64,000 bases of DNA from Gilliamella sp. Pra-s52. GTDB lineage: Bacteria > Pseudomonadota > Gammaproteobacteria > Enterobacterales > Orbaceae. The position numbers and the translations under genes were made by a program. The notes under the pieces are model-generated. The model ran no database searches, was not told the origin of the DNA, and worked only from the letters and a program-made list of their open reading frames with translations. This document shows, piece by piece, positions 1-64,000 of the stretch; positions within the stretch are counted from its first letter, which is position 1, and each line of letters begins with the position of its first letter. The stretch lies in the NCBI RefSeq assembly GCF_009795805.1, contig NZ_WTEY01000002.1:186001-250000 (forward strand). The letters run 5' to 3'.

Positions 1-176
1 CAATTACAACTAAAGGAACCCCATTAGTTGCATCTGCCAAACATATTGATATGTATGCAGCAATTAATGATCTTATTGATAAACTTGAAAAACAACTTAA
101 TAAACTGCAACATAAAGGTGAGTCTCGTCGTGCTATAAGTAGCATAAAAGACAAAGTATTAGAAGAAGAAATTTAA
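1..176 (+). CDS. raiA: RaiA/HPF-family ribosome hibernation factor, C-terminal part only
   Basis: The window opens inside this gene, in the frame starting at base 3, and the stop codon is at 174-176. The visible 57 residues include [20 protein letters not shown] and [17 protein letters not shown], which match the end of E. coli RaiA (YfiA) closely. RaiA binds the 30S subunit at the tRNA and mRNA path and holds 70S ribosomes inactive under stress or stationary phase. A strong intrinsic terminator follows directly and pheA lies next, as in E. coli. The N-terminal part lies outside the window. The short hibernation factor HPF is the main alternative, but the context favours RaiA. Confidence 0.88.
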
Positions 177-201
177 TTAATCTATTTCCTTAATTAAATA
201 A

Positions 202-230
202 AAAGGCACTTTAATGGTGCCTTTATTTTT
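202..230 (+). terminator. Intrinsic terminator after raiA
   Basis: An 8-bp perfect stem (AAAGGCAC at 202-209, GTGCCTTT at 217-224) with a 7-nt loop is followed by ATTTTT. It separates raiA from pheA. The same AAGGCAC/GTGCCTT stem recurs behind both porin genes. Confidence 0.85.
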
Positions 231-275
231 GTGCTTGTTATAATACATACTATCTTCTTTTAATATTTAATAAAA

Positions 276-1427
276 ATGACTACAAATCCTTTATTACCTT
301 TACGAAATAAAATTAATGAACTCGATAAAACATTATTAGAACTTATTTCCCAGCGACGTAAGCTTTCAATGCAAGTGGTTCATACAAAAATTGAAGCTAA
401 TATTCCTGTACGCGATATTGAGCGTGAGCGTTCACTTATTAGAAATTTAATCAATCAAGGGAAACATCATCATCTTGATGATATGCTTATAAAACGCTTA
501 TACCAATTAATTATTGAAGATTCTGTACTATTACAACAAAAAATCTTACAAGAAAAACTTAATCACAACACAATTACTACTGCCAAAATCGCATTTTTAG
601 GTCCTAAAGGATCTTATTCACATTCTGCAGCTCGTCGCTATGCTAGTACTCACTTAGATAAAATGGTTGAATTAAGCTGTTCAACTTTTAAAGAAGTTTT
701 TGAACAAATCGAAAATAGTTCTGTAGATTATGGCATTTTACCAATAGAAAATTCTAGTTCTGGCTCAATAAATGAAGTTTATGATTTATTGCAAAAAACT
801 AATTTGCATATTATTGGTGAACTATCTTTGCCTATTGATCATTGTATTCTTGCCATGCCAAATTCACAGCTCGAAAAAATTGATACCATTTATAGCCATC
901 CACAACCGTTCCAACAATGTAGTAACTTCTTAGAGAACTATCCAAATTGGAAAATTGTATACTGCGATAGTACTTCATCAGCAATGAAAACAGTTGCTAA
1001 ATTGAATAAACCTAATGTTGCAGCAATGGGGAATAAAGATGGCGGTGAATTATATGGGTTACAAGTACTTGAACATAATTTTGCAAATCAAAAAGAAAAC
1101 ATTACTCGTTTTATTGTGTTAGCCCGCCAGCCTATCGAAGTATCTGATCAACTTCCAGCTAAAACTACAATTTTAATGAAGACTGGTCAGCAAGCAGGTG
1201 CTTTAGTTGATGCGCTATTAGTATTACGTAATCATAATATTATCATGACTAAACTTGAATCACGTCCAATTCATGGTACACCATGGGAAGAGATGTTTTA
1301 TATTGACTTGCAAGGCAACATCCATTCTTATGAAATGCAAACAGCGCTTAAAGAACTCACTTCAATGACGCTATACACCAAAGTGCTCGGATGTTATCCA
1401 ACTGATTCTGTTGTTGCTGTAATATAA
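276..1427 (+). CDS. pheA: Bifunctional chorismate mutase / prephenate dehydratase
   Basis: A cytosolic enzyme that converts chorismate to prephenate and then to phenylpyruvate, the committed steps of phenylalanine synthesis. The 383 residues show the AroQ-type mutase domain (about 1-95, with [12 protein letters not shown]), the dehydratase domain (about 105-285, with [12 protein letters not shown] and ENITRF) and a C-terminal ACT domain (about 297-375, with GALV and the ESRP phenylalanine-binding motif). Length and order match E. coli PheA (386 aa). In E. coli a leader peptide and attenuator (pheL) lie between raiA and pheA. Here the roughly 45 nt between the raiA terminator and the ATG hold no Phe-rich reading frame, so control must differ or rest on feedback inhibition through ACT. 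mutY follows after 4 nt. Confidence 0.97.
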
Positions 1428-1431
1428 TAAT

Positions 1432-2469
1432 ATGACTATGCAATATTTTTCGCAATCTATACTTAACTGGTATGAACTGTGCGGTAGAAAATCGCTACCT
1501 TGGCAAATCAGCAAAAGTTCTTATCATGTTTGGTTATCAGAAGTCATGTTACAACAAACTCAGGTTGTAACTGTTATTCCTTACTTCAACCGTTTTATTG
1601 AGCGCTTCCCAAAGATAACAGATCTAGCACAGGCATCAATTGATGATGTATTGCATCTTTGGACTGGGCTTGGCTATTATGCAAGAGCTCGTAACTTACA
1701 TAAAACAGCACAAATAATAACCGAAAAATTTAATGGCGAATTCCCGACACAATTTGATAACGTCATCGCCCTACCTGGTATAGGACGTTCAACTGCAGGG
1801 GCAATTTTATCTCTTTCACAAAATCAGCATTACCCTATTTTAGATGGTAATGTAAAACGTGTATTAACTCGATATTTTGCTGTTCAAGGCTGGCCTGGTA
1901 TAAAAACTGTCGAAAATAAACTCTGGAATTTAAGTGAACAAGTTACTCCCAAAATTGATGTTGCAAAATTTAATCAAGCTATGATGGATATTGGTGCGAT
2001 GGTTTGTACACGCACTAAACCTAAATGTTCTTTATGCCCTTTGCATAGCAATTGCATTGCACATAAAACGGAAAGTTGGCAACAATATCCAACCCAAAAA
2101 CCTAAAAATACTATTCCTGAAAAAACAGCCTATTTTTTAATGCTTGAATATAATCAAACTATTTGGTTAGAAAAAAGACCGCCAACAGGCATTTGGGGAG
2201 GATTATATTGCTTACCACAGTTTTCAAGTAAACAAGAAATAACTGACTGGTTAAAAAAACAAGGTATCGAAACCTTACCTCTAAAACAGCTTATTGCATT
2301 TCGTCACACATTTAGTCATTTTCACTTAAATATTATTCCTTTTCATTGTGTTATCAAAAAAAAGACAAAATATTGGGATAAATCTTATGGATACTGGTAT
2401 AACCTTAAATCGAAAAATAACAAAATTGGACTTGCTACACCTATTTATAACTTATTAAAACAATTATAA
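1432..2469 (+). CDS. mutY: A/G-specific adenine DNA glycosylase MutY
   Basis: A base-excision repair glycosylase that removes adenine mispaired with 8-oxoguanine. The 345 residues include the catalytic Glu37 in [10 protein letters not shown], the helix-hairpin-helix [13 protein letters not shown] (about 114-126), catalytic Asp138 in LDGNVKRV, and the [4Fe-4S] ligands Cys192, Cys199, Cys202 and Cys208 with the expected C-X6-C-X2-C-X5-C spacing. The C-terminal MutT-like 8-oxoG recognition domain (about 230-340, with [10 protein letters not shown]) is complete. These numbers coincide with E. coli MutY. It starts 4 nt after pheA and is probably co-transcribed with it. The E. coli neighbours yggX and mltC are not here. 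Confidence 0.97.
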
Positions 2470-2527
2470 CTATCCTCTAAAAAAGAGAACAAAAAATGAA
2501 TAATATACAAAAATCTGTTAAATAAGA

Positions 2528-2546
2528 TTACTTTCATGTAAAGTAA
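2528..2546 (+). other. Small hairpin in the mutY-rlmKL intergenic region
   Basis: A 7-bp perfect inverted repeat (TTACTTT, 5-nt loop, AAAGTAA) lies 60 nt after the mutY stop. No run of T follows, so it is at best a weak terminator or mRNA 3'-end hairpin. Confidence 0.35.
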
Positions 2547-2662
2547 AGGATTATGTCAAAAGTTGTTATTTATGAACGAATACTCTCTTTTGATTACCAA
2601 CAAACCTTTCTGATTATTAACAAACTAAATCAAATATTCCTCTAACTAAATTCAGACTCAAT

Positions 2663-2691
2663 TTCCCACCATTGCAATTAGCCAGTATAAT
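2663..2691 (+). promoter_or_regulatory. Probable sigma70 promoter of rlmKL
   Basis: A perfect TATAAT at 2686-2691 (context TATAATGCTAGCA) has TTCCCA, matching 4 of 6 consensus positions, 17 nt upstream at 2663-2668. Transcription would begin near 2698, leaving a short leader before the ATG at 2723. This also argues against the in-frame TTG at 2672 as the start, because that codon lies upstream of the -10 box. Confidence 0.55.
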
Positions 2692-2722
2692 GCTAGCAAT
2701 TTTATTGTTAAGTGAGCTATAC

Positions 2723-4843
2723 ATGAAAACATTATTTGCCAGCACATCACGTGGGCTTGAAGAGTTATTAAAAAAAGAGTTAGAACAAATTGGTGCAATT
2801 AATTGTAAAATTGCGCAAGGCGGTGTTTATTTTGATGTCGATGAAAAAATACTATATCAATCATTATTGTGGTCACGTTTAGCATCTCGAATCTTACTAC
2901 CCATTGCCGAGTTCGATATCTATAGCGATTTGGATCTGTACTCTTGTGTGTTTAATATTAAATGGCCAAATATTTTTGCTGTTGATAACGCTTTCGTAAT
3001 TAATTTTGTTGGCGTCAACGAGTTTATCCGCAATAGTCAATATGGTGCGCTAAAGATCAAAGATGCGATTGTTGATCACTTTTTGCGTCATACTAATGAA
3101 CGTCCTAATGTCGCAAAACAAGATCCCGATATTCGACTTCATGCTTATTTAAATAAAAACCGCGTCACACTATCTTTAGATCTAAGTGGTAATAGTTTAC
3201 ATGAGCGTGGCTATCGCCAACAAACAGGACAAGCTCCACTAAAAGAAAACCTAGCGGCAGCTATTATTATGCGTTCTGGTTGGAAAGCAAATGAACCATT
3301 GCTCGATCCGATGTGTGGTTCAGGTACATTACTAATTGAAGCGGCAATGATCGCATCACAAATCCCACCCGGTTTACATCGTAAACAGTGGGGATTTTTT
3401 GCTTGGAAAGGCTTTAACCCGACATTGTGGAACGAATTGCTCTTCACTGCAAAACATAACGTATCTAAAACAAACACTGCATTTATCGGTTATGATAATA
3501 ATGCGACAGTACTTGAACGAGCCAAACAAAATGCGCTCCAAGCAGGTGTGGGGGATTTAATTACTTTTTTGATGCAAGATGTGACACAACTAACCAATCC
3601 ATTGCCAACTGAAACGGTAGGCATGATCATCAGTAATCCACCTTATGGCGAACGCTTAGAAAGCGAACCTGCGCTTATTGCTTTGCATACGGCACTTGGT
3701 CGACAAATCAAACAAAATTTTGGTGGATGGCGATTATCATTATTTAGCGGTGCGCCACAGTTGTTAGATTGCTTACAAATGAGAGCAGAAAGACAATTCA
3801 AAGCAAAAAATGGTCCTCTCGACTGTATACAAAAAAATTATGTCATTGCTAAGCGTAATACTGAAGAAGCAATCACAAATTCCACTATGCCGGCTGCGGA
3901 TTTTGCTAACCGATTACGCAAAAATAAACAAAAATTAGAAAAGTGGGCAACCCAAGAACAACTAGAATGCTATCGGCTTTATGATGCAGATTTGCCTGAA
4001 TACAATGTCGCTATCGATCGTTATAAAGATAAAATAGTAATGCAAGAATACGCAGCGCCGAAAAACATCGATCCACAAAAAACTCGCCAACGGCTTTTTG
4101 ATACTATTAATGCCACCATGTCAGTGCTTGAGCTTACCGCCGATCAGTTAGTATTAAAAACAAGAGAAAAGCAAAAAGGCAAACAGCAATACCAAAAACT
4201 AGGACAAAAACAGGACTATTTTTTAGTCCATGAATACCCGATTAATCAGCGCAAAACCGCATTTTGGGTTAATGTGACCGATTATTTAGATACGGGATTG
4301 TTTTTAGATCATCGCTTAGCACGAAAAATGATTGGTGAAATGAGTGCAGGCAAAGACTTTTTAAACCTATTTGCCTATACCGGTAGTGCAACGGTTTATG
4401 CTGGACTTGGCGGAGCAAAATCAACCACCACGGTCGATATGTCTCGCACCTATTTGGAATGGGCTGATCGTAATTTAAAACAAAACGGTTTAACGGGTAA
4501 AAAACATCGATTAATTCAGGCGGATTGTTTGCTCTATTTATCTCAAGCTGATGAGCAATTCGATTTAATTTTTATCGATCCGCCGACATTTTCAAACTCG
4601 AAACGGATGAACGATACCTTTGATGTTCAGCGCGATCATCTAAAATTGATGACGGATTTAAAACGTCTGTTAAGACCTAATGGTACTATCATTTTCTCCA
4701 ACAATAAGCGTGGTTTTAAAATGGATAATATTGGTATGCAAAACTTAGGGCTAATCTATCAAGAAATTACCAATAAAACGCTATCGCTTGATTTTAAACG
4801 CAATAAACAAATTCACTGCTGTTTTATTGTAAAACATCAATAA
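2723..4843 (+). CDS. rlmL: Bifunctional 23S rRNA methyltransferase RlmKL (m2G2445 / m7G2069)
   Basis: A fused enzyme that methylates G2445 (RlmL half) and G2069 (RlmK half) of 23S rRNA with S-adenosylmethionine. I start it at ATG 2723 ([11 protein letters not shown]), the position matching the E. coli N-terminus. The 706 residues contain a THUMP domain (about 45-155), the first Rossmann methyltransferase ([15 protein letters not shown], then the m2G catalytic motif SNPPYGERL) and the second one ([13 protein letters not shown], then [13 protein letters not shown]). Length is close to the 702 aa of E. coli. A hairpin terminator follows. A decayed second copy of the 3' third of this gene, with its terminator and downstream DNA, lies 4400 bp further on, beyond mtlADR. 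Confidence 0.96.
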
Positions 4844-4849
4844 ACATAA

Positions 4850-4875
4850 AACCGCCATAAGGCGGTTAATTTATT
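4850..4875 (+). terminator. Hairpin terminator after rlmKL
   Basis: A 7-bp GC-rich stem (AACCGCC 4850-4856, GGCGGTT 4861-4867) with an ATAA loop is followed by the A/T-rich AATTTATT. The T run is imperfect, so termination may be partial. The same hairpin is repeated identically at 9250-9267. Confidence 0.7.
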
Positions 4876-4901
4876 AAAAATAAGTTGAAATAAAAAACTT
4901 C

Positions 4902-4933
4902 AATAAAATCAACACCTTTCCCGAGCATTTTTT
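4902..4933 (+). repeat. Dispersed gene-end repeat, copy 1
   Basis: A 32-nt element of the form AATAAAATCAAYACCTTTCC followed by YGARCRTTTTTT. Close relatives lie at 9302-9333, 36008-36040 and 36162-36194. All four lie downstream of a coding end or of its decayed copy. Confidence 0.7.
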
Positions 4934-5077
4934 AATCAAAATGAAACCTTATCAGGTTGCTTATTTTGCTAAAAAATTATACAAAAAGTAATCACTATTA
5001 ATAATAATTCAATCTTGTAAAAAATTTTCAGGAAACTATACGTTTTAGTATAATTTTCTCTTACCACCTTCCAAAAG

Positions 5078-5093
5078 AGTGATCTTAATCACA
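5078..5093 (+). promoter_or_regulatory. CRP-binding site, distal, upstream of mtlA
   Basis: AGTGA-N6-TCACA fits the TGTGA-N6-TCACA consensus with one mismatch. It lies about 44 bp upstream of a perfect site, consistent with multi-site CRP control as known for the E. coli mtl operon. Confidence 0.6.
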
Positions 5094-5121
5094 AAAATAA
5101 AAAAAAGACCCATTTTAACAA

Positions 5122-5137
5122 TGTGACACTCATCACA
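5122..5137 (+). promoter_or_regulatory. CRP-binding site, proximal, upstream of mtlA
   Basis: A perfect TGTGA-CACTCA-TCACA. Its centre (5129.5) lies about 61.5 bp upstream of the start point expected from the TACAAT box at 5179-5184, the classical class I CRP position. It indicates catabolite control of mannitol use. Confidence 0.8.
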
Positions 5138-5178
5138 TTTATCAATTTTTTTTAATGAATTGAATAACTAAATCCTTC

Positions 5179-5184
5179 TACAAT
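5179..5184 (+). promoter_or_regulatory. Probable -10 box of mtlADR
   Basis: TACAAT lies 45 bp before the mtlA ATG. No good -35 box stands at 16-18 bp (TGAATT at 5156-5161 is poor), as expected of a CRP-dependent promoter. A TTGAAT at 5160-5165 is only 13 bp away and unlikely to serve. Confidence 0.5.
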
Positions 5185-5228
5185 AGCAACATGATGATTA
5201 TATCAATCAATAAGGAAAGTTTTATATT

Positions 5229-7106
5229 ATGACAAATTCAAACATCAAATTAAAAGTCCAAAATTTTGGGCGATTCTTAAGTAATATGGTCATGCCAAAT
5301 ATCGGCGCATTCATTGCTTGGGGATTTATTACCGCTATTTTTATTCCAACGGGTTGGTACCCAAACGAAAGCATTGCCAAATTGGTTGGACCGATGATTA
5401 CTTACTTATTACCACTGTTGATTGGTTATACTGGCGGTAAATTAGTTCACGGTGAACGAGGCGCCGTTGTTGGTGCAATCACAACAATGGGAGTTATTGT
5501 TGGCGCAGACATCCCAATGTTCTTAGGCGCAATGATAGTTGGCCCTCTAGGTGGTTGGATAATAAAACAATTTGATAAAGCCATCGATGGAAAAGTCAAA
5601 AGTGGTTTTGAAATGTTAGTTAACAATTTCTCGGCCGGTATTATTGGTATGTTACTTGCATTGCTTTCTTTTTTTGCAATTGGACCTTCTGTCGTTATTG
5701 CATCTGGTAAATTAACCCTTGCCGTTAATTTCTTAGTTGAGCATAATTTACTACCTTTAACTTCGATCATCATTGAACCAGCTAAAATTCTTTTCTTAAA
5801 TAATGCGATTAACCACGGTATATTTTCACCATTAGGTATTCAACAAGCCGCTGAGTATTCTCAATCTATTTTCTTTTTAATCGAAGCAAATCCTGGTCCT
5901 GGTTTAGGTTTATTACTCGCTTATATGTTCTTTGGTAAAGGTTCTGCAAAAAGTTCAGCTGGTGGCGCAGCAATCATTCATTTCTTTGGGGGAATTCATG
6001 AAATTTACTTTCCATATGTCTTAATGAACCCTCGTTTAATTATTGCAGTAATTTTAGGTGGAATGACAGGCGTATTTACTTTGACACTATTTGGTGCAGG
6101 ATTAAGCTCACCGGCATCACCAGGTTCAATTATCGCCGTTCTTGCCGTCACTCCAAAATCATCAATGCTTGGTGTAATTATTTCTGTCATTGCGGCAACA
6201 ACAGTAACGTTTATCGTTTCAGCTATTTTACTAAAAACTACAAAAGAAACTGATAAAAGTCTTGAAGATGCAAAATCGAATATTTCTGCAATGAAAAATG
6301 AATCAAAAGGAATTGTTAATGGTATCCTTGATCTTGCTAAAGTTAAGAAAATCATAGTAGCTTGTGATGCAGGAATGGGCTCAAGTGCTATGGGCGCCGG
6401 TGTCTTACGCAAAAAAGTTCAAGATGCAGATTTGGATATTTTTGTCACTAATGTAGCGATTAATAATCTACCAGATGATGTTGACATTGTTATCACACAT
6501 AAAGACTTAACCGATCGCGCAAAACAACATGCACCAAATGCACATCATATTTCATTGACTAACTTTTTAGACAGCCAATTATATAGCCAACTCGTGGCTG
6601 ACCTTTTAAGTTCTCAAGCGAATAGTGGCACAATAGAAACAGCATCTGCAAGCAATCAATCGACTGATAATGCCCCTTTATTTAAATTATCAGAACAAAA
6701 TATCTTTTTAGGACTAACAGCTAAAAATAAAGAAGAAGCCATTCGCTTCGCTGGGCAAAAATTAGTCGATAATGGTTATGTTGAAACTACCTATATAGAA
6801 GCAATGCTAGAACGTGAAAAACTAACATCAACTTATTTAGGAGAATCAATAGCTGTCCCACATGGTACTATTGAATCAAAAGACGATGTTATTAAAACTG
6901 GTATCGTATTTTGCCAATACCCAGCTGGAGTTCAATTTGGTGATGAAGAAGACGATAAAGCAAAAATAGTGATCGGTATTGCTGCTCGCAATAATGAACA
7001 TCTTGATGTCATAGCAAAATTAACTAATGCATTAGATGATGAAACTATTATTGCAAAGCTAGCAACAACAAATAGTGTTGAAGAAGTTTTAGCAATACTC
7101 AGCTAA
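5229..7106 (+). CDS. mtlA: Mannitol-specific PTS enzyme IICBA
   Basis: An inner-membrane permease that imports mannitol and phosphorylates it to mannitol-1-phosphate, taking phosphate from HPr. The 625 residues divide into a multi-spanning IIC domain (about 1-340, with the substrate-loop motif GGIHEIYFPY), a IIB domain with the phospho-cysteine Cys379 in ACDAGMGSSAMGA, and a C-terminal IIA domain with the phospho-histidine His545 in IAVPHGTIES. E. coli MtlA is 637 aa with Cys384 and His554. A glutamine/serine-rich linker joins IIB to IIA. A good Shine-Dalgarno (AAGGAAAG) precedes the ATG. It is the first gene of mtlADR behind two CRP sites, and a strong hairpin separates it from mtlD. Confidence 0.97.
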   Translation: MTNSNIKLKVQNFGRFLSNMVMPNIGAFIAWGFITAIFIPTGWYPNESIAKLVGPMITYLLPLLIGYTGGKLVHGERGAVVGAITTMGVIVGADIPMFLGAMIVGPLGGWIIKQFDKAIDGKVKSGFEMLVNNFSAGIIGMLLALLSFFAIGPSVVIASGKLTLAVNFLVEHNLLPLTSIIIEPAKILFLNNAINHGIFSPLGIQQAAEYSQSIFFLIEANPGPGLGLLLAYMFFGKGSAKSSAGGAAIIHFFGGIHEIYFPYVLMNPRLIIAVILGGMTGVFTLTLFGAGLSSPASPGSIIAVLAVTPKSSMLGVIISVIAATTVTFIVSAILLKTTKETDKSLEDAKSNISAMKNESKGIVNGILDLAKVKKIIVACDAGMGSSAMGAGVLRKKVQDADLDIFVTNVAINNLPDDVDIVITHKDLTDRAKQHAPNAHHISLTNFLDSQLYSQLVADLLSSQANSGTIETASASNQSTDNAPLFKLSEQNIFLGLTAKNKEEAIRFAGQKLVDNGYVETTYIEAMLEREKLTSTYLGESIAVPHGTIESKDDVIKTGIVFCQYPAGVQFGDEEDDKAKIVIGIAARNNEHLDVIAKLTNALDDETIIAKLATTNSVEEVLAILS

Positions 7107-7115
7107 CCTAGTTCT

Positions 7116-7138
7116 ATTTCCCGCTTGATGCGGGAAAT
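7116..7138 (+). other. mtlA-mtlD intercistronic hairpin
   Basis: A perfect 9-bp stem (ATTTCCCGC 7116-7124, GCGGGAAAT 7130-7138) with a 5-nt loop. No T run follows, so it is more likely a 3'-end stabiliser or processing signal for mtlA mRNA than a full terminator. It could set a higher mtlA than mtlD level. Confidence 0.65.
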
Positions 7139-7176
7139 TAAGTTAAACAGTTAAATTAAATTTAAGGATTATTATT

Positions 7177-8340
7177 ATGCAAGCACTACACTTTGGCGCA
7201 GGTAACATTGGACGAGGTTTTATAGGTAAATTACTATCCGATGCTGGCGTACAGGTCACATTTGCTGATGTAAATCAACAAATTATTGATGCTATAGCCA
7301 CTCGTCATGAATATCCAGTAAATGTTGTTGGTGAACAATCTACCACCGAAATAGTTAAGAATGTTGATGGAATTAACAGTACCTCTAATGAAGTTATCGA
7401 TTATATTGCCAAAGTAGATTTAGTTACCACCGCTGTTGGTCCACAAATTTTAGCGCGTATCGCCCCTACTGTCGCACAGGGAATTATTGCAAGGCACAAA
7501 CAGGGAAACACAGCACCACTTAACATTATTGCTTGTGAAAATATGGTTCGTGGTACGAGCCAATTTAAACAAGAAATATTTAAAACACTACCAGAAGATC
7601 TTCACCAATGGACAAATTCTCATATCGGTTTTGTCGATTCAGCCGTGGATCGCATTGTACCACCTGCAACATCAAAAATAGGTGATATTCTCGAAGTCAC
7701 TGTTGAAACTTTTTCGGAATGGATTGTTGATGAAACACAATTTGTCGGTAATATCCCCTCAATTAATGGAATGCAACCTGTTGATAATTTAATGGCTTTT
7801 GTCGAACGCAAGCTATTTACCTTAAATACAGGACATGCAATCACAGCTTATTTAGGTTTTTATAATGGTATTGCTACCATTCGTGATGCAATTTTAAACG
7901 AAAAAATTCGTTTAGTTGTACGTGGTGCTATGGAAGAAAGTGGTCTAGTACTCATTAAACGTTACAATTTTGATGAGCAAAAACACATGGCCTACATTGA
8001 AAAAATCTTAACTCGTTTTGAAAATCCTTATTTACATGATGATACTGCTCGTGTTGGTCGTCAACCAATTCGTAAATTAGGGACTAACGACCGTCTAATA
8101 AAACCATTGCTCGGAACATTTGAATATCAAGTCAAAAATACGAATTTATTAGTAGGTATCGCTGCTGCGCTTAATTATCGCAATAATGATGATGAACAAG
8201 CGGTTGAATTGGCTAACCTCATTACTGAAAAAGGTGTTAAACATGCTTTTTGCCAAATTTCGGGGATTGATTTTAATAATTCTATTGTTAAGCAGGTTGA
8301 AGAATTTTATACTGCAATGCAAAATCATCATTTTATATAA
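7177..8340 (+). CDS. mtlD: Mannitol-1-phosphate 5-dehydrogenase
   Basis: A cytosolic enzyme that oxidises the mannitol-1-phosphate delivered by MtlA to fructose-6-phosphate with NAD+. The 387 residues begin with the dinucleotide-binding motif [10 protein letters not shown] (residues 6-15) and include [30 protein letters not shown] and [10 protein letters not shown], all typical of polyol-specific long-chain dehydrogenases and nearly identical to E. coli MtlD (382 aa). The Shine-Dalgarno TTAAGGA stands before the ATG. mtlR follows after 6 nt. Confidence 0.97.
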
Positions 8341-8346
8341 TCTCTA

Positions 8347-8898
8347 ATGCCCGAATCGATATTACAAGAAGATACGATATTAGAAAAACTCAACCAGCAA
8401 GCTGATATTCATAGCTTGCTGGTAGTTGCTATTAAGTTAATCAATGACAATATCGACAAATTAATTCTTAAAGTTTTTCGAAAAGAACCTCATGCCATTA
8501 AATTTGTCATCCCTTCGTTAATTGGTAAAAATGGTCCACTTAATGATACAGCTGTTTGCTTAAAATTACTTTATGCTCTTGGCATCATCACTCGTGAAGA
8601 TTATGAAGACATTGAATTGCTAATAGCTATTTTAGATGAATTAAACCAAGACGATAAAAAATACACTTATCTAGATGATGAAATTCTAGGTCCCATCAGC
8701 TTGTTACATGACATGGTATTACCGCCCAATTGGACTTTGCAACAAGATGAAGACAAAGAAATAGGAATTGTAGATACGTTAAAATCCTCAATATATCAAA
8801 ATCGCTATCAGCAAATGATACGTTCCGCACTCATCATCGCGATTACTGAGCTAACGGTTCGCATTATTAATAAACAAAAGATTGACTATTTCCCATAA
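8347..8898 (+). CDS. mtlR: Mannitol operon repressor MtlR
   Basis: The family represses mtl expression in enterobacteria. MtlR has no helix-turn-helix and is thought to work through a partner. The 183 residues match E. coli MtlR (195 aa) through VFRKEPHAIKF, GPLNDTAVCLKLLYALG, REDYEDIELL and TYLDDEILGP, and the C-terminal RYQQMIRSALIIAITEL. The N-terminus is a little shorter than in E. coli. It is the last gene of the operon. The DNA behind it is an eroded copy of rlmKL. Confidence 0.93.
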   Translation: MPESILQEDTILEKLNQQADIHSLLVVAIKLINDNIDKLILKVFRKEPHAIKFVIPSLIGKNGPLNDTAVCLKLLYALGIITREDYEDIELLIAILDELNQDDKKYTYLDDEILGPISLLHDMVLPPNWTLQQDEDKEIGIVDTLKSSIYQNRYQQMIRSALIIAITELTVRIINKQKIDYFP

Positions 8899-8955
8899 TA
8901 ATATTGGGTGTAAATTTGCTATTTTCGATATGTTATTTATTTTTGTTTAAAAAAA

Positions 8956-9243
8956 TTATTGTTAATTTAAAATAAAATGATTTAACTAGTAAAAACATCG
9001 ATTCATTCAAGCTGATTGTTTGCTTTATTTATCTCAAACCTCTCAATAATTCGATTTAAATTTTATTATTCTACCAACATTTTCAAACTCAAAACATATG
9101 GATAATATCTTTGATGTCCTAGTAGTTTTAGAATGGATAGTATTGGTGTGAAAAAACCACAAGAAATTACCAATAAAACGCTATCGCTTGATTTTAAACG
9201 CAATAAAAAAATTCACTGCTGTTTTATTGTAAAACATCAATAA
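8956..9243 (+). pseudogene. Degraded partial copy of the rlmKL 3' end
   Basis: The sequence aligns with rlmKL from about 4468 to the stop codon. It keeps stretches such as GATTGTTTGCT and ACATTTTCAAACTC, but carries substitutions, small indels, in-frame stops and a deletion of about 80 bp (rlmKL about 4629-4707). Upstream of 9161 it is visibly diverged. From 9161 on it is almost identical to the intact gene, including the same stop codon and terminator. There is no start codon and no open frame, so it is a remnant. The uneven divergence suggests that the 3' part was homogenised by gene conversion or duplicated more recently. Confidence 0.85.
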
Positions 9244-9249
9244 ACATAA

Positions 9250-9275
9250 AACCGCCATAAGGCGGTTAATTTATT
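9250..9275 (+). terminator. Duplicated copy of the rlmKL terminator
   Basis: The same AACCGCC-ATAA-GGCGGTT hairpin and flanks as at 4850-4875. Here it may serve as terminator of the mtl operon, because no other terminator is seen between mtlR and this point. Confidence 0.6.
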
Positions 9276-9301
9276 AAAAATAAGTTGAAATAAAAAACTT
9301 A

Positions 9302-9333
9302 AATAAAATCAATACCTTTCCTGAACGTTTTTT
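9302..9333 (+). repeat. Dispersed gene-end repeat, copy 2
   Basis: AATAAAATCAATACCTTTCC continues to CTGAACGTTTTTT, the nearest to a consensus of the four copies. The remaining intergenic DNA to 9493 is A/T-rich and shows nothing else I can identify. Confidence 0.65.
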
Positions 9334-9493
9334 AAATGATTTTATTTTTAATTTTTTATTAAAAAGTACTTAATTATAATAAGTAGAAATAATAAAATAC
9401 AGCTAGTCTCATTTATCAAATTACCTTTGCTACTTTATTATTGCCAATACAACATAAATTACATATTACTAACAATTATTTATAAGGATATGG

Positions 9494-10573
9494 ATGAAAA
9501 GAATAATTTTTTACTTGGTATTGATGTTATTGTCGAATTTTATTTCGAGCACATCATTAGCCCTTGAATTTATAATCAACAAATACGAACCCAGTGTTAT
9601 AAAAACTGGCGAATACTCGCATTTCTACACAGATCCACTTACAGATACCAAAATATCTTTGCCAGCAAATAAATATAGTGCAATGAAAGTTGTTTTAGCT
9701 AATGTCTTTGTAGCAAACGATTGTGTATTCTATAAATTTAATCTAGAAAATGATGAGATTTTTTATTTAAAAGAACGGTGTTCTTCAAAAGAAATTGAAT
9801 TTAATGGACTAGATTACCTAGTTCAACCAGAAAAATACAGCGAAATAGAGAAAAATGTACAGGATTTGAAAAAAATAAAAATTCCTAATCTAAATGATGT
9901 TGTGGTTAAAACCGTAACTGTCACAAAAGATGATATTTATGAAGTTACTTTTTCAAATGGGTTACAAATACAAAAAGAATATCTCAATGATTTTCTCAAT
10001 TTAAGCAAAAAAATCACAAACCAAGATGATTTAAAATTATTAATTCACTATATGAAAAAACACCAACTATCTTTTACAACAACATATAGTAATCAATATT
10101 TATTTTCAATGGACAATTCAACATCACCTATAAAAATTGACATACTTATTGATACAAATCTAGAGGTTTATCCCGAAGTAGATATTACATATAAAGGCAC
10201 TAAGGCTTTTATTAGAAGGTTTACTATCAATCAAAATAAGGCAACATATTCTTCTATTAATACGCGTTGTTATACTATCAGCTCTGATGAAAAGCTTACA
10301 GCATATGAGTTGCTTTTCACCAAGCAAGAAGTAATTGAAAAGTGTCATTTCTATTTGGATAAAAAGATAACAGATTATATAAAATGGCTTAATGACAAAA
10401 AAAGTGCAAAAATAGTATTTTATGGAGATCTGCAAGACGTCAGCCAAAAAATAACAAGAAAAAATATTGTTCAATTAAAAGATATGATAAGCATCAATGA
10501 ATTATTAACTAAGTACTTTAAACGATCATTAGTAAGCTTAGAAAAAGATGAGGATGAAGAAGATGATGATTAG
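9494..10573 (+). CDS. Secreted protein of unknown function
   Basis: I do not recognise this 359-residue protein. It begins with a clear Sec signal peptide (residues 1-23, hydrophobic core IIFYLVLMLLSNFI, cleavage probably after SLA), so it should be periplasmic or exported. The mature part is rich in Lys, Asp, Asn and Ile with few Cys, and has no membrane segment. The C-terminus ends in a strongly acidic tail (EKDEDEEDDD). The Shine-Dalgarno AAGGATATGG precedes the ATG. It stands alone, downstream of the rlmKL remnant and convergent with uspF. Its position behind a duplicated gene end suggests accessory DNA. Confidence 0.75.
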   Translation: MKRIIFYLVLMLLSNFISSTSLALEFIINKYEPSVIKTGEYSHFYTDPLTDTKISLPANKYSAMKVVLANVFVANDCVFYKFNLENDEIFYLKERCSSKEIEFNGLDYLVQPEKYSEIEKNVQDLKKIKIPNLNDVVVKTVTVTKDDIYEVTFSNGLQIQKEYLNDFLNLSKKITNQDDLKLLIHYMKKHQLSFTTTYSNQYLFSMDNSTSPIKIDILIDTNLEVYPEVDITYKGTKAFIRRFTINQNKATYSSINTRCYTISSDEKLTAYELLFTKQEVIEKCHFYLDKKITDYIKWLNDKKSAKIVFYGDLQDVSQKITRKNIVQLKDMISINELLTKYFKRSLVSLEKDEDEEDDD

Positions 10574-10704
10574 CGTTAACTTACCAAGTTAGAGCTTAAT
10601 TTTGTCCTATCATCAATATCGACAAAAAAGATAGAATTAATTGATTTTGCATCTTTTATAAATTACACGTTTAGAGACTAAAATTAAAAGCTCAAATTAT
10701 TTAT

Positions 10705-10735
10705 CAGGGGGAATTTTTACATTAAATTCCTCCTG
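10705..10735. terminator. Hairpin between convergent genes
   Basis: A 12-bp stem (10705-10716 with 10724-10735, one G-U pair) and a 7-nt loop lie between the secreted-protein gene and uspF, which converge. It can fold in both transcripts, but neither side has a good T run. The rest of 10574-10816 holds nothing else I can see. Confidence 0.5.
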
Positions 10736-10816
10736 CTTATCTAACTATGCTGTCCAAAAATAATCTAGATTACAAAGGTGCCCTCTAAAAAACATACTTA
10801 ACATATAATGCTAAAC

Positions 10817-11245
10817 CTACCGAATCACAAGCACCGCCGTTTTAGCTCCACGCACAACCCCTGAAGCATTCGATCCTAAAAGATGCGTTGAAATATTAGG
10901 ACGACGTGAACCTAAAATTATTAAGTCTGGTTTAATTTCGTCAGCTAATGCAAGGATTTCATCTCTTGGATGACCAAATGCAATAGAAAACGATAAATGT
11001 TCATGCGGTAAATTAATCGAATTCATTAATTGATGAAGATATTGTTCTGTTTGTACTGTTGCATGATCTTTAAATTCATCAAATCCAAAAGAGTAAGCAT
11101 TGATAATAGCTGATGAAACAGGCAAGGCATGAAAAAATATTACTTCAGCATTAGACAATCGGGCTAAGCACTCTACATGTGGAATCACTTTTTTAGTTAA
11201 TTCATCTTCAAGCACATCAATAGGAACCAAAATTTTTTTGTACAT
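10817..11245 (-). CDS. uspF: Universal stress protein, UspF/UspG type
   Basis: A cytosolic nucleotide-binding stress protein of 142 residues. The N-terminal ILVPIDVLEDELTKKVIPHVE and the C-terminal HLLGSNASGVVRGAKTAVLVIR match E. coli UspF closely. The latter contains the ATP-binding glycine loop (G-X9-G-S/T type). UspF is linked to adhesion and fimbriae in E. coli; its biochemical role is not settled. A very strong Shine-Dalgarno (AAGGAGGGAG) precedes the ATG, suggesting high expression. It is a single gene, divergent from the GNAT gene. Confidence 0.88.
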   Translation of the reverse strand: MYKKILVPIDVLEDELTKKVIPHVECLARLSNAEVIFFHALPVSSAIINAYSFGFDEFKDHATVQTEQYLHQLMNSINLPHEHLSFSIAFGHPRDEILALADEIKPDLIILGSRRPNISTHLLGSNASGVVRGAKTAVLVIR

Positions 11246-11379
11246 AACTCCCTCCTTGCTTTGTTATAGATTCAATTATATATTTAGCGGACCTAAAATA
11301 GGTTTTACCTTGCTAGTATGATACTCATTTTAACTTTAATCTTTAATTATTTTTTATCCAATTTATGATGGAGATCAAC

Positions 11380-11784
11380 ATGAATTGCATTATTTATCGT
11401 TCTGATGTCAAACCGACACTCGAACAAGCTATTACCCTTTATCGTCACTGTTCATTAGGTAAGCGTCGTCCACTTACCGATACCGTACGCTTTCAAGCTA
11501 TGTTAGATAATGCTAATTTGGTGGTAACTGCTTGGCATGATGATAAACTGATTGGTATTGCACGTTGTTTAACGGATTTTGTTTATATCACTTATTTGGC
11601 AGATCTCGCAGTAGATGAAAATTATCAACGACAAGGTATCGGAAAGCAATTAGTTAAAGAAGTAAAAAATAATACAGGCAAATCATGTTCAATTACTCTG
11701 CTAGCAGCGCCACAAGCAGTTGATTATTATGGTCATATCGGTTTTAATGCGCATCCTTCAGCTTGGATTTTAAGAGATAATTAA
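11380..11784 (+). CDS. GNAT-family N-acetyltransferase
   Basis: A small (134 aa) acetyl-CoA-dependent acyltransferase of unknown substrate. The acetyl-CoA-binding motif A is clear (LADLAVDENYQRQGIGKQLV), followed by the motif B region YYGHIGFNAH. Three ATGs lie close together at the start. I choose 11380 because TGGAG at 11369-11373 is then well placed as ribosome-binding site and the protein starts MNCIIYRSD. The ATG at 11365 would add five residues. It is followed after 1 nt by yceF, so the two are probably co-translated. Confidence 0.85.
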   Translation: MNCIIYRSDVKPTLEQAITLYRHCSLGKRRPLTDTVRFQAMLDNANLVVTAWHDDKLIGIARCLTDFVYITYLADLAVDENYQRQGIGKQLVKEVKNNTGKSCSITLLAAPQAVDYYGHIGFNAHPSAWILRDN

Positions 11785-11785
11785 A

Positions 11786-12367
11786 ATGAGAATCATATTA
11801 GCCTCGACTTCACCATCACGTAAAAAAGTACTTGAAAAATTAGCTATTCCTTTCGAGTGTGTGCCTCCTATATGTGATGAAACACCACTAGCAGGTGAGT
11901 CAGCTAAGCAATTGGTCGTTCGGCTAGCTAAACTTAAAGCCCAATCATTAGCTATGCAGTTTGCTGATAGTTTAATTATTGGCTCTGATCAAGTTGGTGT
12001 GTTAGACGGTAATATTGTTTGCAAACCACATACAATTGATAATGCCCGTAAACAGCTTCGACAAAGTAGTGGTAAAGCTTTCTATTTTTATACTGGGATG
12101 ACAGTAATTAATACCAAAACACAACAACAAATCACCATTTGCGAACCATTTAAAGTGACTTTTCGGCATTTAACTGATTCAGAAATTGATGCCTACATTA
12201 GCAAAGAGAAGCCACTACAATGTGCTGGTAGTTTTAAATGTGATGAACTAGGCATCACCCTATTTGATAAACTTGAAGGTGATGACATTAATTCATTAGT
12301 TGGATTACCATTATTAAAACTTAATAAAATCATGATCGAAATGGGTTGTAATCCACTTTTAATATAA
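11786..12367 (+). CDS. yceF: Maf-like nucleotide pyrophosphatase YceF (m7GTP type)
   Basis: A Maf/HAM1-fold pyrophosphatase that hydrolyses modified nucleotides, in the YceF subfamily chiefly m7GTP. The 193 residues contain ILASTSPSRKKVLEKL, the DETP motif (about 32-35), the catalytic GSDQVGVLDG (about 69-78), FYTGMTV, and QCAGSFKCDELGITLF, all close to E. coli YceF (194 aa). The QCAGSFK segment separates YceF from the dTTP/UTP-specific YhdE branch. Its usual neighbours yceD and rpmF are not here; it sits behind a GNAT gene and converges with the iron cluster 24 nt away. Confidence 0.93.
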   Translation: MRIILASTSPSRKKVLEKLAIPFECVPPICDETPLAGESAKQLVVRLAKLKAQSLAMQFADSLIIGSDQVGVLDGNIVCKPHTIDNARKQLRQSSGKAFYFYTGMTVINTKTQQQITICEPFKVTFRHLTDSEIDAYISKEKPLQCAGSFKCDELGITLFDKLEGDDINSLVGLPLLKLNKIMIEMGCNPLLI

Positions 12368-12391
12368 CAATTCAGTTAATAACTAAACCCA

Positions 12392-13057
12392 TTAGTCAAT
12401 AAATCGTCCAGCTGACATTTTCATAACTTTTTGGCTATAACGGGCAACATCATGATCATGAGTGACAATTAATAACGCTGTACCTTGTTGATGAATTTCA
12501 GACAGTAGTTGCATGATTTCAGCTGCGCTTTCTTCATCAAGATCACTGGTTGGTTCATCAGCAATAATGATTTGGGGCTTACAAATCAGTGCTCTCAATA
12601 TCGCAATACGACGCATTTCACCACCTGACATATGGGCAGGATATGTATCTTGCAGGTGGCTTATTTTGGCCTTTTCAAGCAGACTTTTTGCTTCATTTAG
12701 TGGATTTTGATTTGCTCGCTTAGTTAAATAAAAAGGCAGTCGAATATTATCAATTGCGGTTAAATTAGGCAGTAAACTGCTACCTTGAGGGATATAACCA
12801 ATATGCTGATTACGAAAGGCGGATACTTGCTGATCATTAAGCTCAAACAGATTGGTCTGATTAATGGTAATGTTACCTTGTGTTGGTGTTAATAAGCCTG
12901 CAATCATATTTAGTAAAGTGGTTTTACCACTGCCTGATTTTCCCATAATGCAAATAAAGTCATCTTTTGTCATTGAAAAACTAACATTATTCACAGCTGA
13001 AAAGATTTGCTGTCCTCTAGTGTAATCTTTACGTAGATTTTTAACATTCAGTAACAT
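12392..13057 (-). CDS. ABC transporter ATPase (LolD/MacB type), iron cluster module 2
   Basis: A 221-residue nucleotide-binding subunit. The Walker A is GKSGSGKTT (residues 39-47), followed by the Q-loop region, the signature MSGGEMRRIA, Walker B IIIADEPTSDLDE and the H-loop IVTHDHD. It belongs to the LolD/MacB/FtsE branch that partners FtsX-type permeases. Its start overlaps the stop of the upstream permease gene (TAATG), so the two are translationally coupled and form one transporter. It is the last gene of the iron cluster, and resembles but is clearly distinct from the first ATPase at 14879-15538. Function in iron uptake is inferred from context. Confidence 0.92.
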   Translation of the reverse strand: MLLNVKNLRKDYTRGQQIFSAVNNVSFSMTKDDFICIMGKSGSGKTTLLNMIAGLLTPTQGNITINQTNLFELNDQQVSAFRNQHIGYIPQGSSLLPNLTAIDNIRLPFYLTKRANQNPLNEAKSLLEKAKISHLQDTYPAHMSGGEMRRIAILRALICKPQIIIADEPTSDLDEESAAEIMQLLSEIHQQGTALLIVTHDHDVARYSQKVMKMSAGRFID

Positions 13058-14268
13058 TATTCGCCCTCTCTAAGGGTGCTATAAGTATCAAATTTAGTCA
13101 TTGATAAGGCACTATAAGAACTTGATAAAGGTCCAATAATTAGTGTAAGAATGAAAACAACAATTGCATACAACAGCGCATCAAATAGTGAAATATTCAC
13201 ACACGGTAAACCAATTGACTGGCAGATTAATAGATTAAAGGCGTAAAGTAACACAGCAGCAATCACTATGCCTGTAATTCCACCTAATGCACTAATAATT
13301 AAAGATTCACGAAGCAACATTTTAACTAAATCACGACGTGAAGCGCCTAATATTCGTAATAAGCTCATTTCACGCTTACGTTCATTTAAGCTTGAAGAAA
13401 ATATGACAAAAATCACAATAGTGGCCAAAACCCAAAAAATAGCCGATAAACTATATACAATAGTTGAAAAGCCTGTTAACCATTTTGATATATTACTTAG
13501 CATTCCTTTAGTCATAACAAAATCGATATTATAGCCAATAGCATATTTGGGCATAATTTGATTAACAATATCCTTAATTTGATAATTAGGATTGACCTTA
13601 ATAAAAATCGACGAGGCATAATCAGCAAAATGTTCAACATCCCCTTCAATTAATTTTGCATTTTTCATTAATGATTGGGCTGCTGGCATAGTCATAAAGA
13701 CAGAGGAATCAAATCCCATACCCGTGCTATCCATTTTAGCAGCTATTTTGAAAGGATGATTAAAGAACATAATTTCATCCCCGACTTGTGAATTAATTTT
13801 GGCACCCACTACTACCTGATTGTCAGTTAAAGGCTGAGTCAATTGTGATTGTAGCCATGGTTTTATGACAAAGTCACTCTGCTGTTCAAAGCCGATTAGT
13901 TGCACTTTTGTTGTACAACATCCTGCATTTAATGAGGCAATAAATAGCTGAGGTGAAATCGCATCAATCCCTTTGATATCTTTTATTTTATCAATCAAAT
14001 CAACTTTTAAATAAAAGCTACTCGGTTCACCACGCAATAGGGCAACTTCCATATTTTTTTCATAACCATAAGGTACAATAAGAATATCTGCACCTAATCG
14101 ATTAGCCATGCCTGAAATGCCAAGACTAAGGTTTTTCATCAATACACTTCCCCCAAACAACGTTGCCGAAAAAAGCATAATGATGATAATCAAACAGCAA
14201 CTTCTAAACGGTCGCCGCTGAATATTTCGCCATGCCAAATTTGCCATGGTGATCGGTTTTTCGTGCAT
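13057..14268 (-). CDS. FtsX/MacB-type ABC permease, iron cluster module 2
   Basis: A 403-residue inner-membrane protein with one N-terminal membrane helix (about 24-45), a large periplasmic MacB-PCD domain and three C-terminal helices (about 270-300, 320-350, 360-385) carrying the FtsX-domain motif ERKREMSLLRILGASRRDLV. That is the mechanotransmission-type topology rather than an importer fold. It is coupled to the ATPase that follows. The Shine-Dalgarno AGGGAAG precedes the ATG. A 12-bp hairpin lies between it and the upstream DUF4418 gene, which may set this pair apart as its own expression segment. Confidence 0.9.
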   Translation of the reverse strand: MHEKPITMANLAWRNIQRRPFRSCCLIIIIMLFSATLFGGSVLMKNLSLGISGMANRLGADILIVPYGYEKNMEVALLRGEPSSFYLKVDLIDKIKDIKGIDAISPQLFIASLNAGCCTTKVQLIGFEQQSDFVIKPWLQSQLTQPLTDNQVVVGAKINSQVGDEIMFFNHPFKIAAKMDSTGMGFDSSVFMTMPAAQSLMKNAKLIEGDVEHFADYASSIFIKVNPNYQIKDIVNQIMPKYAIGYNIDFVMTKGMLSNISKWLTGFSTIVYSLSAIFWVLATIVIFVIFSSSLNERKREMSLLRILGASRRDLVKMLLRESLIISALGGITGIVIAAVLLYAFNLLICQSIGLPCVNISLFDALLYAIVVFILTLIIGPLSSSYSALSMTKFDTYSTLREGE

Positions 14269-14298
14269 ATTGACTTCCCTGCTTGTTGGATTTAAATA

Positions 14299-14328
14299 TT
14301 ATCTTTACCTAATATCAGGTAAAGATAA
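14299..14328 (-). other. Hairpin between the DUF4418 gene and the second permease-ATPase pair
   Basis: A perfect 12-bp stem (14299-14310 with 14317-14328) and a 6-nt loop, inside the iron cluster, 26 nt after the DUF4418 stop. On the minus strand TATTTAAA follows, so termination would be partial. It may lower or separate expression of the two distal genes. Confidence 0.6.
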
Positions 14329-14354
14329 GTATGGTTTTTATTTGCTAACAAAGG

Positions 14355-14858
14355 CTATCGATTTTTTGTTTTTTTATTTAAATAATAGGTATTAACCACT
14401 GCGGCAATAAATAATAAGCCTGATAATAATACTAAGGCGGGTTTAGCACCCATATTACACCGCATCATTTCGTTAGAACAGACACCAATTAGGATCGTTG
14501 GAATTGCAGCGGCTAACAACGATATGCAAGCTGTCGCCATGCTTAATCCCATTCGAATAAAAGCCGTACGACTAATCAGTAGTAATGCACCGATGACTAT
14601 CACTAAACAACCGATCCCTATTTCGGCTCTTGCTGTCCAAAAACATTTCATAATTTTTCCTGTACTAGCATGCATATGTCCACTATGTGCAAGCTCACTA
14701 CTAGCACCGTTCATTGCACTCATACCATGGCTCATAGTGTCAACGGGTGTCACAATCGCCTCTGGCAATGGGCAAACAGGTAAGATATATAATGGAAACA
14801 AAATAATTAATACGCCAATAATAATAAAGATACTTGATGAAATAATACGGTTTTTCAT
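14355..14858 (-). CDS. DUF4418-like membrane protein of the iron cluster
   Basis: A 167-residue protein with four likely membrane helices (about 6-28, 80-100, 105-128, 138-158) and a periplasmic loop rich in His and Met (about 40-72, with MSHGMSAMNG and HSGHMHAS). The pattern fits the DUF4418 family, which has no assigned function and often accompanies ABC/FTR1 gene sets. I start at ATG 14858 because AAAGG lies 9 nt upstream; an in-frame TTG three codons earlier overlaps that site. The His/Met loop could bind copper or iron, but that is inference. It sits between the two ABC modules. Confidence 0.75.
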   Translation of the reverse strand: MKNRIISSSIFIIIGVLIILFPLYILPVCPLPEAIVTPVDTMSHGMSAMNGASSELAHSGHMHASTGKIMKCFWTARAEIGIGCLVIVIGALLLISRTAFIRMGLSMATACISLLAAAIPTILIGVCSNEMMRCNMGAKPALVLLSGLLFIAAVVNTYYLNKKTKNR

Positions 14859-14878
14859 ATACGACAACCTTTTGTTGA

Positions 14879-15538
14879 TTAGTTGTTAATTACACGCGCG
14901 ACTTTGCCGTGCTCCAGTACTACCGTGGTTTGTGCATGTTTCGACACTTCTAGTGAATGAGTAACCACAATGATTGTACTGCCTTCTTCGTGCAGTTGAT
15001 GTAGTAAGTCCATGACCATCGCTTCATTGCTTTCATCTAAATTACCCGTTGGTTCATCGGCTAAAATTAATTTTGGATAATTAATCAGTGCTCTAGCAAT
15101 ACAAACTCGCTGCTGTTCACCACCCGATAACTGCCTTGGCAAGTGCTTAGCACGAGCAGCAAGCCCAACACGTTCAAGAGCTTGCATGGCTTCTTTTTCG
15201 TCGACCATACTATGATAATACTGAGCAACCATGACATTTTCGAGTGCGGTTAAATATGATACTAAGTGAAATTGTTGAAAAATTAAGCCTATTTTGTCTC
15301 GGCGGATTTCAGTTAATTCTGGCAAAGAAAGCTGAGTAATATCTTGTCCATCAAAATAAACTGAACCAAGGGAAGGCTTATCCATACAACCAATGATATT
15401 CATCAAGGTTGTTTTACCACTACCAGATGGCCCCATAATTGATAGCCATTTACCTTCTTCAACCGCTAAATTCACTTCAGATAGTGCATGTAGTGAACCA
15501 TAAATTTTAGACACATTATTTACTTCGAGTATATTCAT
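14879..15538 (-). CDS. ABC transporter ATPase (LolD/MacB type), iron cluster module 1
   Basis: A 219-residue nucleotide-binding subunit with Walker A GPSGSGKTT (residues 36-44), Q-loop IFQQFHLVS, signature LSGGEQQRVCIARAL, Walker B LILADEPTGNLDE and H-loop VVTHS. It starts 10 nt after the stop of the second permease. With the two preceding permeases it corresponds to the Campylobacter Cj1661-Cj1663 transporter that accompanies P19 and FTR1. It probably powers the permeases to act on a periplasmic iron or redox step, which is inference. Confidence 0.93.
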   Translation of the reverse strand: MNILEVNNVSKIYGSLHALSEVNLAVEEGKWLSIMGPSGSGKTTLMNIIGCMDKPSLGSVYFDGQDITQLSLPELTEIRRDKIGLIFQQFHLVSYLTALENVMVAQYYHSMVDEKEAMQALERVGLAARAKHLPRQLSGGEQQRVCIARALINYPKLILADEPTGNLDESNEAMVMDLLHQLHEEGSTIIVVTHSLEVSKHAQTTVVLEHGKVARVINN

Positions 15539-15548
15539 ACTTTATATC

Positions 15549-16691
15549 CTATTCACCTCGCAAAACTAACGCAGGTTCGACTTCTAGTGCTCGTTTTACC
15601 GGGATTAAACACGCAATGACCGTAACTATCACAGAGATAATAACTGTGGTTGGAATCAGATAAAGCTCAATAATAATTGAACGGCCAAACACATTGGTAC
15701 TAATGATTTGTGCAAAAATAAGCCCACAAATTGCCCCAATAATGCCACCAAGGATACCTAAAACGGTCCCTTCAGCTAAAAATTCTTTGGCGATACTTTG
15801 GTTATTAGCGCCAATTGCCTTTTTAAGCCCAATTTCCTTACGGCGTTCCATGACAACTGTCATCATTGTTGTGGCCACGCAAATCATAGTTAGTACTAAT
15901 ACCACAAAAGTGACCAAATAAAGTAATGAGGACAATTTACCAAGCACCGATGTTTCAGATTTTGTCACCCATTTGATCAAATGTGGGGTTATTGTAGTGG
16001 ATTGTTGTTTGATGTTTTGAATATACTGATTTAACTCCGCTTCAGTCGCCGTAATGCTTACTTCAACCACTTCGGCTTGTTCATTTTCTTCTAATAGTTT
16101 TTCTAAATCATGTAGATCAATAAAAATAAAACCATCTTCTGCTCGTCCTGTTTTAACAATTCCGGTTATTTTTAGATCCTCATCAAAACGTGAATTTTGT
16201 TTAGATTTACCTGAAATTGGCATAGTACCACCAACGCTTAACTTAGCAAAATTAGCTATATCTGTACCAATCATTATTTCATGTGGATTTTGTGGCAATG
16301 CGCCTTCAATGTGCCAATAAGGGCTGGTTTTGGTTACTTGTTTAAAGTCAGTACCCACAATAGTATAAGGGTGCTGATTACTGCGAATCGACTCATAACG
16401 AAAAGGTGTCACGCCAAGTAATTTATCTTTTGGTAAAAAACTCACAGCTTTATTAACATCCGTCATTGCTACCGTTGGCTGATTATTAGCAGGCAACAAC
16501 AGAAGATTAGCACCATAGGAACGAAATTCTTGTCCCATTTGCCGTGGAATATCATAACAAAGTGTGATCATACCAAGAAGTACTGTTGCACCAATAGCTA
16601 CACCAAGCAAAGCAACAGCAATGCGAGACCGACGACGGATAAGTGAACTTAACACGGTTTTAATTATAAAGCGTCTATTTTTATTAATCAT
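15549..16691 (-). CDS. FtsX/MacB-type ABC permease B, iron cluster module 1
   Basis: A 380-residue inner-membrane protein with an N-terminal helix (about 20-42), a periplasmic MacB-PCD domain and three C-terminal helices. The motif ERRKEIGLKKAIGANNQSIA belongs to the FtsX domain. I start at ATG 16691 (MINKNRRF), which has AAGGAAG just upstream and leaves a 16-nt gap to the previous gene; the longer frame from 16727 would overlap that gene. It is paired with the permease at 16708-17994 and the ATPase at 14879-15538, probably as a heterodimeric transporter. Confidence 0.9.
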   Translation of the reverse strand: MINKNRRFIIKTVLSSLIRRRSRIAVALLGVAIGATVLLGMITLCYDIPRQMGQEFRSYGANLLLLPANNQPTVAMTDVNKAVSFLPKDKLLGVTPFRYESIRSNQHPYTIVGTDFKQVTKTSPYWHIEGALPQNPHEIMIGTDIANFAKLSVGGTMPISGKSKQNSRFDEDLKITGIVKTGRAEDGFIFIDLHDLEKLLEENEQAEVVEVSITATEAELNQYIQNIKQQSTTITPHLIKWVTKSETSVLGKLSSLLYLVTFVVLVLTMICVATTMMTVVMERRKEIGLKKAIGANNQSIAKEFLAEGTVLGILGGIIGAICGLIFAQIISTNVFGRSIIIELYLIPTTVIISVIVTVIACLIPVKRALEVEPALVLRGE

Positions 16692-16707
16692 GAGACTTCC
16701 TTTCACC

Positions 16708-17994
16708 TTATCGACCATGTAATACATCAGTTGGGCGTAAAAACATCATCATCCGAAGTGCAGGTAAACTACCCAAGAGTGTAATTAAAAAGACCATTAT
16801 TATGGTTAATGGAATAATCAACATTTTGGGTTCGACAAACGATCCAAATACTGTATAACCAATCACTTGAGCAAAACCAATCCCGATAAAATATCCCAAA
16901 ATTCCACCTAAAAAGGCAATAATAAATAGTTCACTAAAAATGAGCAAAGATACTGCCATATTTGTTGCGCCTAGTGCTTTTAATAAACCAATTTCGGTAC
17001 TACGCTCTATAACGTTCGCAGTCACTAAATTGGAAATTGCTAACGCCGAACAAATCAATGACAAAACGGTTAGTAATAACATTAGTAATTGTGTTTTTTG
17101 TAAAATAGAACCTTCAGATTCAGCCACTTGCATAATGGCTTTAACTCTAACATCAGGCATTAATTCTTCAAGTTGATAAGCGATCGAGCTAATATAAGCT
17201 GTGCAATACCATGTATCCCACTCTGTTCTAGATAAACTATTCGGATCCTGTGCTGCTTTGCGCGCTAATTCATTTTCGGGAGTGGTTAATGCGCTCACCT
17301 CAACACGTTCAACTAGTCCATTTTTATCGGCAAGATCTTGTGCAACAGGTAAGGAAACATAAATTTGAGCATCTTCAACGCTCCCACTATGAAAAATATT
17401 ATTTATTGTGAGCGTGAGTTTTTTATTTGTGTGCGTTGAAATAATATCTATTTTATCACCTAGTTTTAAATTCCACTGTTTTGCAACAGTTTCACCCACC
17501 ATCGCACCTTGCACATTGTCATCTGTCATGGTCTTACCATCAATGGTCCACCACGATTTCATAGCCAACATACCCGTATCAACCTGATCGCCTGTTGGAA
17601 TATTAAGATGTTTATTAAACCAAGTACCCACCACAGTAATTGGCTTATCATGAAATGTCGCTTGAGTTGTTAGGAAAGGCGCAAAATCAACAATATTATA
17701 AGCCCAAAAGATCATCTTAATTTTGACAAGTTCATCTTCTTTAATATACTGCACAGCTTGCCCACTATCATTGTTATCAAGCTGGTACATTTCATTAATG
17801 ACAGCACTACCACGAGGAACGATATTAAGATTAGCACCATAGGCTTTTAGCTCTTGATTAACTTTATCACCTACGTCAAACATTACATTTAGCATAGCAG
17901 TAGCAAGCGAAACACCTAAAGCAACGGTTAAAGCAATAAGAAAGAGTTTCTTTTTTTGGCGAACTAATACACTGAGTAACATTCTGCGAAACAT
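16708..17994 (-). CDS. FtsX/MacB-type ABC permease A, iron cluster module 1
   Basis: A 428-residue inner-membrane protein with an N-terminal helix (about 15-35), a periplasmic domain of about 260 residues and three C-terminal helices. The FtsX-domain motif ERSTEIGLLKALGATNMAVS is clear. The family member next to FTR1, P19 and DUF2318 in Campylobacter is Cj1661/Cj1662. It starts 23 nt after the DUF2318 gene. The role in iron delivery rests on neighbours only. Confidence 0.9.
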   Translation of the reverse strand: MFRRMLLSVLVRQKKKLFLIALTVALGVSLATAMLNVMFDVGDKVNQELKAYGANLNIVPRGSAVINEMYQLDNNDSGQAVQYIKEDELVKIKMIFWAYNIVDFAPFLTTQATFHDKPITVVGTWFNKHLNIPTGDQVDTGMLAMKSWWTIDGKTMTDDNVQGAMVGETVAKQWNLKLGDKIDIISTHTNKKLTLTINNIFHSGSVEDAQIYVSLPVAQDLADKNGLVERVEVSALTTPENELARKAAQDPNSLSRTEWDTWYCTAYISSIAYQLEELMPDVRVKAIMQVAESEGSILQKTQLLMLLLTVLSLICSALAISNLVTANVIERSTEIGLLKALGATNMAVSLLIFSELFIIAFLGGILGYFIGIGFAQVIGYTVFGSFVEPKMLIIPLTIIMVFLITLLGSLPALRMMMFLRPTDVLHGR

Positions 17995-18017
17995 AATCTA
18001 TTCCTTTTAATTCGCTT

Positions 18018-19268
18018 TTATTTAAAACGGCTTTTTTCTGCTTCAAGATTTGCAGGACGGATCACCATATTACCGTCAATAATTTCATACTTAAGTGGCA
18101 CAGGATTACACCCACCAGAAAACCCAATAGTTGCAATATTCATTACCACATCACACAAAATACAAACCACTTGATCACCACGTTGATAGTAACCGCTTGC
18201 ACCACAAATATCACAAGCATCAAAACCAACACCATAAGCATTTTCACTTTTTTTAATAACAATAAAACGAACCAATGTACCATCCGTGGCTTGATAGCCA
18301 TAGCGGTGTAAATTGCCGTCGTTTACTTTGTCAAGGGGAATAACAATTAAATTATCGGCATTGGGTGTTACTGGCTCAGCAGGTGTGAGCTCTACTCCTT
18401 TTTCAAAAATATAGCGAGCGCGAGTTACGGTATAAGCGGTTATCGCTGTACCAGCCATAATCATTAAAGCACATCGTCTATCGCTGCGTAATTGTGCTTT
18501 AAGTTTGCGAATTTGAGCAGGATTACTACCGATCAACGAGATTGTTTTCGATTTGACGTATAAAACAATAGCTAAAAAAAGCACAATAGCGATAAATATA
18601 AAAGTAAAAAAGTTAACATGACCAAGGATAAAAATAACCAGTTTCATCATCCATGGTTGCGATGAAATAAAACGCCTAACAATTAAAATTTGTAAAATAT
18701 TAATACTATTTTGCAGGGTAAAAATAACAATCGACAGTGAAGTAATGACAAACACAAATTGAGCTGATAATCGACCACAAGTACGATAAACAAATAACCC
18801 CGTCAACAAAACTACCAACAGAGCAATTCCATAGCCTACCCACTTAAACAAGTAATCATGATTAAAAATGGAATCCATACCAACTGCAAATTCGAATGGA
18901 TAAAGCATTAAATTAGGTAAAAACTGGGCACTTATCAAACCAATACTAAGCACAAATAGCAGTATAAAAAAGAATTTAGCTGTTCGGCTATGAGTCGATT
19001 TTTGTAAGTAAATAACAATAATAAGCGGTATAGCAATAATAACCCAAGGTATAATTACGCCTAAATCATAAAATTCACGAACAGCAAAACCTGTATTACG
19101 TTTTAAAACGGCATAGATCAATGCTGCAATAAATCCCACAATAAAACCGAATAAAATAATTTTTTTACTGTAATTAGGTATTGATTTGACAATCGTTGCA
19201 CTAAGTAGTGCCATTATCATGGCTGGAACGAAAGTGTTATCGGTAATATTGATAAGGTATTGAAGCAT
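18018..19268 (-). CDS. DUF2318 Fe-S-containing membrane protein of FTR1/P19 systems
   Basis: A 416-residue protein with about eight N-terminal membrane helices (residues 10-285) and a soluble C-terminal DUF2318 domain. That domain carries Cys352 and Cys355 (CDICG), Cys369 and Cys372 (CILCD) and Cys387 (GGCNP), the metal- or cluster-binding pattern typical of the family. Homologues accompany P19 and FTR1 in Campylobacter (Cj1660), Bordetella and Yersinia, and are thought to handle electrons or iron in the periplasm, though that is not proven. A hairpin and 101 nt separate it from the P19 gene. Confidence 0.88.
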   Translation of the reverse strand: MLQYLINITDNTFVPAMIMALLSATIVKSIPNYSKKIILFGFIVGFIAALIYAVLKRNTGFAVREFYDLGVIIPWVIIAIPLIIVIYLQKSTHSRTAKFFFILLFVLSIGLISAQFLPNLMLYPFEFAVGMDSIFNHDYLFKWVGYGIALLVVLLTGLFVYRTCGRLSAQFVFVITSLSIVIFTLQNSINILQILIVRRFISSQPWMMKLVIFILGHVNFFTFIFIAIVLFLAIVLYVKSKTISLIGSNPAQIRKLKAQLRSDRRCALMIMAGTAITAYTVTRARYIFEKGVELTPAEPVTPNADNLIVIPLDKVNDGNLHRYGYQATDGTLVRFIVIKKSENAYGVGFDACDICGASGYYQRGDQVVCILCDVVMNIATIGFSGGCNPVPLKYEIIDGNMVIRPANLEAEKSRFK

Positions 19269-19297
19269 ATTTATTGCCTAGTGATTACAAATGCTAT

Positions 19298-19318
19298 TGG
19301 TGAGCATAATGCTCACCA
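19298..19318 (-). other. Hairpin between the P19 gene and the DUF2318 gene
   Basis: A perfect 8-bp stem (TGGTGAGC with GCTCACCA) and a 5-nt loop, without a T run. Placed after the abundant periplasmic protein gene, it may stabilise the proximal mRNA or reduce read-through to the membrane genes. Confidence 0.6.
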
Positions 19319-19369
19319 CAATTGACTATTAATTATTGAAATATAATTATATTTAGTATAAAAAAACAA

Positions 19370-19933
19370 TTACCATGCACGTGGAATATAATCAAAGTCC
19401 CAAGAAACTTCAATCGGTTTAGTCCAGAAACGACCTTCTACACCTGTTTCTTTATCAACGTGTAATAAATAACCTTGTTTTTCAGGATTTTCAATAATAA
19501 AAGTCACTTTATATTTACCCGCCCCTTCTAACTTAATATTGTTACCATAATGAGGACCATCTGATGCACTCATTGGCATAAAGTTACCTTCAAGAACTTT
19601 ATCACTACCTTCTTTTTTAATTTTGTATTTAACTGTTAAGTAAGGGATAAAATCACCCACGCCATAACCTAAGTTATTACCTTCGGCTGCCGAAATATCT
19701 GCTTCAATATGCATATCTGATTTGGATGCAGGTAAGCCACCAATTCCAGCCGGTTCCATATCAACAGGTTGGAAATAAACAGCGCCAATATGTAATGGAC
19801 CAACAGTAACTTCATCACCAATAGGGAACTCTTCGAAACCTTTTTGTTCACCTGGGGCTGGTGCTGCGGCATGAGCAAATGAAGATAATGCCAGTATTGA
19901 AGCAATACTTGCTGATAAGAATAAATTTTTCAT
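19370..19933 (-). CDS. P19/Tpd-family periplasmic iron-binding protein
   Basis: A 187-residue periplasmic protein with a signal peptide (residues 1-22, cleavage near AHA). The family (Campylobacter P19, E. coli FetP, Treponema Tpd/Tp34) binds Cu and Fe through conserved Met, His, Glu and Asp residues and passes iron to the FTR1 permease. The key segments are present: VYFQPVDMEP, DMHIEADI, NFMPMSASDGPHYG and EGRFWTKP. I start at ATG 19933 because AAGGAG lies 8 nt upstream. An in-frame GTG at 19948 includes that ribosome-binding site and is unlikely. It follows FTR1 by 72 nt. Confidence 0.92.
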   Translation of the reverse strand: MKNLFLSASIASILALSSFAHAAAPAPGEQKGFEEFPIGDEVTVGPLHIGAVYFQPVDMEPAGIGGLPASKSDMHIEADISAAEGNNLGYGVGDFIPYLTVKYKIKKEGSDKVLEGNFMPMSASDGPHYGNNIKLEGAGKYKVTFIIENPEKQGYLLHVDKETGVEGRFWTKPIEVSWDFDYIPRAW

Positions 19934-20005
19934 TGAAAACTCCTTCACTTTGTTTTTAAAGACTTTTTTAATAATTATTTCTAATTATTTAATATTATGA
20001 ATTTT

Positions 20006-21208
20006 TTATAATTTGTAATTTTTATGACTACGTTCAAATGTGTAATACATAACCGAAAATACCACAACTAACACCATAATTATTTGTGGAATTAATGTTT
20101 CGAGCGTTGGATAAATACCTAAAATTTCAACAGAATGAACAAAATCAACTGGAGTAACTGAAATAATATCCGCCTCTTGTAACTCTTTCATTCCACCGCC
20201 TGCAAAAGCAATAGCCATAACATACATCAACACACTAGTACCGATAAAAAATGGCTTAATAGGTAATTTCATCGAACCAAAACGAATCACCATAAAAATT
20301 ACCGCCAAAACAATTGTTCCAACAGCGAGACCATACCAAACCTTATCCATATGATCTTGAGCATCAGCTAACATGGCTTGATAAAACAAAATTGTTTCAG
20401 CTCCTTCTCTAAAAACAGCTAAAAAAGCGGCAAAACCTAATGCAAACCGGCTTCCTGATGAAATTGCTGTTTGCACTTTGTCTTGAACATAATTTTTCCA
20501 TGTTTCGGCCTCGGCTTTAGAAAACATCCAGTTACTAATAAAAAACAAGACTATTGTCGCAAGTAACATTGCCGAACCTTCGATAATTTCTTGATTAGCA
20601 CCACTGATTTTAATTGCAGAACGCAAAGCTATTGCAGCAAGCACACTGGCAAAAACGGCAGCAAGCGAGCTCATGTAAACCACTTTCACCATTGCTATAT
20701 TTCCAGAACGGACAAGATAAGCCGAAATTGCCGCAATCACTAAAATCGCTTCTAAGCCCTCCCGAAATATAATAATAAATGAAGCAAAGAAAACACTCCA
20801 ACCACTCTCTTTTTTACCATCTAATTCATTCGCATCTTCGTGTAACATTTTTAAAATTGTATCGATTTCAACACGAACAGCTTTATTCGGAGCTCCACTG
20901 CTCATCAAACGTTTGATTTTAGCAAATTGGTATTCGGTATCGGTTCCTCGTTTTCCTGAAATATAAGACATCACCGCACGCTCTACCCCATGCTTTTCAT
21001 AAAAGCCAAAATAAGCATTATTGACTCGAGCTTTAGCACGCTCAGCATCTTTCATAAAATAGATATCATAAGCATCATTTAAAATTACATCCATTTCATC
21101 AACAATGGCGTTCCAACTTTCATATTTTTTTTCCGCCGCATAAGACGATTGAGAAAAAGCCATTAAGCTTAGAACAAGGAAAAAAACAAGTGTCAAAAAT
21201 CGTTTCAT
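20006..21208 (-). CDS. FTR1-family high-affinity iron permease
   Basis: A 400-residue inner-membrane iron permease of the FetM type. It has a signal sequence (1-24), a periplasmic helical domain (about 25-135, with an acidic/Tyr-rich segment) and about seven membrane helices. Two REXXE iron-binding motifs are present: REGLE at 149-153 and REGAE at 267-271. These are the residues that carry iron through yeast Ftr1p and bacterial EfeU. With the P19 protein it should form a P19-FTR1 (FetMP-type) uptake route. It starts 16 nt after the nitroreductase-like gene and is the second gene of the cluster. Confidence 0.93.
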   Translation of the reverse strand: MKRFLTLVFFLVLSLMAFSQSSYAAEKKYESWNAIVDEMDVILNDAYDIYFMKDAERAKARVNNAYFGFYEKHGVERAVMSYISGKRGTDTEYQFAKIKRLMSSGAPNKAVRVEIDTILKMLHEDANELDGKKESGWSVFFASFIIIFREGLEAILVIAAISAYLVRSGNIAMVKVVYMSSLAAVFASVLAAIALRSAIKISGANQEIIEGSAMLLATIVLFFISNWMFSKAEAETWKNYVQDKVQTAISSGSRFALGFAAFLAVFREGAETILFYQAMLADAQDHMDKVWYGLAVGTIVLAVIFMVIRFGSMKLPIKPFFIGTSVLMYVMAIAFAGGGMKELQEADIISVTPVDFVHSVEILGIYPTLETLIPQIIMVLVVVFSVMYYTFERSHKNYKL

Positions 21209-21224
21209 ATTCTATTATTACCTG

Positions 21225-21857
21225 TTATTTTCCTAATAAGAGCATACCAAGTGGCTTACTGCCTTCCGGTAATTGTAGCTCTTGGCTTATGACTTCGGGT
21301 TTGATGGAGTGAATATAACGGGCACTTAATTTTAACGCTGCCGCTGCTAAATAAGCATTTTGGCTCATGGCACCAACAGCAGTGTAACTAAAGTTAGTAA
21401 TCTGTTCTGGATTGATACCAGTAAATGCACTAGCGTCTGACACAAAAATCAACGAATAAGCGGCTCGTCTAGTAAAATTTTGTAAACCAATATCGGCACG
21501 TATATCTTTATTATTAATTTCTTTTAGATAATGACCTTCCCATTCATATAAAAAAGTTCCCTTTTCGCTAGCGACATAAATCCGCACATAAGGAGAATTT
21601 CCATTAGCCATGGGCACTGTCCAACCGCTTTTGCCTCGGTTTAAACCACTTGCAGCCCAAAGTACAGTTGACAGTTCATTATCAGAAACCTGACCAGCAG
21701 GAAAACCGCCTCCAGATGTTGAAGATCGTTTTTTTAAACTTTCAAATAAACTCATACCATCTTTAGTTTGCGGTGTCGGTAATGTGATATCGGCATAACA
21801 AAAAGAAAAGCAAAATAAAGATAAAATAATAATGACTTTCCGTACAAAACACGGCAT
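21225..21857 (-). CDS. Exported nitroreductase-like protein, first gene of the iron cluster
   Basis: A 210-residue protein with a signal peptide (core VIIILSLFCFSFCYA) and a nitroreductase-fold domain: SLFESLKKRSSTSGGGF resembles the FMN-binding RRSxR motif, and LSTVLWAASGLNR is the next conserved helix. That points to a flavin-binding periplasmic oxidoreductase. I start at ATG 21857, where TTAGGAAT is a suitable ribosome-binding site; the longer frame from 21911 would begin near the predicted transcription start. It is the first gene behind the Fur-box promoter. A ferric-reductase role is plausible, but inference. I do not know this gene as a standard member of FTR1/P19 clusters. Confidence 0.8.
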   Translation of the reverse strand: MPCFVRKVIIILSLFCFSFCYADITLPTPQTKDGMSLFESLKKRSSTSGGGFPAGQVSDNELSTVLWAASGLNRGKSGWTVPMANGNSPYVRIYVASEKGTFLYEWEGHYLKEINNKDIRADIGLQNFTRRAAYSLIFVSDASAFTGINPEQITNFSYTAVGAMSQNAYLAAAALKLSARYIHSIKPEVISQELQLPEGSKPLGMLLLGK

Positions 21858-21900
21858 AACAATTCCTAACATTATAAGAATGGGATAGGGATATATTATT

Positions 21901-21919
21901 GCGAATGACATTAATTATC
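21901..21919 (-). promoter_or_regulatory. Fur-box-like site 1, just downstream of the iron-cluster -10 box
   Basis: The 19 bases GCGAATGACATTAATTATC match the Fur consensus GATAATGATAATCATTATC at 14 of 19 positions by hand count. The site covers the expected transcription start, so Fe-Fur binding would block transcription of the whole cluster. Confidence 0.6.
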
Positions 21920-21920
21920 A

Positions 21921-21949
21921 ATATTAAATAATAACAAGTATCATTTCAA
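21921..21949 (-). promoter_or_regulatory. Sigma70 promoter of the iron-uptake cluster
   Basis: On the minus strand TTGAAA (21944-21949) and TAATAT (21921-21926) are separated by exactly 17 bp, a near-consensus promoter. A second Fur-like sequence (21927-21945, 12 of 19 matches) fills the spacer and a better one lies at 21901-21919. Confidence 0.72.
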
Positions 21950-21975
21950 ATATTAGGATCACATATTTTATGTTG

Positions 21976-21994
21976 TAATTTGTTAAACAAATTA
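21976..21994. promoter_or_regulatory. Perfect 9-1-9 palindrome in the divergent intergenic region
   Basis: TAATTTGTTAAACAAATTA is a perfect dyad upstream of both the iron cluster and the LtaS/OpgB-like gene. It resembles an operator for a dimeric regulator; the regulator is unknown. A second palindrome, TAAGTATATACTTA, lies at 22021-22034. Confidence 0.4.
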
Positions 21995-22073
21995 GCCAAT
22001 ATTTTTATTTTTTTATGCATTAAGTATATACTTAGGCAAAATTGATTATTGAATAGATTGAGCAACATATTTT

Positions 22074-23516
22074 ATGCCATTATCGACACTGGTTGTTTTA
22101 CCACTTTTTATTATTACCATTGTTTTTGCTTCGCTTTTTAAACAAAAAAAGTGGCAGCTTTTAAGTATAACGTTATTCACGATATTTATCGTCATGGAGC
22201 TCACCTCCATCTACTTTAGTGGTGGATTTATTGATTACCAGTTTTATGTCAATTTAAATATCAATGACATTATAGAAGGCCTATTTATTTTTAAATTACA
22301 AGCGCTCTTAGTTATTGTCGTCTTTTTTACACTTATTTTTTTGCTATCAAAACTAGCAAATTGGTGCAAACGTAAATGTCATTTCATTGTTCGTTTATTA
22401 TTAGCCGTTGTAGCAATCATCTCAATTAGTTATCACAATGGACCATTAAGCCGTTTATACGAAATATATCAAGTCACTAGTGCCCCACGAGAACCATTTG
22501 AGCAAGCACTAAAATCACTCAACATGACTAACTACACTAATAAAAATCAGCTTGTTAGTCATCAAGGTAAAAATATTATTGTGTTATCGTTAGAATCGTT
22601 TGAACAAGGATTTTTAGATTTTAAAGATATAACGCCCAATTTACAAACGCTTAGCCAAGACTATACTTTTTTCGCTAATATGCCAATGAGCCCTGGTAGT
22701 AGCTGGACTACCGCATCAATGTACACCTATATGACTGGCATGCCTTTTTTAATTGGAGGCTACACAACATCACCATTAATGCGTGCAAACGAAACAAACC
22801 TCGTTAGTTTGGGGGATGTACTAAAAAAAGCCGGCTACCAAACTCGTTATGTAATAGCAGGACCTGATTTTGCAGGCATTGGGCATACAGTGGATATGCT
22901 AGGTATACAAGTCATTTCAGAAAAAAACTACGTTGGGCAATATCCATCTGCACCATTTGGATTATATGACAAAGATATTTTTGACATAGCGAAAAAACAA
23001 ATTACGCAAATGCGTCAAAACAACCAACCTTTTGCCTTGTTTGTGTCAACAATTTCAACCCATGCACCAAATGGATTTGATGATGAAAGAATGAAAACAA
23101 TTATTTCGCCTAAATCTGATAATATGTCGTTTGTTGCTGCGTCTTTGGATCATAATTTAGGAATTTTTATCAAAAGTTTAAAAGATGAAGGATTATTGGA
23201 AAACACCGTATTTTATATTTTTCCAGATCATTTAATGATGGGGTCAGGCACACCGACGATCAATCGCCTGTCACAAAAAGAGCGCAAACTCTACTTATTA
23301 ACGAATGCTAATACTCAGGATCTACAAAAAACACCTGATCAAACTATTTACCAAATTGATTTGCCTCGTTTGATTTTAAATGGTGCAAAAGTGCAAAGTA
23401 ATGCCAAGTTTTTGACAGACTATTTAACCGAGCCTAATTTTGATAAAAAACACTTTATTGAGCAAAACAAAGCCAATATTGCAACAATCAATAATTCAGC
23501 ACAAATATACAAATAG
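22074..23516 (+). CDS. LtaS/OpgB-like membrane phosphotransferase (sulfatase fold)
   Basis: A 480-residue inner-membrane protein with about four N-terminal helices (residues 5-23, 28-48, 72-92, 106-120) and a periplasmic alkaline-phosphatase-superfamily domain from about 165. Metal-site and nucleophile motifs are visible: LSLESFEQ (Glu174), SSWTTAS (209-215, Thr nucleophile candidate), STHAPNGF and FPDHLMM (Asp/His ligands). The family includes LTA synthase and OpgB, which move phosphoglycerol, and related phosphoethanolamine transferases. It is not a close match to E. coli OpgB, so the acceptor (periplasmic glucan or lipid A) is open. No strong Shine-Dalgarno is seen. A LysE-type exporter gene follows after 9 nt. 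Confidence 0.82.
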   Translation: MPLSTLVVLPLFIITIVFASLFKQKKWQLLSITLFTIFIVMELTSIYFSGGFIDYQFYVNLNINDIIEGLFIFKLQALLVIVVFFTLIFLLSKLANWCKRKCHFIVRLLLAVVAIISISYHNGPLSRLYEIYQVTSAPREPFEQALKSLNMTNYTNKNQLVSHQGKNIIVLSLESFEQGFLDFKDITPNLQTLSQDYTFFANMPMSPGSSWTTASMYTYMTGMPFLIGGYTTSPLMRANETNLVSLGDVLKKAGYQTRYVIAGPDFAGIGHTVDMLGIQVISEKNYVGQYPSAPFGLYDKDIFDIAKKQITQMRQNNQPFALFVSTISTHAPNGFDDERMKTIISPKSDNMSFVAASLDHNLGIFIKSLKDEGLLENTVFYIFPDHLMMGSGTPTINRLSQKERKLYLLTNANTQDLQKTPDQTIYQIDLPRLILNGAKVQSNAKFLTDYLTEPNFDKKHFIEQNKANIATINNSAQIYK

Positions 23517-23525
23517 GTCAACAAA

Positions 23526-24149
23526 ATGACGTTTGATACATTAATTTTAGTCACTACAATTAACTTTTTGGGTATGATTTCGCCTGGGCCTGATTTCTTT
23601 TTAGTATTAAAAAATAGTTTGAGTTATAACCGAAAAGTAGCTTTATTCACTGGTTTAGGTGTAATCACCGCCATCTTAGTTCATATGAGCTATTGTGTTG
23701 CGGGTGTTGCAGTGCTTATCACCACCACACCAATACTTTATAACGCTTTACGTTATGCTGGTGCTGCTTACTTAATATGGCTTGGCATAAAAGCATTACT
23801 GGCTAAAAAAGCAAATATTACCTATATTGGTAACCAACAGATTTTACAGTCAATTCCTAGTAAATCAGCCTTTATGCAAGGCTTTTTATGTAATTTACTT
23901 AACCCAAAAGCAACATTATTCTTTTTAGCTACCTTTACTCAAGTACTCAATACAGAATCATCAATATTTGATAAGCTCATTGTCGCATCTATCATTTTGA
24001 TTGAAGCTATTTTTTGGTGGCCTTTTGTGGTATTTATTTTTCAAACGCAAAGCGTACAACGCCGTTACTTTAAACTTCAATTTATCATTGATAAATTACT
24101 GGGTATCATTTTAATTACACTAGGAATCAAAGTTGCTTTAGGTTTTTAG
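23526..24149 (+). CDS. LysE/RhtB-family amino-acid exporter
   Basis: A 207-residue inner-membrane protein with about six helices. The family N-terminal motif NFLGMISPGPDFFLVLKNSL is clear, as are GAAYLIWLGIKAL and FLCNLLNPKATLFF. Members export homoserine, threonine, lysine or similar metabolites; the substrate cannot be read from the sequence. It starts 9 nt after the phosphotransferase gene and is probably in the same transcript. Confidence 0.9.
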   Translation: MTFDTLILVTTINFLGMISPGPDFFLVLKNSLSYNRKVALFTGLGVITAILVHMSYCVAGVAVLITTTPILYNALRYAGAAYLIWLGIKALLAKKANITYIGNQQILQSIPSKSAFMQGFLCNLLNPKATLFFLATFTQVLNTESSIFDKLIVASIILIEAIFWWPFVVFIFQTQSVQRRYFKLQFIIDKLLGIILITLGIKVALGF

Positions 24150-24307
24150 ATTATTAAAAGTTAACAAATAGATATTGATATGATACTTTTTTGAATATTC
24201 AACCATTAATTGTTAAACTAACACCAATTTAGCTTTTATAATCGTTTTGCCTCTATTCACCGATTATATTCTCCGTTCATTTATTTTTATTCGATAGGCT
24301 AATTAAA

Positions 24308-25270
24308 ATGGATAAAATATTACAATATGGTCGAGAGCTTCTAGAACTAGAGTTACAAGAAGCCCAAAAATTACCCAATCGACTTGGCAAAGATTTTATT
24401 AATGCTTGTCAGCTTATTTTAAGTACCAAAGGTAAAGTTGTTGTTTCAGGTATTGGAAAATCTGGGCACATAGGAAAAAAAATAGCCGCTTCACTAGCAA
24501 GTACAGGCAGCCCAGCTTTTTTTATGCATCCATCGGAGGCCTTGCATGGTGATTTAGGGATGGTTACTCCAAACGACGTAGCCATTTTAATTTCTTATTC
24601 TGGTCGAGCGAAAGAATTTAATTTTATTTTACCTATTCTTGCTGAAATGAATGTACCCGTTATTGCCATTACCGGAGGATTAGATTCACCACTAGCTAAA
24701 TCAGCTCAAGCAATTCTTGATATTTCAATTGAAAAAGAAGCCTGCCCAATGGGACTTGCACCAACATCAAGTTCAACCAACACGTTATTAATGGGTGATG
24801 CGCTAGCAATTGCAGTAATGCGCACACGGGGCTTTAAGGAAGAAGACTTTGCACGATCTCACCCTGCTGGTAGTTTAGGCGCCAAATTACTCAACCATGT
24901 ACGAGACGTAATGCGAACAGGAGATCGAATACCTAAAGTACCACAAACAGCAACAGTTCTTGATACAATGTTAGAATTAAGCCGAACAGGTGTAGGATTA
25001 GTTGCAATCTGTCAAGATAATAATAAAATAGTTGGTGTATTTACCGATGGTGATTTGCGTCGATTATTATTAAAAAAGGGAACATTACAAGATAATATTA
25101 TAGACGTTATGACCTGCCCTGGGCATCGGATTCCAGAAAATTGGAAAGCAGTTGAAGCACTAAAATCATTTAATGATCATAACATTACTGCTGCGCCAGT
25201 TGTTAATAGCAAAGACGAATTAGTGGGCGTATTAAACATCCATGATTTGCATCAAGCCGGTATTAGCTAA
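24308..25270 (+). CDS. gutQ: D-arabinose 5-phosphate isomerase, GutQ/KdsD type
   Basis: A cytosolic enzyme that interconverts ribulose-5-phosphate and arabinose-5-phosphate, the first step of Kdo synthesis for LPS. The 320 residues hold an N-terminal SIS domain (GIGKSGHIGKKIAASLASTG, HPSEALHGDLGMV, APTSSSTNTLLMGDALA) and two CBS domains (about 205-318). Similarity to E. coli GutQ (321 aa) is higher than to KdsD in the N-terminal LELQEAQKLPNRLG and in VMRTRGFKEEDFARSHPAG. No glucitol operon surrounds it, so it probably serves LPS synthesis together with hldE and gmhA elsewhere in this window. Confidence 0.92.
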   Translation: MDKILQYGRELLELELQEAQKLPNRLGKDFINACQLILSTKGKVVVSGIGKSGHIGKKIAASLASTGSPAFFMHPSEALHGDLGMVTPNDVAILISYSGRAKEFNFILPILAEMNVPVIAITGGLDSPLAKSAQAILDISIEKEACPMGLAPTSSSTNTLLMGDALAIAVMRTRGFKEEDFARSHPAGSLGAKLLNHVRDVMRTGDRIPKVPQTATVLDTMLELSRTGVGLVAICQDNNKIVGVFTDGDLRRLLLKKGTLQDNIIDVMTCPGHRIPENWKAVEALKSFNDHNITAAPVVNSKDELVGVLNIHDLHQAGIS

Positions 25271-25455
25271 AACTATTGGTAAATACCTATTGCCAAAAGG
25301 TACTATCTATTGAGATAATTACCGACCTAAATTTTTGTCGTTAGACGGAGATCCAAGAAAGTTACACAGTAATAATGCAAATGACGCTATAAAGTCATAG
25401 CAGATTGATATTGTGTTGTATATTTTAACCAAAATTAATAGATGATGAAACTACA

Positions 25456-25977
25456 ATGGCAGAAAAGCGAAATATCTTTCTAATTGGCCCTATGGGGGCA
25501 GGAAAAAGCACAATAGGCCGACAAATTGCACAACAGTTAGGCATGGATTTTTTTGACTCAGATCAAGAGATTGAAAAACGTACTGGTGCAGATATCGCAT
25601 GGATTTTTGACCTAGAAGGGGAAGAAGGATTCCGTGCCAGAGAAGAAAAAGTCATTAACGAATTGACTGAAAAACAAGGCGTCGTACTTGCAACAGGTGG
25701 TGGTTCGGTCTTATCTAAAGAGACACGCAATCGATTATCTGCTCGGGGAATCGTAGTCTACCTTGAAACAACTATTGAAAAACAAATGGCAAGAACGCAA
25801 AAAGATAAGCGTCGTCCACTATTACAAGGCGGTAACACACCCCGTGAAATTTACGAAGAACTAGCCGATAAACGCGAACCACTTTACGAAGAGATTGCCG
25901 ATATTACAATAAAAACAGATGAACAAAGTGCCAAAGGCGTTGCTAGTTATATTATTGATAAAATAGAGCAAATTTAA
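25456..25977 (+). CDS. aroK: Shikimate kinase I
   Basis: A cytosolic kinase that phosphorylates shikimate to shikimate-3-phosphate in the aromatic pathway that feeds PheA. The 173 residues match E. coli AroK almost throughout: Walker [10 protein letters not shown] (11-19), the shikimate-binding [11 protein letters not shown] (Asp34 region), [11 protein letters not shown], and the lid RRPLLQGG. In E. coli aroK is followed by aroB; here damX follows after 70 nt and aroB is absent from this locus. Confidence 0.97.
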
Positions 25978-26047
25978 ACCATCATTTTTACTGATGATGA
26001 CAAGTTATAGCAAGGCAATAAACCTATTAGTAGGTTAAGGAGTAAAA

Positions 26048-26869
26048 ATGCGTGTAGATAAAGAGGATCGTTATACAACTGAACAACCTAATAAAGGCGC
26101 TATACTCTCATCAAAATTACCAAAATTGCTACAAGACTGTTCTAAGAAAAAGCAGATTATTCTTGTTCTGGCAGTTGCCGCTATTTTGCTATTACTTGGC
26201 TTGGCTTTGTTTCATTCTTCAAATAAAAACAAACCAACACCATTAACACCACCTGAAATTAATGGTGTTGATGGTTCACAATTGCCTACGAATGATTCAA
26301 CTATACATGGACAAAACGATATATCCATCAATACAAACCAAACTGGTTCAGAGCAAAATACAGTGCCCAATACGCAAGGTAACCAACCTAATAATCAACA
26401 ACAACCAGACGTAACCTCTAATCAGGTTACACCATTAACGCCACCCAATATAAATAGCGTTACAGATTCAAATCATATTAAAACAAATGCAGATTCAGTT
26501 AAAACTAGCACAAATAAAGACAACCTTGATAAAAACAGTATCAATAAAAAAACACCTTCTCATAAACCTAATGAAAATGTATCTTCAAGCGATAATTTAA
26601 AGCTAAGTAATAATAGCTATACTATACAACTTACTGCATCTAAATCATCTGATGGCCTAAAAAAATATGTTAACCAACATAAAATAACTAATTACCAAAT
26701 TTATGAAACTAAACGTAATAATGAAAAATGGTACATTTTAATTAAAGGTAACTACTCATCATCTGAAGAAGCACATAAAGCAATCAAGTCTTTACCAAGT
26801 GCACTACAAAAAGACAAACCATGGGTTAAATCTGGTGCAACGATTAATAAAGAAAAAGCAGCAAAATAA
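26048..26869 (+). CDS. damX: DamX-like cell-division protein with SPOR domain
   Basis: An inner-membrane septal protein. The 273 residues show a short cytoplasmic part, one membrane helix (about 36-55), a long low-complexity Asn/Pro/Thr/Gln-rich periplasmic linker (about 60-190) with two similar TPLTPP(E/N)IN segments (67-75 and 128-136), and a C-terminal SPOR domain (about 190-268) that should bind denuded septal peptidoglycan. E. coli DamX is longer (428 aa) with a bigger N-terminal region. Identification rests on the domain layout and its place between aroK and dam. The Shine-Dalgarno TTAAGGAG precedes the ATG. Confidence 0.9.
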   Translation: MRVDKEDRYTTEQPNKGAILSSKLPKLLQDCSKKKQIILVLAVAAILLLLGLALFHSSNKNKPTPLTPPEINGVDGSQLPTNDSTIHGQNDISINTNQTGSEQNTVPNTQGNQPNNQQQPDVTSNQVTPLTPPNINSVTDSNHIKTNADSVKTSTNKDNLDKNSINKKTPSHKPNENVSSSDNLKLSNNSYTIQLTASKSSDGLKKYVNQHKITNYQIYETKRNNEKWYILIKGNYSSSEEAHKAIKSLPSALQKDKPWVKSGATINKEKAAK

Positions 26870-26917
26870 TCAAGGATATCGTTTATTTATCCGATCGACG
26901 ACAAATAGGAGTTTCCG

Positions 26918-27739
26918 TTGAAGAAGCAACGAGCCTTTTTAAAATGGGCTGGAGGAAAATATGAGCTTGTGGACACAATTAAACGGTATCTACCAGAAGG
27001 CGAACAACTAATTGAACCTTTTGTCGGGGCTGGCTCCGTATTTTTAAATACTAACTACAAAAGTTATATTTTAGCGGATATTAATCACGATTTAATTTCG
27101 TTATTTAAATTGCTGCAATCAAGCCCTGATCAATTTATTGGTGATCTTCGATTGCTATTTGCTACTCAAAATAATAATCCCGATGCATTTTATCAGCTAC
27201 GTGATTTATTTAACGGCAGTAAAGACCAATATTTTAGGTCACTTCTATTTGTCTATTTAAATCGTCACTGTTATAACGGTTTATGCCGTTATAACAATAG
27301 TGGGCTATTTAATGTCCCATTTGGGCGTTATAAGACAATTTATTTTCCTGAAAAGGAACTCTATTTTTTTGCAGAAAAAGCACAAAAAGCGCAGTTTATT
27401 TGTGCGCCTTATCATGAAGTCATGAAACAAGCAAAAAAAAATTCAGTAATTTATTGTGATCCACCCTATATATCACCGAATGAATCAGCGGGGTTTACGG
27501 CTTATTATTCAAATATATTTGGATTTGAAGAACACAAAAAATTATCAAAATTAGCTGAAACCATGGCATATAAAAAAAATATACCCGTACTAGTTTCTAA
27601 TCATTATACTGATTACACAATGACCCTTTACAGCAAAGCAAGTGAGCTTTATCGGGCAGAAATGCGACGCTCAATCAGCTGTGCTGGTGAAGGCCGTAAA
27701 AAAATTGACGAGATTTTAGCGTTATATAAAAAGTCATAA
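26918..27739 (+). CDS. dam: DNA adenine methylase (GATC)
   Basis: An N6-adenine methyltransferase that marks GATC for mismatch repair and replication timing. The 273 residues begin MKKQRAFLKWAGGKY as in E. coli Dam and include the SAM-binding VEPFVGAGSVFLN-like segment (33-45), NRHCYNGLCRYN and the catalytic DPPY at 181-184. The start is TTG at 26918. It is supported by AGGAG at 26907-26911 and by exact N-terminal agreement with E. coli; no in-frame ATG lies nearby. A TTG start may hold Dam at a low level. It lies between damX and rpe as in enterobacteria. Confidence 0.96.
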   Translation: MKKQRAFLKWAGGKYELVDTIKRYLPEGEQLIEPFVGAGSVFLNTNYKSYILADINHDLISLFKLLQSSPDQFIGDLRLLFATQNNNPDAFYQLRDLFNGSKDQYFRSLLFVYLNRHCYNGLCRYNNSGLFNVPFGRYKTIYFPEKELYFFAEKAQKAQFICAPYHEVMKQAKKNSVIYCDPPYISPNESAGFTAYYSNIFGFEEHKKLSKLAETMAYKKNIPVLVSNHYTDYTMTLYSKASELYRAEMRRSISCAGEGRKKIDEILALYKKS

Positions 27740-27774
27740 GCAAGCTTTACAGTAAAAGTTATTAGAGGTAGGTT

Positions 27775-28452
27775 ATGAAAAAATACATTATTGCGCCATC
27801 AATATTATCAGCCGATTTTGCTCGTCTTGGTGAAGATACTCAAAAAGTGCTTGATGCGGGGGCTGATGTTATCCATTTTGACGTAATGGACAATCACTTT
27901 GTTCCCAATCTAACCATGGGTTCAATGTTTTGTAAAGCTTTACGCGACTATGGCGTTAGCGCACCTATTGATGTGCATTTAATGGTATCACCAGTTGAAG
28001 AGCTAATAACTACTTTTGCCAACGCTGGTGCAACCAACATATCAATCCACCCAGAAGCCACTATTCATTTAGATCGTTCATTACAATTAATAAAAGATCA
28101 TGGTTGTACGGCAGGAATTGTATTTAATCCTGCAACCCCGTTAAGCTATTTAGATTATCTCATGGATAAAGTTGATATTATTTTATTAATGGGCGTTAAT
28201 CCCGGCTTTGGTGGACAATCATTTATTCCATCAACCTTAAAAAAATTACAACAAGTAAAAAAACGTATTATTGAATCTGGACGTGATATTCGATTAGAAA
28301 TTGATGGTGGCGTAAAAGTAGAAAATATTGCTGAAATAGCAAAAGCTGGTGCAGATATGTTTGTGGCTGGCTCAGCCATATTTAGCCAACCCGATTATAA
28401 AACTGTTATTGATGCAATGCGAAAAGAGTTAGCAGGAGTTAAACATGAGTAA
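27775..28452 (+). CDS. rpe: Ribulose-phosphate 3-epimerase
   Basis: A TIM-barrel enzyme that interconverts ribulose-5-phosphate and xylulose-5-phosphate in the pentose phosphate pathway. The 225 residues include [11 protein letters not shown], the metal-binding [34 protein letters not shown] and [10 protein letters not shown]. Length equals the E. coli protein. RBS AGAGGTAGG. The last 8 nt overlap the start of gph, so the two are translationally coupled. Confidence 0.97.
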
Positions 28453-29140
28453 ATTAAATGACATTCAGGCTGTAGCTTTTGATTTAGATGGTACGCTTGT
28501 CGATAGTGTCCCAGGGCTTGCGCTGGCCTCACAAAAAATGCTAGCAGATTTAAACCTACCAACAATCAACAATGAACAAATCAAAAACTTTGTAGGTAAT
28601 GGTATTGATATTATGCTAGAAAGAGTGTTTAAAGCAATTGAAGTTGATCCATCAACAGAACTCTTTACCAAAGCTAAAGATCTATTTAATCAGCACTATG
28701 ATAAAGTCATTGATGCAGAAACTAAACTATTTCCCAACGTTAAAGAGACCTTAAAAGCACTTTATGATAATAATTATCCACTCGCATTAGTAACCAATAA
28801 ACCTGCACAATTTTTACCAGCTTTACTGACTTCTTTAGGTATAAAAGAGTACTTTTCATTAGTGCTTGGTGGTGGAGATGTGATTAAATTAAAACCACAC
28901 CCAGCACCTTTATATCAAGTTATGGCAACATTTGGATTGTTTAGTGATCAGCTCCTATTTGTTGGTGATTCTAAAAACGATATTACAGCAGCACAAAATG
29001 CCAACTGCCCGACAGTGGCATTAAGCTATGGTTATAACTATGGCATCTCGATCGCCACGAGCAATCCTGATTTTTTATTGGATGATTTTAAAGACATATT
29101 AACATTATTGCCTCAGCCCAAAGCTGATGCAAAGAAATAA
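28445..29140 (+). CDS. gph: Phosphoglycolate phosphatase
   Basis: A HAD-superfamily phosphatase that removes 2-phosphoglycolate formed during repair of 3'-phosphoglycolate DNA ends. The 231 residues show HAD motif [10 protein letters not shown] (Asp13 nucleophile, Asp15), motif II LVTNKP, the motif III Lys in LKPHPAP, and motif [12 protein letters not shown]. It overlaps rpe by 8 nt and precedes trpS by 23 nt, as in E. coli. Confidence 0.95.
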
Positions 29141-29163
29141 TTAGCATAGATTAGGAATAAATT

Positions 29164-30159
29164 ATGAGTAAACCGATTGTATTTAGTGGCGCTCAGCCAT
29201 CAGGAGAACTAACACTTGGCAACTACTTAGGTGCATTAAAAAATTGGGTGGCTCTGCAAGGTGAATATGATTGCGTTTATTGTATCGTCAATCAACATGC
29301 GATCACAGTACGTCAAGATCCCAACAAATTACGCAAAGCCACATTAGATACACTTGCCCTTTATTTAGCTTGTGGAATTGACCCCAAACAGAGCACCATT
29401 TTTGTACAATCACACGTCCCTGCACATGCTGAACTTGGTTGGGCATTAAATTGTTATACCTATTTTGGCGAACTCAGCCGTATGACACAATTTAAAGACA
29501 AATCATCACGACACGCCGAAAACATTAACGCAGGTCTATTTGACTATCCTGTACTTATGGCTGCAGACATTTTGCTTTATCAAGCAAACTTAGTACCTGT
29601 GGGCGATGATCAAAAGCAACATCTTGAATTATCACGTGATATTGCTATGCGCTTTAATGCACTTTATGGGGATGTTTTTACCGTTCCAGAACCCTTTATT
29701 GCTAAAGTTGGGGCACGCGTTATGTCATTACAAGAACCAACTAAAAAAATGTCAAAATCAGACGAAAACCGCAATAACGTAATAGGATTACTCGAAACCC
29801 CAAAAGATATCGAAAAGAAAATAAAACGAGCAATGACTGATTCTGATGAACCACCAGTCGTTCGTTACGACATAAAAAATAAAGCTGGCGTATCAAACCT
29901 GCTTGATATTTTAACGGGTATCACAGGGAAACCAATTGCTGAACTTGAAAAAGAATTTGAAGGCAAAATGTATGGTCACTTAAAAACCGAAGTGGCAACC
30001 CAAGTTATTGACATGTTAAACATATTGCAAGCCAAATATCATGAGTATCGTGATGATGAAAGCTACCTATTTTCAATTATGCAAGAAGGTGCTGAAAAAG
30101 CACGCTCAAAAGCCGAACCAACATTGAAAAAGGTCTATGATGCGATCGGTTTTGTTTAA
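29164..30159 (+). CDS. trpS: Tryptophanyl-tRNA synthetase
   Basis: A class I aminoacyl-tRNA synthetase charging tRNA-Trp. The 331 residues contain the HIGH-like [14 protein letters not shown] and the KMSKS motif in [10 protein letters not shown]. Other family landmarks are [18 protein letters not shown] and the C-terminal tRNA-binding part with [18 protein letters not shown]. Length matches E. coli (334 aa). It ends the damX-dam-rpe-gph-trpS series. Confidence 0.97.
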
Positions 30160-30202
30160 TTCTTAAAACAATACCTCATTGTTACAAAATAAAATAGTAT
30201 GT

Positions 30203-30247
30203 AATGGCTTTAATAAACTAGATAAACGAACAACCATTAAAGCCATT
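30203..30247 (+). other. Long-loop 12-bp inverted repeat in the trkA leader
   Basis: AATGGCTTTAAT (30203-30214) and ATTAAAGCCATT (30236-30247) are perfectly complementary with a 21-nt loop. It ends 18 nt before the trkA ATG and no T run follows. It may end the trpS transcript weakly, form a leader structure, or be an operator with spaced half-sites. Confidence 0.5.
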
Positions 30248-30265
30248 TAACGATACAGGTTAGTT

Positions 30266-31627
30266 ATGAAGATTATTATTCTTGGTGCAGGACAGACAGG
30301 TAGTGCGCTTGCTGAATATCTCGTTACCGAAAAACAAAACGATGTTACAGTAGTTGATGAAGATCACGACAAATTGCAATCTTTGCAAGAACGCTTTGAT
30401 TTACAAATAATTTGTGGCAAACCATCTTATCCGCAAGTATTAAAAGACGCAGGTGCAGAATCAGCAGACATGCTTGTTGCCGTTACTAACTCAGACGAAA
30501 TCAACATGATAGCTTGCCAAATTGGGCATGTAATGTTTCACATTCCCCAAAAAGTCGCGCGTATCAGAGAGCCTGAATACAATGACGAAGATTACCCCTA
30601 CTTCAACAAAGACTGTATTAACATTGATCATATTATTGCTCCAGAAAACCTTATCACCAACCATATTAGCCAACTAGTACAATACCCAGGCTCACTGCAA
30701 TTTGCCTCTTTTTGTGATAATCGTGTCTGTTTAGTGGCTGTAACTGCCTATTATGGTGGCGCTTTAGTGGGCAACGAACTATCCGAGCTCAAAGAGCATT
30801 TACCGCATGTTGAAGCTCGTGTCGTTGCTATTTATCGTAAAAATCGTTTTATTCGCCCACTTGCCTCAACCTTAATAGAAGCCGGTGATATGGTCTACTT
30901 CATTACCCCACCAGTCAATATCAAAGCTGTTACTAGCGAATTACAACGATTAGAAAAACCCTATAAACGAATTATTATCAGCGGTGGTGGCGGAGTGGCC
31001 GTTGCTTTAGCAAAACGTCTAGAAAATGACTATCAAGTCAAACTAATTGAGCGAAATGCAGAGCGTGCAGAATTAATTGCCGAGCAACTTGTAAACACCA
31101 CTATATTGCATGGGGAATCATCTGACCAAGAATTATTATCCCAAGAGCAAATCGAGCTTACCGATCTATTTATTGCGGTAACTAGCGATGATGAATCCAA
31201 TATTATGTCATCCATGCTTGCCAAAAGAATGGGCACTAAAAAAGTCATTGTATTAATTCAACGCCAAGCCTATCTTGAACTGATTAATGACAGTGTGATT
31301 GACATTGCCATTTCCCCACAACATGCCACCATTTCAGAACTATTAAGTCATGTAAGGCAAACAGGCGTAGTTAAAGTTGTCTCGTTAAGACAGGGCGAAT
31401 CTGAAATTATCGAAGTCGTTGCTAATGGTGATAATGACACCTCAAAACTTGTTGGCAAAAATATTAATAGCCTAAAACTCCCTTCGGGGGCAACTATTGG
31501 TGCGGTAGTTCGTGGTGAAGATATCATTATTGTCAATACCGATCTAACCATTGAAGACAACGATCACCTGATTATCTTCTTACCGGATAGAAAGACAATT
31601 ACTGATATAGAAAAATTACTACAATAG
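30266..31627 (+). CDS. trkA: Trk potassium uptake regulatory subunit TrkA
   Basis: A peripheral membrane protein that gates the TrkH/TrkG potassium channel in response to nucleotides. The 453 residues form two RCK modules. Each has a Rossmann domain (GAGQTGSALAEYL near residue 7 and GGGGVAVALAKRL near 238) and a C-terminal RCK_C domain. Segments such as ADMLVAVTNSDEINM, ELQRLEKPYKRI and VIDIAISPQHATISELLSHVR are near-identical to E. coli TrkA (458 aa). No trkH/trkG is in the window. In E. coli trkA follows rsmB; here it follows trpS. Confidence 0.96.
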   Translation: MKIIILGAGQTGSALAEYLVTEKQNDVTVVDEDHDKLQSLQERFDLQIICGKPSYPQVLKDAGAESADMLVAVTNSDEINMIACQIGHVMFHIPQKVARIREPEYNDEDYPYFNKDCINIDHIIAPENLITNHISQLVQYPGSLQFASFCDNRVCLVAVTAYYGGALVGNELSELKEHLPHVEARVVAIYRKNRFIRPLASTLIEAGDMVYFITPPVNIKAVTSELQRLEKPYKRIIISGGGGVAVALAKRLENDYQVKLIERNAERAELIAEQLVNTTILHGESSDQELLSQEQIELTDLFIAVTSDDESNIMSSMLAKRMGTKKVIVLIQRQAYLELINDSVIDIAISPQHATISELLSHVRQTGVVKVVSLRQGESEIIEVVANGDNDTSKLVGKNINSLKLPSGATIGAVVRGEDIIIVNTDLTIEDNDHLIIFLPDRKTITDIEKLLQ

Positions 31628-31671
31628 CTTGTTAAAAACAAATAGTCAGTTCATAATAACCAATAAATTTT

Positions 31672-31756
31672 GACTCGGGGTGTTTTTTGTTCTAACAAAA
31701 AACTGAGATCTTACCCGTTGCACCTGATCTGGATAATACCAGCGTAGGGAAGTCTC
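31672..31756 (+). ncRNA. TPP riboswitch (THI element)
   Basis: The conserved aptamer parts are in order: GACTCGGGGTG, a P3 hairpin, CTGAGA (31703-31708), ACCCGTTGCACCTGAT, CTGGATAATACCAGCGTAGG and GGGAAGTC. It lies upstream of thiM-thiE-thiD. CTTCCC at 31789-31794 can pair with GGGAAG (31747-31752) of the aptamer or, in part, with GGAAG of the thiM Shine-Dalgarno (31821-31825), which suggests a switch on translation start. There is no clear terminator hairpin. Confidence 0.94.
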
Positions 31757-31832
31757 AGCCATACCCCCCAACTTTAGTTTGGCACATTCTTCCCAGCATT
31801 TATCGATTAATAAATAAAAAGGAAGGAAAAAT

Positions 31833-32621
31833 ATGCCAATAGCTCAACCATTCCAAACTGCGCAAGCAATCACATTTATCAATCATATAAAGCAACAATG
31901 TCCACTAGTACATTGTATTACTAACGACGTAGTCCAAAACTTTACCGCTAATGTACTCCTTGCTATTGGTGCATCGCCAGCAATGATTATTGCCGAACAA
32001 GAAGTCGAATCATTTGTCACCATTGCCGATAGTTTACTGATTAATATTGGCACCATCCACAACAGCACAGCTAACAGTATGCGACTTGCAGCCCAAAAAG
32101 CCCAACAAACACAAACCCCATGGGTACTTGACCCTGTCGCAGTTGGACCAGCGCTTAGTTATCGAACCAATATTGCGCATCAATTATTATCATTTAATCC
32201 AACGGTAATACGCGGTAATGCTTCAGAAATACTTGCGTTAAATGGACAAAACGCCTCATCGAAAGGACCAGATAGCCAAGACTCAACCCAATCGGCTTTA
32301 AATACAGCCAAAGCACTTGCACAACAATACCAAACTATTGTTGCTATGACGGGTGATGTCGATTACATCACCGATGGCAACACCACCTATAGCATAACAG
32401 GTGGTGATATAGCATTAACAAAAGTGACAGGAACGGGGTGTTCATTATCTGCCATGGTAGCGGCTTTTATTGCAAACTCACCCGATCTATTACAAGCCAC
32501 CGCATCAGCATGCCTAATGATGAAAAAAGCAGGCGAGCTTGCCAATAAACAGCAAGGACTAGGCACTTTTGCTGTTTCAATATTAGATCAACTCTCTACA
32601 TTTAACCCAACGCACGAATAA
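31833..32621 (+). CDS. thiM: Hydroxyethylthiazole kinase
   Basis: It phosphorylates the thiazole alcohol salvaged from degraded thiamine. The 262 residues contain VHCITNDVVQNFTANVLLA, WVLDPVAVGP, RGNASEILAL and the anion-hole/catalytic motif KVTGTGCSLSAMVAAFIA. Length equals E. coli ThiM. The Shine-Dalgarno AAAGGAAGG (31818-31825) is strong and is the likely target of the riboswitch. First gene of thiM-thiE-thiD. Confidence 0.96.
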   Translation: MPIAQPFQTAQAITFINHIKQQCPLVHCITNDVVQNFTANVLLAIGASPAMIIAEQEVESFVTIADSLLINIGTIHNSTANSMRLAAQKAQQTQTPWVLDPVAVGPALSYRTNIAHQLLSFNPTVIRGNASEILALNGQNASSKGPDSQDSTQSALNTAKALAQQYQTIVAMTGDVDYITDGNTTYSITGGDIALTKVTGTGCSLSAMVAAFIANSPDLLQATASACLMMKKAGELANKQQGLGTFAVSILDQLSTFNPTHE

Positions 32622-32629
32622 GGAAACAA

Positions 32630-33286
32630 ATGAAAAAGCAACTCGATCTTACTCTTTATTTAGTTCTTGATCCCTTATTATGCGAAGGAATTAATGGCAT
32701 GGTAAACACCACCAAAATTGCCATTGCCAACGGTGTAACTGCAATTCAATTAAGATCAGAACAAACATTTTCAGGTAAAGATTGGTATTACGCCGCATTA
32801 GCATTAAAAGAAACACTAGAAGGCACACCTGTACCACTATTTATAAACGATCATGTTGATATCGCACTTGCTGTTGATGCTGATGGTGTACACATAGGGC
32901 AAAGCGATCTTCCTGTCGATGTTACACGACAACTTATTGGCAATAAAAAATGGTTAGGATTTTCAATCTCAAACCACCAGCAACTTAATGCTGTGCCTTG
33001 GCAAAAAGTGGATTATTTAGGAATTGGTCCAATCTATCCAACTGCAACCAAAAAAAATGCCGCCAAAGCGCTTGGTACTGAGCAATTAGCCGAATTAGTA
33101 AAACTAAAACAGTGCCCAGCAGTTGCCATAGGAGGCATTGATGACAGCAATATCACTAACGTCATTCACACGGGTATTGATGGAGTTGCCGTCGTTTCGG
33201 CAATTTGTGGGAAAAAAGATATTCAACAAGCAACATTATCACTTATTAACAAAATCAAACAAGCTAAACAGGAAAGACTATCATGA
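32630..33286 (+). CDS. thiE: Thiamine-phosphate synthase
   Basis: It joins the thiazole phosphate from ThiM to the pyrimidine pyrophosphate from ThiD, giving thiamine phosphate. The 218 residues form a TIM barrel with IQLRSEQTFSGKDWY, FINDHVDIALAVDADGVHIGQ, YLGIGPIYPTATK (pyrophosphate loop), VAIGGI and VAVVSAI. The first turn of the substrate motif reads IQLRSEQ where many homologues have QLREK. It starts 8 nt after thiM and overlaps thiD by 4 nt (ATGA). Confidence 0.95.
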   Translation: MKKQLDLTLYLVLDPLLCEGINGMVNTTKIAIANGVTAIQLRSEQTFSGKDWYYAALALKETLEGTPVPLFINDHVDIALAVDADGVHIGQSDLPVDVTRQLIGNKKWLGFSISNHQQLNAVPWQKVDYLGIGPIYPTATKKNAAKALGTEQLAELVKLKQCPAVAIGGIDDSNITNVIHTGIDGVAVVSAICGKKDIQQATLSLINKIKQAKQERLS

Positions 33287-34077
33287 CAACAATTGCACTC
33301 ACCATTGCAGGATCAGACCCTAGCGGTGGTGCAGGTATTCAAGCCGATTTAAAAACCTTCTCGGCACTTGGTGCTTATGGCATGTCAGTTATCACCGCAC
33401 TAACGGCACAAAGCACACAAGGCGTTGATGCAGTACTTGCGATATCGCCCGAATTTATCGAAGCCCAGTTTAATACGCTTTATCAAGATATCAAAATTGA
33501 TAGCCTAAAAATAGGCATGCTGATGAATAAAGAAATAGTCACAACAGTTCACCACCTTCTTAAAACAAACCCGATTCCAACTATCGTACTAGATACTGTA
33601 ATGGTCGCCAAAGGTGGACACCCCCTTTTAAAATCCGATGCCGTAACAGCCATTCGTGAGCTCTTATTACCCCAAGCAACCATCATCACTCCCAATCTAC
33701 CCGAAGCTGCGGCATTACTTGATTGTGATGAGGCAAAAAACGAAGATGAAATGCAAAACCAAGGGCAAAAATTACTCAAACTAGGTTGCAAAGCAGTATT
33801 AATGAAAGGCGGACACTTACCAAGCAAGGAAAGCCCCGATTATTTGATAACACACAATAATATAATAAGAATGACCTTTCCACGCATTCAAACTAAAAAT
33901 ACTCACGGAACGGGGTGCACATTATCAGCAGCGATTGCAGCATTATTACCCAAAAATAACCTAAAAGACGCAATCGCCCAAGCAAAAAATTACCTACAAG
34001 GCGCAATTAGCCATGCTGATGATTTAAATATAGGGAAAGGAATTGGACCAACGCACCATTTTTACCGCTGGTGGTAA
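33283..34077 (+). CDS. thiD: Hydroxymethylpyrimidine (phosphate) kinase
   Basis: A two-step kinase for the pyrimidine half of thiamine. The 264 residues of the ribokinase-like family include TIAGSDPSGGAGIQADLKTFSALG, TALTAQST, IGMLMN, DTVMVAKGGHPLL, MKGGH and the catalytic NTHGTGCTLSAAIAA. Length matches E. coli ThiD (266 aa). With thiM and thiE it makes a complete salvage unit; no de novo genes (thiC, thiG) are in the window. Confidence 0.96.
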   Translation: MTTIALTIAGSDPSGGAGIQADLKTFSALGAYGMSVITALTAQSTQGVDAVLAISPEFIEAQFNTLYQDIKIDSLKIGMLMNKEIVTTVHHLLKTNPIPTIVLDTVMVAKGGHPLLKSDAVTAIRELLLPQATIITPNLPEAAALLDCDEAKNEDEMQNQGQKLLKLGCKAVLMKGGHLPSKESPDYLITHNNIIRMTFPRIQTKNTHGTGCTLSAAIAALLPKNNLKDAIAQAKNYLQGAISHADDLNIGKGIGPTHHFYRWW

Positions 34078-34093
34078 TTGTTCAAAACGTTAA

Positions 34094-34136
34094 TGGGATT
34101 TATGTTATCAACGATTACATATAACAACAAATCCCA
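34094..34136. terminator. Imperfect hairpin between convergent thiD and the 34145 gene
   Basis: Outer arms TGGGATTT (34094-34101) and AAATCCCA (34129-34136) pair perfectly, with an inner GTTAT/ATAAC helix and an internal loop. It probably acts on both strands, although T runs are missing. Confidence 0.5.
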
Positions 34137-34144
34137 TACCACAA

Positions 34145-34603
34145 CTAATGCAGATCTTTTGCTTCACTTGTACTACAGCTGAGTGATCCACTTTTTCCTT
34201 GATCGTCTTCAAAATAATCAGCCCAACAACTTTTCATTGATAAATCAATTTGTTTTATCAGCTCAACCCTGCTTCCACTGTAAGAACAACTAACATAATA
34301 AGGTTCAACATCTGTATTATAATTAACTTCCCATATTAACTCATGTTTCTTACCATCAACCGTCCCTTTTGCCGGTACTAAAGCTGCCATTTTAGAAGGC
34401 TTATCATAATAAACCATCATACTACTAAACGATACATTCAAATTATTTATATCATTAGAAACCTGCCACCCATCAGGCATATTTTCAACTTCTTCTTTAA
34501 CATTGAACTGCTTAGGGCAATCAATCTGATAAGTATGAGCCCCAAATACCCCACCAAACCAAGCGACAACAGCCACTGTCATGTTCAACATTTTTCCTTT
34601 CAT
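34145..34603 (-). CDS. Small exported protein, STY0301-like
   Basis: A 152-residue protein with a hydrophobic signal sequence (residues 5-22). The mature part starts near HTYQIDCPKQF and has a YYVSCSYSGSRVELIKQI segment and further Cys residues (SMKSCWADYF, SLSCST), so disulfides in the periplasm are likely. The layout, an early CP motif, then a central Trp and a V-x-C-x-Y strand, resembles the STY0301 family of unknown function; I am only moderately sure. Shine-Dalgarno AGGAT before the ATG. It is followed on the same strand by nothing close; the CopZ-like gene lies upstream. Confidence 0.65.
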   Translation of the reverse strand: MKGKMLNMTVAVVAWFGGVFGAHTYQIDCPKQFNVKEEVENMPDGWQVSNDINNLNVSFSSMMVYYDKPSKMAALVPAKGTVDGKKHELIWEVNYNTDVEPYYVSCSYSGSRVELIKQIDLSMKSCWADYFEDDQGKSGSLSCSTSEAKDLH

Positions 34604-34651
34604 ATTCGATATCCTACTAATAACTACATATAAACAAACAGATATACCTTG

Positions 34652-34858
34652 CTAAGATGTCACAACCTTAACAGACGTATAGCCAGCTCTGCTAACCGCA
34701 TCAATAACGGCAGCTTGCGATATAGTGCTATTTGTAATATCAACCTCGTGCTTAGTTAAATCAACAGACACCTTTACCGCTGGATCAATCTCATTGATCG
34801 CTTTTGTTATTGCTTTCACACAATGCTGACAACTCATCTCATCAATGATTAATTTCAT
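34652..34858 (-). CDS. CopZ-like heavy-metal-binding chaperone
   Basis: A 68-residue HMA-domain protein. MSCQHC gives the Cys10 and Cys13 pair that binds Cu(I) or a similar soft metal, followed by the usual beta-alpha-beta-beta-alpha-beta pattern (VSVDLTKHEVDI, AVIDAVSRAGYTSVKVV). Shine-Dalgarno GAGG. No P-type ATPase or MerR/CueR-type regulator is adjacent, so its partner lies elsewhere. Copper handling would fit the nearby P19 system, but only as a guess. Confidence 0.88.
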   Translation of the reverse strand: MKLIIDEMSCQHCVKAITKAINEIDPAVKVSVDLTKHEVDITNSTISQAAVIDAVSRAGYTSVKVVTS

Positions 34859-34985
34859 AAAACCTCGCTATTTTTGCTAATGAATAACTAGAATAATAAA
34901 GCGTTACATAAAAAAGCTAAAATTGCTACTTTTTCGCCCAAAATATGATAATATCATACTTCTTTTAACATTAATAAAAACGCTT

Positions 34986-35927
34986 ATGATGAAAAAAATA
35001 AAATACAGTTTACTATTAACCTTTAGCCTAACACTTATTGGCTGTTCTAAGCCTAGCTCTATTGAACGTTGGATTGACAACCCCACCAATAATGAAATCA
35101 AAGTCACTATTGACGGAAACGAACTAACCATCCCAGCAAAATCAGGGGTTAATTATACCTTTGAATATGGCAAGCACACCTTATCGTATAATAATGACGA
35201 TTTCACTTTTGTTGTAAAACCAGCTCAATTCAGTGAATCAGGTTTTATTAACCCAACACAAAGCAACTATTTTATACACACCATCATTTATTCAACATCT
35301 GATATGAATGATGAACAATATGATAAAATCCTAAAAGAAGATAGAGAACTTCATAACATTCCCATCACTGTTAACGGTGAAGAAACTGAAATTGAGCTTC
35401 CTACAAAATTAGTCAACGATGTATTGATTGAAAAGAGTGATAATCGTTGGACTTATTTTTATGATCAACCTTTTCCTGAAGAAATAACCCAAGATCTAAA
35501 ATTAGGAAAAAATCAAACTTATCATGAAACATTTAAAAAATTATATCGTGAAAGCGATTTTATTGAATACTTAAAAAAAGATTTTGATCAGGTAGAAATT
35601 AGCTTTGCTCATCATCCTAAAAAATTCAGCGAAATAAATCAATATGTTATTCCTAATGTTGATTTAAATAGCATAAAGTGTAAAGAAGGTCGCCAATATA
35701 TGGAAGGTCTTTTAAATGATTGGAATCATCTTATTACCTTAAAAGGTAGTGATTTTACAAAATCATACGATAATTTAGCATCAAGTGATGCAATTCATAA
35801 AAACTACGAAACAAAAAGTTTATGTACAAAAGAAAACGATCCAGAGCAAACTTATAGTGAAGCATTAAGACAATTTGTTGATGCTATCCGAAATACTCGT
35901 GATATTAACTTTTATGTAATTAAATAG
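34986..35927 (+). CDS. Lipoprotein of unknown function
   Basis: I do not recognise this 313-residue protein. The N-terminus from ATG 34986 or 34989 gives MKKIKYSLLLTFSLTLIGC with lipobox LIGC, so it should be lipidated at that Cys. The longer frame from 34923 is not a plausible secretion start. The mature part begins with a small beta-rich domain (SIERWIDNPTNNEIKVTI, IPAKSGVNYTFEYGKHTL) that reads like a PEGA- or Ig-like fold, followed by a longer alpha/beta part. It lies divergent from the CopZ-like gene and is followed by a strong terminator. Confidence 0.72.
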   Translation: MMKKIKYSLLLTFSLTLIGCSKPSSIERWIDNPTNNEIKVTIDGNELTIPAKSGVNYTFEYGKHTLSYNNDDFTFVVKPAQFSESGFINPTQSNYFIHTIIYSTSDMNDEQYDKILKEDRELHNIPITVNGEETEIELPTKLVNDVLIEKSDNRWTYFYDQPFPEEITQDLKLGKNQTYHETFKKLYRESDFIEYLKKDFDQVEISFAHHPKKFSEINQYVIPNVDLNSIKCKEGRQYMEGLLNDWNHLITLKGSDFTKSYDNLASSDAIHKNYETKSLCTKENDPEQTYSEALRQFVDAIRNTRDINFYVIK

Positions 35928-35952
35928 TATTGGGTATTATTTCGATAAATAG

Positions 35953-35982
35953 AGGCTGCTAAGCAGCCTTTTTTGTTTTTGG
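35953..35982 (+). terminator. Intrinsic terminator after the lipoprotein gene
   Basis: A 7-bp stem (AGGCTGC 35953-35959, GCAGCCT 35963-35969) with a TAA loop, then TTTTTTGTTTTT. A textbook terminator. Confidence 0.9.
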
Positions 35983-36007
35983 TTAAGGATTTATAAATAA
36001 AAAATTA

Positions 36008-36040
36008 AATAAAATCAATACTTTTTCTGACGGATTTTTT
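36008..36040 (+). repeat. Dispersed gene-end repeat, copy 3
   Basis: AATAAAATCAATACTTTTTC, then TGACGGATTTTTT. It lies in the 517-nt gap 35928-36444 behind the terminator. With copy 4, 154 bp on, it forms an imperfect tandem whose similarity extends at least 60 bp past the core. Confidence 0.65.
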
Positions 36041-36161
36041 GCAGTTAAGTGCTGTTATCCAAAGCGTACTTTTATTGGTTTGTAAGGTTGCTAGTTGTTG
36101 GTGTTCAACGCTAATTATGCAAGTGGTTGATTTTGTTTGAAAAGAGTTAAATAAAAAATCC

Positions 36162-36194
36162 AATAAAATCAATACCTTTCCTGACTGATTTTTT
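36162..36194 (+). repeat. Dispersed gene-end repeat, copy 4
   Basis: AATAAAATCAATACCTTTCC, then TGACTGATTTTTT. It is preceded by GAGTTAAATAAAAAATCC, which resembles the DNA before copies 1-3. Beyond it, to 36444, I see no gene; the DNA is T-rich and leads into the next gene. Confidence 0.65.
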
Positions 36195-36444
36195 AGGTTA
36201 AAAACTGTTATTTAGACGTGCTATTTTTGGTTTTGCTGATTTGTTAGCTGTCGGTATTTTGCTTGGGTGTGTAATTTTTTTTAGGCTATTAAATATTCTT
36301 AATTAGTGATGTGTAGTTTATATTTAATGAGTAACAAAAAGCGGACTAACAATTAGCCATCTGCTATAATCGCCTTTTATTTTTATCGTTATATCTATCT
36401 CGGTTTTAATTAAACAATTTGTTTATTAAAGGATATTTTTCTTT

Positions 36445-37476
36445 ATGCTACTTAATAACAATCAAAAATTAGGTCTATTTTGTTTGGCGCTGTTTTCCGT
36501 TAGTTTCATTATTTTAATGCAAGTACATTTAATGCCAGCAGTGATAGCGGCGTTGTTGACCTATACGTTAACACAAAAATTAGATGATTTTTTGTCACGA
36601 AAAATGGTACGGTTTAGTCATCAGTCAAAATTAATTTCGGTATTAGTACTGACGACAGTGATTATTGGTATTTTTATTGGTGGTTTTTGGTATTTGTTTG
36701 CTTGGTTTGTTGATATGGTCAAGCATCCAACCGAAACGTTAACCAATATAAGATTAATCGTAAACAATGTAATAAACAGTTTACCAACAAACGTTACCCA
36801 TTATTTGCCTGATAATATTGATGAAATTGAATCAACTATTATGGTTTATCTTAAAGAGCATGTTTTTTATTTACAATCGATTATCAAAAAAGTATTCCAT
36901 GATTTCGTCATATTAATTGTGGGAATGATTATTGGATTAATTTTAGGCTATAAAGAAAACCAACGTAATACAGTTCATAATTCAGTGACACAAAGGCCAT
37001 TAACTAAAGCGTTAAAGGCTAGTTTAAACCGATTAGTTGTGGTATTCCAATATGTCGCTATGTCTCAAGTTGTGATTGCTTTATTTAATGCGATAATGAC
37101 TGCCATTTTGCTATTTATTATTTTGCCTATGTTTGGCATTCATTTACCGTTTAGTAAAAGTTTAGTGCTAGCCACATTTGTTTTTGGGCTTATTCCTATT
37201 ATTGGAAATTTGATCGTCAATGTATTAATCTTTTTTGTTGCATTTACGGTATCGTTTACCGTTGCAATGGTAATTATTGTGTATTTAATTTTAATTCATA
37301 AAATGGAATATGTGCTTAATGCAAAAATAGTTGGGACTAAAATTCATGCGGGTATCTGTGAATTGTTAATTGCGATGCTTTTTTTAGAGACGCTTTTTGG
37401 CGTGATTGGTTTAATTTTTGCACCTATTTTTTATGCATTTATAAAATTGTCATTAAAAGAACTAAGAATTCTTTAA
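36445..37476 (+). CDS. AI-2E-family (PerM/YdiK type) membrane transporter
   Basis: A 343-residue inner-membrane protein with about seven helices: paired N-terminal helices (10-28, 30-45), one at about 62-88, then after a soluble segment (about 95-150) further helices from 155 to 335. The family motif region IPIIGNLIVNVLI and the C-terminal GLIFAPIFYAFIK fit the AI-2E transporter (UPF0118) family. Members are proposed exporters of autoinducer-2 or Na+/H+ antiporters; the substrate here is unknown. It stands alone and converges with mnmE. Confidence 0.85.
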   Translation: MLLNNNQKLGLFCLALFSVSFIILMQVHLMPAVIAALLTYTLTQKLDDFLSRKMVRFSHQSKLISVLVLTTVIIGIFIGGFWYLFAWFVDMVKHPTETLTNIRLIVNNVINSLPTNVTHYLPDNIDEIESTIMVYLKEHVFYLQSIIKKVFHDFVILIVGMIIGLILGYKENQRNTVHNSVTQRPLTKALKASLNRLVVVFQYVAMSQVVIALFNAIMTAILLFIILPMFGIHLPFSKSLVLATFVFGLIPIIGNLIVNVLIFFVAFTVSFTVAMVIIVYLILIHKMEYVLNAKIVGTKIHAGICELLIAMLFLETLFGVIGLIFAPIFYAFIKLSLKELRIL

Positions 37477-37555
37477 ATTTATTCAAATTAAGATTTGTAT
37501 AAATTAATATTTACCTAATTTTTATAAAATAAATTATCTAATTCATTTTATGGGC

Positions 37556-37585
37556 ATTATCTAGTTTGTTATGAAACTAGATAAT
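37556..37585. terminator. Perfect 12-bp inverted repeat between convergent genes
   Basis: ATTATCTAGTTT (37556-37567), a 6-nt loop and AAACTAGATAAT (37574-37585) lie 23 bp beyond the mnmE stop and about 80 bp beyond the other gene. It can fold on either strand and is probably a shared terminator or mRNA end, though without a T run. Confidence 0.6.
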
Positions 37586-37607
37586 GTGACCATCAAGTAG
37601 TTTATCT

Positions 37608-38969
37608 CTACTTTCCAATACAAAACGAACTAAATATACGACCTAACAAATCATCAGAAGTAAATTGCCCTGTAATTTCACTTAAAGCTTCTTGCGCTAA
37701 TCTTAATTCTTCGGCAAGTAATTCACCAGCATGGAATGTGATAAGTTGGTGCTTACCATTGTTTAAATGCCCTGCTGCCTTTTCAAGTGCTTGCAGGTGG
37801 CGACGTCGGGCTAAGAATCCACCTTCAGTACTACTAGTAAAGCCCATGGCCTGTTTTAGGTGTTCACGTAATAAGGTAATCCCTTCGCCTGTTCGTGCCG
37901 AAAGTTGAATGAGTGAGTAGCCGTTTACTTTGCTATATCCTAGTGCTTCACCCGTTAAATCGGCTTTATTACGAATTACAGTTACTGGCATATTTTTAGG
38001 TAAACGTTCAATAAATTCTGGCCATAGCTTTTCGGGGTTGGTTTCTGTTGTGGTTGTGCTGTCTACCATAAACAGTACCCTGTCGGCTTGTTCAATTTCT
38101 TGCCAAGCACGTTCAATACCAATTCGTTCCACTTCATCACTCGCCTCGCGTAGTCCTGCGGTGTCAATAATATGCAGTGGCATGCCATCGATGTGGATAT
38201 GTTCACGCAGTACATCGCGCGTGGTGCCAGCGATGTCGGTAACAATGGCTGCGTCACGTCCAGCTAAGGCATTAAGTAAGCTTGATTTACCTGCATTTGG
38301 TCGACCTGCGATGACAACTTTCATACCTTCACGAAGTAGCGATCCTTGTTTAGCTTCTTGCCTAACTTCGTTTAAGTGTGCAATCACTTCATTAAGTTGA
38401 GCTTCAATTTTGCCGTCAGATAAGAAGTCGATTTCTTCTTCAGGAAAGTCAATCGCCGCTTCGGTAAAAATTCTTAGATGAATCAACGATTCAACAAGTG
38501 CATCTATTTTCTTTGAAAAGACACCTTGTAGCGATGAAATAGCCGATTTTGCTGCTTGCTCAGAACTGGCATCAATTAAATCAGCAATTGCTTCGGCTTG
38601 AGCAAGATCTAATTTATCATTTAAAAATGCACGCTCTGAAAACTCCCCCGGCCGAGCAATGCGGACACTTGGGATTTCAAGAATGCGTTTTAAAAGTAAA
38701 TCTAAAATAATCGGCCCACCATGACCTTGTAATTCAAGCACGTCTTCACCCGTAAATGAGTGGGGATTAGGAAAAAATAAGGCAATGCCTTCATCTAACG
38801 TGCTGCCATCTGATGCTAAAAAAGGTAAATAATTGGCATAACGAGGTTTAGGCAATTTGCCCAATACGGCTTGAGCGACAGTTTGAGCCTGAGGCCCTGA
38901 AACACGCAAAATACCAACCCCCCCACGCCCTGGCGGGGTTGCTTGTGCAACAATCGTATCTAAGTTCAT
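37608..38969 (-). CDS. mnmE: tRNA modification GTPase MnmE
   Basis: With MnmG it forms the 5-carboxymethylaminomethyl group on U34 of certain tRNAs. The 453 residues from ATG 38969 ([17 protein letters not shown]) include the N-terminal folate-binding domain, the G domain inserted in helices with GRPNAGKSS, the IAGTTRD switch, DTAGLR and NKAD, and the C-terminal catalytic CIGK. In-frame ATGs lie at 38978 and 39005. None has a good Shine-Dalgarno, and I choose 38969 because it reproduces the E. coli N-terminus (454 aa). The usual neighbours yidC, rnpA and rpmH are not here. Confidence 0.95.
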
Positions 38970-39107
38970 TCTTTTCATTTTTAAATTAAACAGCAATGTT
39001 GCCATAATATCATGGACAACAAGTAAAAACAGCTGTTGCTTATGGTGATGCTACGATTAGCTGATTGAATTAAAAAAATCGTAAAAAATTTGATTTAATC
39101 ACAAGCA

Positions 39108-39701
39108 TTAGCTTTTTTTAGCTTTAGGATGATCAAATACCCAAGAATTTGCTAATGCAAGTGGTTCTCTTATCATTGCAATATATTTATCAAAATTAGT
39201 CCAACTTAACGGTGCCGATAATCCTGATACTTCATTAAAACCCGAGCGTTTAGCTAACATAATTGAGCGCAATAGATGAAAATCATTCGTTACAATAACC
39301 GTGTTTCCTAATGGTAATACGTCATTTGCATATATAAATTGTTGAGCAGTTCGGGTTGATTTATCTTCAATATGAACTCTTGAAGATTCAATGCCTTTGT
39401 TGATTAAGTAATCAGCCATTACACTAGCTTCGCTTGCTGACTCATCTTTACCTTGCCCGCCACAAACAATAACTTTTGTATTGGGATTATTTTGCAAATA
39501 GCTAATTGCAACATCTAAACGAGCTTGTAATGTCAAAGGAGCCTGCGCAGGTGTTCCCACTACTTGTGATCCTAAAATCACCATGGTGTCGGCATTGTCT
39601 TGTGGTTTTTGCTCGGCATAAATAAAAATAACCACATTACAGACAATAAAATAACTTAATATGGCAATAATGGCATATTTTACTAGTTGTATCATTTTCA
39701 T
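39108..39701 (-). CDS. DUF218 (SanA/YdcF-like) membrane-anchored protein
   Basis: A 197-residue protein with one N-terminal membrane helix (about 8-28) and a DUF218 domain (MVILGSQVVG, ARLDVAISYL, VIVCGGQGKDE, SEASVMADYL, DKSTRTAQQF, VTNDFHLLRS). The family includes SanA, ElyC and YdcF, linked to envelope integrity or SAM binding. I start at ATG 39701 because AAGGAA, within the end of tag, is then well spaced; the longer frame from 39743 overlaps tag by 38 nt. The gap to tag is 4 nt, so the two share a transcript. Confidence 0.88.
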   Translation of the reverse strand: MKMIQLVKYAIIAILSYFIVCNVVIFIYAEQKPQDNADTMVILGSQVVGTPAQAPLTLQARLDVAISYLQNNPNTKVIVCGGQGKDESASEASVMADYLINKGIESSRVHIEDKSTRTAQQFIYANDVLPLGNTVIVTNDFHLLRSIMLAKRSGFNEVSGLSAPLSWTNFDKYIAMIREPLALANSWVFDHPKAKKS

Positions 39702-39705
39702 TAAC

Positions 39706-40275
39706 TTAAATTCCTTTTTTAAAGCAATCTTCAAAATGGTCATTGACTAATCCCATAGATTGCATAAATGCATAACAAATAGTAGAGCCAACAAAACTAA
39801 AGCCCTTCTTTTTAAGTGCTTTTGACATTTTGTCAGATGTTTCAGTGCTAACTGGTAATTCGCTTTTGTCTTTGTAATGATGAGTGATCGGTTTACCATC
39901 AACAAAAGACCAAATAAATTGAGAAAAATCTTCATTATTTTTTTGCATCAATAAATAAGCTTGGGCATTTTTGATTATGCTATTGAGCTTTAAGCGATTG
40001 CGTATTAACCCTTTGTTCTCCATAAATAATTCAATATCTTGTGCAGTGAGTTGAACAATTTTTTCAGGATTAAAATCAAAAAAACAACGGCGATACTCGT
40101 CTCGTTTTTTCAGTACTGTGATCCAAGATAACCCCGCTTGTTGCCCTTCCAAGCAGATTTTTTCAAATAACTTAAGGCTATCATATTGGGGAATGCCCCA
40201 TTCGTTGTCATGATAAGCAATATAGAGCGGATCGTTTGTAACCCAACTGCAACGTTTTACTTTTTGATTTGTCAT
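39706..40275 (-). CDS. tag: 3-methyladenine DNA glycosylase I
   Basis: A constitutive repair glycosylase that removes N3-methyladenine. The 189 residues match E. coli Tag (187 aa): RCSWVTNDPLYIAYHDNEWG, LFEKICLEGQQAGLSWITVLKKR, GLIRNRLKLN, FSFVGSTICYAFMQSMGLVNDH. The structural zinc ligands are present (Cys9 and His22 near the N-terminus, and the His and Cys of VNDHFEDC near the C-terminus). It is first in a tag-DUF218 pair. Confidence 0.95.
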   Translation of the reverse strand: MTNQKVKRCSWVTNDPLYIAYHDNEWGIPQYDSLKLFEKICLEGQQAGLSWITVLKKRDEYRRCFFDFNPEKIVQLTAQDIELFMENKGLIRNRLKLNSIIKNAQAYLLMQKNNEDFSQFIWSFVDGKPITHHYKDKSELPVSTETSDKMSKALKKKGFSFVGSTICYAFMQSMGLVNDHFEDCFKKGI

Positions 40276-40513
40276 TAAATGATCCTTTTAGATTAACCAC
40301 ATGATAAATAATGAGATCGGTTATCCAATAAAATATAAATAATTTAAGATTATAAACCAAATATGCAGTTTAATGTCATTCATTAAATTTTTTTATGATG
40401 GAAAAAAAGACTTTTTTTTGTGGCAAAATGAGGACTCTTTATAAGATTCAGTCAAAAAAAATACATTTTCTTGATTTTCTATCTCAATTTAACAATAAGA
40501 ATAAGGTTAGTTC

Positions 40514-41863
40514 ATGAATCAGTCTGAAATCAATGCACAATGGCAACCCAATGCGCGGCCATTAAATAGTAAGGATTTAAAAACATTATTTTTATCGTCT
40601 TTAGGCGGTACACTCGAGTTTTATGATTTTGTTATTTACGCACTTTATATTGATACCATCGTTAAACCACTATTTTTACCTCATACATTATCGCCTTTAA
40701 CGTTAGATTTGTTTGCTTGGGGTATTTTTGCTGCTGGTTATTTAGTTCGCCCTGTGGGTGGTATTATTATGGCGCATTTTGGCGATAAGGTGGGACGTAA
40801 AAAGATGTTCACCCTTAGTGTCGCAATGATGGCGCTACCGACGTTTATCATCGGGGTTTTACCGACTTATGAAATGATCGGTATTTTTGCACCACTATTG
40901 CTTTTGATCATGAGAATGTTGCAAGGTGCCGCCATCGGTGGCGAAATGCCCGGAGCTTGGGTATTCATTGCCGAGCATGTACCAAAGCAACGTTATGGAC
41001 TGGGTGTAGGTACATTAACATCAGGAATTACTGGCGGTATTTTACTTGGTTTTATTGTCACAATTATTATTGATTTGTGTTTTACTAAACAAAATATTTT
41101 AGATTATGCATGGCGTATTCCGTTTATTATTGGTGGTGTTTTTGGTGTGATTTCCGTTTATTTGCGCCGCTTTTTGTCTGAAACCCCCATTTTCAAGGAA
41201 TTAGCCGCACGCAAGGCGATTGAAAAAAATATTCCTGTTGTTACTGTACTACAAAAACACAAAACGGCTTGCCTGATTGTTGCATTGTTAACATGGTCAT
41301 TGTCCACAGCAATTATGGTGGGAATTTTAATTACGCCGGGACGTATAGTTGGCAATATGTATCATTTTGCTAACCTTGATTGGCGGATCGGTGGCTGTAT
41401 TGCCGCTTTAACCTTGACATTAGGTTGTATCGTTTTTGGTTGGTTAGATGATAAGCTCGGTTCAACAAAAACTGTAATCATTTGTTGGGGTGGACTTGCT
41501 ATTTCTAGTTTATGTTTTTATAGTTCTTTATCGCCTGATATGTCAATCGCCAAACTTTATGTAATTTGGGCAGTGTTTGGGCTTTTTATCGGATCTGTCG
41601 CTATGACACCAATTATTGGAACAAGAACGTTTCCCCCTGCAATCCGTTATTCTGGTTTGTCGTTTTCTTATAATTTAGCTTATGCGTTATTTAGTGCTAT
41701 TACACCAACATTAACACTTTATCTATTAAGTCCTGAACATTTATTAGGAGAGTATAGTTATTTGGGAGCAGGCATTTATATTTCTTTTGTGGCATTAATT
41801 GCAGTAGCTGTCGGTTTTTATCCATTAGCCAAAAATGGTTGGCGTGATCAATCGACCAATTAG
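40514..41863 (+). CDS. MFS transporter, metabolite:H+ symporter (MHS) family
   Basis: A 449-residue inner-membrane protein with twelve predicted helices. The MHS signature is seen in SLGGTLEFYDFVIYALY, VRPVGGIIMAHFGDKVGRKK (MFS motif A loop 2-3), and MLQGAAIGGEMPGAWVFIAEH. Relatives carry proline/betaine, citrate, alpha-ketoglutarate, shikimate or dicarboxylates; the substrate is not readable here. Shine-Dalgarno AAGGTTAG. It stands alone, divergent from tag and convergent with gor. Confidence 0.9.
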   Translation: MNQSEINAQWQPNARPLNSKDLKTLFLSSLGGTLEFYDFVIYALYIDTIVKPLFLPHTLSPLTLDLFAWGIFAAGYLVRPVGGIIMAHFGDKVGRKKMFTLSVAMMALPTFIIGVLPTYEMIGIFAPLLLLIMRMLQGAAIGGEMPGAWVFIAEHVPKQRYGLGVGTLTSGITGGILLGFIVTIIIDLCFTKQNILDYAWRIPFIIGGVFGVISVYLRRFLSETPIFKELAARKAIEKNIPVVTVLQKHKTACLIVALLTWSLSTAIMVGILITPGRIVGNMYHFANLDWRIGGCIAALTLTLGCIVFGWLDDKLGSTKTVIICWGGLAISSLCFYSSLSPDMSIAKLYVIWAVFGLFIGSVAMTPIIGTRTFPPAIRYSGLSFSYNLAYALFSAITPTLTLYLLSPEHLLGEYSYLGAGIYISFVALIAVAVGFYPLAKNGWRDQSTN

Positions 41864-41864
41864 T

Positions 41865-41912
41865 TAATAAAAAATAAAAAAAACAGGACAATTGCCTGCT
41901 TTTTTTATTTTT
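41865..41912. terminator. Bidirectional terminator between the MHS transporter and gor
   Basis: CAGG (41884-41887) and CCTG (41895-41898) frame a CAATTG-like core. A long A run lies on the left and a long T run on the right, so a U tract follows the hairpin in both transcripts. Confidence 0.65.
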
Positions 41913-41927
41913 ACAATCATAATTAAA

Positions 41928-43280
41928 TTAGCGCATAGTCACAAATTCTTCAGCTGCAGTTGGGTGAATAGCAACGGTATTATCAAAGTCTTTTTTCGTT
42001 GCACCCATTTTTAGTGCTACCGCAAAGCCTTGTAACATTTCGTCCATGCCATAACCAATACCATGAATGCCAACAATTTTTTCATTATCCCCGACACAGA
42101 CTAATTTCATTCTACATGGTTGACGGTGCGTTGTTACTGCGGTGTACATAGCAGTAAAAGTGGAGGTATAAACTTTGACATTTTGTTTACCAAATTGCTG
42201 TACAGCTTCTGGTTCAGTTAAGCCCACAGTTCCAATAGCTGGGTGAGTAAATACCACTGTTGGAATATTATTATAGTCTAAATGTTCGTCAGGTTTATTG
42301 TTAAAAAGTCTTTCTGATAAGCGGCGACCAGCTGCAACAGCAACAGGTGTTAGTGCTAGAGCCCCTGTGTCATCACCAACAGAATAAATACCTGACACAT
42401 TGGTGTTTTGGTATTTATCTACGATAACAAAGCCTTTATTATCAACATGAATACCTGCTGCATTTAAGTTCATATCCTCTGTTGCTGGCTGACGACCTAT
42501 CGCCCAAATAAGGCAATCTACAGTGTAAGTTTCACCATTTTCTAGCGTTAGAGTTAATGATTCATCACTATTTTTAGTAACAGATTTTGGAATGGCAAAA
42601 GTGTGAAGTTGTTGCCCTTCTGTTTTAATGACTTCCATTAAGGTTTCAATAATTAATGGATCAAAAGTGCGCAATGGTGTGGCATGGCGAATAAATTGGT
42701 GCGTTTGCGCGCCAAGTGCATGCAGTACGCTGGCAATTTCACAAGCAATATAGCCAGCCCCAACAACAGCAACCCGTTTAGGTAATGCGTTTAGCGCAAA
42801 AAAACCATCCGATGTAATACCATATTCCGCGCCAGGGATATTAGGAATGGTTGGTTTTCCACCAACAGCGATCAATATGTGATCGGCACTATACTGCTGA
42901 CCATTGACTTCAACAGTATGAGCATCAACAAATTTAGCATAACCTTGAATCACATCAACGTTATTATTAGTCAGCACACGATCATAAGATTGGTGAATTC
43001 GATCAATATAAGCGCTTCGACTGGCAATTAATTTATCCCAGCTAAATTGATTAATAGTCGTATCAAAACCATAATCAGGTCCATAATGATTAATAGCTTC
43101 AGCTATTTGCGCCCCATACCACATCACTTTTTTTGGAACACAGCCAACGTTAACACATGTGCCACCTAATAATTTTGCTTCAATAATCGCACACTTTTTG
43201 CCATAAGACGCAGCTCGGTTAACTGATGCTATCCCCCCACTACCACCACCAATGGCGATATAATCATAATGTTTGGTCAT
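41928..43280 (-). CDS. gor: Glutathione-disulfide reductase
   Basis: An FAD enzyme that reduces oxidised glutathione with NADPH. The 450 residues carry the FAD-binding [13 protein letters not shown], the redox pair Cys42 and Cys47 in [13 protein letters not shown], the NADPH-binding [17 protein letters not shown], the second FAD motif [16 protein letters not shown] and the catalytic His439 in HPTAAEE. Length and numbering equal E. coli Gor. It stands alone. The 301 nt behind it (43281-43581) hold its promoter region, which I cannot define, and the hairpin after hldE. Confidence 0.97.
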
Positions 43281-43524
43281 TAAATATCCTCTGTACTGAT
43301 TTTTCTATATTGTGTAATAGCTTTGCATAAAGTGAATAATAAAAAAAGTGTTAATTTTTAAATTTAATGATAGTTATTAACGATTGATTATACAATAACT
43401 GATATCGCTTCTTTTATTAAAGATGTGATTAACGTTGTGCGTGTTTTTTGATGACTTTCTAATTTGCTTTAAAGTGCTATTAAAATAAGAAGATAAACAA
43501 CTGAGTTTTGCGGTTTTAAAACAG

Positions 43525-43564
43525 ATCGGTTACTTGTTATCGGTTACTTATTGAAGTAACCGAT
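43525..43564 (-). terminator. Hairpin with a competing third arm after hldE
   Basis: ATCGGTTACTT at 43539-43549 pairs perfectly with AAGTAACCGAT at 43554-43564 (11 bp, 4-nt loop). A second identical ATCGGTTACTT at 43525-43535 can pair with the same arm. The pairing lies 18 nt after the hldE stop and has only a weak T run. Confidence 0.6.
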
Positions 43565-43581
43565 TTGCTTGATAGTCGTAT

Positions 43582-45006
43582 TTAGCGATTTTTGATTGCA
43601 TTAATAATATTGGTCGTTGAGCAACCATCTTCAAAATTAAGCACTTTAACGCTTCCGCCAGCCGCAATAACTTCTTTACCCCCAGCAATATCTTCGGGTT
43701 TATAGTCGCCACCTTTGACTAAGACATCAGGTAAGATATTAGCAATGAGTCGTTGTGGGGTTTCTTCTTCAAATGGAACAACCCAATCAACCGAATCAAG
43801 TGCACCTAGTACAATCATTCGTTGCATGAGTGGGTTAATTGGTCTTGATTCGCCTTTTAGTTTTTTAACCGAGGCATCGCTATTTACTGCAACAATTAGT
43901 CGATCACCAAGTTTTCGAGCATTTGCTAAATAAGAGACATGTCCGGCATGTAAAATATCAAAACAACCATTAGTCATGACAATTTTTTCGCCACGCATTC
44001 GTGCTTTTTTGACTTCTTCTTTTAGCTCGTCTTCGCTCATAACGCCAAAACCATCATCAGCTCGAGCGCGGATGGCATTTTCTAGTTCGACTTGTGAAAC
44101 GGTCGATGTACCAAGTTTGCCCACAACCACACCCGCTGCGGCATTGGCTAAAAAGCAGCTTTCTTCTAAAGACTGCCCAGCAGCTAAGGCTGCGGCTAAT
44201 GTCGCAATGACGGTATCGCCTGCACCAGTGACATCAAAGACTTCTTTGGCTTGAGTTGGCAGGTGGTAAATCGGTTTGTTTAATTGGAGTAGTGTCATGC
44301 CCTTTTCACTACGCGTGACAAGCAAGGCTTTGAGATCATACTTTTTGATAAGTTGATAACCTTTTTCGATAATCTCTTCTTCATTTTGGCAATGCCCAAC
44401 TACCGCTTCAAATTCAGTCATGTTTGGTGTTAATAATGTTGCATCACGGTAACGCTCAAAATCGGTACCTTTTGGGTCAACTAAAATTGGCACATTGGCT
44501 TGATTTGCCAGCTTAATCATTGCTTGAACTGCTGATAATGCACCTTTGGCATAATCCGACAGAACTAATACTTTATTGGTCTTCAAGGCTGTTTGAATAC
44601 GTTCAAGAATAGGCGCAGGCTCGACATTGCCAAAACCTTCTTCAAAATCAATTCGGATCAGTTGTTGATTGCGTGATAAGACCCGCAGTTTGGTAATGGT
44701 TGGGTGAGTTGAAACAGAAACAAAATCACATTGTACTTTGTGTTTACTTAACTGTTCATCAAGAATTTTAGCTGGTTCATCAATCCCAGTTAATCCAATC
44801 AATCGTGCATTACCACAAAGTGAAGTAATATTCATTGCAACATTGGCTGCACCACCGGGTCTTTCTTCTAGAGAGTCTATTTTAACTACAGGTACTGGGG
44901 CTTCGGGTGATATGCGGTTAGTTCCCCCATACCAATAGCGATCTAACATAATATCGCCAACAACTAATACATTGGCACAATTAAAATCTGGTAATGATGT
45001 TTTCAT
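43582..45006 (-). CDS. hldE: Bifunctional heptose-7-phosphate kinase / heptose-1-phosphate adenylyltransferase
   Basis: It makes ADP-heptose for the LPS inner core, acting twice downstream of GmhA. The 474 residues have a ribokinase-like kinase domain (1 to about 318, with [12 protein letters not shown] and the catalytic [14 protein letters not shown]) and a nucleotidyltransferase domain (about 344-474, with [16 protein letters not shown] and the HxGH motif). I start at ATG 45006 (MKTSLPDF), which matches E. coli HldE and has AAGGAT upstream. It follows tatC by 47 nt, so it may be co-transcribed with the tat genes, unlike in E. coli. Confidence 0.96.
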
Positions 45007-45053
45007 TATCAATACTTATCCTTTACTTATCATTTTAATCACTATTCCCTTAT

Positions 45054-45821
45054 TTATTGTTCATTGTTTGAGTCATGATAATACTCATCATCATTGTCCT
45101 TTTTGCGTGGTTGATAGAACCTTGCAAAAAAAGTACCAATTTCAAACAGTAAACAGATAGGTACAGCTAATAATATTTGTGAAAATACATCGGGTGGTGT
45201 AACAAACATGGCAATAGCAAATACACCAACAATAATATATGGGCGTTTTTTACGTAAACTTTTAGGTGTAGTGATACCTGTCCAGCAGATTAAAATAATC
45301 GCAACAGGTACTTCAAAAGCAAAACCAAATACCACAAAAAGAGTCATAACAAAATCAAGGTATTTGGTAATGTCGGTGTTGATTGCTACGTCAATCGGTG
45401 CGGTATGAATAAAAAAGTAAAATGCTAGTGGAAACACCACAAAGTAAGCAAACGCTATACCCATATAAAAAAGGATCGTGCTTGATACAATTAAAGGCAT
45501 AACCAAGCGTCTTTCGTGTTGGTAAAGTGCTGGTGCAATAAAGCCCCAAATTTGGTATAACACATACGGTATAGAGATGAATATTGCCACCACTGCAGTC
45601 AGTTTAATCGGTGTAAAAAATGGCGCAGCAATATCGGTTGCGATCATACTACTACCTTGAGGTAACTGGCTAATGAGCGGATTTGCCACAATATGATAAA
45701 TATCATTAGAAAAATAGAGCAAACAGGCTAAGACCAGCAAAATACAGATGATTGAGCGTAGAAGCCGTGTTCTAAGTTCAACAAGATGCCCAATTAATGG
45801 TTGAGTAGCGTCGTCTGTCAT
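45054..45821 (-). CDS. tatC: Twin-arginine translocase subunit TatC
   Basis: The polytopic core receptor of the Tat export pathway, with six helices. The 255 residues include the conserved N-terminal [25 protein letters not shown], the periplasmic loop [14 protein letters not shown], and FGFAFEVPV. The C-terminal tail is charged. It overlaps tatB by 4 nt (ATGA), indicating coupling. tatD does not follow; hldE does. Confidence 0.96.
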
Positions 45822-46174
45822 GATTTTTTATCTGAATGTGTTTGTGAATCAACTTGTGTTTGTGGTTCGATTTGCGTTGCCGAGTTGATTTCATTTTTTA
45901 ATGATTCTGTTACACGTTTCAAGTCATCAATAGATTCTTGAATTTCTGGCGTAAGCGTAGTTAACCCACTTTGTTCAGCTTTTTTCAGGCTATCTTGTAA
46001 TTCTTGTAATTTTAGTTCTTTATTTAATTCTAACTGTACCGTGGCTGACATTCGGCGTAATACTTTTATCCACCCTGCCACTGTTTTTATTGCAATAGGC
46101 AATCGTTCTGGCCCTAATACCACCAGACCAATAATTAATACTAATAATAATTGCCCAAAGCTGATATCAAACAC
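45818..46174 (-). CDS. tatB: Twin-arginine translocase subunit TatB
   Basis: A 118-residue single-span protein that forms the receptor complex with TatC. The N-terminal [20 protein letters not shown] with the hinge GPERLP is diagnostic, followed by an amphipathic helix ([14 protein letters not shown]) and a long charged, Gln-rich tail. E. coli TatB is 171 aa, so the tail is shorter here. It follows tatA by 3 nt. Confidence 0.95.
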
Positions 46175-46177
46175 GGG

Positions 46178-46414
46178 TTACTCTTCTTTGTTATTATTGG
46201 TATTAGTATCAGATGATTCGGTATTTTCGATTTTTTGTGAATTACCACTATCTTTTTTACCGTCATCATCACTCATCGCTTTTTTAAAACCTTTAATTGA
46301 CTCACCAAGATCTGAGCCTAATGAACGTAATTTTTTTGTTCCGAATAATAATACGACTACAGCTATTAATATGAGTAGTTGCGGTAAGCTTGGCATCATG
46401 ATGATTGTCTCCAA
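46178..46414 (-). CDS. tatA: Twin-arginine translocase subunit TatA
   Basis: A 78-residue pore-forming subunit. It has an N-terminal membrane helix (about 4-22), then [24 protein letters not shown], the hallmark amphipathic helix of TatA/E, and an acidic Asn-rich tail. First gene of tatABC, 82 nt after ubiB. Confidence 0.95.
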
Positions 46415-46496
46415 TGGTGGTATTAAACCAAATTATACACGTAAATTATAATATTCCAAATATGTCCAACTTAATGTGTATTGTTAGTGTCCCGTT

Positions 46497-48038
46497 TTAA
46501 TTGGCTATCAGTATAGTAATACATAAAACACAAACTAATCCAAGTATTCCATGTAAGTTTCGTTCACGTTTTTTGCTTCGCTGTAATTGTTGTTCAATTT
46601 GCTTTAGCTGTACATTCATCTGTTTGGTGATGCGTTCGTAATTGTTTAATTTATCTGGTAATTGAGGCAATATATTGCGCCATTTAGGTAGTGCTCCCCA
46701 AGCTTGTTGTAGTATCTTTTTTGCGCTGTATTTATCTTGATACCACTCTTCTAAAAATGGTTTTGCCGTTTGCCATAAATCAAGTTCAGGATAAAGCTGA
46801 CGACCAAGTCCTTCAATATAAAAGAGCGTTTTTTCAAGAAGGGTAAGTTGGGGTTGAATATCCATTTCAAATTGCCCTGCTACTTGAAATAATTGCAGTA
46901 AAATTTGTGAAAATGAGATTTCAGCCAGTGGTTTGGCAAATATAGGTTCACAAACATTGCGCATTGCCATTTCGAGAGCAATGACATCAGTATTTGCAGG
47001 AACCCAACCTGATGCAATATAAGTTTCAGCTATTTTTTGATAATCTCGATTAAAAAATGCTAAGAAATTTTCAGCAAGGTAGTGCTGGTCGTCATTGCTC
47101 AATATACCAACAATGGCACAATCAATGCCAATATAGCGTGGATTTTGTGGATCGGTAATATCAACAAAAATATTACCGGGATGCATATCAGCGTGGAAAA
47201 AGTTATCACGAAAAACTTGAGTAAAAAAGGTTTGAACACCTCGTTCAGCAAGTAATTTCATATTAACATTATGTTGTTTAAGTAAGTCAATATCGGCAAT
47301 TGGTACACCTTTAATACGTTCTTCAACTATAATAGTTTTTCGACATAAATCTTGGTATACATAAGGAATATATAAAACATCGCTATTGATAAAATTGTTA
47401 CGCAATCTAGCTGTGTTATAAGCTTCTTTGCGTAGATCTAACTCTTTTAATAGCGTTATTTCATAATCATGCACGATTTCAACCGCGCGTAATCTTTCGC
47501 CTGATTTTATTCGTTTTGTAAATTGGTTGGCAACCCAATACATTAAACCAATATCGGCTTGGATAACAGATAAAATATTAGGCCGCAAAACTTTGATAAC
47601 AACCTCGGCCTGACTAGACTTTAATATCGCAGTGTGAACTTGTGCAATTGATGCTGATGCGAGTGGTTTCTCGTCAAAATCACTGAAATAATAATCAATT
47701 GGTTTTTCTAATGCTTGTTCAATCAGGTGTTTGGCAATTTTTCCATCAAAAGGATCAACTTGATCTTGTAATTTAGCTAAAGCATTTGCTATGTCTTTCG
47801 GTAAAACATCGCGCCGAGTTGAGAGCATTTGCCCAAATTTGATCCAAACTGGTCCTAACTCTTGCAATGCTTGCCGTAAACGCTCACCAATTTCTTGATG
47901 TTTTGCTTTAGGTCTAATCCAAAAAAGACAGAATAACAAAGTGCGAAGCCATTTTGATGAACGGTGTTTAGGTAACAGTTCATTTAATTGATAAGCTCGA
48001 AATACGGTTAATATTTTAAAAATTCGAAAGAATGTCAT
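46497..48038 (-). CDS. ubiB: Ubiquinone biosynthesis regulatory kinase-like protein UbiB
   Basis: A membrane-anchored ADCK/UbiB-family atypical kinase or ATPase needed for ubiquinone synthesis. The 513 residues hold the family motif LGPVWIKFGQMLSTRRD (KxGQ), the Ala-rich loop ASASIAQVH that replaces the glycine loop, VIKVLRPN, FFHADMHPGNIFVD and the metal-site GIDCAIVG. A single C-terminal membrane helix closes the protein; E. coli UbiB (546 aa) has two. ubiE lies 14 nt upstream. The ubiJ gene that stands between them in E. coli is absent. Confidence 0.95.
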   Translation of the reverse strand: MTFFRIFKILTVFRAYQLNELLPKHRSSKWLRTLLFCLFWIRPKAKHQEIGERLRQALQELGPVWIKFGQMLSTRRDVLPKDIANALAKLQDQVDPFDGKIAKHLIEQALEKPIDYYFSDFDEKPLASASIAQVHTAILKSSQAEVVIKVLRPNILSVIQADIGLMYWVANQFTKRIKSGERLRAVEIVHDYEITLLKELDLRKEAYNTARLRNNFINSDVLYIPYVYQDLCRKTIIVEERIKGVPIADIDLLKQHNVNMKLLAERGVQTFFTQVFRDNFFHADMHPGNIFVDITDPQNPRYIGIDCAIVGILSNDDQHYLAENFLAFFNRDYQKIAETYIASGWVPANTDVIALEMAMRNVCEPIFAKPLAEISFSQILLQLFQVAGQFEMDIQPQLTLLEKTLFYIEGLGRQLYPELDLWQTAKPFLEEWYQDKYSAKKILQQAWGALPKWRNILPQLPDKLNNYERITKQMNVQLKQIEQQLQRSKKRERNLHGILGLVCVLCITILIAN

Positions 48039-48052
48039 TATGTTTCATCGCA

Positions 48053-48829
48053 TCAAAATTTAAAGCCAGTATGTAATGCTACAATGCCACCAGTCATATT
48101 GTGATATTTCACATCAACAAATCCAGCATCTTCCATCATTTTTTTCAATGTATTTTGATCTGGATGCATACGAATCGATTCGGCTAAATAGCGATAACTT
48201 TCAGAATCATTTGCTACAATTTTACCCATTAGCGGTAACATGGTAAATGAATAAAGATCATAGGCTTTATTTAAAATTTGATATTGTGGTTTAGAAAATT
48301 CAAGAATTAATAAACGCCCACCCGGCTTCAATACACGCCACATAGAGCGTAAGGCTTTTTCTTTATCGGTCACATTGCGTAAACCAAATGAAATAGTGAT
48401 ACAATCAAAATAGTTATCAGCAAAAGGAAGTTCTTCAGCATTTGCTTGTACATATTCAATATTTTTAATTAAGCCTTTGTCGCGTAATTTATCTCGCCCA
48501 ACTTTTAACATTGATTCGTTAATATCGGCTAAAATAACTAATCCATCATCGCCAACAAGTTGTGAAAATTTTGCAGTTAAATCACCTGTGCCACCAGCAA
48601 GGTCTAAAACTTTTTGACCTTTGCGCACACTACTATATTCAATGGTGATTTTTTTCCAAATTCGATGGATACCAAATGACATGAGATCATTCATGACATC
48701 ATATTTATCAGCAACTGAGTGAAATACTTCAGCCACACGTTTTACTTTTTCTTGTTTGGGTACTTGTGTGTAACCAAAATCAATGTTTTCTTGGTCTGTG
48801 TTGTCTGATTTATCAGAAGATTGAGACAT
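48053..48829 (-). CDS. ubiE: Ubiquinone/menaquinone biosynthesis C-methyltransferase UbiE
   Basis: A SAM-dependent methyltransferase acting on 2-polyprenyl-6-methoxy-benzoquinol and demethylmenaquinol. The 258 residues carry family signature 1 [20 protein letters not shown] motif [13 protein letters not shown] (75-84 region), NADNYFD-like motif II ([17 protein letters not shown]) and [13 protein letters not shown]. The N-terminal 15 residues are polar and Asp/Ser-rich. First gene of ubiE-ubiB-tatABC. Confidence 0.96.
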
Positions 48830-48890
48830 AAAATTTACCTAGCACAAATATTTAGCTTATTTTAACACAAGCCATCATAAATGTGATGAA

Positions 48891-49841
48891 CTAAATCAAT
48901 AATGCTTCAACCTTCTTTGAAATTGTTTCAAAATATTCCAGTTGGGAGCATTGCTGTTTTAAGTCTTTTTCGTGAATAACCAAATCAAAATGATAACTGT
49001 CTTTAAGAGCTTTTAAAACTTCATTTTCTTTTTCAAAGATTTGGTTGTAATACTGCGCTAATGTTTCAAAATCAATTGAGGTAAAAACAAGTTTATTCGC
49101 AGTTTCAACTGCTTTTGATAGTCGTTCAACATGTAGCATTGCAATTTTAATATAATCGGATTCACTCAAATAACGCTTGTTATGAAAAATTGAGATTTCT
49201 CGCTCAATATAATTAATATAACCATTTGACACATAATTAGTATTATAAATATTAGCAAGTTGAATAGGTAAGTCACAAAATCTATTTTGACCAATAATAG
49301 CCACTTTTTTAACAAAAAAAGGCTTTGCCGATTGCGCAATAAATAACCAGTTTTTATAGGGGTTTTCACGGATTTGTGTGGCACTGATATTCATAAAGTG
49401 CCGATCAGCATCAACAATGGAAACTGAACAACCAAAATAGTGTTCATGGTTTTTGACATCTTGAGGTTCACTAGTAAAAATAACATCGGGAGTTATTTTA
49501 TGCTCAGCAAGGATGTGCTTAACACGATCACTCCAATCTTGCCATCCATTAGGGTAAAACTCAATGCCAGCTTCATCAAGAACATGAATATGAATATTGT
49601 GGCGATCTTTAAATGTTTCTTTTAACCACGAAAAGCGATCACTAACTTGAGGTTGTTTAGAAAGTCGGCTTTTATTAAATAGTTGTTTATCTCGTGATGC
49701 TTCACAACCAAGTAAAATATGCAACTCATCAACTTGGCTTGCAGCTTTTTCAATTAAATAAATATGACCACAATGTAAAGGATAAAACTTACCAAAAATT
49801 AAACCAACTTTATATTTAGACAACATAACTGCTACCGACAT
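48891..49841 (-). CDS. nadR: NadR-like NMN adenylyltransferase with degenerate ribosylnicotinamide-kinase domain
   Basis: The 316 residues align with Haemophilus-type NadR, which has no helix-turn-helix. The adenylyltransferase domain (1 to about 170) is intact: IFGKFYPLHCGHIYLIEKA, YPNGWQDWSD, FTSEPQDVKNHEHYFG and the ISATQIREN motif. In the kinase domain (about 175-316) the P-loop GGESSGKS of homologues is replaced by GQNRFCDL, the Walker B-like DTDF reads SIDF, and the C-terminal lid (WVDDGLRSLG in Haemophilus) is gone. Adenylyltransferase activity is likely and kinase activity unlikely. Start uncertain: ATG 49841 or ATG 49826 (MLSKYKVGLIFGKF); neither has a good Shine-Dalgarno. Confidence 0.85.
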   Translation of the reverse strand: MSVAVMLSKYKVGLIFGKFYPLHCGHIYLIEKAASQVDELHILLGCEASRDKQLFNKSRLSKQPQVSDRFSWLKETFKDRHNIHIHVLDEAGIEFYPNGWQDWSDRVKHILAEHKITPDVIFTSEPQDVKNHEHYFGCSVSIVDADRHFMNISATQIRENPYKNWLFIAQSAKPFFVKKVAIIGQNRFCDLPIQLANIYNTNYVSNGYINYIEREISIFHNKRYLSESDYIKIAMLHVERLSKAVETANKLVFTSIDFETLAQYYNQIFEKENEVLKALKDSYHFDLVIHEKDLKQQCSQLEYFETISKKVEALLI

Positions 49842-49985
49842 ATTTAAATACTTGCTTACACACTCTACAGAAAAAAAATCCTATTTCTAATCAAATGATG
49901 CTATTGATATTAATCATCGATGAAAAATAACGTTATTATCTTTCTCATTAGTTAATCTAATGAGAAAGATAAAATGTACGAATAT

Positions 49986-51041
49986 TTACTTTTGCAAATT
50001 TGATAATAAAATACCCGTTGCTACTGAAATATTAAGTGCCGGCATATTTTCATTACCTTGTAAATGCAAGATGACATCAGCATGATTAACCAACTTCATA
50101 TTGATTTGCTGAAAAATAACCAAAGCTACTTTTTGGTTAAATCGGGTTTTATGCAATTCGGTAGATGCAATGGATTTTATCTGACAAGGCAATAGCGCAA
50201 CAACTTGGTAACCATGTTGTTTAAGCATATCAATTGAGGCAATAAAATCGTCACTTTTAATTGCTGCAACGGCTTCTATTCCACCTTCGGCTACTCGCAT
50301 AGCTGAGCCACTATCAAGTAAATTGGTTTGGCGTAACATAACACCATTAACACCATAAAAAGCTGCACTTCGCATTAATCCACCTAGATTATGAGGATTG
50401 TTGACATCGTCAATCGCTAAAATACAATCATGATCTTTATCACGATTGCTTTCTAAATAATCCAATAATGTAAGTGGCGCGCGCTTTTTAACAATTAAAC
50501 AGACACCACCATGGTGCGGCGTTTCGGTTATTTTATTCAATTGTTCATTTGTAACAACGTCATAGCCTAAACGTTGCTGAACTAACCAGTTGATTAATTC
50601 CTTAAACTGATAAGTCATTTCTTGAACAATAAATAATTTAATAATGGCTGTGCGTCGATGTTTGAAAACCGCTTTACAGCTATTTTCACTATAGACTAAT
50701 GTCTCTTCTTTGCGTTGACGATAGCCATCATAACCAAATGTGGGGGTTTGGTCATTTGCACGCACTTTTTTCTGCCATGGTGAACCATTGTCAATAGCTA
50801 GTTGAGATTGATTAAGTTCAACTGTAAAACGTTTTTTGACAAACTTTGTTTCGTCATTCTTAGGTTTAAACGTTTCAATACGGTCATTACGATCACGTTT
50901 AGACTTAAACTGAGATGAATTATCCTTACGCTTACCTTTCCACGCTATGGGCTTTTCTTGAGCTGAGCGAGAATGCTTTTTAGGTTCACTATTTTTAGCA
51001 TAAAAAATAGTTGGTTTGCTTTTTTCGGTATTGTCGTTCAT
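49986..51041 (-). CDS. yfiF: YfiF-like SPOUT RNA methyltransferase with altered motif 2
   Basis: The 351 residues match E. coli YfiF (345 aa), a SpoU/TrmH-class protein of unknown target. A basic, disordered N-terminal part (1 to about 100) precedes the L30e-like substrate domain (about 108-195, with EETLVYSENSCKAVFKHR and HHGGVCLIVKK) and the SPOUT domain (about 200-351). SPOUT motif 1 (NNPHNLGGLMRSAAFYG) and motif 3 (ALNISVATGILLSNL) are intact. In motif 2 the expected LVLGQEYEGL reads LVIFQQINMKL, losing the conserved Gly and Glu. Methyltransferase activity is therefore in doubt. It follows nusB by 21 nt on the same strand. Confidence 0.85.
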   Translation of the reverse strand: MNDNTEKSKPTIFYAKNSEPKKHSRSAQEKPIAWKGKRKDNSSQFKSKRDRNDRIETFKPKNDETKFVKKRFTVELNQSQLAIDNGSPWQKKVRANDQTPTFGYDGYRQRKEETLVYSENSCKAVFKHRRTAIIKLFIVQEMTYQFKELINWLVQQRLGYDVVTNEQLNKITETPHHGGVCLIVKKRAPLTLLDYLESNRDKDHDCILAIDDVNNPHNLGGLMRSAAFYGVNGVMLRQTNLLDSGSAMRVAEGGIEAVAAIKSDDFIASIDMLKQHGYQVVALLPCQIKSIASTELHKTRFNQKVALVIFQQINMKLVNHADVILHLQGNENMPALNISVATGILLSNLQK

Positions 51042-51062
51042 ATCAATCTCACTATTAATCGA

Positions 51063-51482
51063 TTATCGCGTACGAATAGTTGGGGCGATTTTATCTAATA
51101 CACCATTAACAAATTTATGGCTGTCAGCTGCACCAAACGTTTTTGTGAGATCGATAGCTTCGTTAATCACAACTTTATAAGGTACATCTTGACGTTTCAT
51201 TAATTCGTACAGCGCAATTCTAAGTATCGCTAATTCAATTTGACCTAATTCGTCAACAGTACGTTCTGTAAGGTATGGTGTCATTTTGACATCTAATTCG
51301 GCGGTATTTTTTGCCACACCGTTTAATAATTCACGAAAGTACTTGGCATCAACACCTTTCATATCTTGTTCTGCAATAAAGCTGGACTCAACATCAGCAA
51401 GATCGTTTTTAGAAACTTGCCAAGAGTAAATTGCTTGTACCGCACACTCTCTTGCTCGACGACGAGGATTAATTAATGCCAC
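51063..51482 (-). CDS. nusB: Transcription antitermination factor NusB
   Basis: An all-helical protein that, with NusE, binds boxA of rRNA leader transcripts. The 139 residues start [24 protein letters not shown] (RNA-binding Arg-rich helix) and include [32 protein letters not shown] and FVNGVLDKI. Length equals E. coli NusB. It starts 4 nt after ribH, the same pair as in E. coli. Confidence 0.96.
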
Positions 51483-51486
51483 TAAA

Positions 51487-51957
51487 TTACTCCTTAATTG
51501 CTTTAATAATATTTAGCATTTCCAGTGCAGTTAATGCCGCTTCCGCACCTTTATTACCTGCTTTAGTGCCTGCACGTTCAATGGCCTGTTCGATACTTTC
51601 AGTAGTTAAAATACCAAATCCAACAGGAATTGTGTTATCTAAGCTTGCACTTAATAAACCTGAACTTGATTCACCAGCAACAAAATCAAAATGTGCAGTG
51701 CTTCCACGAATAACCGTACCTAATGCCACAATTGCATCATATTTTTTTGACTGTGCAGCTACTTTTGCGGCAAGTGGAATTTCATAAGCACCAGGAACCC
51801 AGATAACCGTAATATTTTTATCATCGACCTGCCCAATACGTGTTAATGCATCAATTGCACCACTGACTAGGCTATCATTAATAAAATGATTAAAACGTGC
51901 CACCACAATTGCAATTTTAGCTTTCGGCGCAGCTACTTTACCTTCAATTGTTTGCAT
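51487..51957 (-). CDS. ribH: 6,7-dimethyl-8-ribityllumazine synthase
   Basis: The penultimate riboflavin enzyme, forming 60-mer or pentamer capsids in the cytosol. The 156 residues carry [50 protein letters not shown] (catalytic His in this segment) and [20 protein letters not shown]. Length equals E. coli RibE/RibH. ribD does not precede it; the operon starts here with ribH-nusB. In the 311 nt upstream I see no FMN riboswitch. Confidence 0.96.
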
Positions 51958-52291
51958 ATCAATTCCTTATTGATTCTATTTTAAATGCTATTTCACTTTT
52001 TTATAAGCGAAAAATACTCATTAAATTGTATCACGAATTAAAGACTTATCCTATTGGCAAATAGCGTTACGACCAAGTTATATACAAGATATTATTTAAA
52101 AAAAATGCAAAGAATTTCACTATTGTAAAAACAACGCTTGTTAACATTAAAATTAATTTAAATTTTGTTGTCATTTTGTTTTTTATTAATAGTAACAATT
52201 TTAGTTTATTTTTATTTCGATATTCTTTTTTATACTTAAACACATGCTTTTTTGAAAATATTGTTCAAAATTGGGAATTTTATTTTATTAC

Positions 52292-52319
52292 TTGCAAGCT
52301 ATTTGGAACGAATTAAAAT
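52292..52319 (+). promoter_or_regulatory. Possible sigma70 promoter of gmhA
   Basis: TTGCAA (52292-52297) and TAAAAT (52314-52319) are 16 bp apart. Transcription would start near 52326, just ahead of the Shine-Dalgarno at 52336. In the rest of 51958-52348 I see only A/T-rich DNA without a clear second element. Confidence 0.4.
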
Positions 52320-52348
52320 GGTATATAAATTTATTGAGGAGAATAGTA

Positions 52349-52927
52349 GTGTACATTAACAATATTCGTAATGAGTTAAACCAAGCTATTGATGTGTTAA
52401 CTCAATTTGTTTCGGATGATAAAAACCTTGAACAGATTCAACAAGCAGCAATTTTAATTGCAGATTCATTTAAACAAGGCGGCAAAGTTCTTTCATGTGG
52501 CAATGGTGGTTCTCATTGTGATGCAATGCATTTTGCTGAAGAATTAACAGGGCGTTATCGTGATAACCGTCCAGCTTACCCAGCGATAGCAATATCTGAT
52601 GTAAGTCATATTTCTTGTGTTGGTAATGATTATGGGTTTGATAATATTTTTTCTCGTTATGTTGAGGGAGTTGGGCAAAAAGGCGATGTGCTTTTGGGTA
52701 TTTCAACTTCTGGTAATTCAACCAATGTTCTTAAAGCAATTGAAATAGCAAAACAAAAAGGAATGAAAATCATTACATTAACAGGTAAAGATGGTGGTAA
52801 GATGAATGGGCTTGCCGATGTTGATATTCGTGTTCCACACTTTGGTTATGCTGATCGTGTGCAAGAGATTCACATCAAAGTTATTCATATTCTTATTATG
52901 CTTATTGAAAAAGAGATGGCTAAATAA
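52349..52927 (+). CDS. gmhA: Sedoheptulose-7-phosphate isomerase GmhA
   Basis: The first step of ADP-heptose synthesis for LPS, upstream of HldE. The 192 residues (SIS domain) match E. coli GmhA almost throughout: [76 protein letters not shown]. The start is GTG at 52349, chosen for the GAGGAGAA 6 nt upstream and the agreement with the E. coli start (MYQDLIRNELN). An in-frame ATG at 52271 would add 26 unrelated residues and precede the likely promoter. yafJ follows after 1 nt, as in E. coli. Confidence 0.96.
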
Positions 52928-52928
52928 T

Positions 52929-53708
52929 ATGTGCGAATTATTGGGTATGAGCGCCAATGTGCCAACCGATATTTGTTTTAGTTTTACAAGCCTAATAAAA
53001 CGTGGTGGGGACAAAGGTCCTCACAAAGATGGCTGGGGAATTACTTTTTATGAAGGTAAAGGCTGCCGAACATTTAAAGATCCAGAGCCTTGTTGCCATT
53101 CGATAATTGCGAAAATGGTTAAAGATTACCCAATAAAATCTAAAGCGGTGATTGCTCATATTCGACAAGCAAACCGTGGCGGTGTTGCACTTGAAAATAC
53201 CCATCCATTCACCCGCGAGCTTTGGGGAAGAAACTGGACTTTTGCGCACAATGGACAACTAACCAATTACCAAGATTTAGATACAGGTCTATTTCAACCA
53301 GTTGGAGAAACCGATAGCGAATATGCTTTTTGTTATTTAATTAATCAATTACAACAAAAATATTCGCAAAAACCTAGCGATGATCTTGAGTTGTTTAATT
53401 TTATCAAACAATGCGCTAATCAACTAAGTCAACTAGGTATTTTTAATATGCTACTGTCCGATGGGCAATATGTTTTTGCCTACTGCACAACAAATTTACA
53501 CTGGATCACCCGTAAAGCACCATTTGGTAAAGCAAAATTACTGGATGAAGATGTTGAAATTGATTTTCAACAACATACTACTCCTAATGATATCGTGACT
53601 ATTATTTCTACGCTACCATTAACATCCAATGAAACATGGCATAAACTCAATACTAGTGAAGCGATTCTATTTAAAGGTGGTGAAATTAGCCAATCTTTTT
53701 CATTTTAG
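52929..53708 (+). CDS. yafJ: Class II glutamine amidotransferase YafJ
   Basis: A 259-residue protein with an N-terminal nucleophile fold: Cys2 of MCELLGMSANVPTDICFSF is the expected nucleophile after Met removal. RQANRGGVALENTHPF, WTFAHNGQL and VGETDSEYAF are the glutaminase landmarks. It matches E. coli YafJ throughout. The physiological acceptor is not known. I start at ATG 52929, 1 nt after gmhA; a longer frame from 52806 overlaps gmhA and is not real. The last 23 nt overlap the end of the converging mdtH fragment. Confidence 0.93.
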   Translation: MCELLGMSANVPTDICFSFTSLIKRGGDKGPHKDGWGITFYEGKGCRTFKDPEPCCHSIIAKMVKDYPIKSKAVIAHIRQANRGGVALENTHPFTRELWGRNWTFAHNGQLTNYQDLDTGLFQPVGETDSEYAFCYLINQLQQKYSQKPSDDLELFNFIKQCANQLSQLGIFNMLLSDGQYVFAYCTTNLHWITRKAPFGKAKLLDEDVEIDFQQHTTPNDIVTIISTLPLTSNETWHKLNTSEAILFKGGEISQSFSF

Positions 53709-54480
53709 AGTATCGTATTGGAGGCTCATTTTTAAATTGATATTGCAAATAACTTAATGTTAATAATCCAATTATAGTCAGTACTATCCAAGGAATATGT
53801 GGAAACCCTATTTTTATTGCTACATCATATAACCAGCCCGCACCTGTATAACCAATAAATCCACCTAAGGCGAGCCCTAAACGGCTAAACCTCATATAGC
53901 TACCTTTTGCTTTTGGGTTACTGAGCATTGTTGATAAGGTTTCTCGTGCTGGTTCAGCTATAATAGCGCCAAAATAAAAGAGCGCAATAAGCGATAATAA
54001 TATTAATAATTGTGTGGTAAAACCAATAATAATAAAGGCCATTGACATCAAAAATAGACCAAATTTGAGACGCTGATCTAACCTGAAACGTTTTTCACTC
54101 CAACGAGCAAGAGGATAAAGAAGTAAAAGTGAAATCCCAGCTTGAATTGCATACATCCATTTTACATAACTAGGACTACCTGATACGCTTGTAATTGTTA
54201 AAGGCAACATTAACATAATTTGTACCCACAACACATAATACCCCGTTAACGTAAGAACATAACGTGTAAACTTCTTATCTTTTATAACCATTTTCATACC
54301 GCTAATAATAGGCGTTTTGCCAATAGCAATATGATAAGCAGGCAGAAAAAAGATATTAAAAATACCACATAAGAAAAAAATAAAAGCGCCACACCAACAG
54401 ACTAAATGGAAGTCATAATCAATTAAAATACCACCAATAAGGGCACCAATAACAGCACCAGCGTTATCTTGTATCATCAT
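53686..54480 (-). CDS. mdtH: MdtH-like MFS efflux transporter, C-terminal fragment
   Basis: These 264 residues cover helices 5-12 of an MFS protein like E. coli MdtH (402 aa): [87 protein letters not shown]. The frame opens at an ATG that overlaps the stop of the N-terminal fragment (ATGA). In E. coli the two parts are one chain (RGRFFSLLMMQD); here a single missing base separates them. It may be made by reinitiation or -1 slippage, or not at all. Its 3' end overlaps yafJ by 23 nt. Confidence 0.82.
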
Positions 54481-54896
54481 AATGATATAAATTTACCACG
54501 CTCGTGAGGGCGCGTAAATTTAATCGTCAACCCCATTCTAGGCGGATCAAACAGTAATCCTCCTAACGCTGAAAATAAACAAGAAAGTAATAATAACCAA
54601 GGATTGCTAGCAATTGCCATAAAAATAAAACCAACACAACGTAAAAACAGGCCAGCAACAATCATAGGTTTTGCACCAAAACGATCAGCAATAGCGCCAC
54701 CAATAATACCAAAACCTTGTTGTACAAATTGCCTAAATCCTAAGGCAAAACCAACAAATAAAGCACTCCAACCCACTTGGCTAACAAAATGAGTGGATAC
54801 AAGTGGAAAAACAACATAAAAACCTAAGACAATAAACAAATTATCAAGCAGCAGTATTTGTCTGCCAGTTTTACGTATTTGAGATGGTATTGGCAT
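54477..54896 (-). CDS. mdtH: MdtH-like MFS efflux transporter, N-terminal fragment
   Basis: These 139 residues cover the first four helices: [58 protein letters not shown] (MFS motif A) and [12 protein letters not shown]. The frame stops at TGA directly after RGKFISL, where the family continues. A complete MdtH would need the next frame, which starts four bases back. The gene follows the mgsA stop codon without a gap. A sequencing error is a possible cause. Confidence 0.82.
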
Positions 54897-55355
54897 TTAT
54901 TTGATTCTTTCAGCTAAATATCTTTGATAATCAGGTATCTCAATGTCAACTTCCTGCGTAAAAATAGAAGATTGAATTAATGCGTTAGCTGTAGCTTGAT
55001 TAGTAGCAACAGGAATATTCCAAACCGTTGATAACCGTAAAAGTGCTTTGACATCGGGATCATGAGGCACCGCATTAAGTGGATCCCAAAAGAAGATTAA
55101 AATATCAATTTTACCTTCAGCAATTAAAGCACCTATTTGCTGATCGCCCCCCATAGGACCACTAAGCATTGGCGTGATATTTAGCCCTATTTCTTGCTTT
55201 ATTAATGTTCCAGTGGTACCCGTGCCACATAAATTATGACGAGAAAGTTCCTCACGATTTTTTCTGCACCAATTAAGTAAAGAGTCTTTCAAATGATCGT
55301 GGGCAACTAAAGCAATATTCTTTTTAGCTGGCAATTTGCGTGTGGTATAAAGCAT
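54897..55355 (-). CDS. mgsA: Methylglyoxal synthase
   Basis: It converts dihydroxyacetone phosphate to methylglyoxal, a bypass that relieves phosphate stress when sugar phosphates build up. The 152 residues carry [13 protein letters not shown] (phosphate site), [26 protein letters not shown] with the catalytic Asp, and [21 protein letters not shown]. Length equals E. coli MgsA. First of an mgsA-mdtH pair. Confidence 0.96.
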
Positions 55356-55439
55356 TATTATTATCCTGATTTATTATTATTTTTATAATTTTTTAACAGA
55401 GTATTAGTTAAAGTGCAAGAAATATTTAATTTGTAAAAG

Positions 55440-55467
55440 ATAATAAAAAAGGCACCGAAGTGCCTTT
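55440..55467 (-). terminator. UUCG-loop terminator after porin 1
   Basis: Read on the minus strand: AAAGGCAC, a TTCG tetraloop, GTGCCTTT and more T. The very stable UUCG loop and U run make this a strong intrinsic terminator for the porin gene. Confidence 0.9.
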
Positions 55468-55490
55468 GTAATATACCAAAATTTAATCAA

Positions 55491-56636
55491 TTAAAATTGA
55501 TAAATTAAACCAAGTGCCACTGTATCTTTGGTTGTGCCATTGATTTGTGATTTTGTAAATGAACCATCTTCATATAAAGCACGACGAGCACCAATGTCAT
55601 TTTTATCTAACAAGTTGATTTTATAATCGATAATAGCTTGTAGATTTTTGTTAAAGTCGTAGGTTAAACCAACATCAACATATTTAGCTAAATCATTACC
55701 TTTAAGTCCTGCATCACTTGAATAACTAGATGCATCCTTAACTTTATGTTGGATATAAGCAACTGATGGTGTTAAACGTCCTACTTCAAAGTCAATGCCA
55801 TATTGAGCAACAAGTTCATAACCTTTGGTTTTTAAGTCATTAGCACGGTGAATAGATGATGCATTATCCCAACCATATTTTTGCTTGCCTTGAATATATA
55901 ATGCCGCTAAATAAAGGTTGGCGTTATTATATTTTACACCTGCAGACCATGCTTTAGCATCTTTATGACCACCAGTTTGAGCATAACCAGCACCAACTGA
56001 TAACCCCGTATCAAGCACATCCCAATCAACAACTGAACCCCATGCTTCAGCACTATCATTTTTATCATCATCACGCACATGGTTATTTAAATAACTAGTT
56101 GAGCTATTATCACCATTATCCGCATATTGAACAGCAAAACGTAAACCATTTGCTAAACCAAAGAAATCTGAATTACGATAAGTAGCAACGGCTTTTGTTC
56201 GAGCGGTTAACGCATAAAGATCATTATTTGAAGCATCACCACCAAATTCTGGTAAAACATCAGTATAAGACGTTAATGTTTTTAACACACCATCATTGCG
56301 ACCATAGTCGAATGAACCAAAATCACCAAGGTTCAAACCCGCAAATGCATAACGCACTTCATTATCGGAATTAGTACCTGTTTTAGCTTCGTATTCCCAA
56401 CGACCGTAACCCGTTATGCCGTCAGTTACTTGAGTTTGACCTGACATACCTAAACGTGCTGTAGTGTTATCACCTTCACCAGTTTGATTATTACGATCAG
56501 TGATATAATTTAATGCATAAACTCGACCATAAAAGTCGACTTTATTACCATCTTTATTCCACACTTCGATAGAAGCGCTTGCAGCACCTGCAACTAAAAG
56601 CACAGGAATAGCGATTGCTAATAGATTACGTTTCAT
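55491..56636 (-). CDS. OmpC/OmpF/PhoE-family porin, copy 1
   Basis: An outer-membrane trimeric 16-strand porin of 381 residues. It has a signal peptide (1-22, cleavage after ASA), mature start SIEVWNKDGNKVDFYGRV, the constriction-loop motif LPEFGGDASNN and a C-terminal Phe (LIYQF) for BAM recognition. The frame could begin at ATG 56648, but that codon is part of the GAGGGT ribosome-binding region; ATG 56636 mirrors copy 2. Ion preference and regulation are unknown. The region before it (56637-56893) has a 9-bp hairpin at 56699-56723 and otherwise A/T-rich DNA without clear OmpR boxes. Confidence 0.93.
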   Translation of the reverse strand: MKRNLLAIAIPVLLVAGAASASIEVWNKDGNKVDFYGRVYALNYITDRNNQTGEGDNTTARLGMSGQTQVTDGITGYGRWEYEAKTGTNSDNEVRYAFAGLNLGDFGSFDYGRNDGVLKTLTSYTDVLPEFGGDASNNDLYALTARTKAVATYRNSDFFGLANGLRFAVQYADNGDNSSTSYLNNHVRDDDKNDSAEAWGSVVDWDVLDTGLSVGAGYAQTGGHKDAKAWSAGVKYNNANLYLAALYIQGKQKYGWDNASSIHRANDLKTKGYELVAQYGIDFEVGRLTPSVAYIQHKVKDASSYSSDAGLKGNDLAKYVDVGLTYDFNKNLQAIIDYKINLLDKNDIGARRALYEDGSFTKSQINGTTKDTVALGLIYQF

Positions 56637-56698
56637 TTTTACCCTCATAGGTATTTTATGTTATTAAAGATGCAAATTACTTTGCTTTGGTTTAATAA

Positions 56699-56723
56699 AT
56701 AATTGTTAACAAATAACAATTAT
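56699..56723 (-). other. Hairpin in the leader region of porin 1
   Basis: ATAATTGTT and AACAATTAT pair perfectly (9 bp, 7-nt loop) about 65 bp upstream of the start codon. It could be a leader structure or an operator. Confidence 0.4.
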
Positions 56724-56893
56724 ATTATTACTGTGACATCTATTTTTATTAGATAAAATAGATCTTATTGTACATATTGCTTATTTAACAATAATAATTA
56801 GATTAATTCTGCGAATTTACGATTATTTTAATACTTAATGTAAAATATTTTAATAACAAAATGTGCTTTTGGTTTGAAAGAGATTTAAGAGAT

Positions 56894-56920
56894 AAAAAAA
56901 GGCACCTAGGTGCCTTTTTT
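56894..56920 (-). terminator. Intrinsic terminator after porin 2
   Basis: An A-rich arm AAAAAAGGCAC, a 4-nt CTAG centre and GTGCCTTTTTT form an almost continuous palindrome with T runs on both sides. Strong on the minus strand behind porin 2. Confidence 0.88.
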
Positions 56921-56937
56921 AAGATATTAAGAAACAA

Positions 56938-58107
56938 TTAGAATTGGTAAATTAAACCAACACCTAACACGTCTTTAGTACCTGGTTTATTCAAGTGACG
57001 ATCACGCTGAGTTTTTGTATTATCTGCTGCACCGATATCTTTACGATCAAGAAGATTGAATTTATATTCAACAATCGCACTAAAGTTTTTGTTTAAATCA
57101 TAAGTCGCACCTAAAGATACATACTTAACTTCTGGTGAATTGAAACCTCTGTATTTCCAAAGGTAACCATATTTAGAAAAATTATCATAATCAGTAGATT
57201 TTAATTTGTGTTGGACATAAGCTAAAGATGGAGTTAAACGACCAACCTCAAGATCAATACCATATTGAGCAACTAATTCAAATCCTCTGACTTTCAAATC
57301 AGTGTTTCTCAAATAATAATCTTTATCATTTACTGAATCATGATAATAAGTAGCAAGGCTATTCTTCAGTTTGCTTTGAAAGTAGTTAGCTGCTAAATAT
57401 AGATTGTAGTTATCATATTTAAGACCACCAGCCCAAGTACTTTGACGATCATTGCTGTTTGAAGTTTGAGCATAACCCGCACCAGCAGTTAAACCGCTGT
57501 CAAAAATATTCCATTGAATATTTGCACCATAGGCTTCACGAGATTCGCCTCTGATAGAGTCTTGTCTATATTTATTTGAGTTATCACCATTATCAGCATA
57601 TTGTAATGCAAAGCTTAAATCGTCAGTTAAACCGAAGAAGTTGTTGTTACGATAAGTTGCAACTGCTTTAGTACGAGCTGAAAGAACATGCCAATCATTA
57701 TTTGATGCATCACCACCAAATTCTGGTAATACGTCAGTATAAGCAGTAATTGCTTTTAACACACCGTCATTACGACCATAATCGAATGAACCAGCATCAC
57801 CAAAATTTAAACCAGCAAATGCATAACGCACTTCATTATCAGAATTTTTACCCGCTTTCGCTTCGTATTCCCAACGACCATAGCCAGTTACGCTATCAGT
57901 AATTTGAGTTTGACCTGACATACCTAAACGAGCTGAAGTATCATCACCTTCGCCTTTTTGACCACGATCAGTGATATGGTTAGCTGCTTTTACTCGACCG
58001 TAAAAATCAACTTTATTACCGTCTTTGTTCCAAACTTCGATAGATGCATTTGCACCAGCTGCAACTAAAAGTGCAGGGATAGCGATTGCTAATAGATTAC
58101 GTTTCAT
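56938..58107 (-). CDS. OmpC/OmpF/PhoE-family porin, copy 2
   Basis: A 389-residue outer-membrane porin and tandem paralogue of copy 1. Signal peptide (MKRNLLAIAIPALLVAAGAN, cleavage near ANA), mature start SIEVWNKDGNKVDFYGRV, loop 3 LPEFGGDASNN and C-terminal LIYQF. The two copies agree closely in the strands and signal, and diverge in the surface loops (about 180-310), as expected under phage or host selection. The identical GAGGGTAAAAA ribosome-binding region precedes both. As in E. coli (ompF-asnS) the porin lies next to asnS. Confidence 0.94.
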   Translation of the reverse strand: MKRNLLAIAIPALLVAAGANASIEVWNKDGNKVDFYGRVKAANHITDRGQKGEGDDTSARLGMSGQTQITDSVTGYGRWEYEAKAGKNSDNEVRYAFAGLNFGDAGSFDYGRNDGVLKAITAYTDVLPEFGGDASNNDWHVLSARTKAVATYRNNNFFGLTDDLSFALQYADNGDNSNKYRQDSIRGESREAYGANIQWNIFDSGLTAGAGYAQTSNSNDRQSTWAGGLKYDNYNLYLAANYFQSKLKNSLATYYHDSVNDKDYYLRNTDLKVRGFELVAQYGIDLEVGRLTPSLAYVQHKLKSTDYDNFSKYGYLWKYRGFNSPEVKYVSLGATYDLNKNFSAIVEYKFNLLDRKDIGAADNTKTQRDRHLNKPGTKDVLGVGLIYQF

Positions 58108-58392
58108 TTTTTACCCTCATGGTTATTTTTTTAAAAAGACACATCCCATAAGTTTAGTGTCATTTTTGTTTAAAAATTCTTCATCCGAAAGATAATTATA
58201 TTTAGATTATCTTTATTCACTTTTTACAGTATCGTAAATTATGTATAAATTTTTTCTAAAATCAAGCGAACTTTTAATTAAATGTGATGTCTAACCCCAA
58301 ATTCAATCCTGTTAGATTATTTTTTAATCGATTAAAGATTAAAATTTGTTAATTTTTAATTCTAATCAAACTTGGGAGGACTTTCGATTAAA

Positions 58393-59796
58393 TTAAAAAT
58401 TGGCATTACGTGGCGTTCTTGGGAACGGGATTACGTCGCGTACATTTTGCACACCAGTCACATAAACAATTAAACGTTCAAAACCAAGACCAAATCCCGA
58501 ATGTGGCACTGTACCATAACGACGTAAATCACGATACCACCAGTAATCTTCTTTTTTGAGCCCTAATTCATCCATGCGTTTATCTAACATATCTAGACGC
58601 TCTTCACGTTGTGAGCCACCAATGATTTCACCAATTCCTGGGGCTAATACATCCATTGCTGCTACCGTTTTACCGTCATCATTCATTCGCATATAAAACG
58701 CTTTAATGTCTTTAGGGTAGTTTTTAACAACTACTGGTGCTTTAAAATGTTGTTCAGCTAAATAACGTTCGTGTTCTGATGCTAAATCAATTCCCCAACT
58801 GACTGGATTTTCAAACTTAGCATCACAGTTTTGTAATATTGTGATAGCGTCAGTGTAATCCACTTGCGCAAAATCAGCTTTAATAAAGTTTTCAAGTCGA
58901 TTAATGGCTTCTTTATCGACATGCTGAGCAAAAAATTGCATATCATCAGCTCGTTTTTCTAGAACGGCTTTAAAAACATATTTGAGCATATCTTCGGCAA
59001 GCTTAGCGTTATCATCTAGATTAGCGAACGCTACTTCAGGTTCCATCATCCAAAACTCGGCTAAATGGCGCGTAGTATTTGAGTTCTCTGCCCTAAATGT
59101 TGGACCAAAAGTATACACTTTAGAAAGCGCACAAGCATAAGTTTCAGCATTTAATTGCCCAGAAACAGTTAAAAACGCTTCTTTACCAAAAAAATCTTTA
59201 TCAAAATCGACTTTACCATTATCTGATTTAGGAAGATTTAATAGATCAAGCGTTGAAACGCGAAACATTTCACCCGCGCCTTCAGTATCAGACGCGGTAA
59301 TAATTGGGGTAGATAGCCAAAAAAAGCCACGTTCATCAAAAAACTGATGAATTGCTTGCGCAAGCGTATGGCGCACACGCGTTATGGCACCAACAATATT
59401 GGTTCTTGCACGTAAGTGTGCTACTTCTCGAAGATATTCAATAGAGTGACGTTTTGCTGCCATTGGGTAGGTTTCTGGGTCATCAACAAACCCATATACT
59501 TCTACTTGCGTTGCTTGCAGCTCATATTGTTGACCTTGACCCGGTGATTCAACCACTTTACCGGTGACTTTAACCGAACAACCTGCCGTTAAACGTAAAA
59601 CATCTTGCTCATAATTAGGAAGATCTTTTTCAATAACGGCTTGGATAGGATCAAAGCAAGAACCGTCATAAACAGCCAAAAATGAAATACCGGCTTTAGA
59701 ATCACGTCGAGTTCTTACCCAACCTTGAACAGAAATTGTGCTACCAACAGCAATTTTGCCTTGTAACACATCAACAATAGATGCAACTGAGTTCAT
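58393..59796 (-). CDS. asnS: Asparaginyl-tRNA synthetase
   Basis: A class IIb aminoacyl-tRNA synthetase. The 467 residues have the N-terminal OB-fold anticodon domain (about 17-100, with [20 protein letters not shown]), motif 2 ([25 protein letters not shown]) and motif 3 ([15 protein letters not shown]). Length matches E. coli AsnS (466 aa). It lies between pncB and the porins as in E. coli. Confidence 0.97.
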
Positions 59797-59953
59797 TTTA
59801 ATTATCCATCTCTACATTAATTAATTTGTTTAAGTCATATTTAAGTAATATAAATATATTCTAAGGTTTATTCCGTAACTAAATGGAATTAGTCAATAAG
59901 AAAATCTTTATCACTGATTTTTTATTTTAATATTAATAATAGGCTAATGATTA

Positions 59954-61147
59954 TCAATATTTAACACTAAAAGTTCGTTTTAATTCATCAATAAAAGCTA
60001 AATCTTGAGATATGGTTTTACCAGGACTGTCTGATAATTTAGCAACGGATTGATTATTACACTCTGTTAATTTGATGACAATATTCAATGCTTTCGTATT
60101 GGCCTCTTTAGAGGGAATATCGCAAGCTAAAAAACCACCTACACCAAAAGATAATTTTACCCGATGATTAAAATGCCGATAAATATTAAGTGCCTTATCA
60201 AAATTTAAACTGTCTGAAAATACTAATAATTTTGTTTTAGGATCGATACCTAACTGCTGATAATGGGCTATTGCCTTTTCACCCCATTGAATTGAATCAC
60301 CTGAATCATGACGCAATCCTTGATAATGCGAAGCAAAATGAAGATCAAAATCCCGTAAAAATGCATCCATCGTAATACAATCAGTTAAAGCAACGCCCAA
60401 ATCATCGTGATATTCATCTAACCAAACCTGCAATGCATTTTTTTGGCAATCCTCTAAATTCGGACTTAAACGCTGATGTGCTTGAAACCATTCATGCGCT
60501 TGTGTTCCAACCGGCGTAAGTCCTAAACGATAAGCAAGCAAATAATTACTCGTACTATGAAAATTAGTAAAATGATTTTTCAAATAACCAACAACTGCCT
60601 CTTGTACCGCAAACGAATAACGCCTACGTGTACCAAAGTCCATTAAATTAAAGTTCGACATATCCATATCGGCTGTCTGTTCATTAAATAACGTTAATTT
60701 ATCTTTTAGTCGGGCAAGTGCCTCGGGAACGCCAATATTTGGCGATCGAGCTTTATGCACAATTTCGCTAATTACAGCAAGTAATGGCACTTCCCATAAA
60801 ATAACATCTAACCACTTACCTTCAATACGAATAACTAGCAAGCCTTCTTGATTTTCAATTGTCAGTAACTCACTATTAAAACGCCAATTTTTGAGCCAAT
60901 TCAAATAATCAGGTTTAAAAAAAGGCATACGAGATAAATACTCAAACTCATCATCTAAAAGTGATAACGATTCCATTAATTTAACTTGATGAGTTATCTC
61001 ATCAGCATATTTCCCCAATAAATCATCGCTACGACAACGGAACTCTGCTGTTACTGTTGCATTTGGATAGTGATGAAAAACAGCTTGTTGCATATGCAGT
61101 TTATAAGCATCTGTGTCTAATAGTGATGTAATTATCGCTGGTAACAT
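59954..61147 (-). CDS. pncB: Nicotinate phosphoribosyltransferase
   Basis: It makes nicotinate mononucleotide from nicotinate and PRPP in NAD salvage. The 397 residues include [52 protein letters not shown] (phosphorylated His region) and [17 protein letters not shown]. Length matches E. coli PncB (400 aa). It complements the NadR-like protein of this window. Same strand as asnS, divergent from pepN. Confidence 0.96.
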
Positions 61148-61302
61148 GTGGCTTTATTGTTAATACTCTAATTAAAATGTCAAAGATTATAGCAGAATAA
61201 TAATGAAGATATAGATTAATTATATAATAAGATTATTTTTAATCGGTTATACTATTAACCAGATAAAACTTGAACAAAGTATAAATAAAAGGCTCTATAA
61301 TA

Positions 61303-63936
61303 ATGAACACAACTACAACTCAATCTCAACCAAAGGCAAAATATCGTCTAGATTATCAAGCCCCCGATTTTACTATTACTGACATTGATCTTGATTTTGA
61401 TTTAGCCCCTGAAATAACAACCGTTACAGCACGTAGTCATGTAATTCGAAAAAATAATAACGTTAATGATCTTATTTTAGATGGTGAAGATCTGAAATTG
61501 ATTTCTGTTAATATCGATGAGCAACCGTGGCATGATTATCAAATCACAAAAACAGGATTGCTGATTCAAGGTGTTCCCGCAGAATTTACTTTAACAATTG
61601 TTAATGAAATCAAGCCCATTGATAATACCGCACTTGAAGGATTATATGTATCAGGCGAAGCGCTTTGTACACAATGTGAAGCCGAAGGATTTCGACATAT
61701 CACTTATTACCTTGATAGACCCGATGTATTAGCTCGGTTTTCAACACGCATCACCGCCAATAAACAACACTACCCTTACCTACTTTCAAATGGAAATCGT
61801 GTAGCACAAGGCGATCTATCTGATGGACGACACTGGGTACAATGGCAAGATCCGTTTCCAAAACCCGCTTATTTGTTTGCACTAGTTGCTGGTGATTTTG
61901 ATATTTTAAAAGATCAGTTTATTACACAATCAAAACGTAAAGTTGATTTAGAAATTTATGTTGATAAAGGTAATTTAGAACGCTCACATTGGGCAATGAC
62001 CAGTTTAAAAAATGCCATGCGTTGGGACGAAACGCGTTTTGGACTTGAATACGACTTAGATATCTTTATGATTGTTGCGGTTGATTTTTTCAATATGGGC
62101 GCGATGGAAAACAAAGGTTTGAATATCTTTAATTCAAAATATGTACTTGCCAAACCACAAACCGCAACAGATGATGATTATCTTGGTATTGAAGGCGTGA
62201 TTGGTCATGAATATTTCCATAACTGGACAGGCAATCGAGTCACTTGCCGAGACTGGTTTCAACTCGGTCTAAAAGAAGGCTTAACTGTATTCCGTGATCA
62301 AGAGTTTAGTGCCGACCTAGGTTCAAGGGCCGTTAAACGAATTGATGACGTAAAACTGATGCGAACCGTGCAATTTGCCGAAGATGCTAGCCCGATGTCT
62401 CACCCTATTCGCCCCGATCAAGTTATCGAAATGAACAATTTTTACACGGTTACAGTGTATGAAAAAGGTGCTGAAGTTATTCGCATGATGCATACATTAT
62501 TAGGTGAAGACAAATTCCAAGCAGGCATGAAACTTTATTTTAAGCGCCATGATGGTAGCGCCGCAACTTGTGATGATTTTGTTTCTGCCATGCAAGATGC
62601 TTCTGGTATCGATTTAAGTCAATTTAAATTGTGGTATAGCCAATCAGGTACTCCTGAATTAACGGTAACTGATAGTTATGATGAAAAAACTCAACAATAC
62701 ACCTTAACAGTTGAGCAATGTACAAAGCCAACACAAGATCAGCAGCAAAAACAAGCCTTACATATTCCTCTTGATATTGAATTATACAAAAAAAATGGCG
62801 ATATTATTGCATTGCAACATCAAGGTAAGCCTGTTCAGCATGTTTTAAATGTAACCAAGGAAAAACAGCAGTTTGTATTTGACAATGTCAGTGAAAAACC
62901 AATTATTTCATTATTACGTGATTTTTCAGCTCCTGTAAAATTACACTATGATTACCAAGATAATGACCTAATTTTTTTAATGCAACATGCCACTAATGCA
63001 TTTAGTCGCTATGATGCAGCACAAATGTTACTGGTCAAATATGTCAGAATAAATGTCCACAATTACCAACAAAATAAAAAGCAAATATTGCCAGAAGTTG
63101 TCATTGACGCTTTTAGAGCTGTGTTACTTTCTGATTCAATCGATCCTGCATTAATTGCTCAAATATTAACGCTCCCATCTGAAAACGAATTAGCGAATTT
63201 ATTTACTGTGGTTGATCCGATTGCTATTCATCAAGTACGTTTGTTTTTCTTAACACAATTTGCCAATCAACTTTATGATGAGTTATTAGCAGTTTACTAC
63301 CACAATAAAACAACACAATATCATATTGAACATATTGAAATTGCCAAACGCTCACTTAAAAATTGTTGTTTATCTTTACTTGGATATGCTGATAATAAAA
63401 CGCAAATTAATTCACTTGTTACTCAACAATATCACCAATCCAATAATATGACCGATTGTTTAGCTGCCTTGAGTATAGCTGTAAAAGCTGAACTTGATTG
63501 TCGAACTGAGTTATTGGTTAACTTTGATGACAAATGGCATCAAGATGGACTTGTTATGGACAAATGGTTAACACTAAACGCAACAAGCCCAGAAAAGAAT
63601 GTTCTTGCTACCGTGAAAAAATTATTAACTCACCGCTCATTTACACTCAGTAACCCAAATCGGATTCGTGCATTAATTGGAGCTTTTGTAAATAATAATC
63701 CTGTGGCATTTCACGCTGAAGATGGCAGTGGTTATCAATTTTTAGTTGAGATTCTCATTGAGTTAAACCAAAAAAACCCTCAAGTTGCCGCAAGACTTAT
63801 CGATCCATTGATTCGATTAAAACGTTATGACGAAAATCGCCAAAAACAAATGCGACAATCACTCGAAGCATTACTAAAAATCGAAAATCTTTCTAAAGAT
63901 TTATATGAAAAAATCAATAAAGCGTTAGAGGCATAA
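61303..63936 (+). CDS. pepN: Aminopeptidase N (M1 family)
   Basis: The main cytosolic broad-specificity aminopeptidase. The 877 residues carry the exopeptidase motif GAMEN (266-270) and the zinc site HEYFHNW with His302, Glu303, His306 and Glu325 (LKEG). The N-terminal beta-saddle, thermolysin-like domain and C-terminal helical domain are all present. Numbering runs five residues ahead of E. coli PepN (870 aa). Divergent from pncB, as in E. coli. A strong hairpin follows. Confidence 0.97.
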   Translation: MNTTTTQSQPKAKYRLDYQAPDFTITDIDLDFDLAPEITTVTARSHVIRKNNNVNDLILDGEDLKLISVNIDEQPWHDYQITKTGLLIQGVPAEFTLTIVNEIKPIDNTALEGLYVSGEALCTQCEAEGFRHITYYLDRPDVLARFSTRITANKQHYPYLLSNGNRVAQGDLSDGRHWVQWQDPFPKPAYLFALVAGDFDILKDQFITQSKRKVDLEIYVDKGNLERSHWAMTSLKNAMRWDETRFGLEYDLDIFMIVAVDFFNMGAMENKGLNIFNSKYVLAKPQTATDDDYLGIEGVIGHEYFHNWTGNRVTCRDWFQLGLKEGLTVFRDQEFSADLGSRAVKRIDDVKLMRTVQFAEDASPMSHPIRPDQVIEMNNFYTVTVYEKGAEVIRMMHTLLGEDKFQAGMKLYFKRHDGSAATCDDFVSAMQDASGIDLSQFKLWYSQSGTPELTVTDSYDEKTQQYTLTVEQCTKPTQDQQQKQALHIPLDIELYKKNGDIIALQHQGKPVQHVLNVTKEKQQFVFDNVSEKPIISLLRDFSAPVKLHYDYQDNDLIFLMQHATNAFSRYDAAQMLLVKYVRINVHNYQQNKKQILPEVVIDAFRAVLLSDSIDPALIAQILTLPSENELANLFTVVDPIAIHQVRLFFLTQFANQLYDELLAVYYHNKTTQYHIEHIEIAKRSLKNCCLSLLGYADNKTQINSLVTQQYHQSNNMTDCLAALSIAVKAELDCRTELLVNFDDKWHQDGLVMDKWLTLNATSPEKNVLATVKKLLTHRSFTLSNPNRIRALIGAFVNNNPVAFHAEDGSGYQFLVEILIELNQKNPQVAARLIDPLIRLKRYDENRQKQMRQSLEALLKIENLSKDLYEKINKALEA

Positions 63937-63945
63937 TCTAAAACC

Positions 63946-63980
63946 GATCATCCTGTTAATTACTAACAGGGTGATCTTTA
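63946..63980 (+). terminator. Hairpin terminator after pepN
   Basis: A 13-bp stem (63946-63958 with 63964-63976, one G-U pair) and a 5-nt loop are followed by TTTATC. It ends the window. Confidence 0.75.
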
Positions 63981-64000
63981 TCATAGAAAACAGTTGCCAA

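Follow-up and report, generated by a model that had tools for sequence, protein, structure and literature searches.

The P19-FTR1 locus and its probable operon

The window, the 64,000-nucleotide stretch of DNA analysed here, comes from a member of the genus Gilliamella (Orbaceae), a bee-gut symbiont that does not cause disease in humans. It holds ten open reading frames between positions 12392 and 21911, all on the minus strand, which Pfam assigns to the nitroreductase, FTR1, Iron_transport (P19), FtrD-like (DUF2318) and DUF4418 families, to three permeases with FtsX and MacB_PCD domains, and to two ABC ATPases. The ten-gene cluster described in an earlier note on this DNA is thus real. Its lead gene encodes an exported nitroreductase-fold protein, NTR (21225..21857; 210 amino acids from an ATG at 21857; PF00881, E 9.3e-13). 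Behind it lie FetM, an FTR1 iron permease of the short type with two RExxE motifs (20006..21208; PF03239, E 6.2e-33); FetP, a P19 periplasmic iron-binding protein (19370..19948; PF10634, E 2.3e-64); and FetA, a membrane protein whose C-terminal DUF2318/FtrD-like domain carries the motif CxxC-x13-CxxC-x14-C (18018..19268; PF10080, E 1.4e-32). Two FtsX/MacB-type permeases, FetB (16708..17994) and FetC (15549..16727), each with PF02687 and PF12704, precede the ABC ATPase FetD (14879..15538; PF00005, E 4.2e-35; Walker A and SGGE). The cluster ends with a DUF4418 membrane protein, which likely has four helices and two C...MxC loops (14355..14867; PF14387, E 1.2e-26), and a second permease-ATPase pair, PermX (13057..14268; PF02687, PF12704) and AtpX (12392..13057; PF00005, E 1.5e-35; Walker A and SGGE).

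The longest reading frame for NTR begins at 21911. Since similarity sets in only at its residue 15-19 in 13 of 20 Gilliamella loci, and since a Fur-like box overlaps this earlier ATG, the true start is most likely at 21857, the position given by the earlier note. For the DUF4418 protein, the ATG at 14858 is the more likely start.

We read 23 Orbaceae loci in full: those of 20 named Gilliamella, that of the window, and two from a second genus, in which the cluster occupies another site. All 23 (20/20, the window and 2/2) possess the ten genes in the same order and on the same strand. Measured from the stop codon to where the similarity of the next gene begins, the gaps between NTR and FTR1 (10-24 bases) and between PermX and AtpX (-1 to 2 bases) are operon-like in every one of these loci. 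Of 44 Orbaceae genomes, 31 have FetA, DUF4418 and a full NTR together, always on a single contig and with 6.8-7.2 kb from NTR to DUF4418; the other 13 lack all three, one of them retaining a deletion scar. Neither a full NTR (0/44) nor DUF4418 (0/44) occurs without FetA, so that within Orbaceae the proposed co-occurrence has no counter-example and the lead gene behaves like a member of the operon. A terminator at 14299-14328 that would divide the operon was rejected, as the scan places its hairpin on the plus strand only and, read on the operon strand, the hairpin lacks a trailing run of T; by eye, a similar inverted repeat is kept in two (L033, L034) of six other Gilliamella gaps and absent from four. 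A phage origin was likewise discarded, the window giving no megablast match to phage records. The window contains no tRNA.

Two Fur-like boxes lie upstream of NTR on the minus strand. The first, TGATAATTAATGTCA (21906..21920), has its first base 63 bases before the NTR ATG and agrees with 12 of the 14 fixed positions of TGATAATNATTATCA; the second, TGATACTTGTTATTA (21929..21943), begins 86 bases before this ATG and agrees with 11 of 14. Boxes with at least 12 of 14 positions precede NTR in 19/23 loci, against 38/2000 random 200-base stretches, the 23 upstream regions being related and not independent. The window as a whole has 34 Fur-like matches where shuffles predict 13.8, and a single match is consequently a weak signal here. 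Because such boxes sit ahead of the lead gene, the ten genes are likely to form one iron-regulated operon.

The Fet core and its redox-partner slot

Judged by sequence, six of the ten genes are the known FetMP-FetABCD (P19-FTR1) iron system: FTR1, P19, DUF2318, two FtsX permeases and an ATPase follow one another in the expected order. The Campylobacter Cj1658-Cj1663 type that had been suggested for this core is therefore matched in both content and order. The two RExxE motifs of FetM, the DUF2318 motif of FetA, CxxC-x(13)-CxxC-x(14,15)-C, and the Walker A and SGGE motifs of FetD and AtpX are all found in 23/23 Orbaceae loci. FetM measures 395-403 amino acids in each of them, in contrast to 627-659 amino acids in 18/18 loci from other families of the order. 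Among the PDB sequences matched by FetP are 3nrp, from E. coli, and 3lzl, a P19 protein from C. jejuni. With three MacB_PCD and FtsX permeases and two ATPases, the cluster conforms to type VII (MacB/FtsX-type) ABC systems, and both the permease type and the presence of a second permease-ATPase pair were correctly recognized beforehand.

The Fet core is nearer to Fusobacterium than to the 18 loci of the Orbaceae's own order. Identities between the window and Fusobacterium vincentii are 51% for FetB, 47% for FetC, 72% for FetD and 36% for PermX, whose Fusobacterium copy is the closest found outside Orbaceae. In the FetD tree, the branch joining Orbaceae and Fusobacterium has a support of only 92/68; both this tree and that of FetB carry a long-branch warning, and one Chloroflexota row (L095) changes sides between them. 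The trees include five of the 20 Gilliamella rows each, and two of two (FetB) or two of six (FetD) from Chloroflexota; they draw on genome searches within the window's phylum and within Chloroflexota, to which the Dehalococcoidia belong, and on one named Fusobacterium from a plasmid record.

No gene for a thioredoxin or FMN_bind partner was detected by Pfam among the ten genes of the cluster. A thioredoxin directly follows FetD in 16 of the 18 loci from other families of the order (two are without it), and FMN_bind fills this slot in Fusobacterium. The idea of a redox partner in Fet clusters is already published and not new: according to the sections available of the relevant papers, such a partner is common, in thioredoxin and FMN_bind versions (PMC6083913; PMC8238504), the latter being in print as the version of Gram-positives. 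Within the Gilliamella cluster, NTR is the sole candidate for the absent partner.

NTR and the DUF4418-PermX-AtpX module

NTR scores 49.1 bits against PF00881 (cut-off 23.5), and by eye its N-terminus is a sec-type signal ending in ..CYA-D. Profile searches of the PDB return 3hoi (BF3017), 8cqs (BT_0217) and 3hj9, and the same three nitroreductases stand first in a fold search with the NTR model (pLDDT 72), at 27-30% identity in the structural match; two of them carry FMN-dependent in their titles. Membership in the SagB family peptide dehydrogenases (TIGR03605) was rejected at 33.2 bits against a cut-off of 78.4. Compared with five relatives from the 3hoi/8cqs/3hj9 group, the Orbaceae proteins differ at three segments in 20/20 rows of the alignment. 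In place of the RxSxR loop, whose third position is changed, they have RxST(P/S)G and an insertion of two residues; T-P-(M/I/T) replaces the T-P-S motif and its Ser; and the C-terminal tail is shorter. We take these to be the segments that usually hold FMN in classical nitroreductases, with contact roles drawn from E. coli NfsB; flavin binding by NTR is hence unproven. Across five Orbaceae rows and five relatives, R44 never varies and S46 hardly does, and the SQN segment is retained; the altered loop, residues 40-49, is modeled with a pLDDT below 50.

The earlier note envisaged a flavin oxidoreductase within a complete periplasmic electron path. What stands of this proposal is that the usual partner is missing and that NTR is the only candidate in the cluster; the flavin oxidoreductase itself is in doubt, and completeness lacks support, as no electron donor to NTR was found. 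Nor does the association of NTR with Fet genes extend beyond Orbaceae, where it is present in 0/27 of the Fet-type loci read, some of which end at contig ends. Five NTR relatives (29-32% identity; 5 of 27 plasmid records) have no annotated iron-uptake or Fet gene within 5 kb. The absence of ApbE as a reason for a non-covalent flavoprotein was rejected because the genome holds one ApbE. The word nitroreductase is absent from the available part of PMC6083913, and the B. breve nitroreductase Bbr_1850 is located outside the sif cluster according to the accessible sections of PMC5449479. Our literature searches yielded only plant proteins for exported nitroreductases and, in the partial texts returned, nothing on FTR1 iron uptake in Gilliamella beyond work on Snodgrassella.

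DUF4418, PermX and AtpX make up a separate module. The first scores 93.8 bits against PF14387 (cut-off 27) and, from its sequence, consists of two copies of a two-helix unit, each half with one C...MxC loop; the internal repeat reaches an hhalign score of 39.2, the highest value among 48 control stretches being 15.2. It had been described as a His/Met-rich DUF4418 protein: the family assignment is confirmed, whereas the His/Met-rich stretch is a length-variable insert, and cysteine and methionine are the best conserved polar residues. The model has four helices and is poor (pLDDT 50.3, pTM 0.31), and there is no match to PDB sequences at E 1 or less. To DsbB/VKOR-like thiol oxidoreductases we presume a likeness in helix and loop layout only. 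PermX belongs to a family distinct from FetB and FetC.

Proposed function and comparison with known systems

We modestly favor the view that the cluster is a single iron-regulated, high-affinity iron-uptake operon of the FetMP-FetABCD kind with two additions. FetP would bind iron in the periplasm and pass it to the permease FetM, while the redox state of this handover would be kept right by FetA, through the cysteines of its DUF2318 domain, together with FetBCD as an ABC unit, as proposed for C. jejuni. NTR may replace the absent thioredoxin or FMN_bind protein as the outside redox partner. DUF4418-PermX-AtpX could be another envelope unit powered by ATP, acting on thiols or a metal in the service of the same uptake path, the two symmetric C...MxC loops of DUF4418 presumably facing the periplasm as its working site. 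A farther-reaching reading, which we consider distinctly unlikely to hold in full, is that the Fet machine swaps outside redox partners of unrelated folds, the third being the exported nitroreductase-fold protein of Orbaceae with its remodeled flavin site, and that in DUF4418-PermX-AtpX ATP-driven work on the periplasmic face drives a duplicated, pseudo-symmetric membrane site of four cysteines and two methionines, an ATP-gated thiol or metal relay. We know of no description of a relay of this kind.

The changes in the flavin site lend themselves to a different view of NTR, in which the nitroreductase fold is kept with little or no bound flavin and the protein acts as a periplasmic partner, either structural or binding a ligand (such as a chelator or heme), and not as an electron carrier. 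The two altered motifs, the shortened tail and the poorly modeled loop argue for it; the conserved R44, S46 and SQN and the FMN-dependent titles of two of the nearest structures speak against it, and we rate it as rather unlikely. Still less probable is that NTR is a co-regulated detoxification enzyme for nitro compounds, quinones or oxidative stress outside the uptake machine. One relative on a Bacteroides plasmid does adjoin genes annotated as a transcriptional repressor, NADH peroxidase and thioredoxin, but NTR is exported as judged by eye, has no full copy without FetA in the 44 genomes, and lies just ahead of fetM in all 23 loci.

DUF4418-PermX-AtpX might likewise be an independent export or stress module (for copper, another metal or thiols) that merely shares the iron-regulated transcript, which we see as possible, if somewhat doubtful. 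Its function may be separate because Fet genes are missing from its surroundings in four Chloroflexota stretches (L083-L086) and on a Treponema plasmid, where it lies beside cysteine synthase and substrate-binding ABC genes; moreover, it sits last in the operon behind a gap that varies from 16 to 207 bases among the 23 Orbaceae loci. Against this stand its linkage to Fet genes in Fusobacterium and in two genera of Orbaceae, where the sites differ, the lack of any DUF4418 without FetA in the 44 Orbaceae genomes, and one Chloroflexota genome in which a FetD-like gene on the opposite strand is some 1.4 kb distant from AtpX. DUF2318 is also over-represented in Chloroflexota genomes with DUF4418 (3/6 versus 10/195 without; Fisher one-sided P 0.004, kinship ignored), an association of three genomes, in two of which the DUF2318 genes are short, score weakly and lie apart from the module.

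The role of the two FtsX-type permeases and DUF2318 in FTR1-P19 uptake is an open question in print, as stated in the available part of PMC10783030. The Gilliamella version, with no thioredoxins in the cluster, a different candidate for the partner and an added module with the same type of engine, offers a natural comparison: parts common to all Fet versions are likely essential, and the exchanged part probably provides the redox input. As the function of DUF4418 is unknown by its Pfam name and our literature search found it named in a single paper, the duplicated C...MxC unit is a concrete target.

Among the closest known systems is fetMP-fetABCDEF of C. jejuni (CJJ81176_1649-1656; the Cj1658-Cj1663 type). 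In the accessible portions of PMC6083913 and PMC10783030, the order FetM, FetP, FetA, FetB, FetC, FetD is the same as in Gilliamella, the DUF2318 protein FetA has the same CxxC-x13-CxxC-x14-C motif, and a Fur box lies upstream, as the Fur-like boxes do in Gilliamella; mutants in this core have phenotypes (PMC10783030), as do sifABCDE mutants of B. breve (PMC5449479). The C. jejuni cluster includes the thioredoxins fetE and fetF, which the Gilliamella cluster lacks, whereas the latter adds the lead NTR and DUF4418-PermX-AtpX; Pfam at E 0.001 reports no YHS domain in Gilliamella FetA, another difference from C. jejuni. The bfeUO-sifABCDE cluster of B. breve and the FMN_bind P19 clusters, as far as the available text goes (PMC5449479; PMC8238504), join an FTR1 permease and an outside flavoprotein, which is FMN_bind, to parts that we equate with FetABCD: a pair of FtsX-type permeases, an ATPase and a membrane protein of eight helices; Gilliamella has only the nitroreductase-fold candidate, in first place. 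The closest joined arrangement found is FetABCD-FMN_bind-DUF4418-PermX-AtpX of Fusobacterium vincentii (L089). There, FetM-FetP (L121) is in the same record but at a distance of about 0.84 Mb, whereas FetMP is part of the Gilliamella cluster, and the Fusobacterium cluster has FMN_bind and no NTR, the reverse of Gilliamella.

Gene content and occurrence of the cluster in Orbaceae

The ten genes described in the earlier note as a P19-FTR1 cluster with a second permease-ATPase pair are present as claimed, as open reading frames that all lie on the minus strand of the window (12392-21911). Pfam assigns them, in gene order, to nitroreductase (NTR), FTR1, P19, FtrD-like/DUF2318, two FtsX plus MacB_PCD permeases, an ABC ATPase, DUF4418, a further FtsX plus MacB_PCD permease (PermX) and a further ABC ATPase (AtpX). 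The flanking genes on the plus strand, judged from the sequence, are presumably a Maf-type gene (11786-12367) and a sulfatase-like gene (22074-23516). Genes 2-7 are FetM, FetP, FetA, FetB, FetC and FetD; the core is the already known Campylobacter-type Fet system, as the same note had proposed. In all 23 Orbaceae loci read, FetM contains RExxE twice, FetA has the CxxC-x13-CxxC-x14-C motif, and both ATPases (FetD and AtpX) carry Walker A and SGGE. Solved P19 proteins, 3lzl among them, match FetP. In 13 of 20 named loci, alignments to the lead gene start at residue 15-19 of its long reading frame; this supports 21857 as the start of NTR.

The intergenic gaps, of which the widest precede FetP, FetA and PermX, fit a single predicted operon. 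Two Fur-like boxes are positioned 63 and 86 bases upstream of the lead ATG. The best 15-mer within the 200 upstream bases matches at least 12 of 14 fixed positions in 19 of 23 loci (L034, L035, L051 and L068 fall below), a level reached by 38 of 2000 random 200-base stretches from those loci. These 23 upstream regions stem from related loci, and the Fur-like pattern (up to three mismatches) occurs at 34 sites in window positions 1-64000 against 13.8 expected in shuffles (about 2.5-fold); both the kinship and this high number caution against over-reading the putative boxes.

Gilliamella is an Orbaceae genus of the bee gut. Our FetA search found 21 named loci, 20 of them from Gilliamella, at 72-94% identity. 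FetA, DUF4418 and full-length NTR were each detected in 31 of 44 Orbaceae genomes, and these are the identical 31 genomes; the co-occurrence of the three genes holds across these related genomes, none of which splits them as full genes. NTR and DUF4418 lie 6.8-7.2 kb apart on a single contig in every carrier genome. Order and strand of all ten genes are kept in 20/20 named Gilliamella loci and in both loci of a second genus, there at a site with other neighbors. This second genus is probably Frischella, which one study lists as a carrier of the Fet cluster (PMC6083913). The three remaining Orbaceae genera lack FetA, NTR and DUF4418 (7/7 genomes). Among the 13 genomes without the three genes in full, two (G033 and G035) are incomplete, and one, G008, retains a 37-residue NTR remnant (L093, G008:C27, 8092-8738): similarity to NTR residues 13-50 passes directly into PermX residues 41-98 and then AtpX residues 108-221. 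These joined remnants lie between intact flanking genes, so the whole unit was formerly present and was removed by deletion.

The second module and the DUF4418 protein

PermX is no copy of FetB or FetC, since its closest relatives are permeases that adjoin DUF4418: one from Fusobacterium is 36% identical, one from Treponema 30%, and those from Chloroflexota 26-30%. In Fusobacterium vincentii, the DUF4418-PermX-AtpX trio is joined to FetABCD-FMN_bind (L089), with FetM-FetP located elsewhere (L121); in the Chloroflexota genome G452, FetD-, permease-, FetA- and FetM-like genes lie beside the trio on the other strand, with about 1.4 kb between AtpX and the FetD-like gene. No Fet gene was found near the trio of Treponema (L090) or near the second module of four Chloroflexota loci (L083-L086); the ATPase of L084 scores best to FetD. 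At L087 and L088, neither partner of DUF4418 was found within the stretch taken. DUF4418 is rare in the phylum of the window: of 398 genomes sampled there, the one from which the window comes is the single carrier. In Chloroflexota, it occurs in 6 of 201 genomes and DUF2318 in 13 (12 above the cut-off), the latter in 3 of 6 genomes with DUF4418 versus 10 of 195 without (P 0.004, a small and kinship-blind count).

The Treponema saccharophilum plasmid (L090, 9151-11221) carries a 67-residue, single-unit DUF4418 with PermX and AtpX; the genes around them encode cysteine synthase and substrate-binding ABC proteins, neighbors that hint at sulfur rather than iron for this plasmid copy. In two other genomes of the window's order, Enterobacterales, a different FtsX-type permease lies downstream of the Fet core (L110, 3315-5874; L113, 14829-16603), again a second ABC-type unit beside it. 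The extra unit of L113 has an ATPase and a permease scoring slightly below the FtsX cut-off; that of L110 has a NosL-domain protein.

The DUF4418 protein has four predicted helices in a low-confidence model. Across 17 aligned rows (11 from Orbaceae), three Cys residues and one Met are invariant, a second Met is present in 16, and the first-loop Cys is seen by eye in all, displaced in four. Its halves align as profiles, C...MxC on C...MxC (hhalign score 39.2, P 2.5e-07), against a maximum of 15.2 for 48 stretches taken from FetM, FetB and FetC as controls; the single Treponema unit fits the second half (50.9) better than the first (29.1). Judged by eye, both termini and the segment linking helices 2 and 3 bear positive charges, so that the positive-inside rule would place both Cys loops outside. 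This layout resembles that of DsbB, to which a PDB sequence search found no relation.

Origin of the Orbaceae Fet genes

The Orbaceae proteins are closer to those of Fusobacterium (FetB 51%, FetC 47%, FetD 72%) than to their counterparts at 18 Fet loci from other Enterobacterales families (34-39%, 26-31% and 50-56%, respectively). FetM is the exception (38% versus 35-41%); it is short in both Orbaceae and Fusobacterium. In midpoint-rooted trees with flagged long branches, Orbaceae, Fusobacterium and Chloroflexota L097 stand apart from the 18 loci (FetB 98/91; FetD 95/85), and Orbaceae group with Fusobacterium alone (FetB 100/99; FetD 92/68). Chloroflexota L095 falls opposite Orbaceae in the FetB tree and on their side in the FetD tree. 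The simplest interpretation is that an ancestor of Orbaceae gained the genes horizontally.

The lead gene and the redox-partner slot

On the proposal that the lead gene encodes an exported flavin oxidoreductase, the evidence points both ways. In its favor, NTR reaches the nitroreductase family score, a fold search agrees, two of the three nearest structures are titled FMN-dependent nitroreductases, and in the alignment R44 is invariant, S46 nearly so, and the SQN motif retained. A sec-type signal, predicted by eye, would direct its export. Against it, all five relatives have the motifs R-x-(S/T)-x-R and T-A-P-S and end in a GY or GH tail, whereas in 20/20 Orbaceae rows the first motif reads R-x-S-T-(P/S)-G and contains an insertion, the second reads T-(V/I)-P-(M/I/T), and rows reaching the C-terminus end at about LGK. 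In E. coli NfsB, these three places hold FMN. NTR also falls short of the SagB family cut-off (33.2 versus 78.4 bits). As the site is remodeled across the whole Orbaceae branch, the function of NTR may have changed. The predicted model is of moderate confidence (pLDDT 72.4) and weak in the remodeled loop.

In 16 of the 18 non-Orbaceae loci of the order, the gene directly after FetD encodes a FetE-like thioredoxin (L104 and L105 lack it there); NTR, DUF4418 and PermX were not found at 45 bits or more within six reading frames of FetB in these 18. Thirteen of them (L070, L071, L101-L109, L111 and L112) carry, after the thioredoxin or FetD, a reading frame of about 100 residues with a CxxCHG heme motif, noted by eye; Pfam confirms that of L070 alone as a cytochrome c. 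At L114 (4882-6603), FetD is followed downstream by a thioredoxin as well as an FMN_bind protein. In F. vincentii, a short nitroreductase-like frame noted by eye, without an obvious signal and probably unrelated to NTR, adjoins FetM-FetP on the opposite strand (L121, 9640-10155).

Two studies report that the Fet cluster of most Proteobacteria includes a thioredoxin, and that of Gram-positives an FMN-binding protein, partners for which a redox role was suggested (PMC6083913; PMC8238504); in C. jejuni, either one of two thioredoxins is enough (PMC10783030). Within the open-licence literature that our searches covered, five features appear to be new: NTR as a third type of candidate partner, its remodeled flavin-site region, the all-or-none presence of the genes across Orbaceae, the recurrence of the second module as a unit of its own, and the repeat within the DUF4418 protein. 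The Fusobacterium Fet cluster (L089) has FMN_bind in the partner slot, whereas the window cluster contains neither FMN_bind nor thioredoxin; NTR is its sole candidate redox partner, and we infer that it occupies the slot held elsewhere by thioredoxin or FMN_bind.
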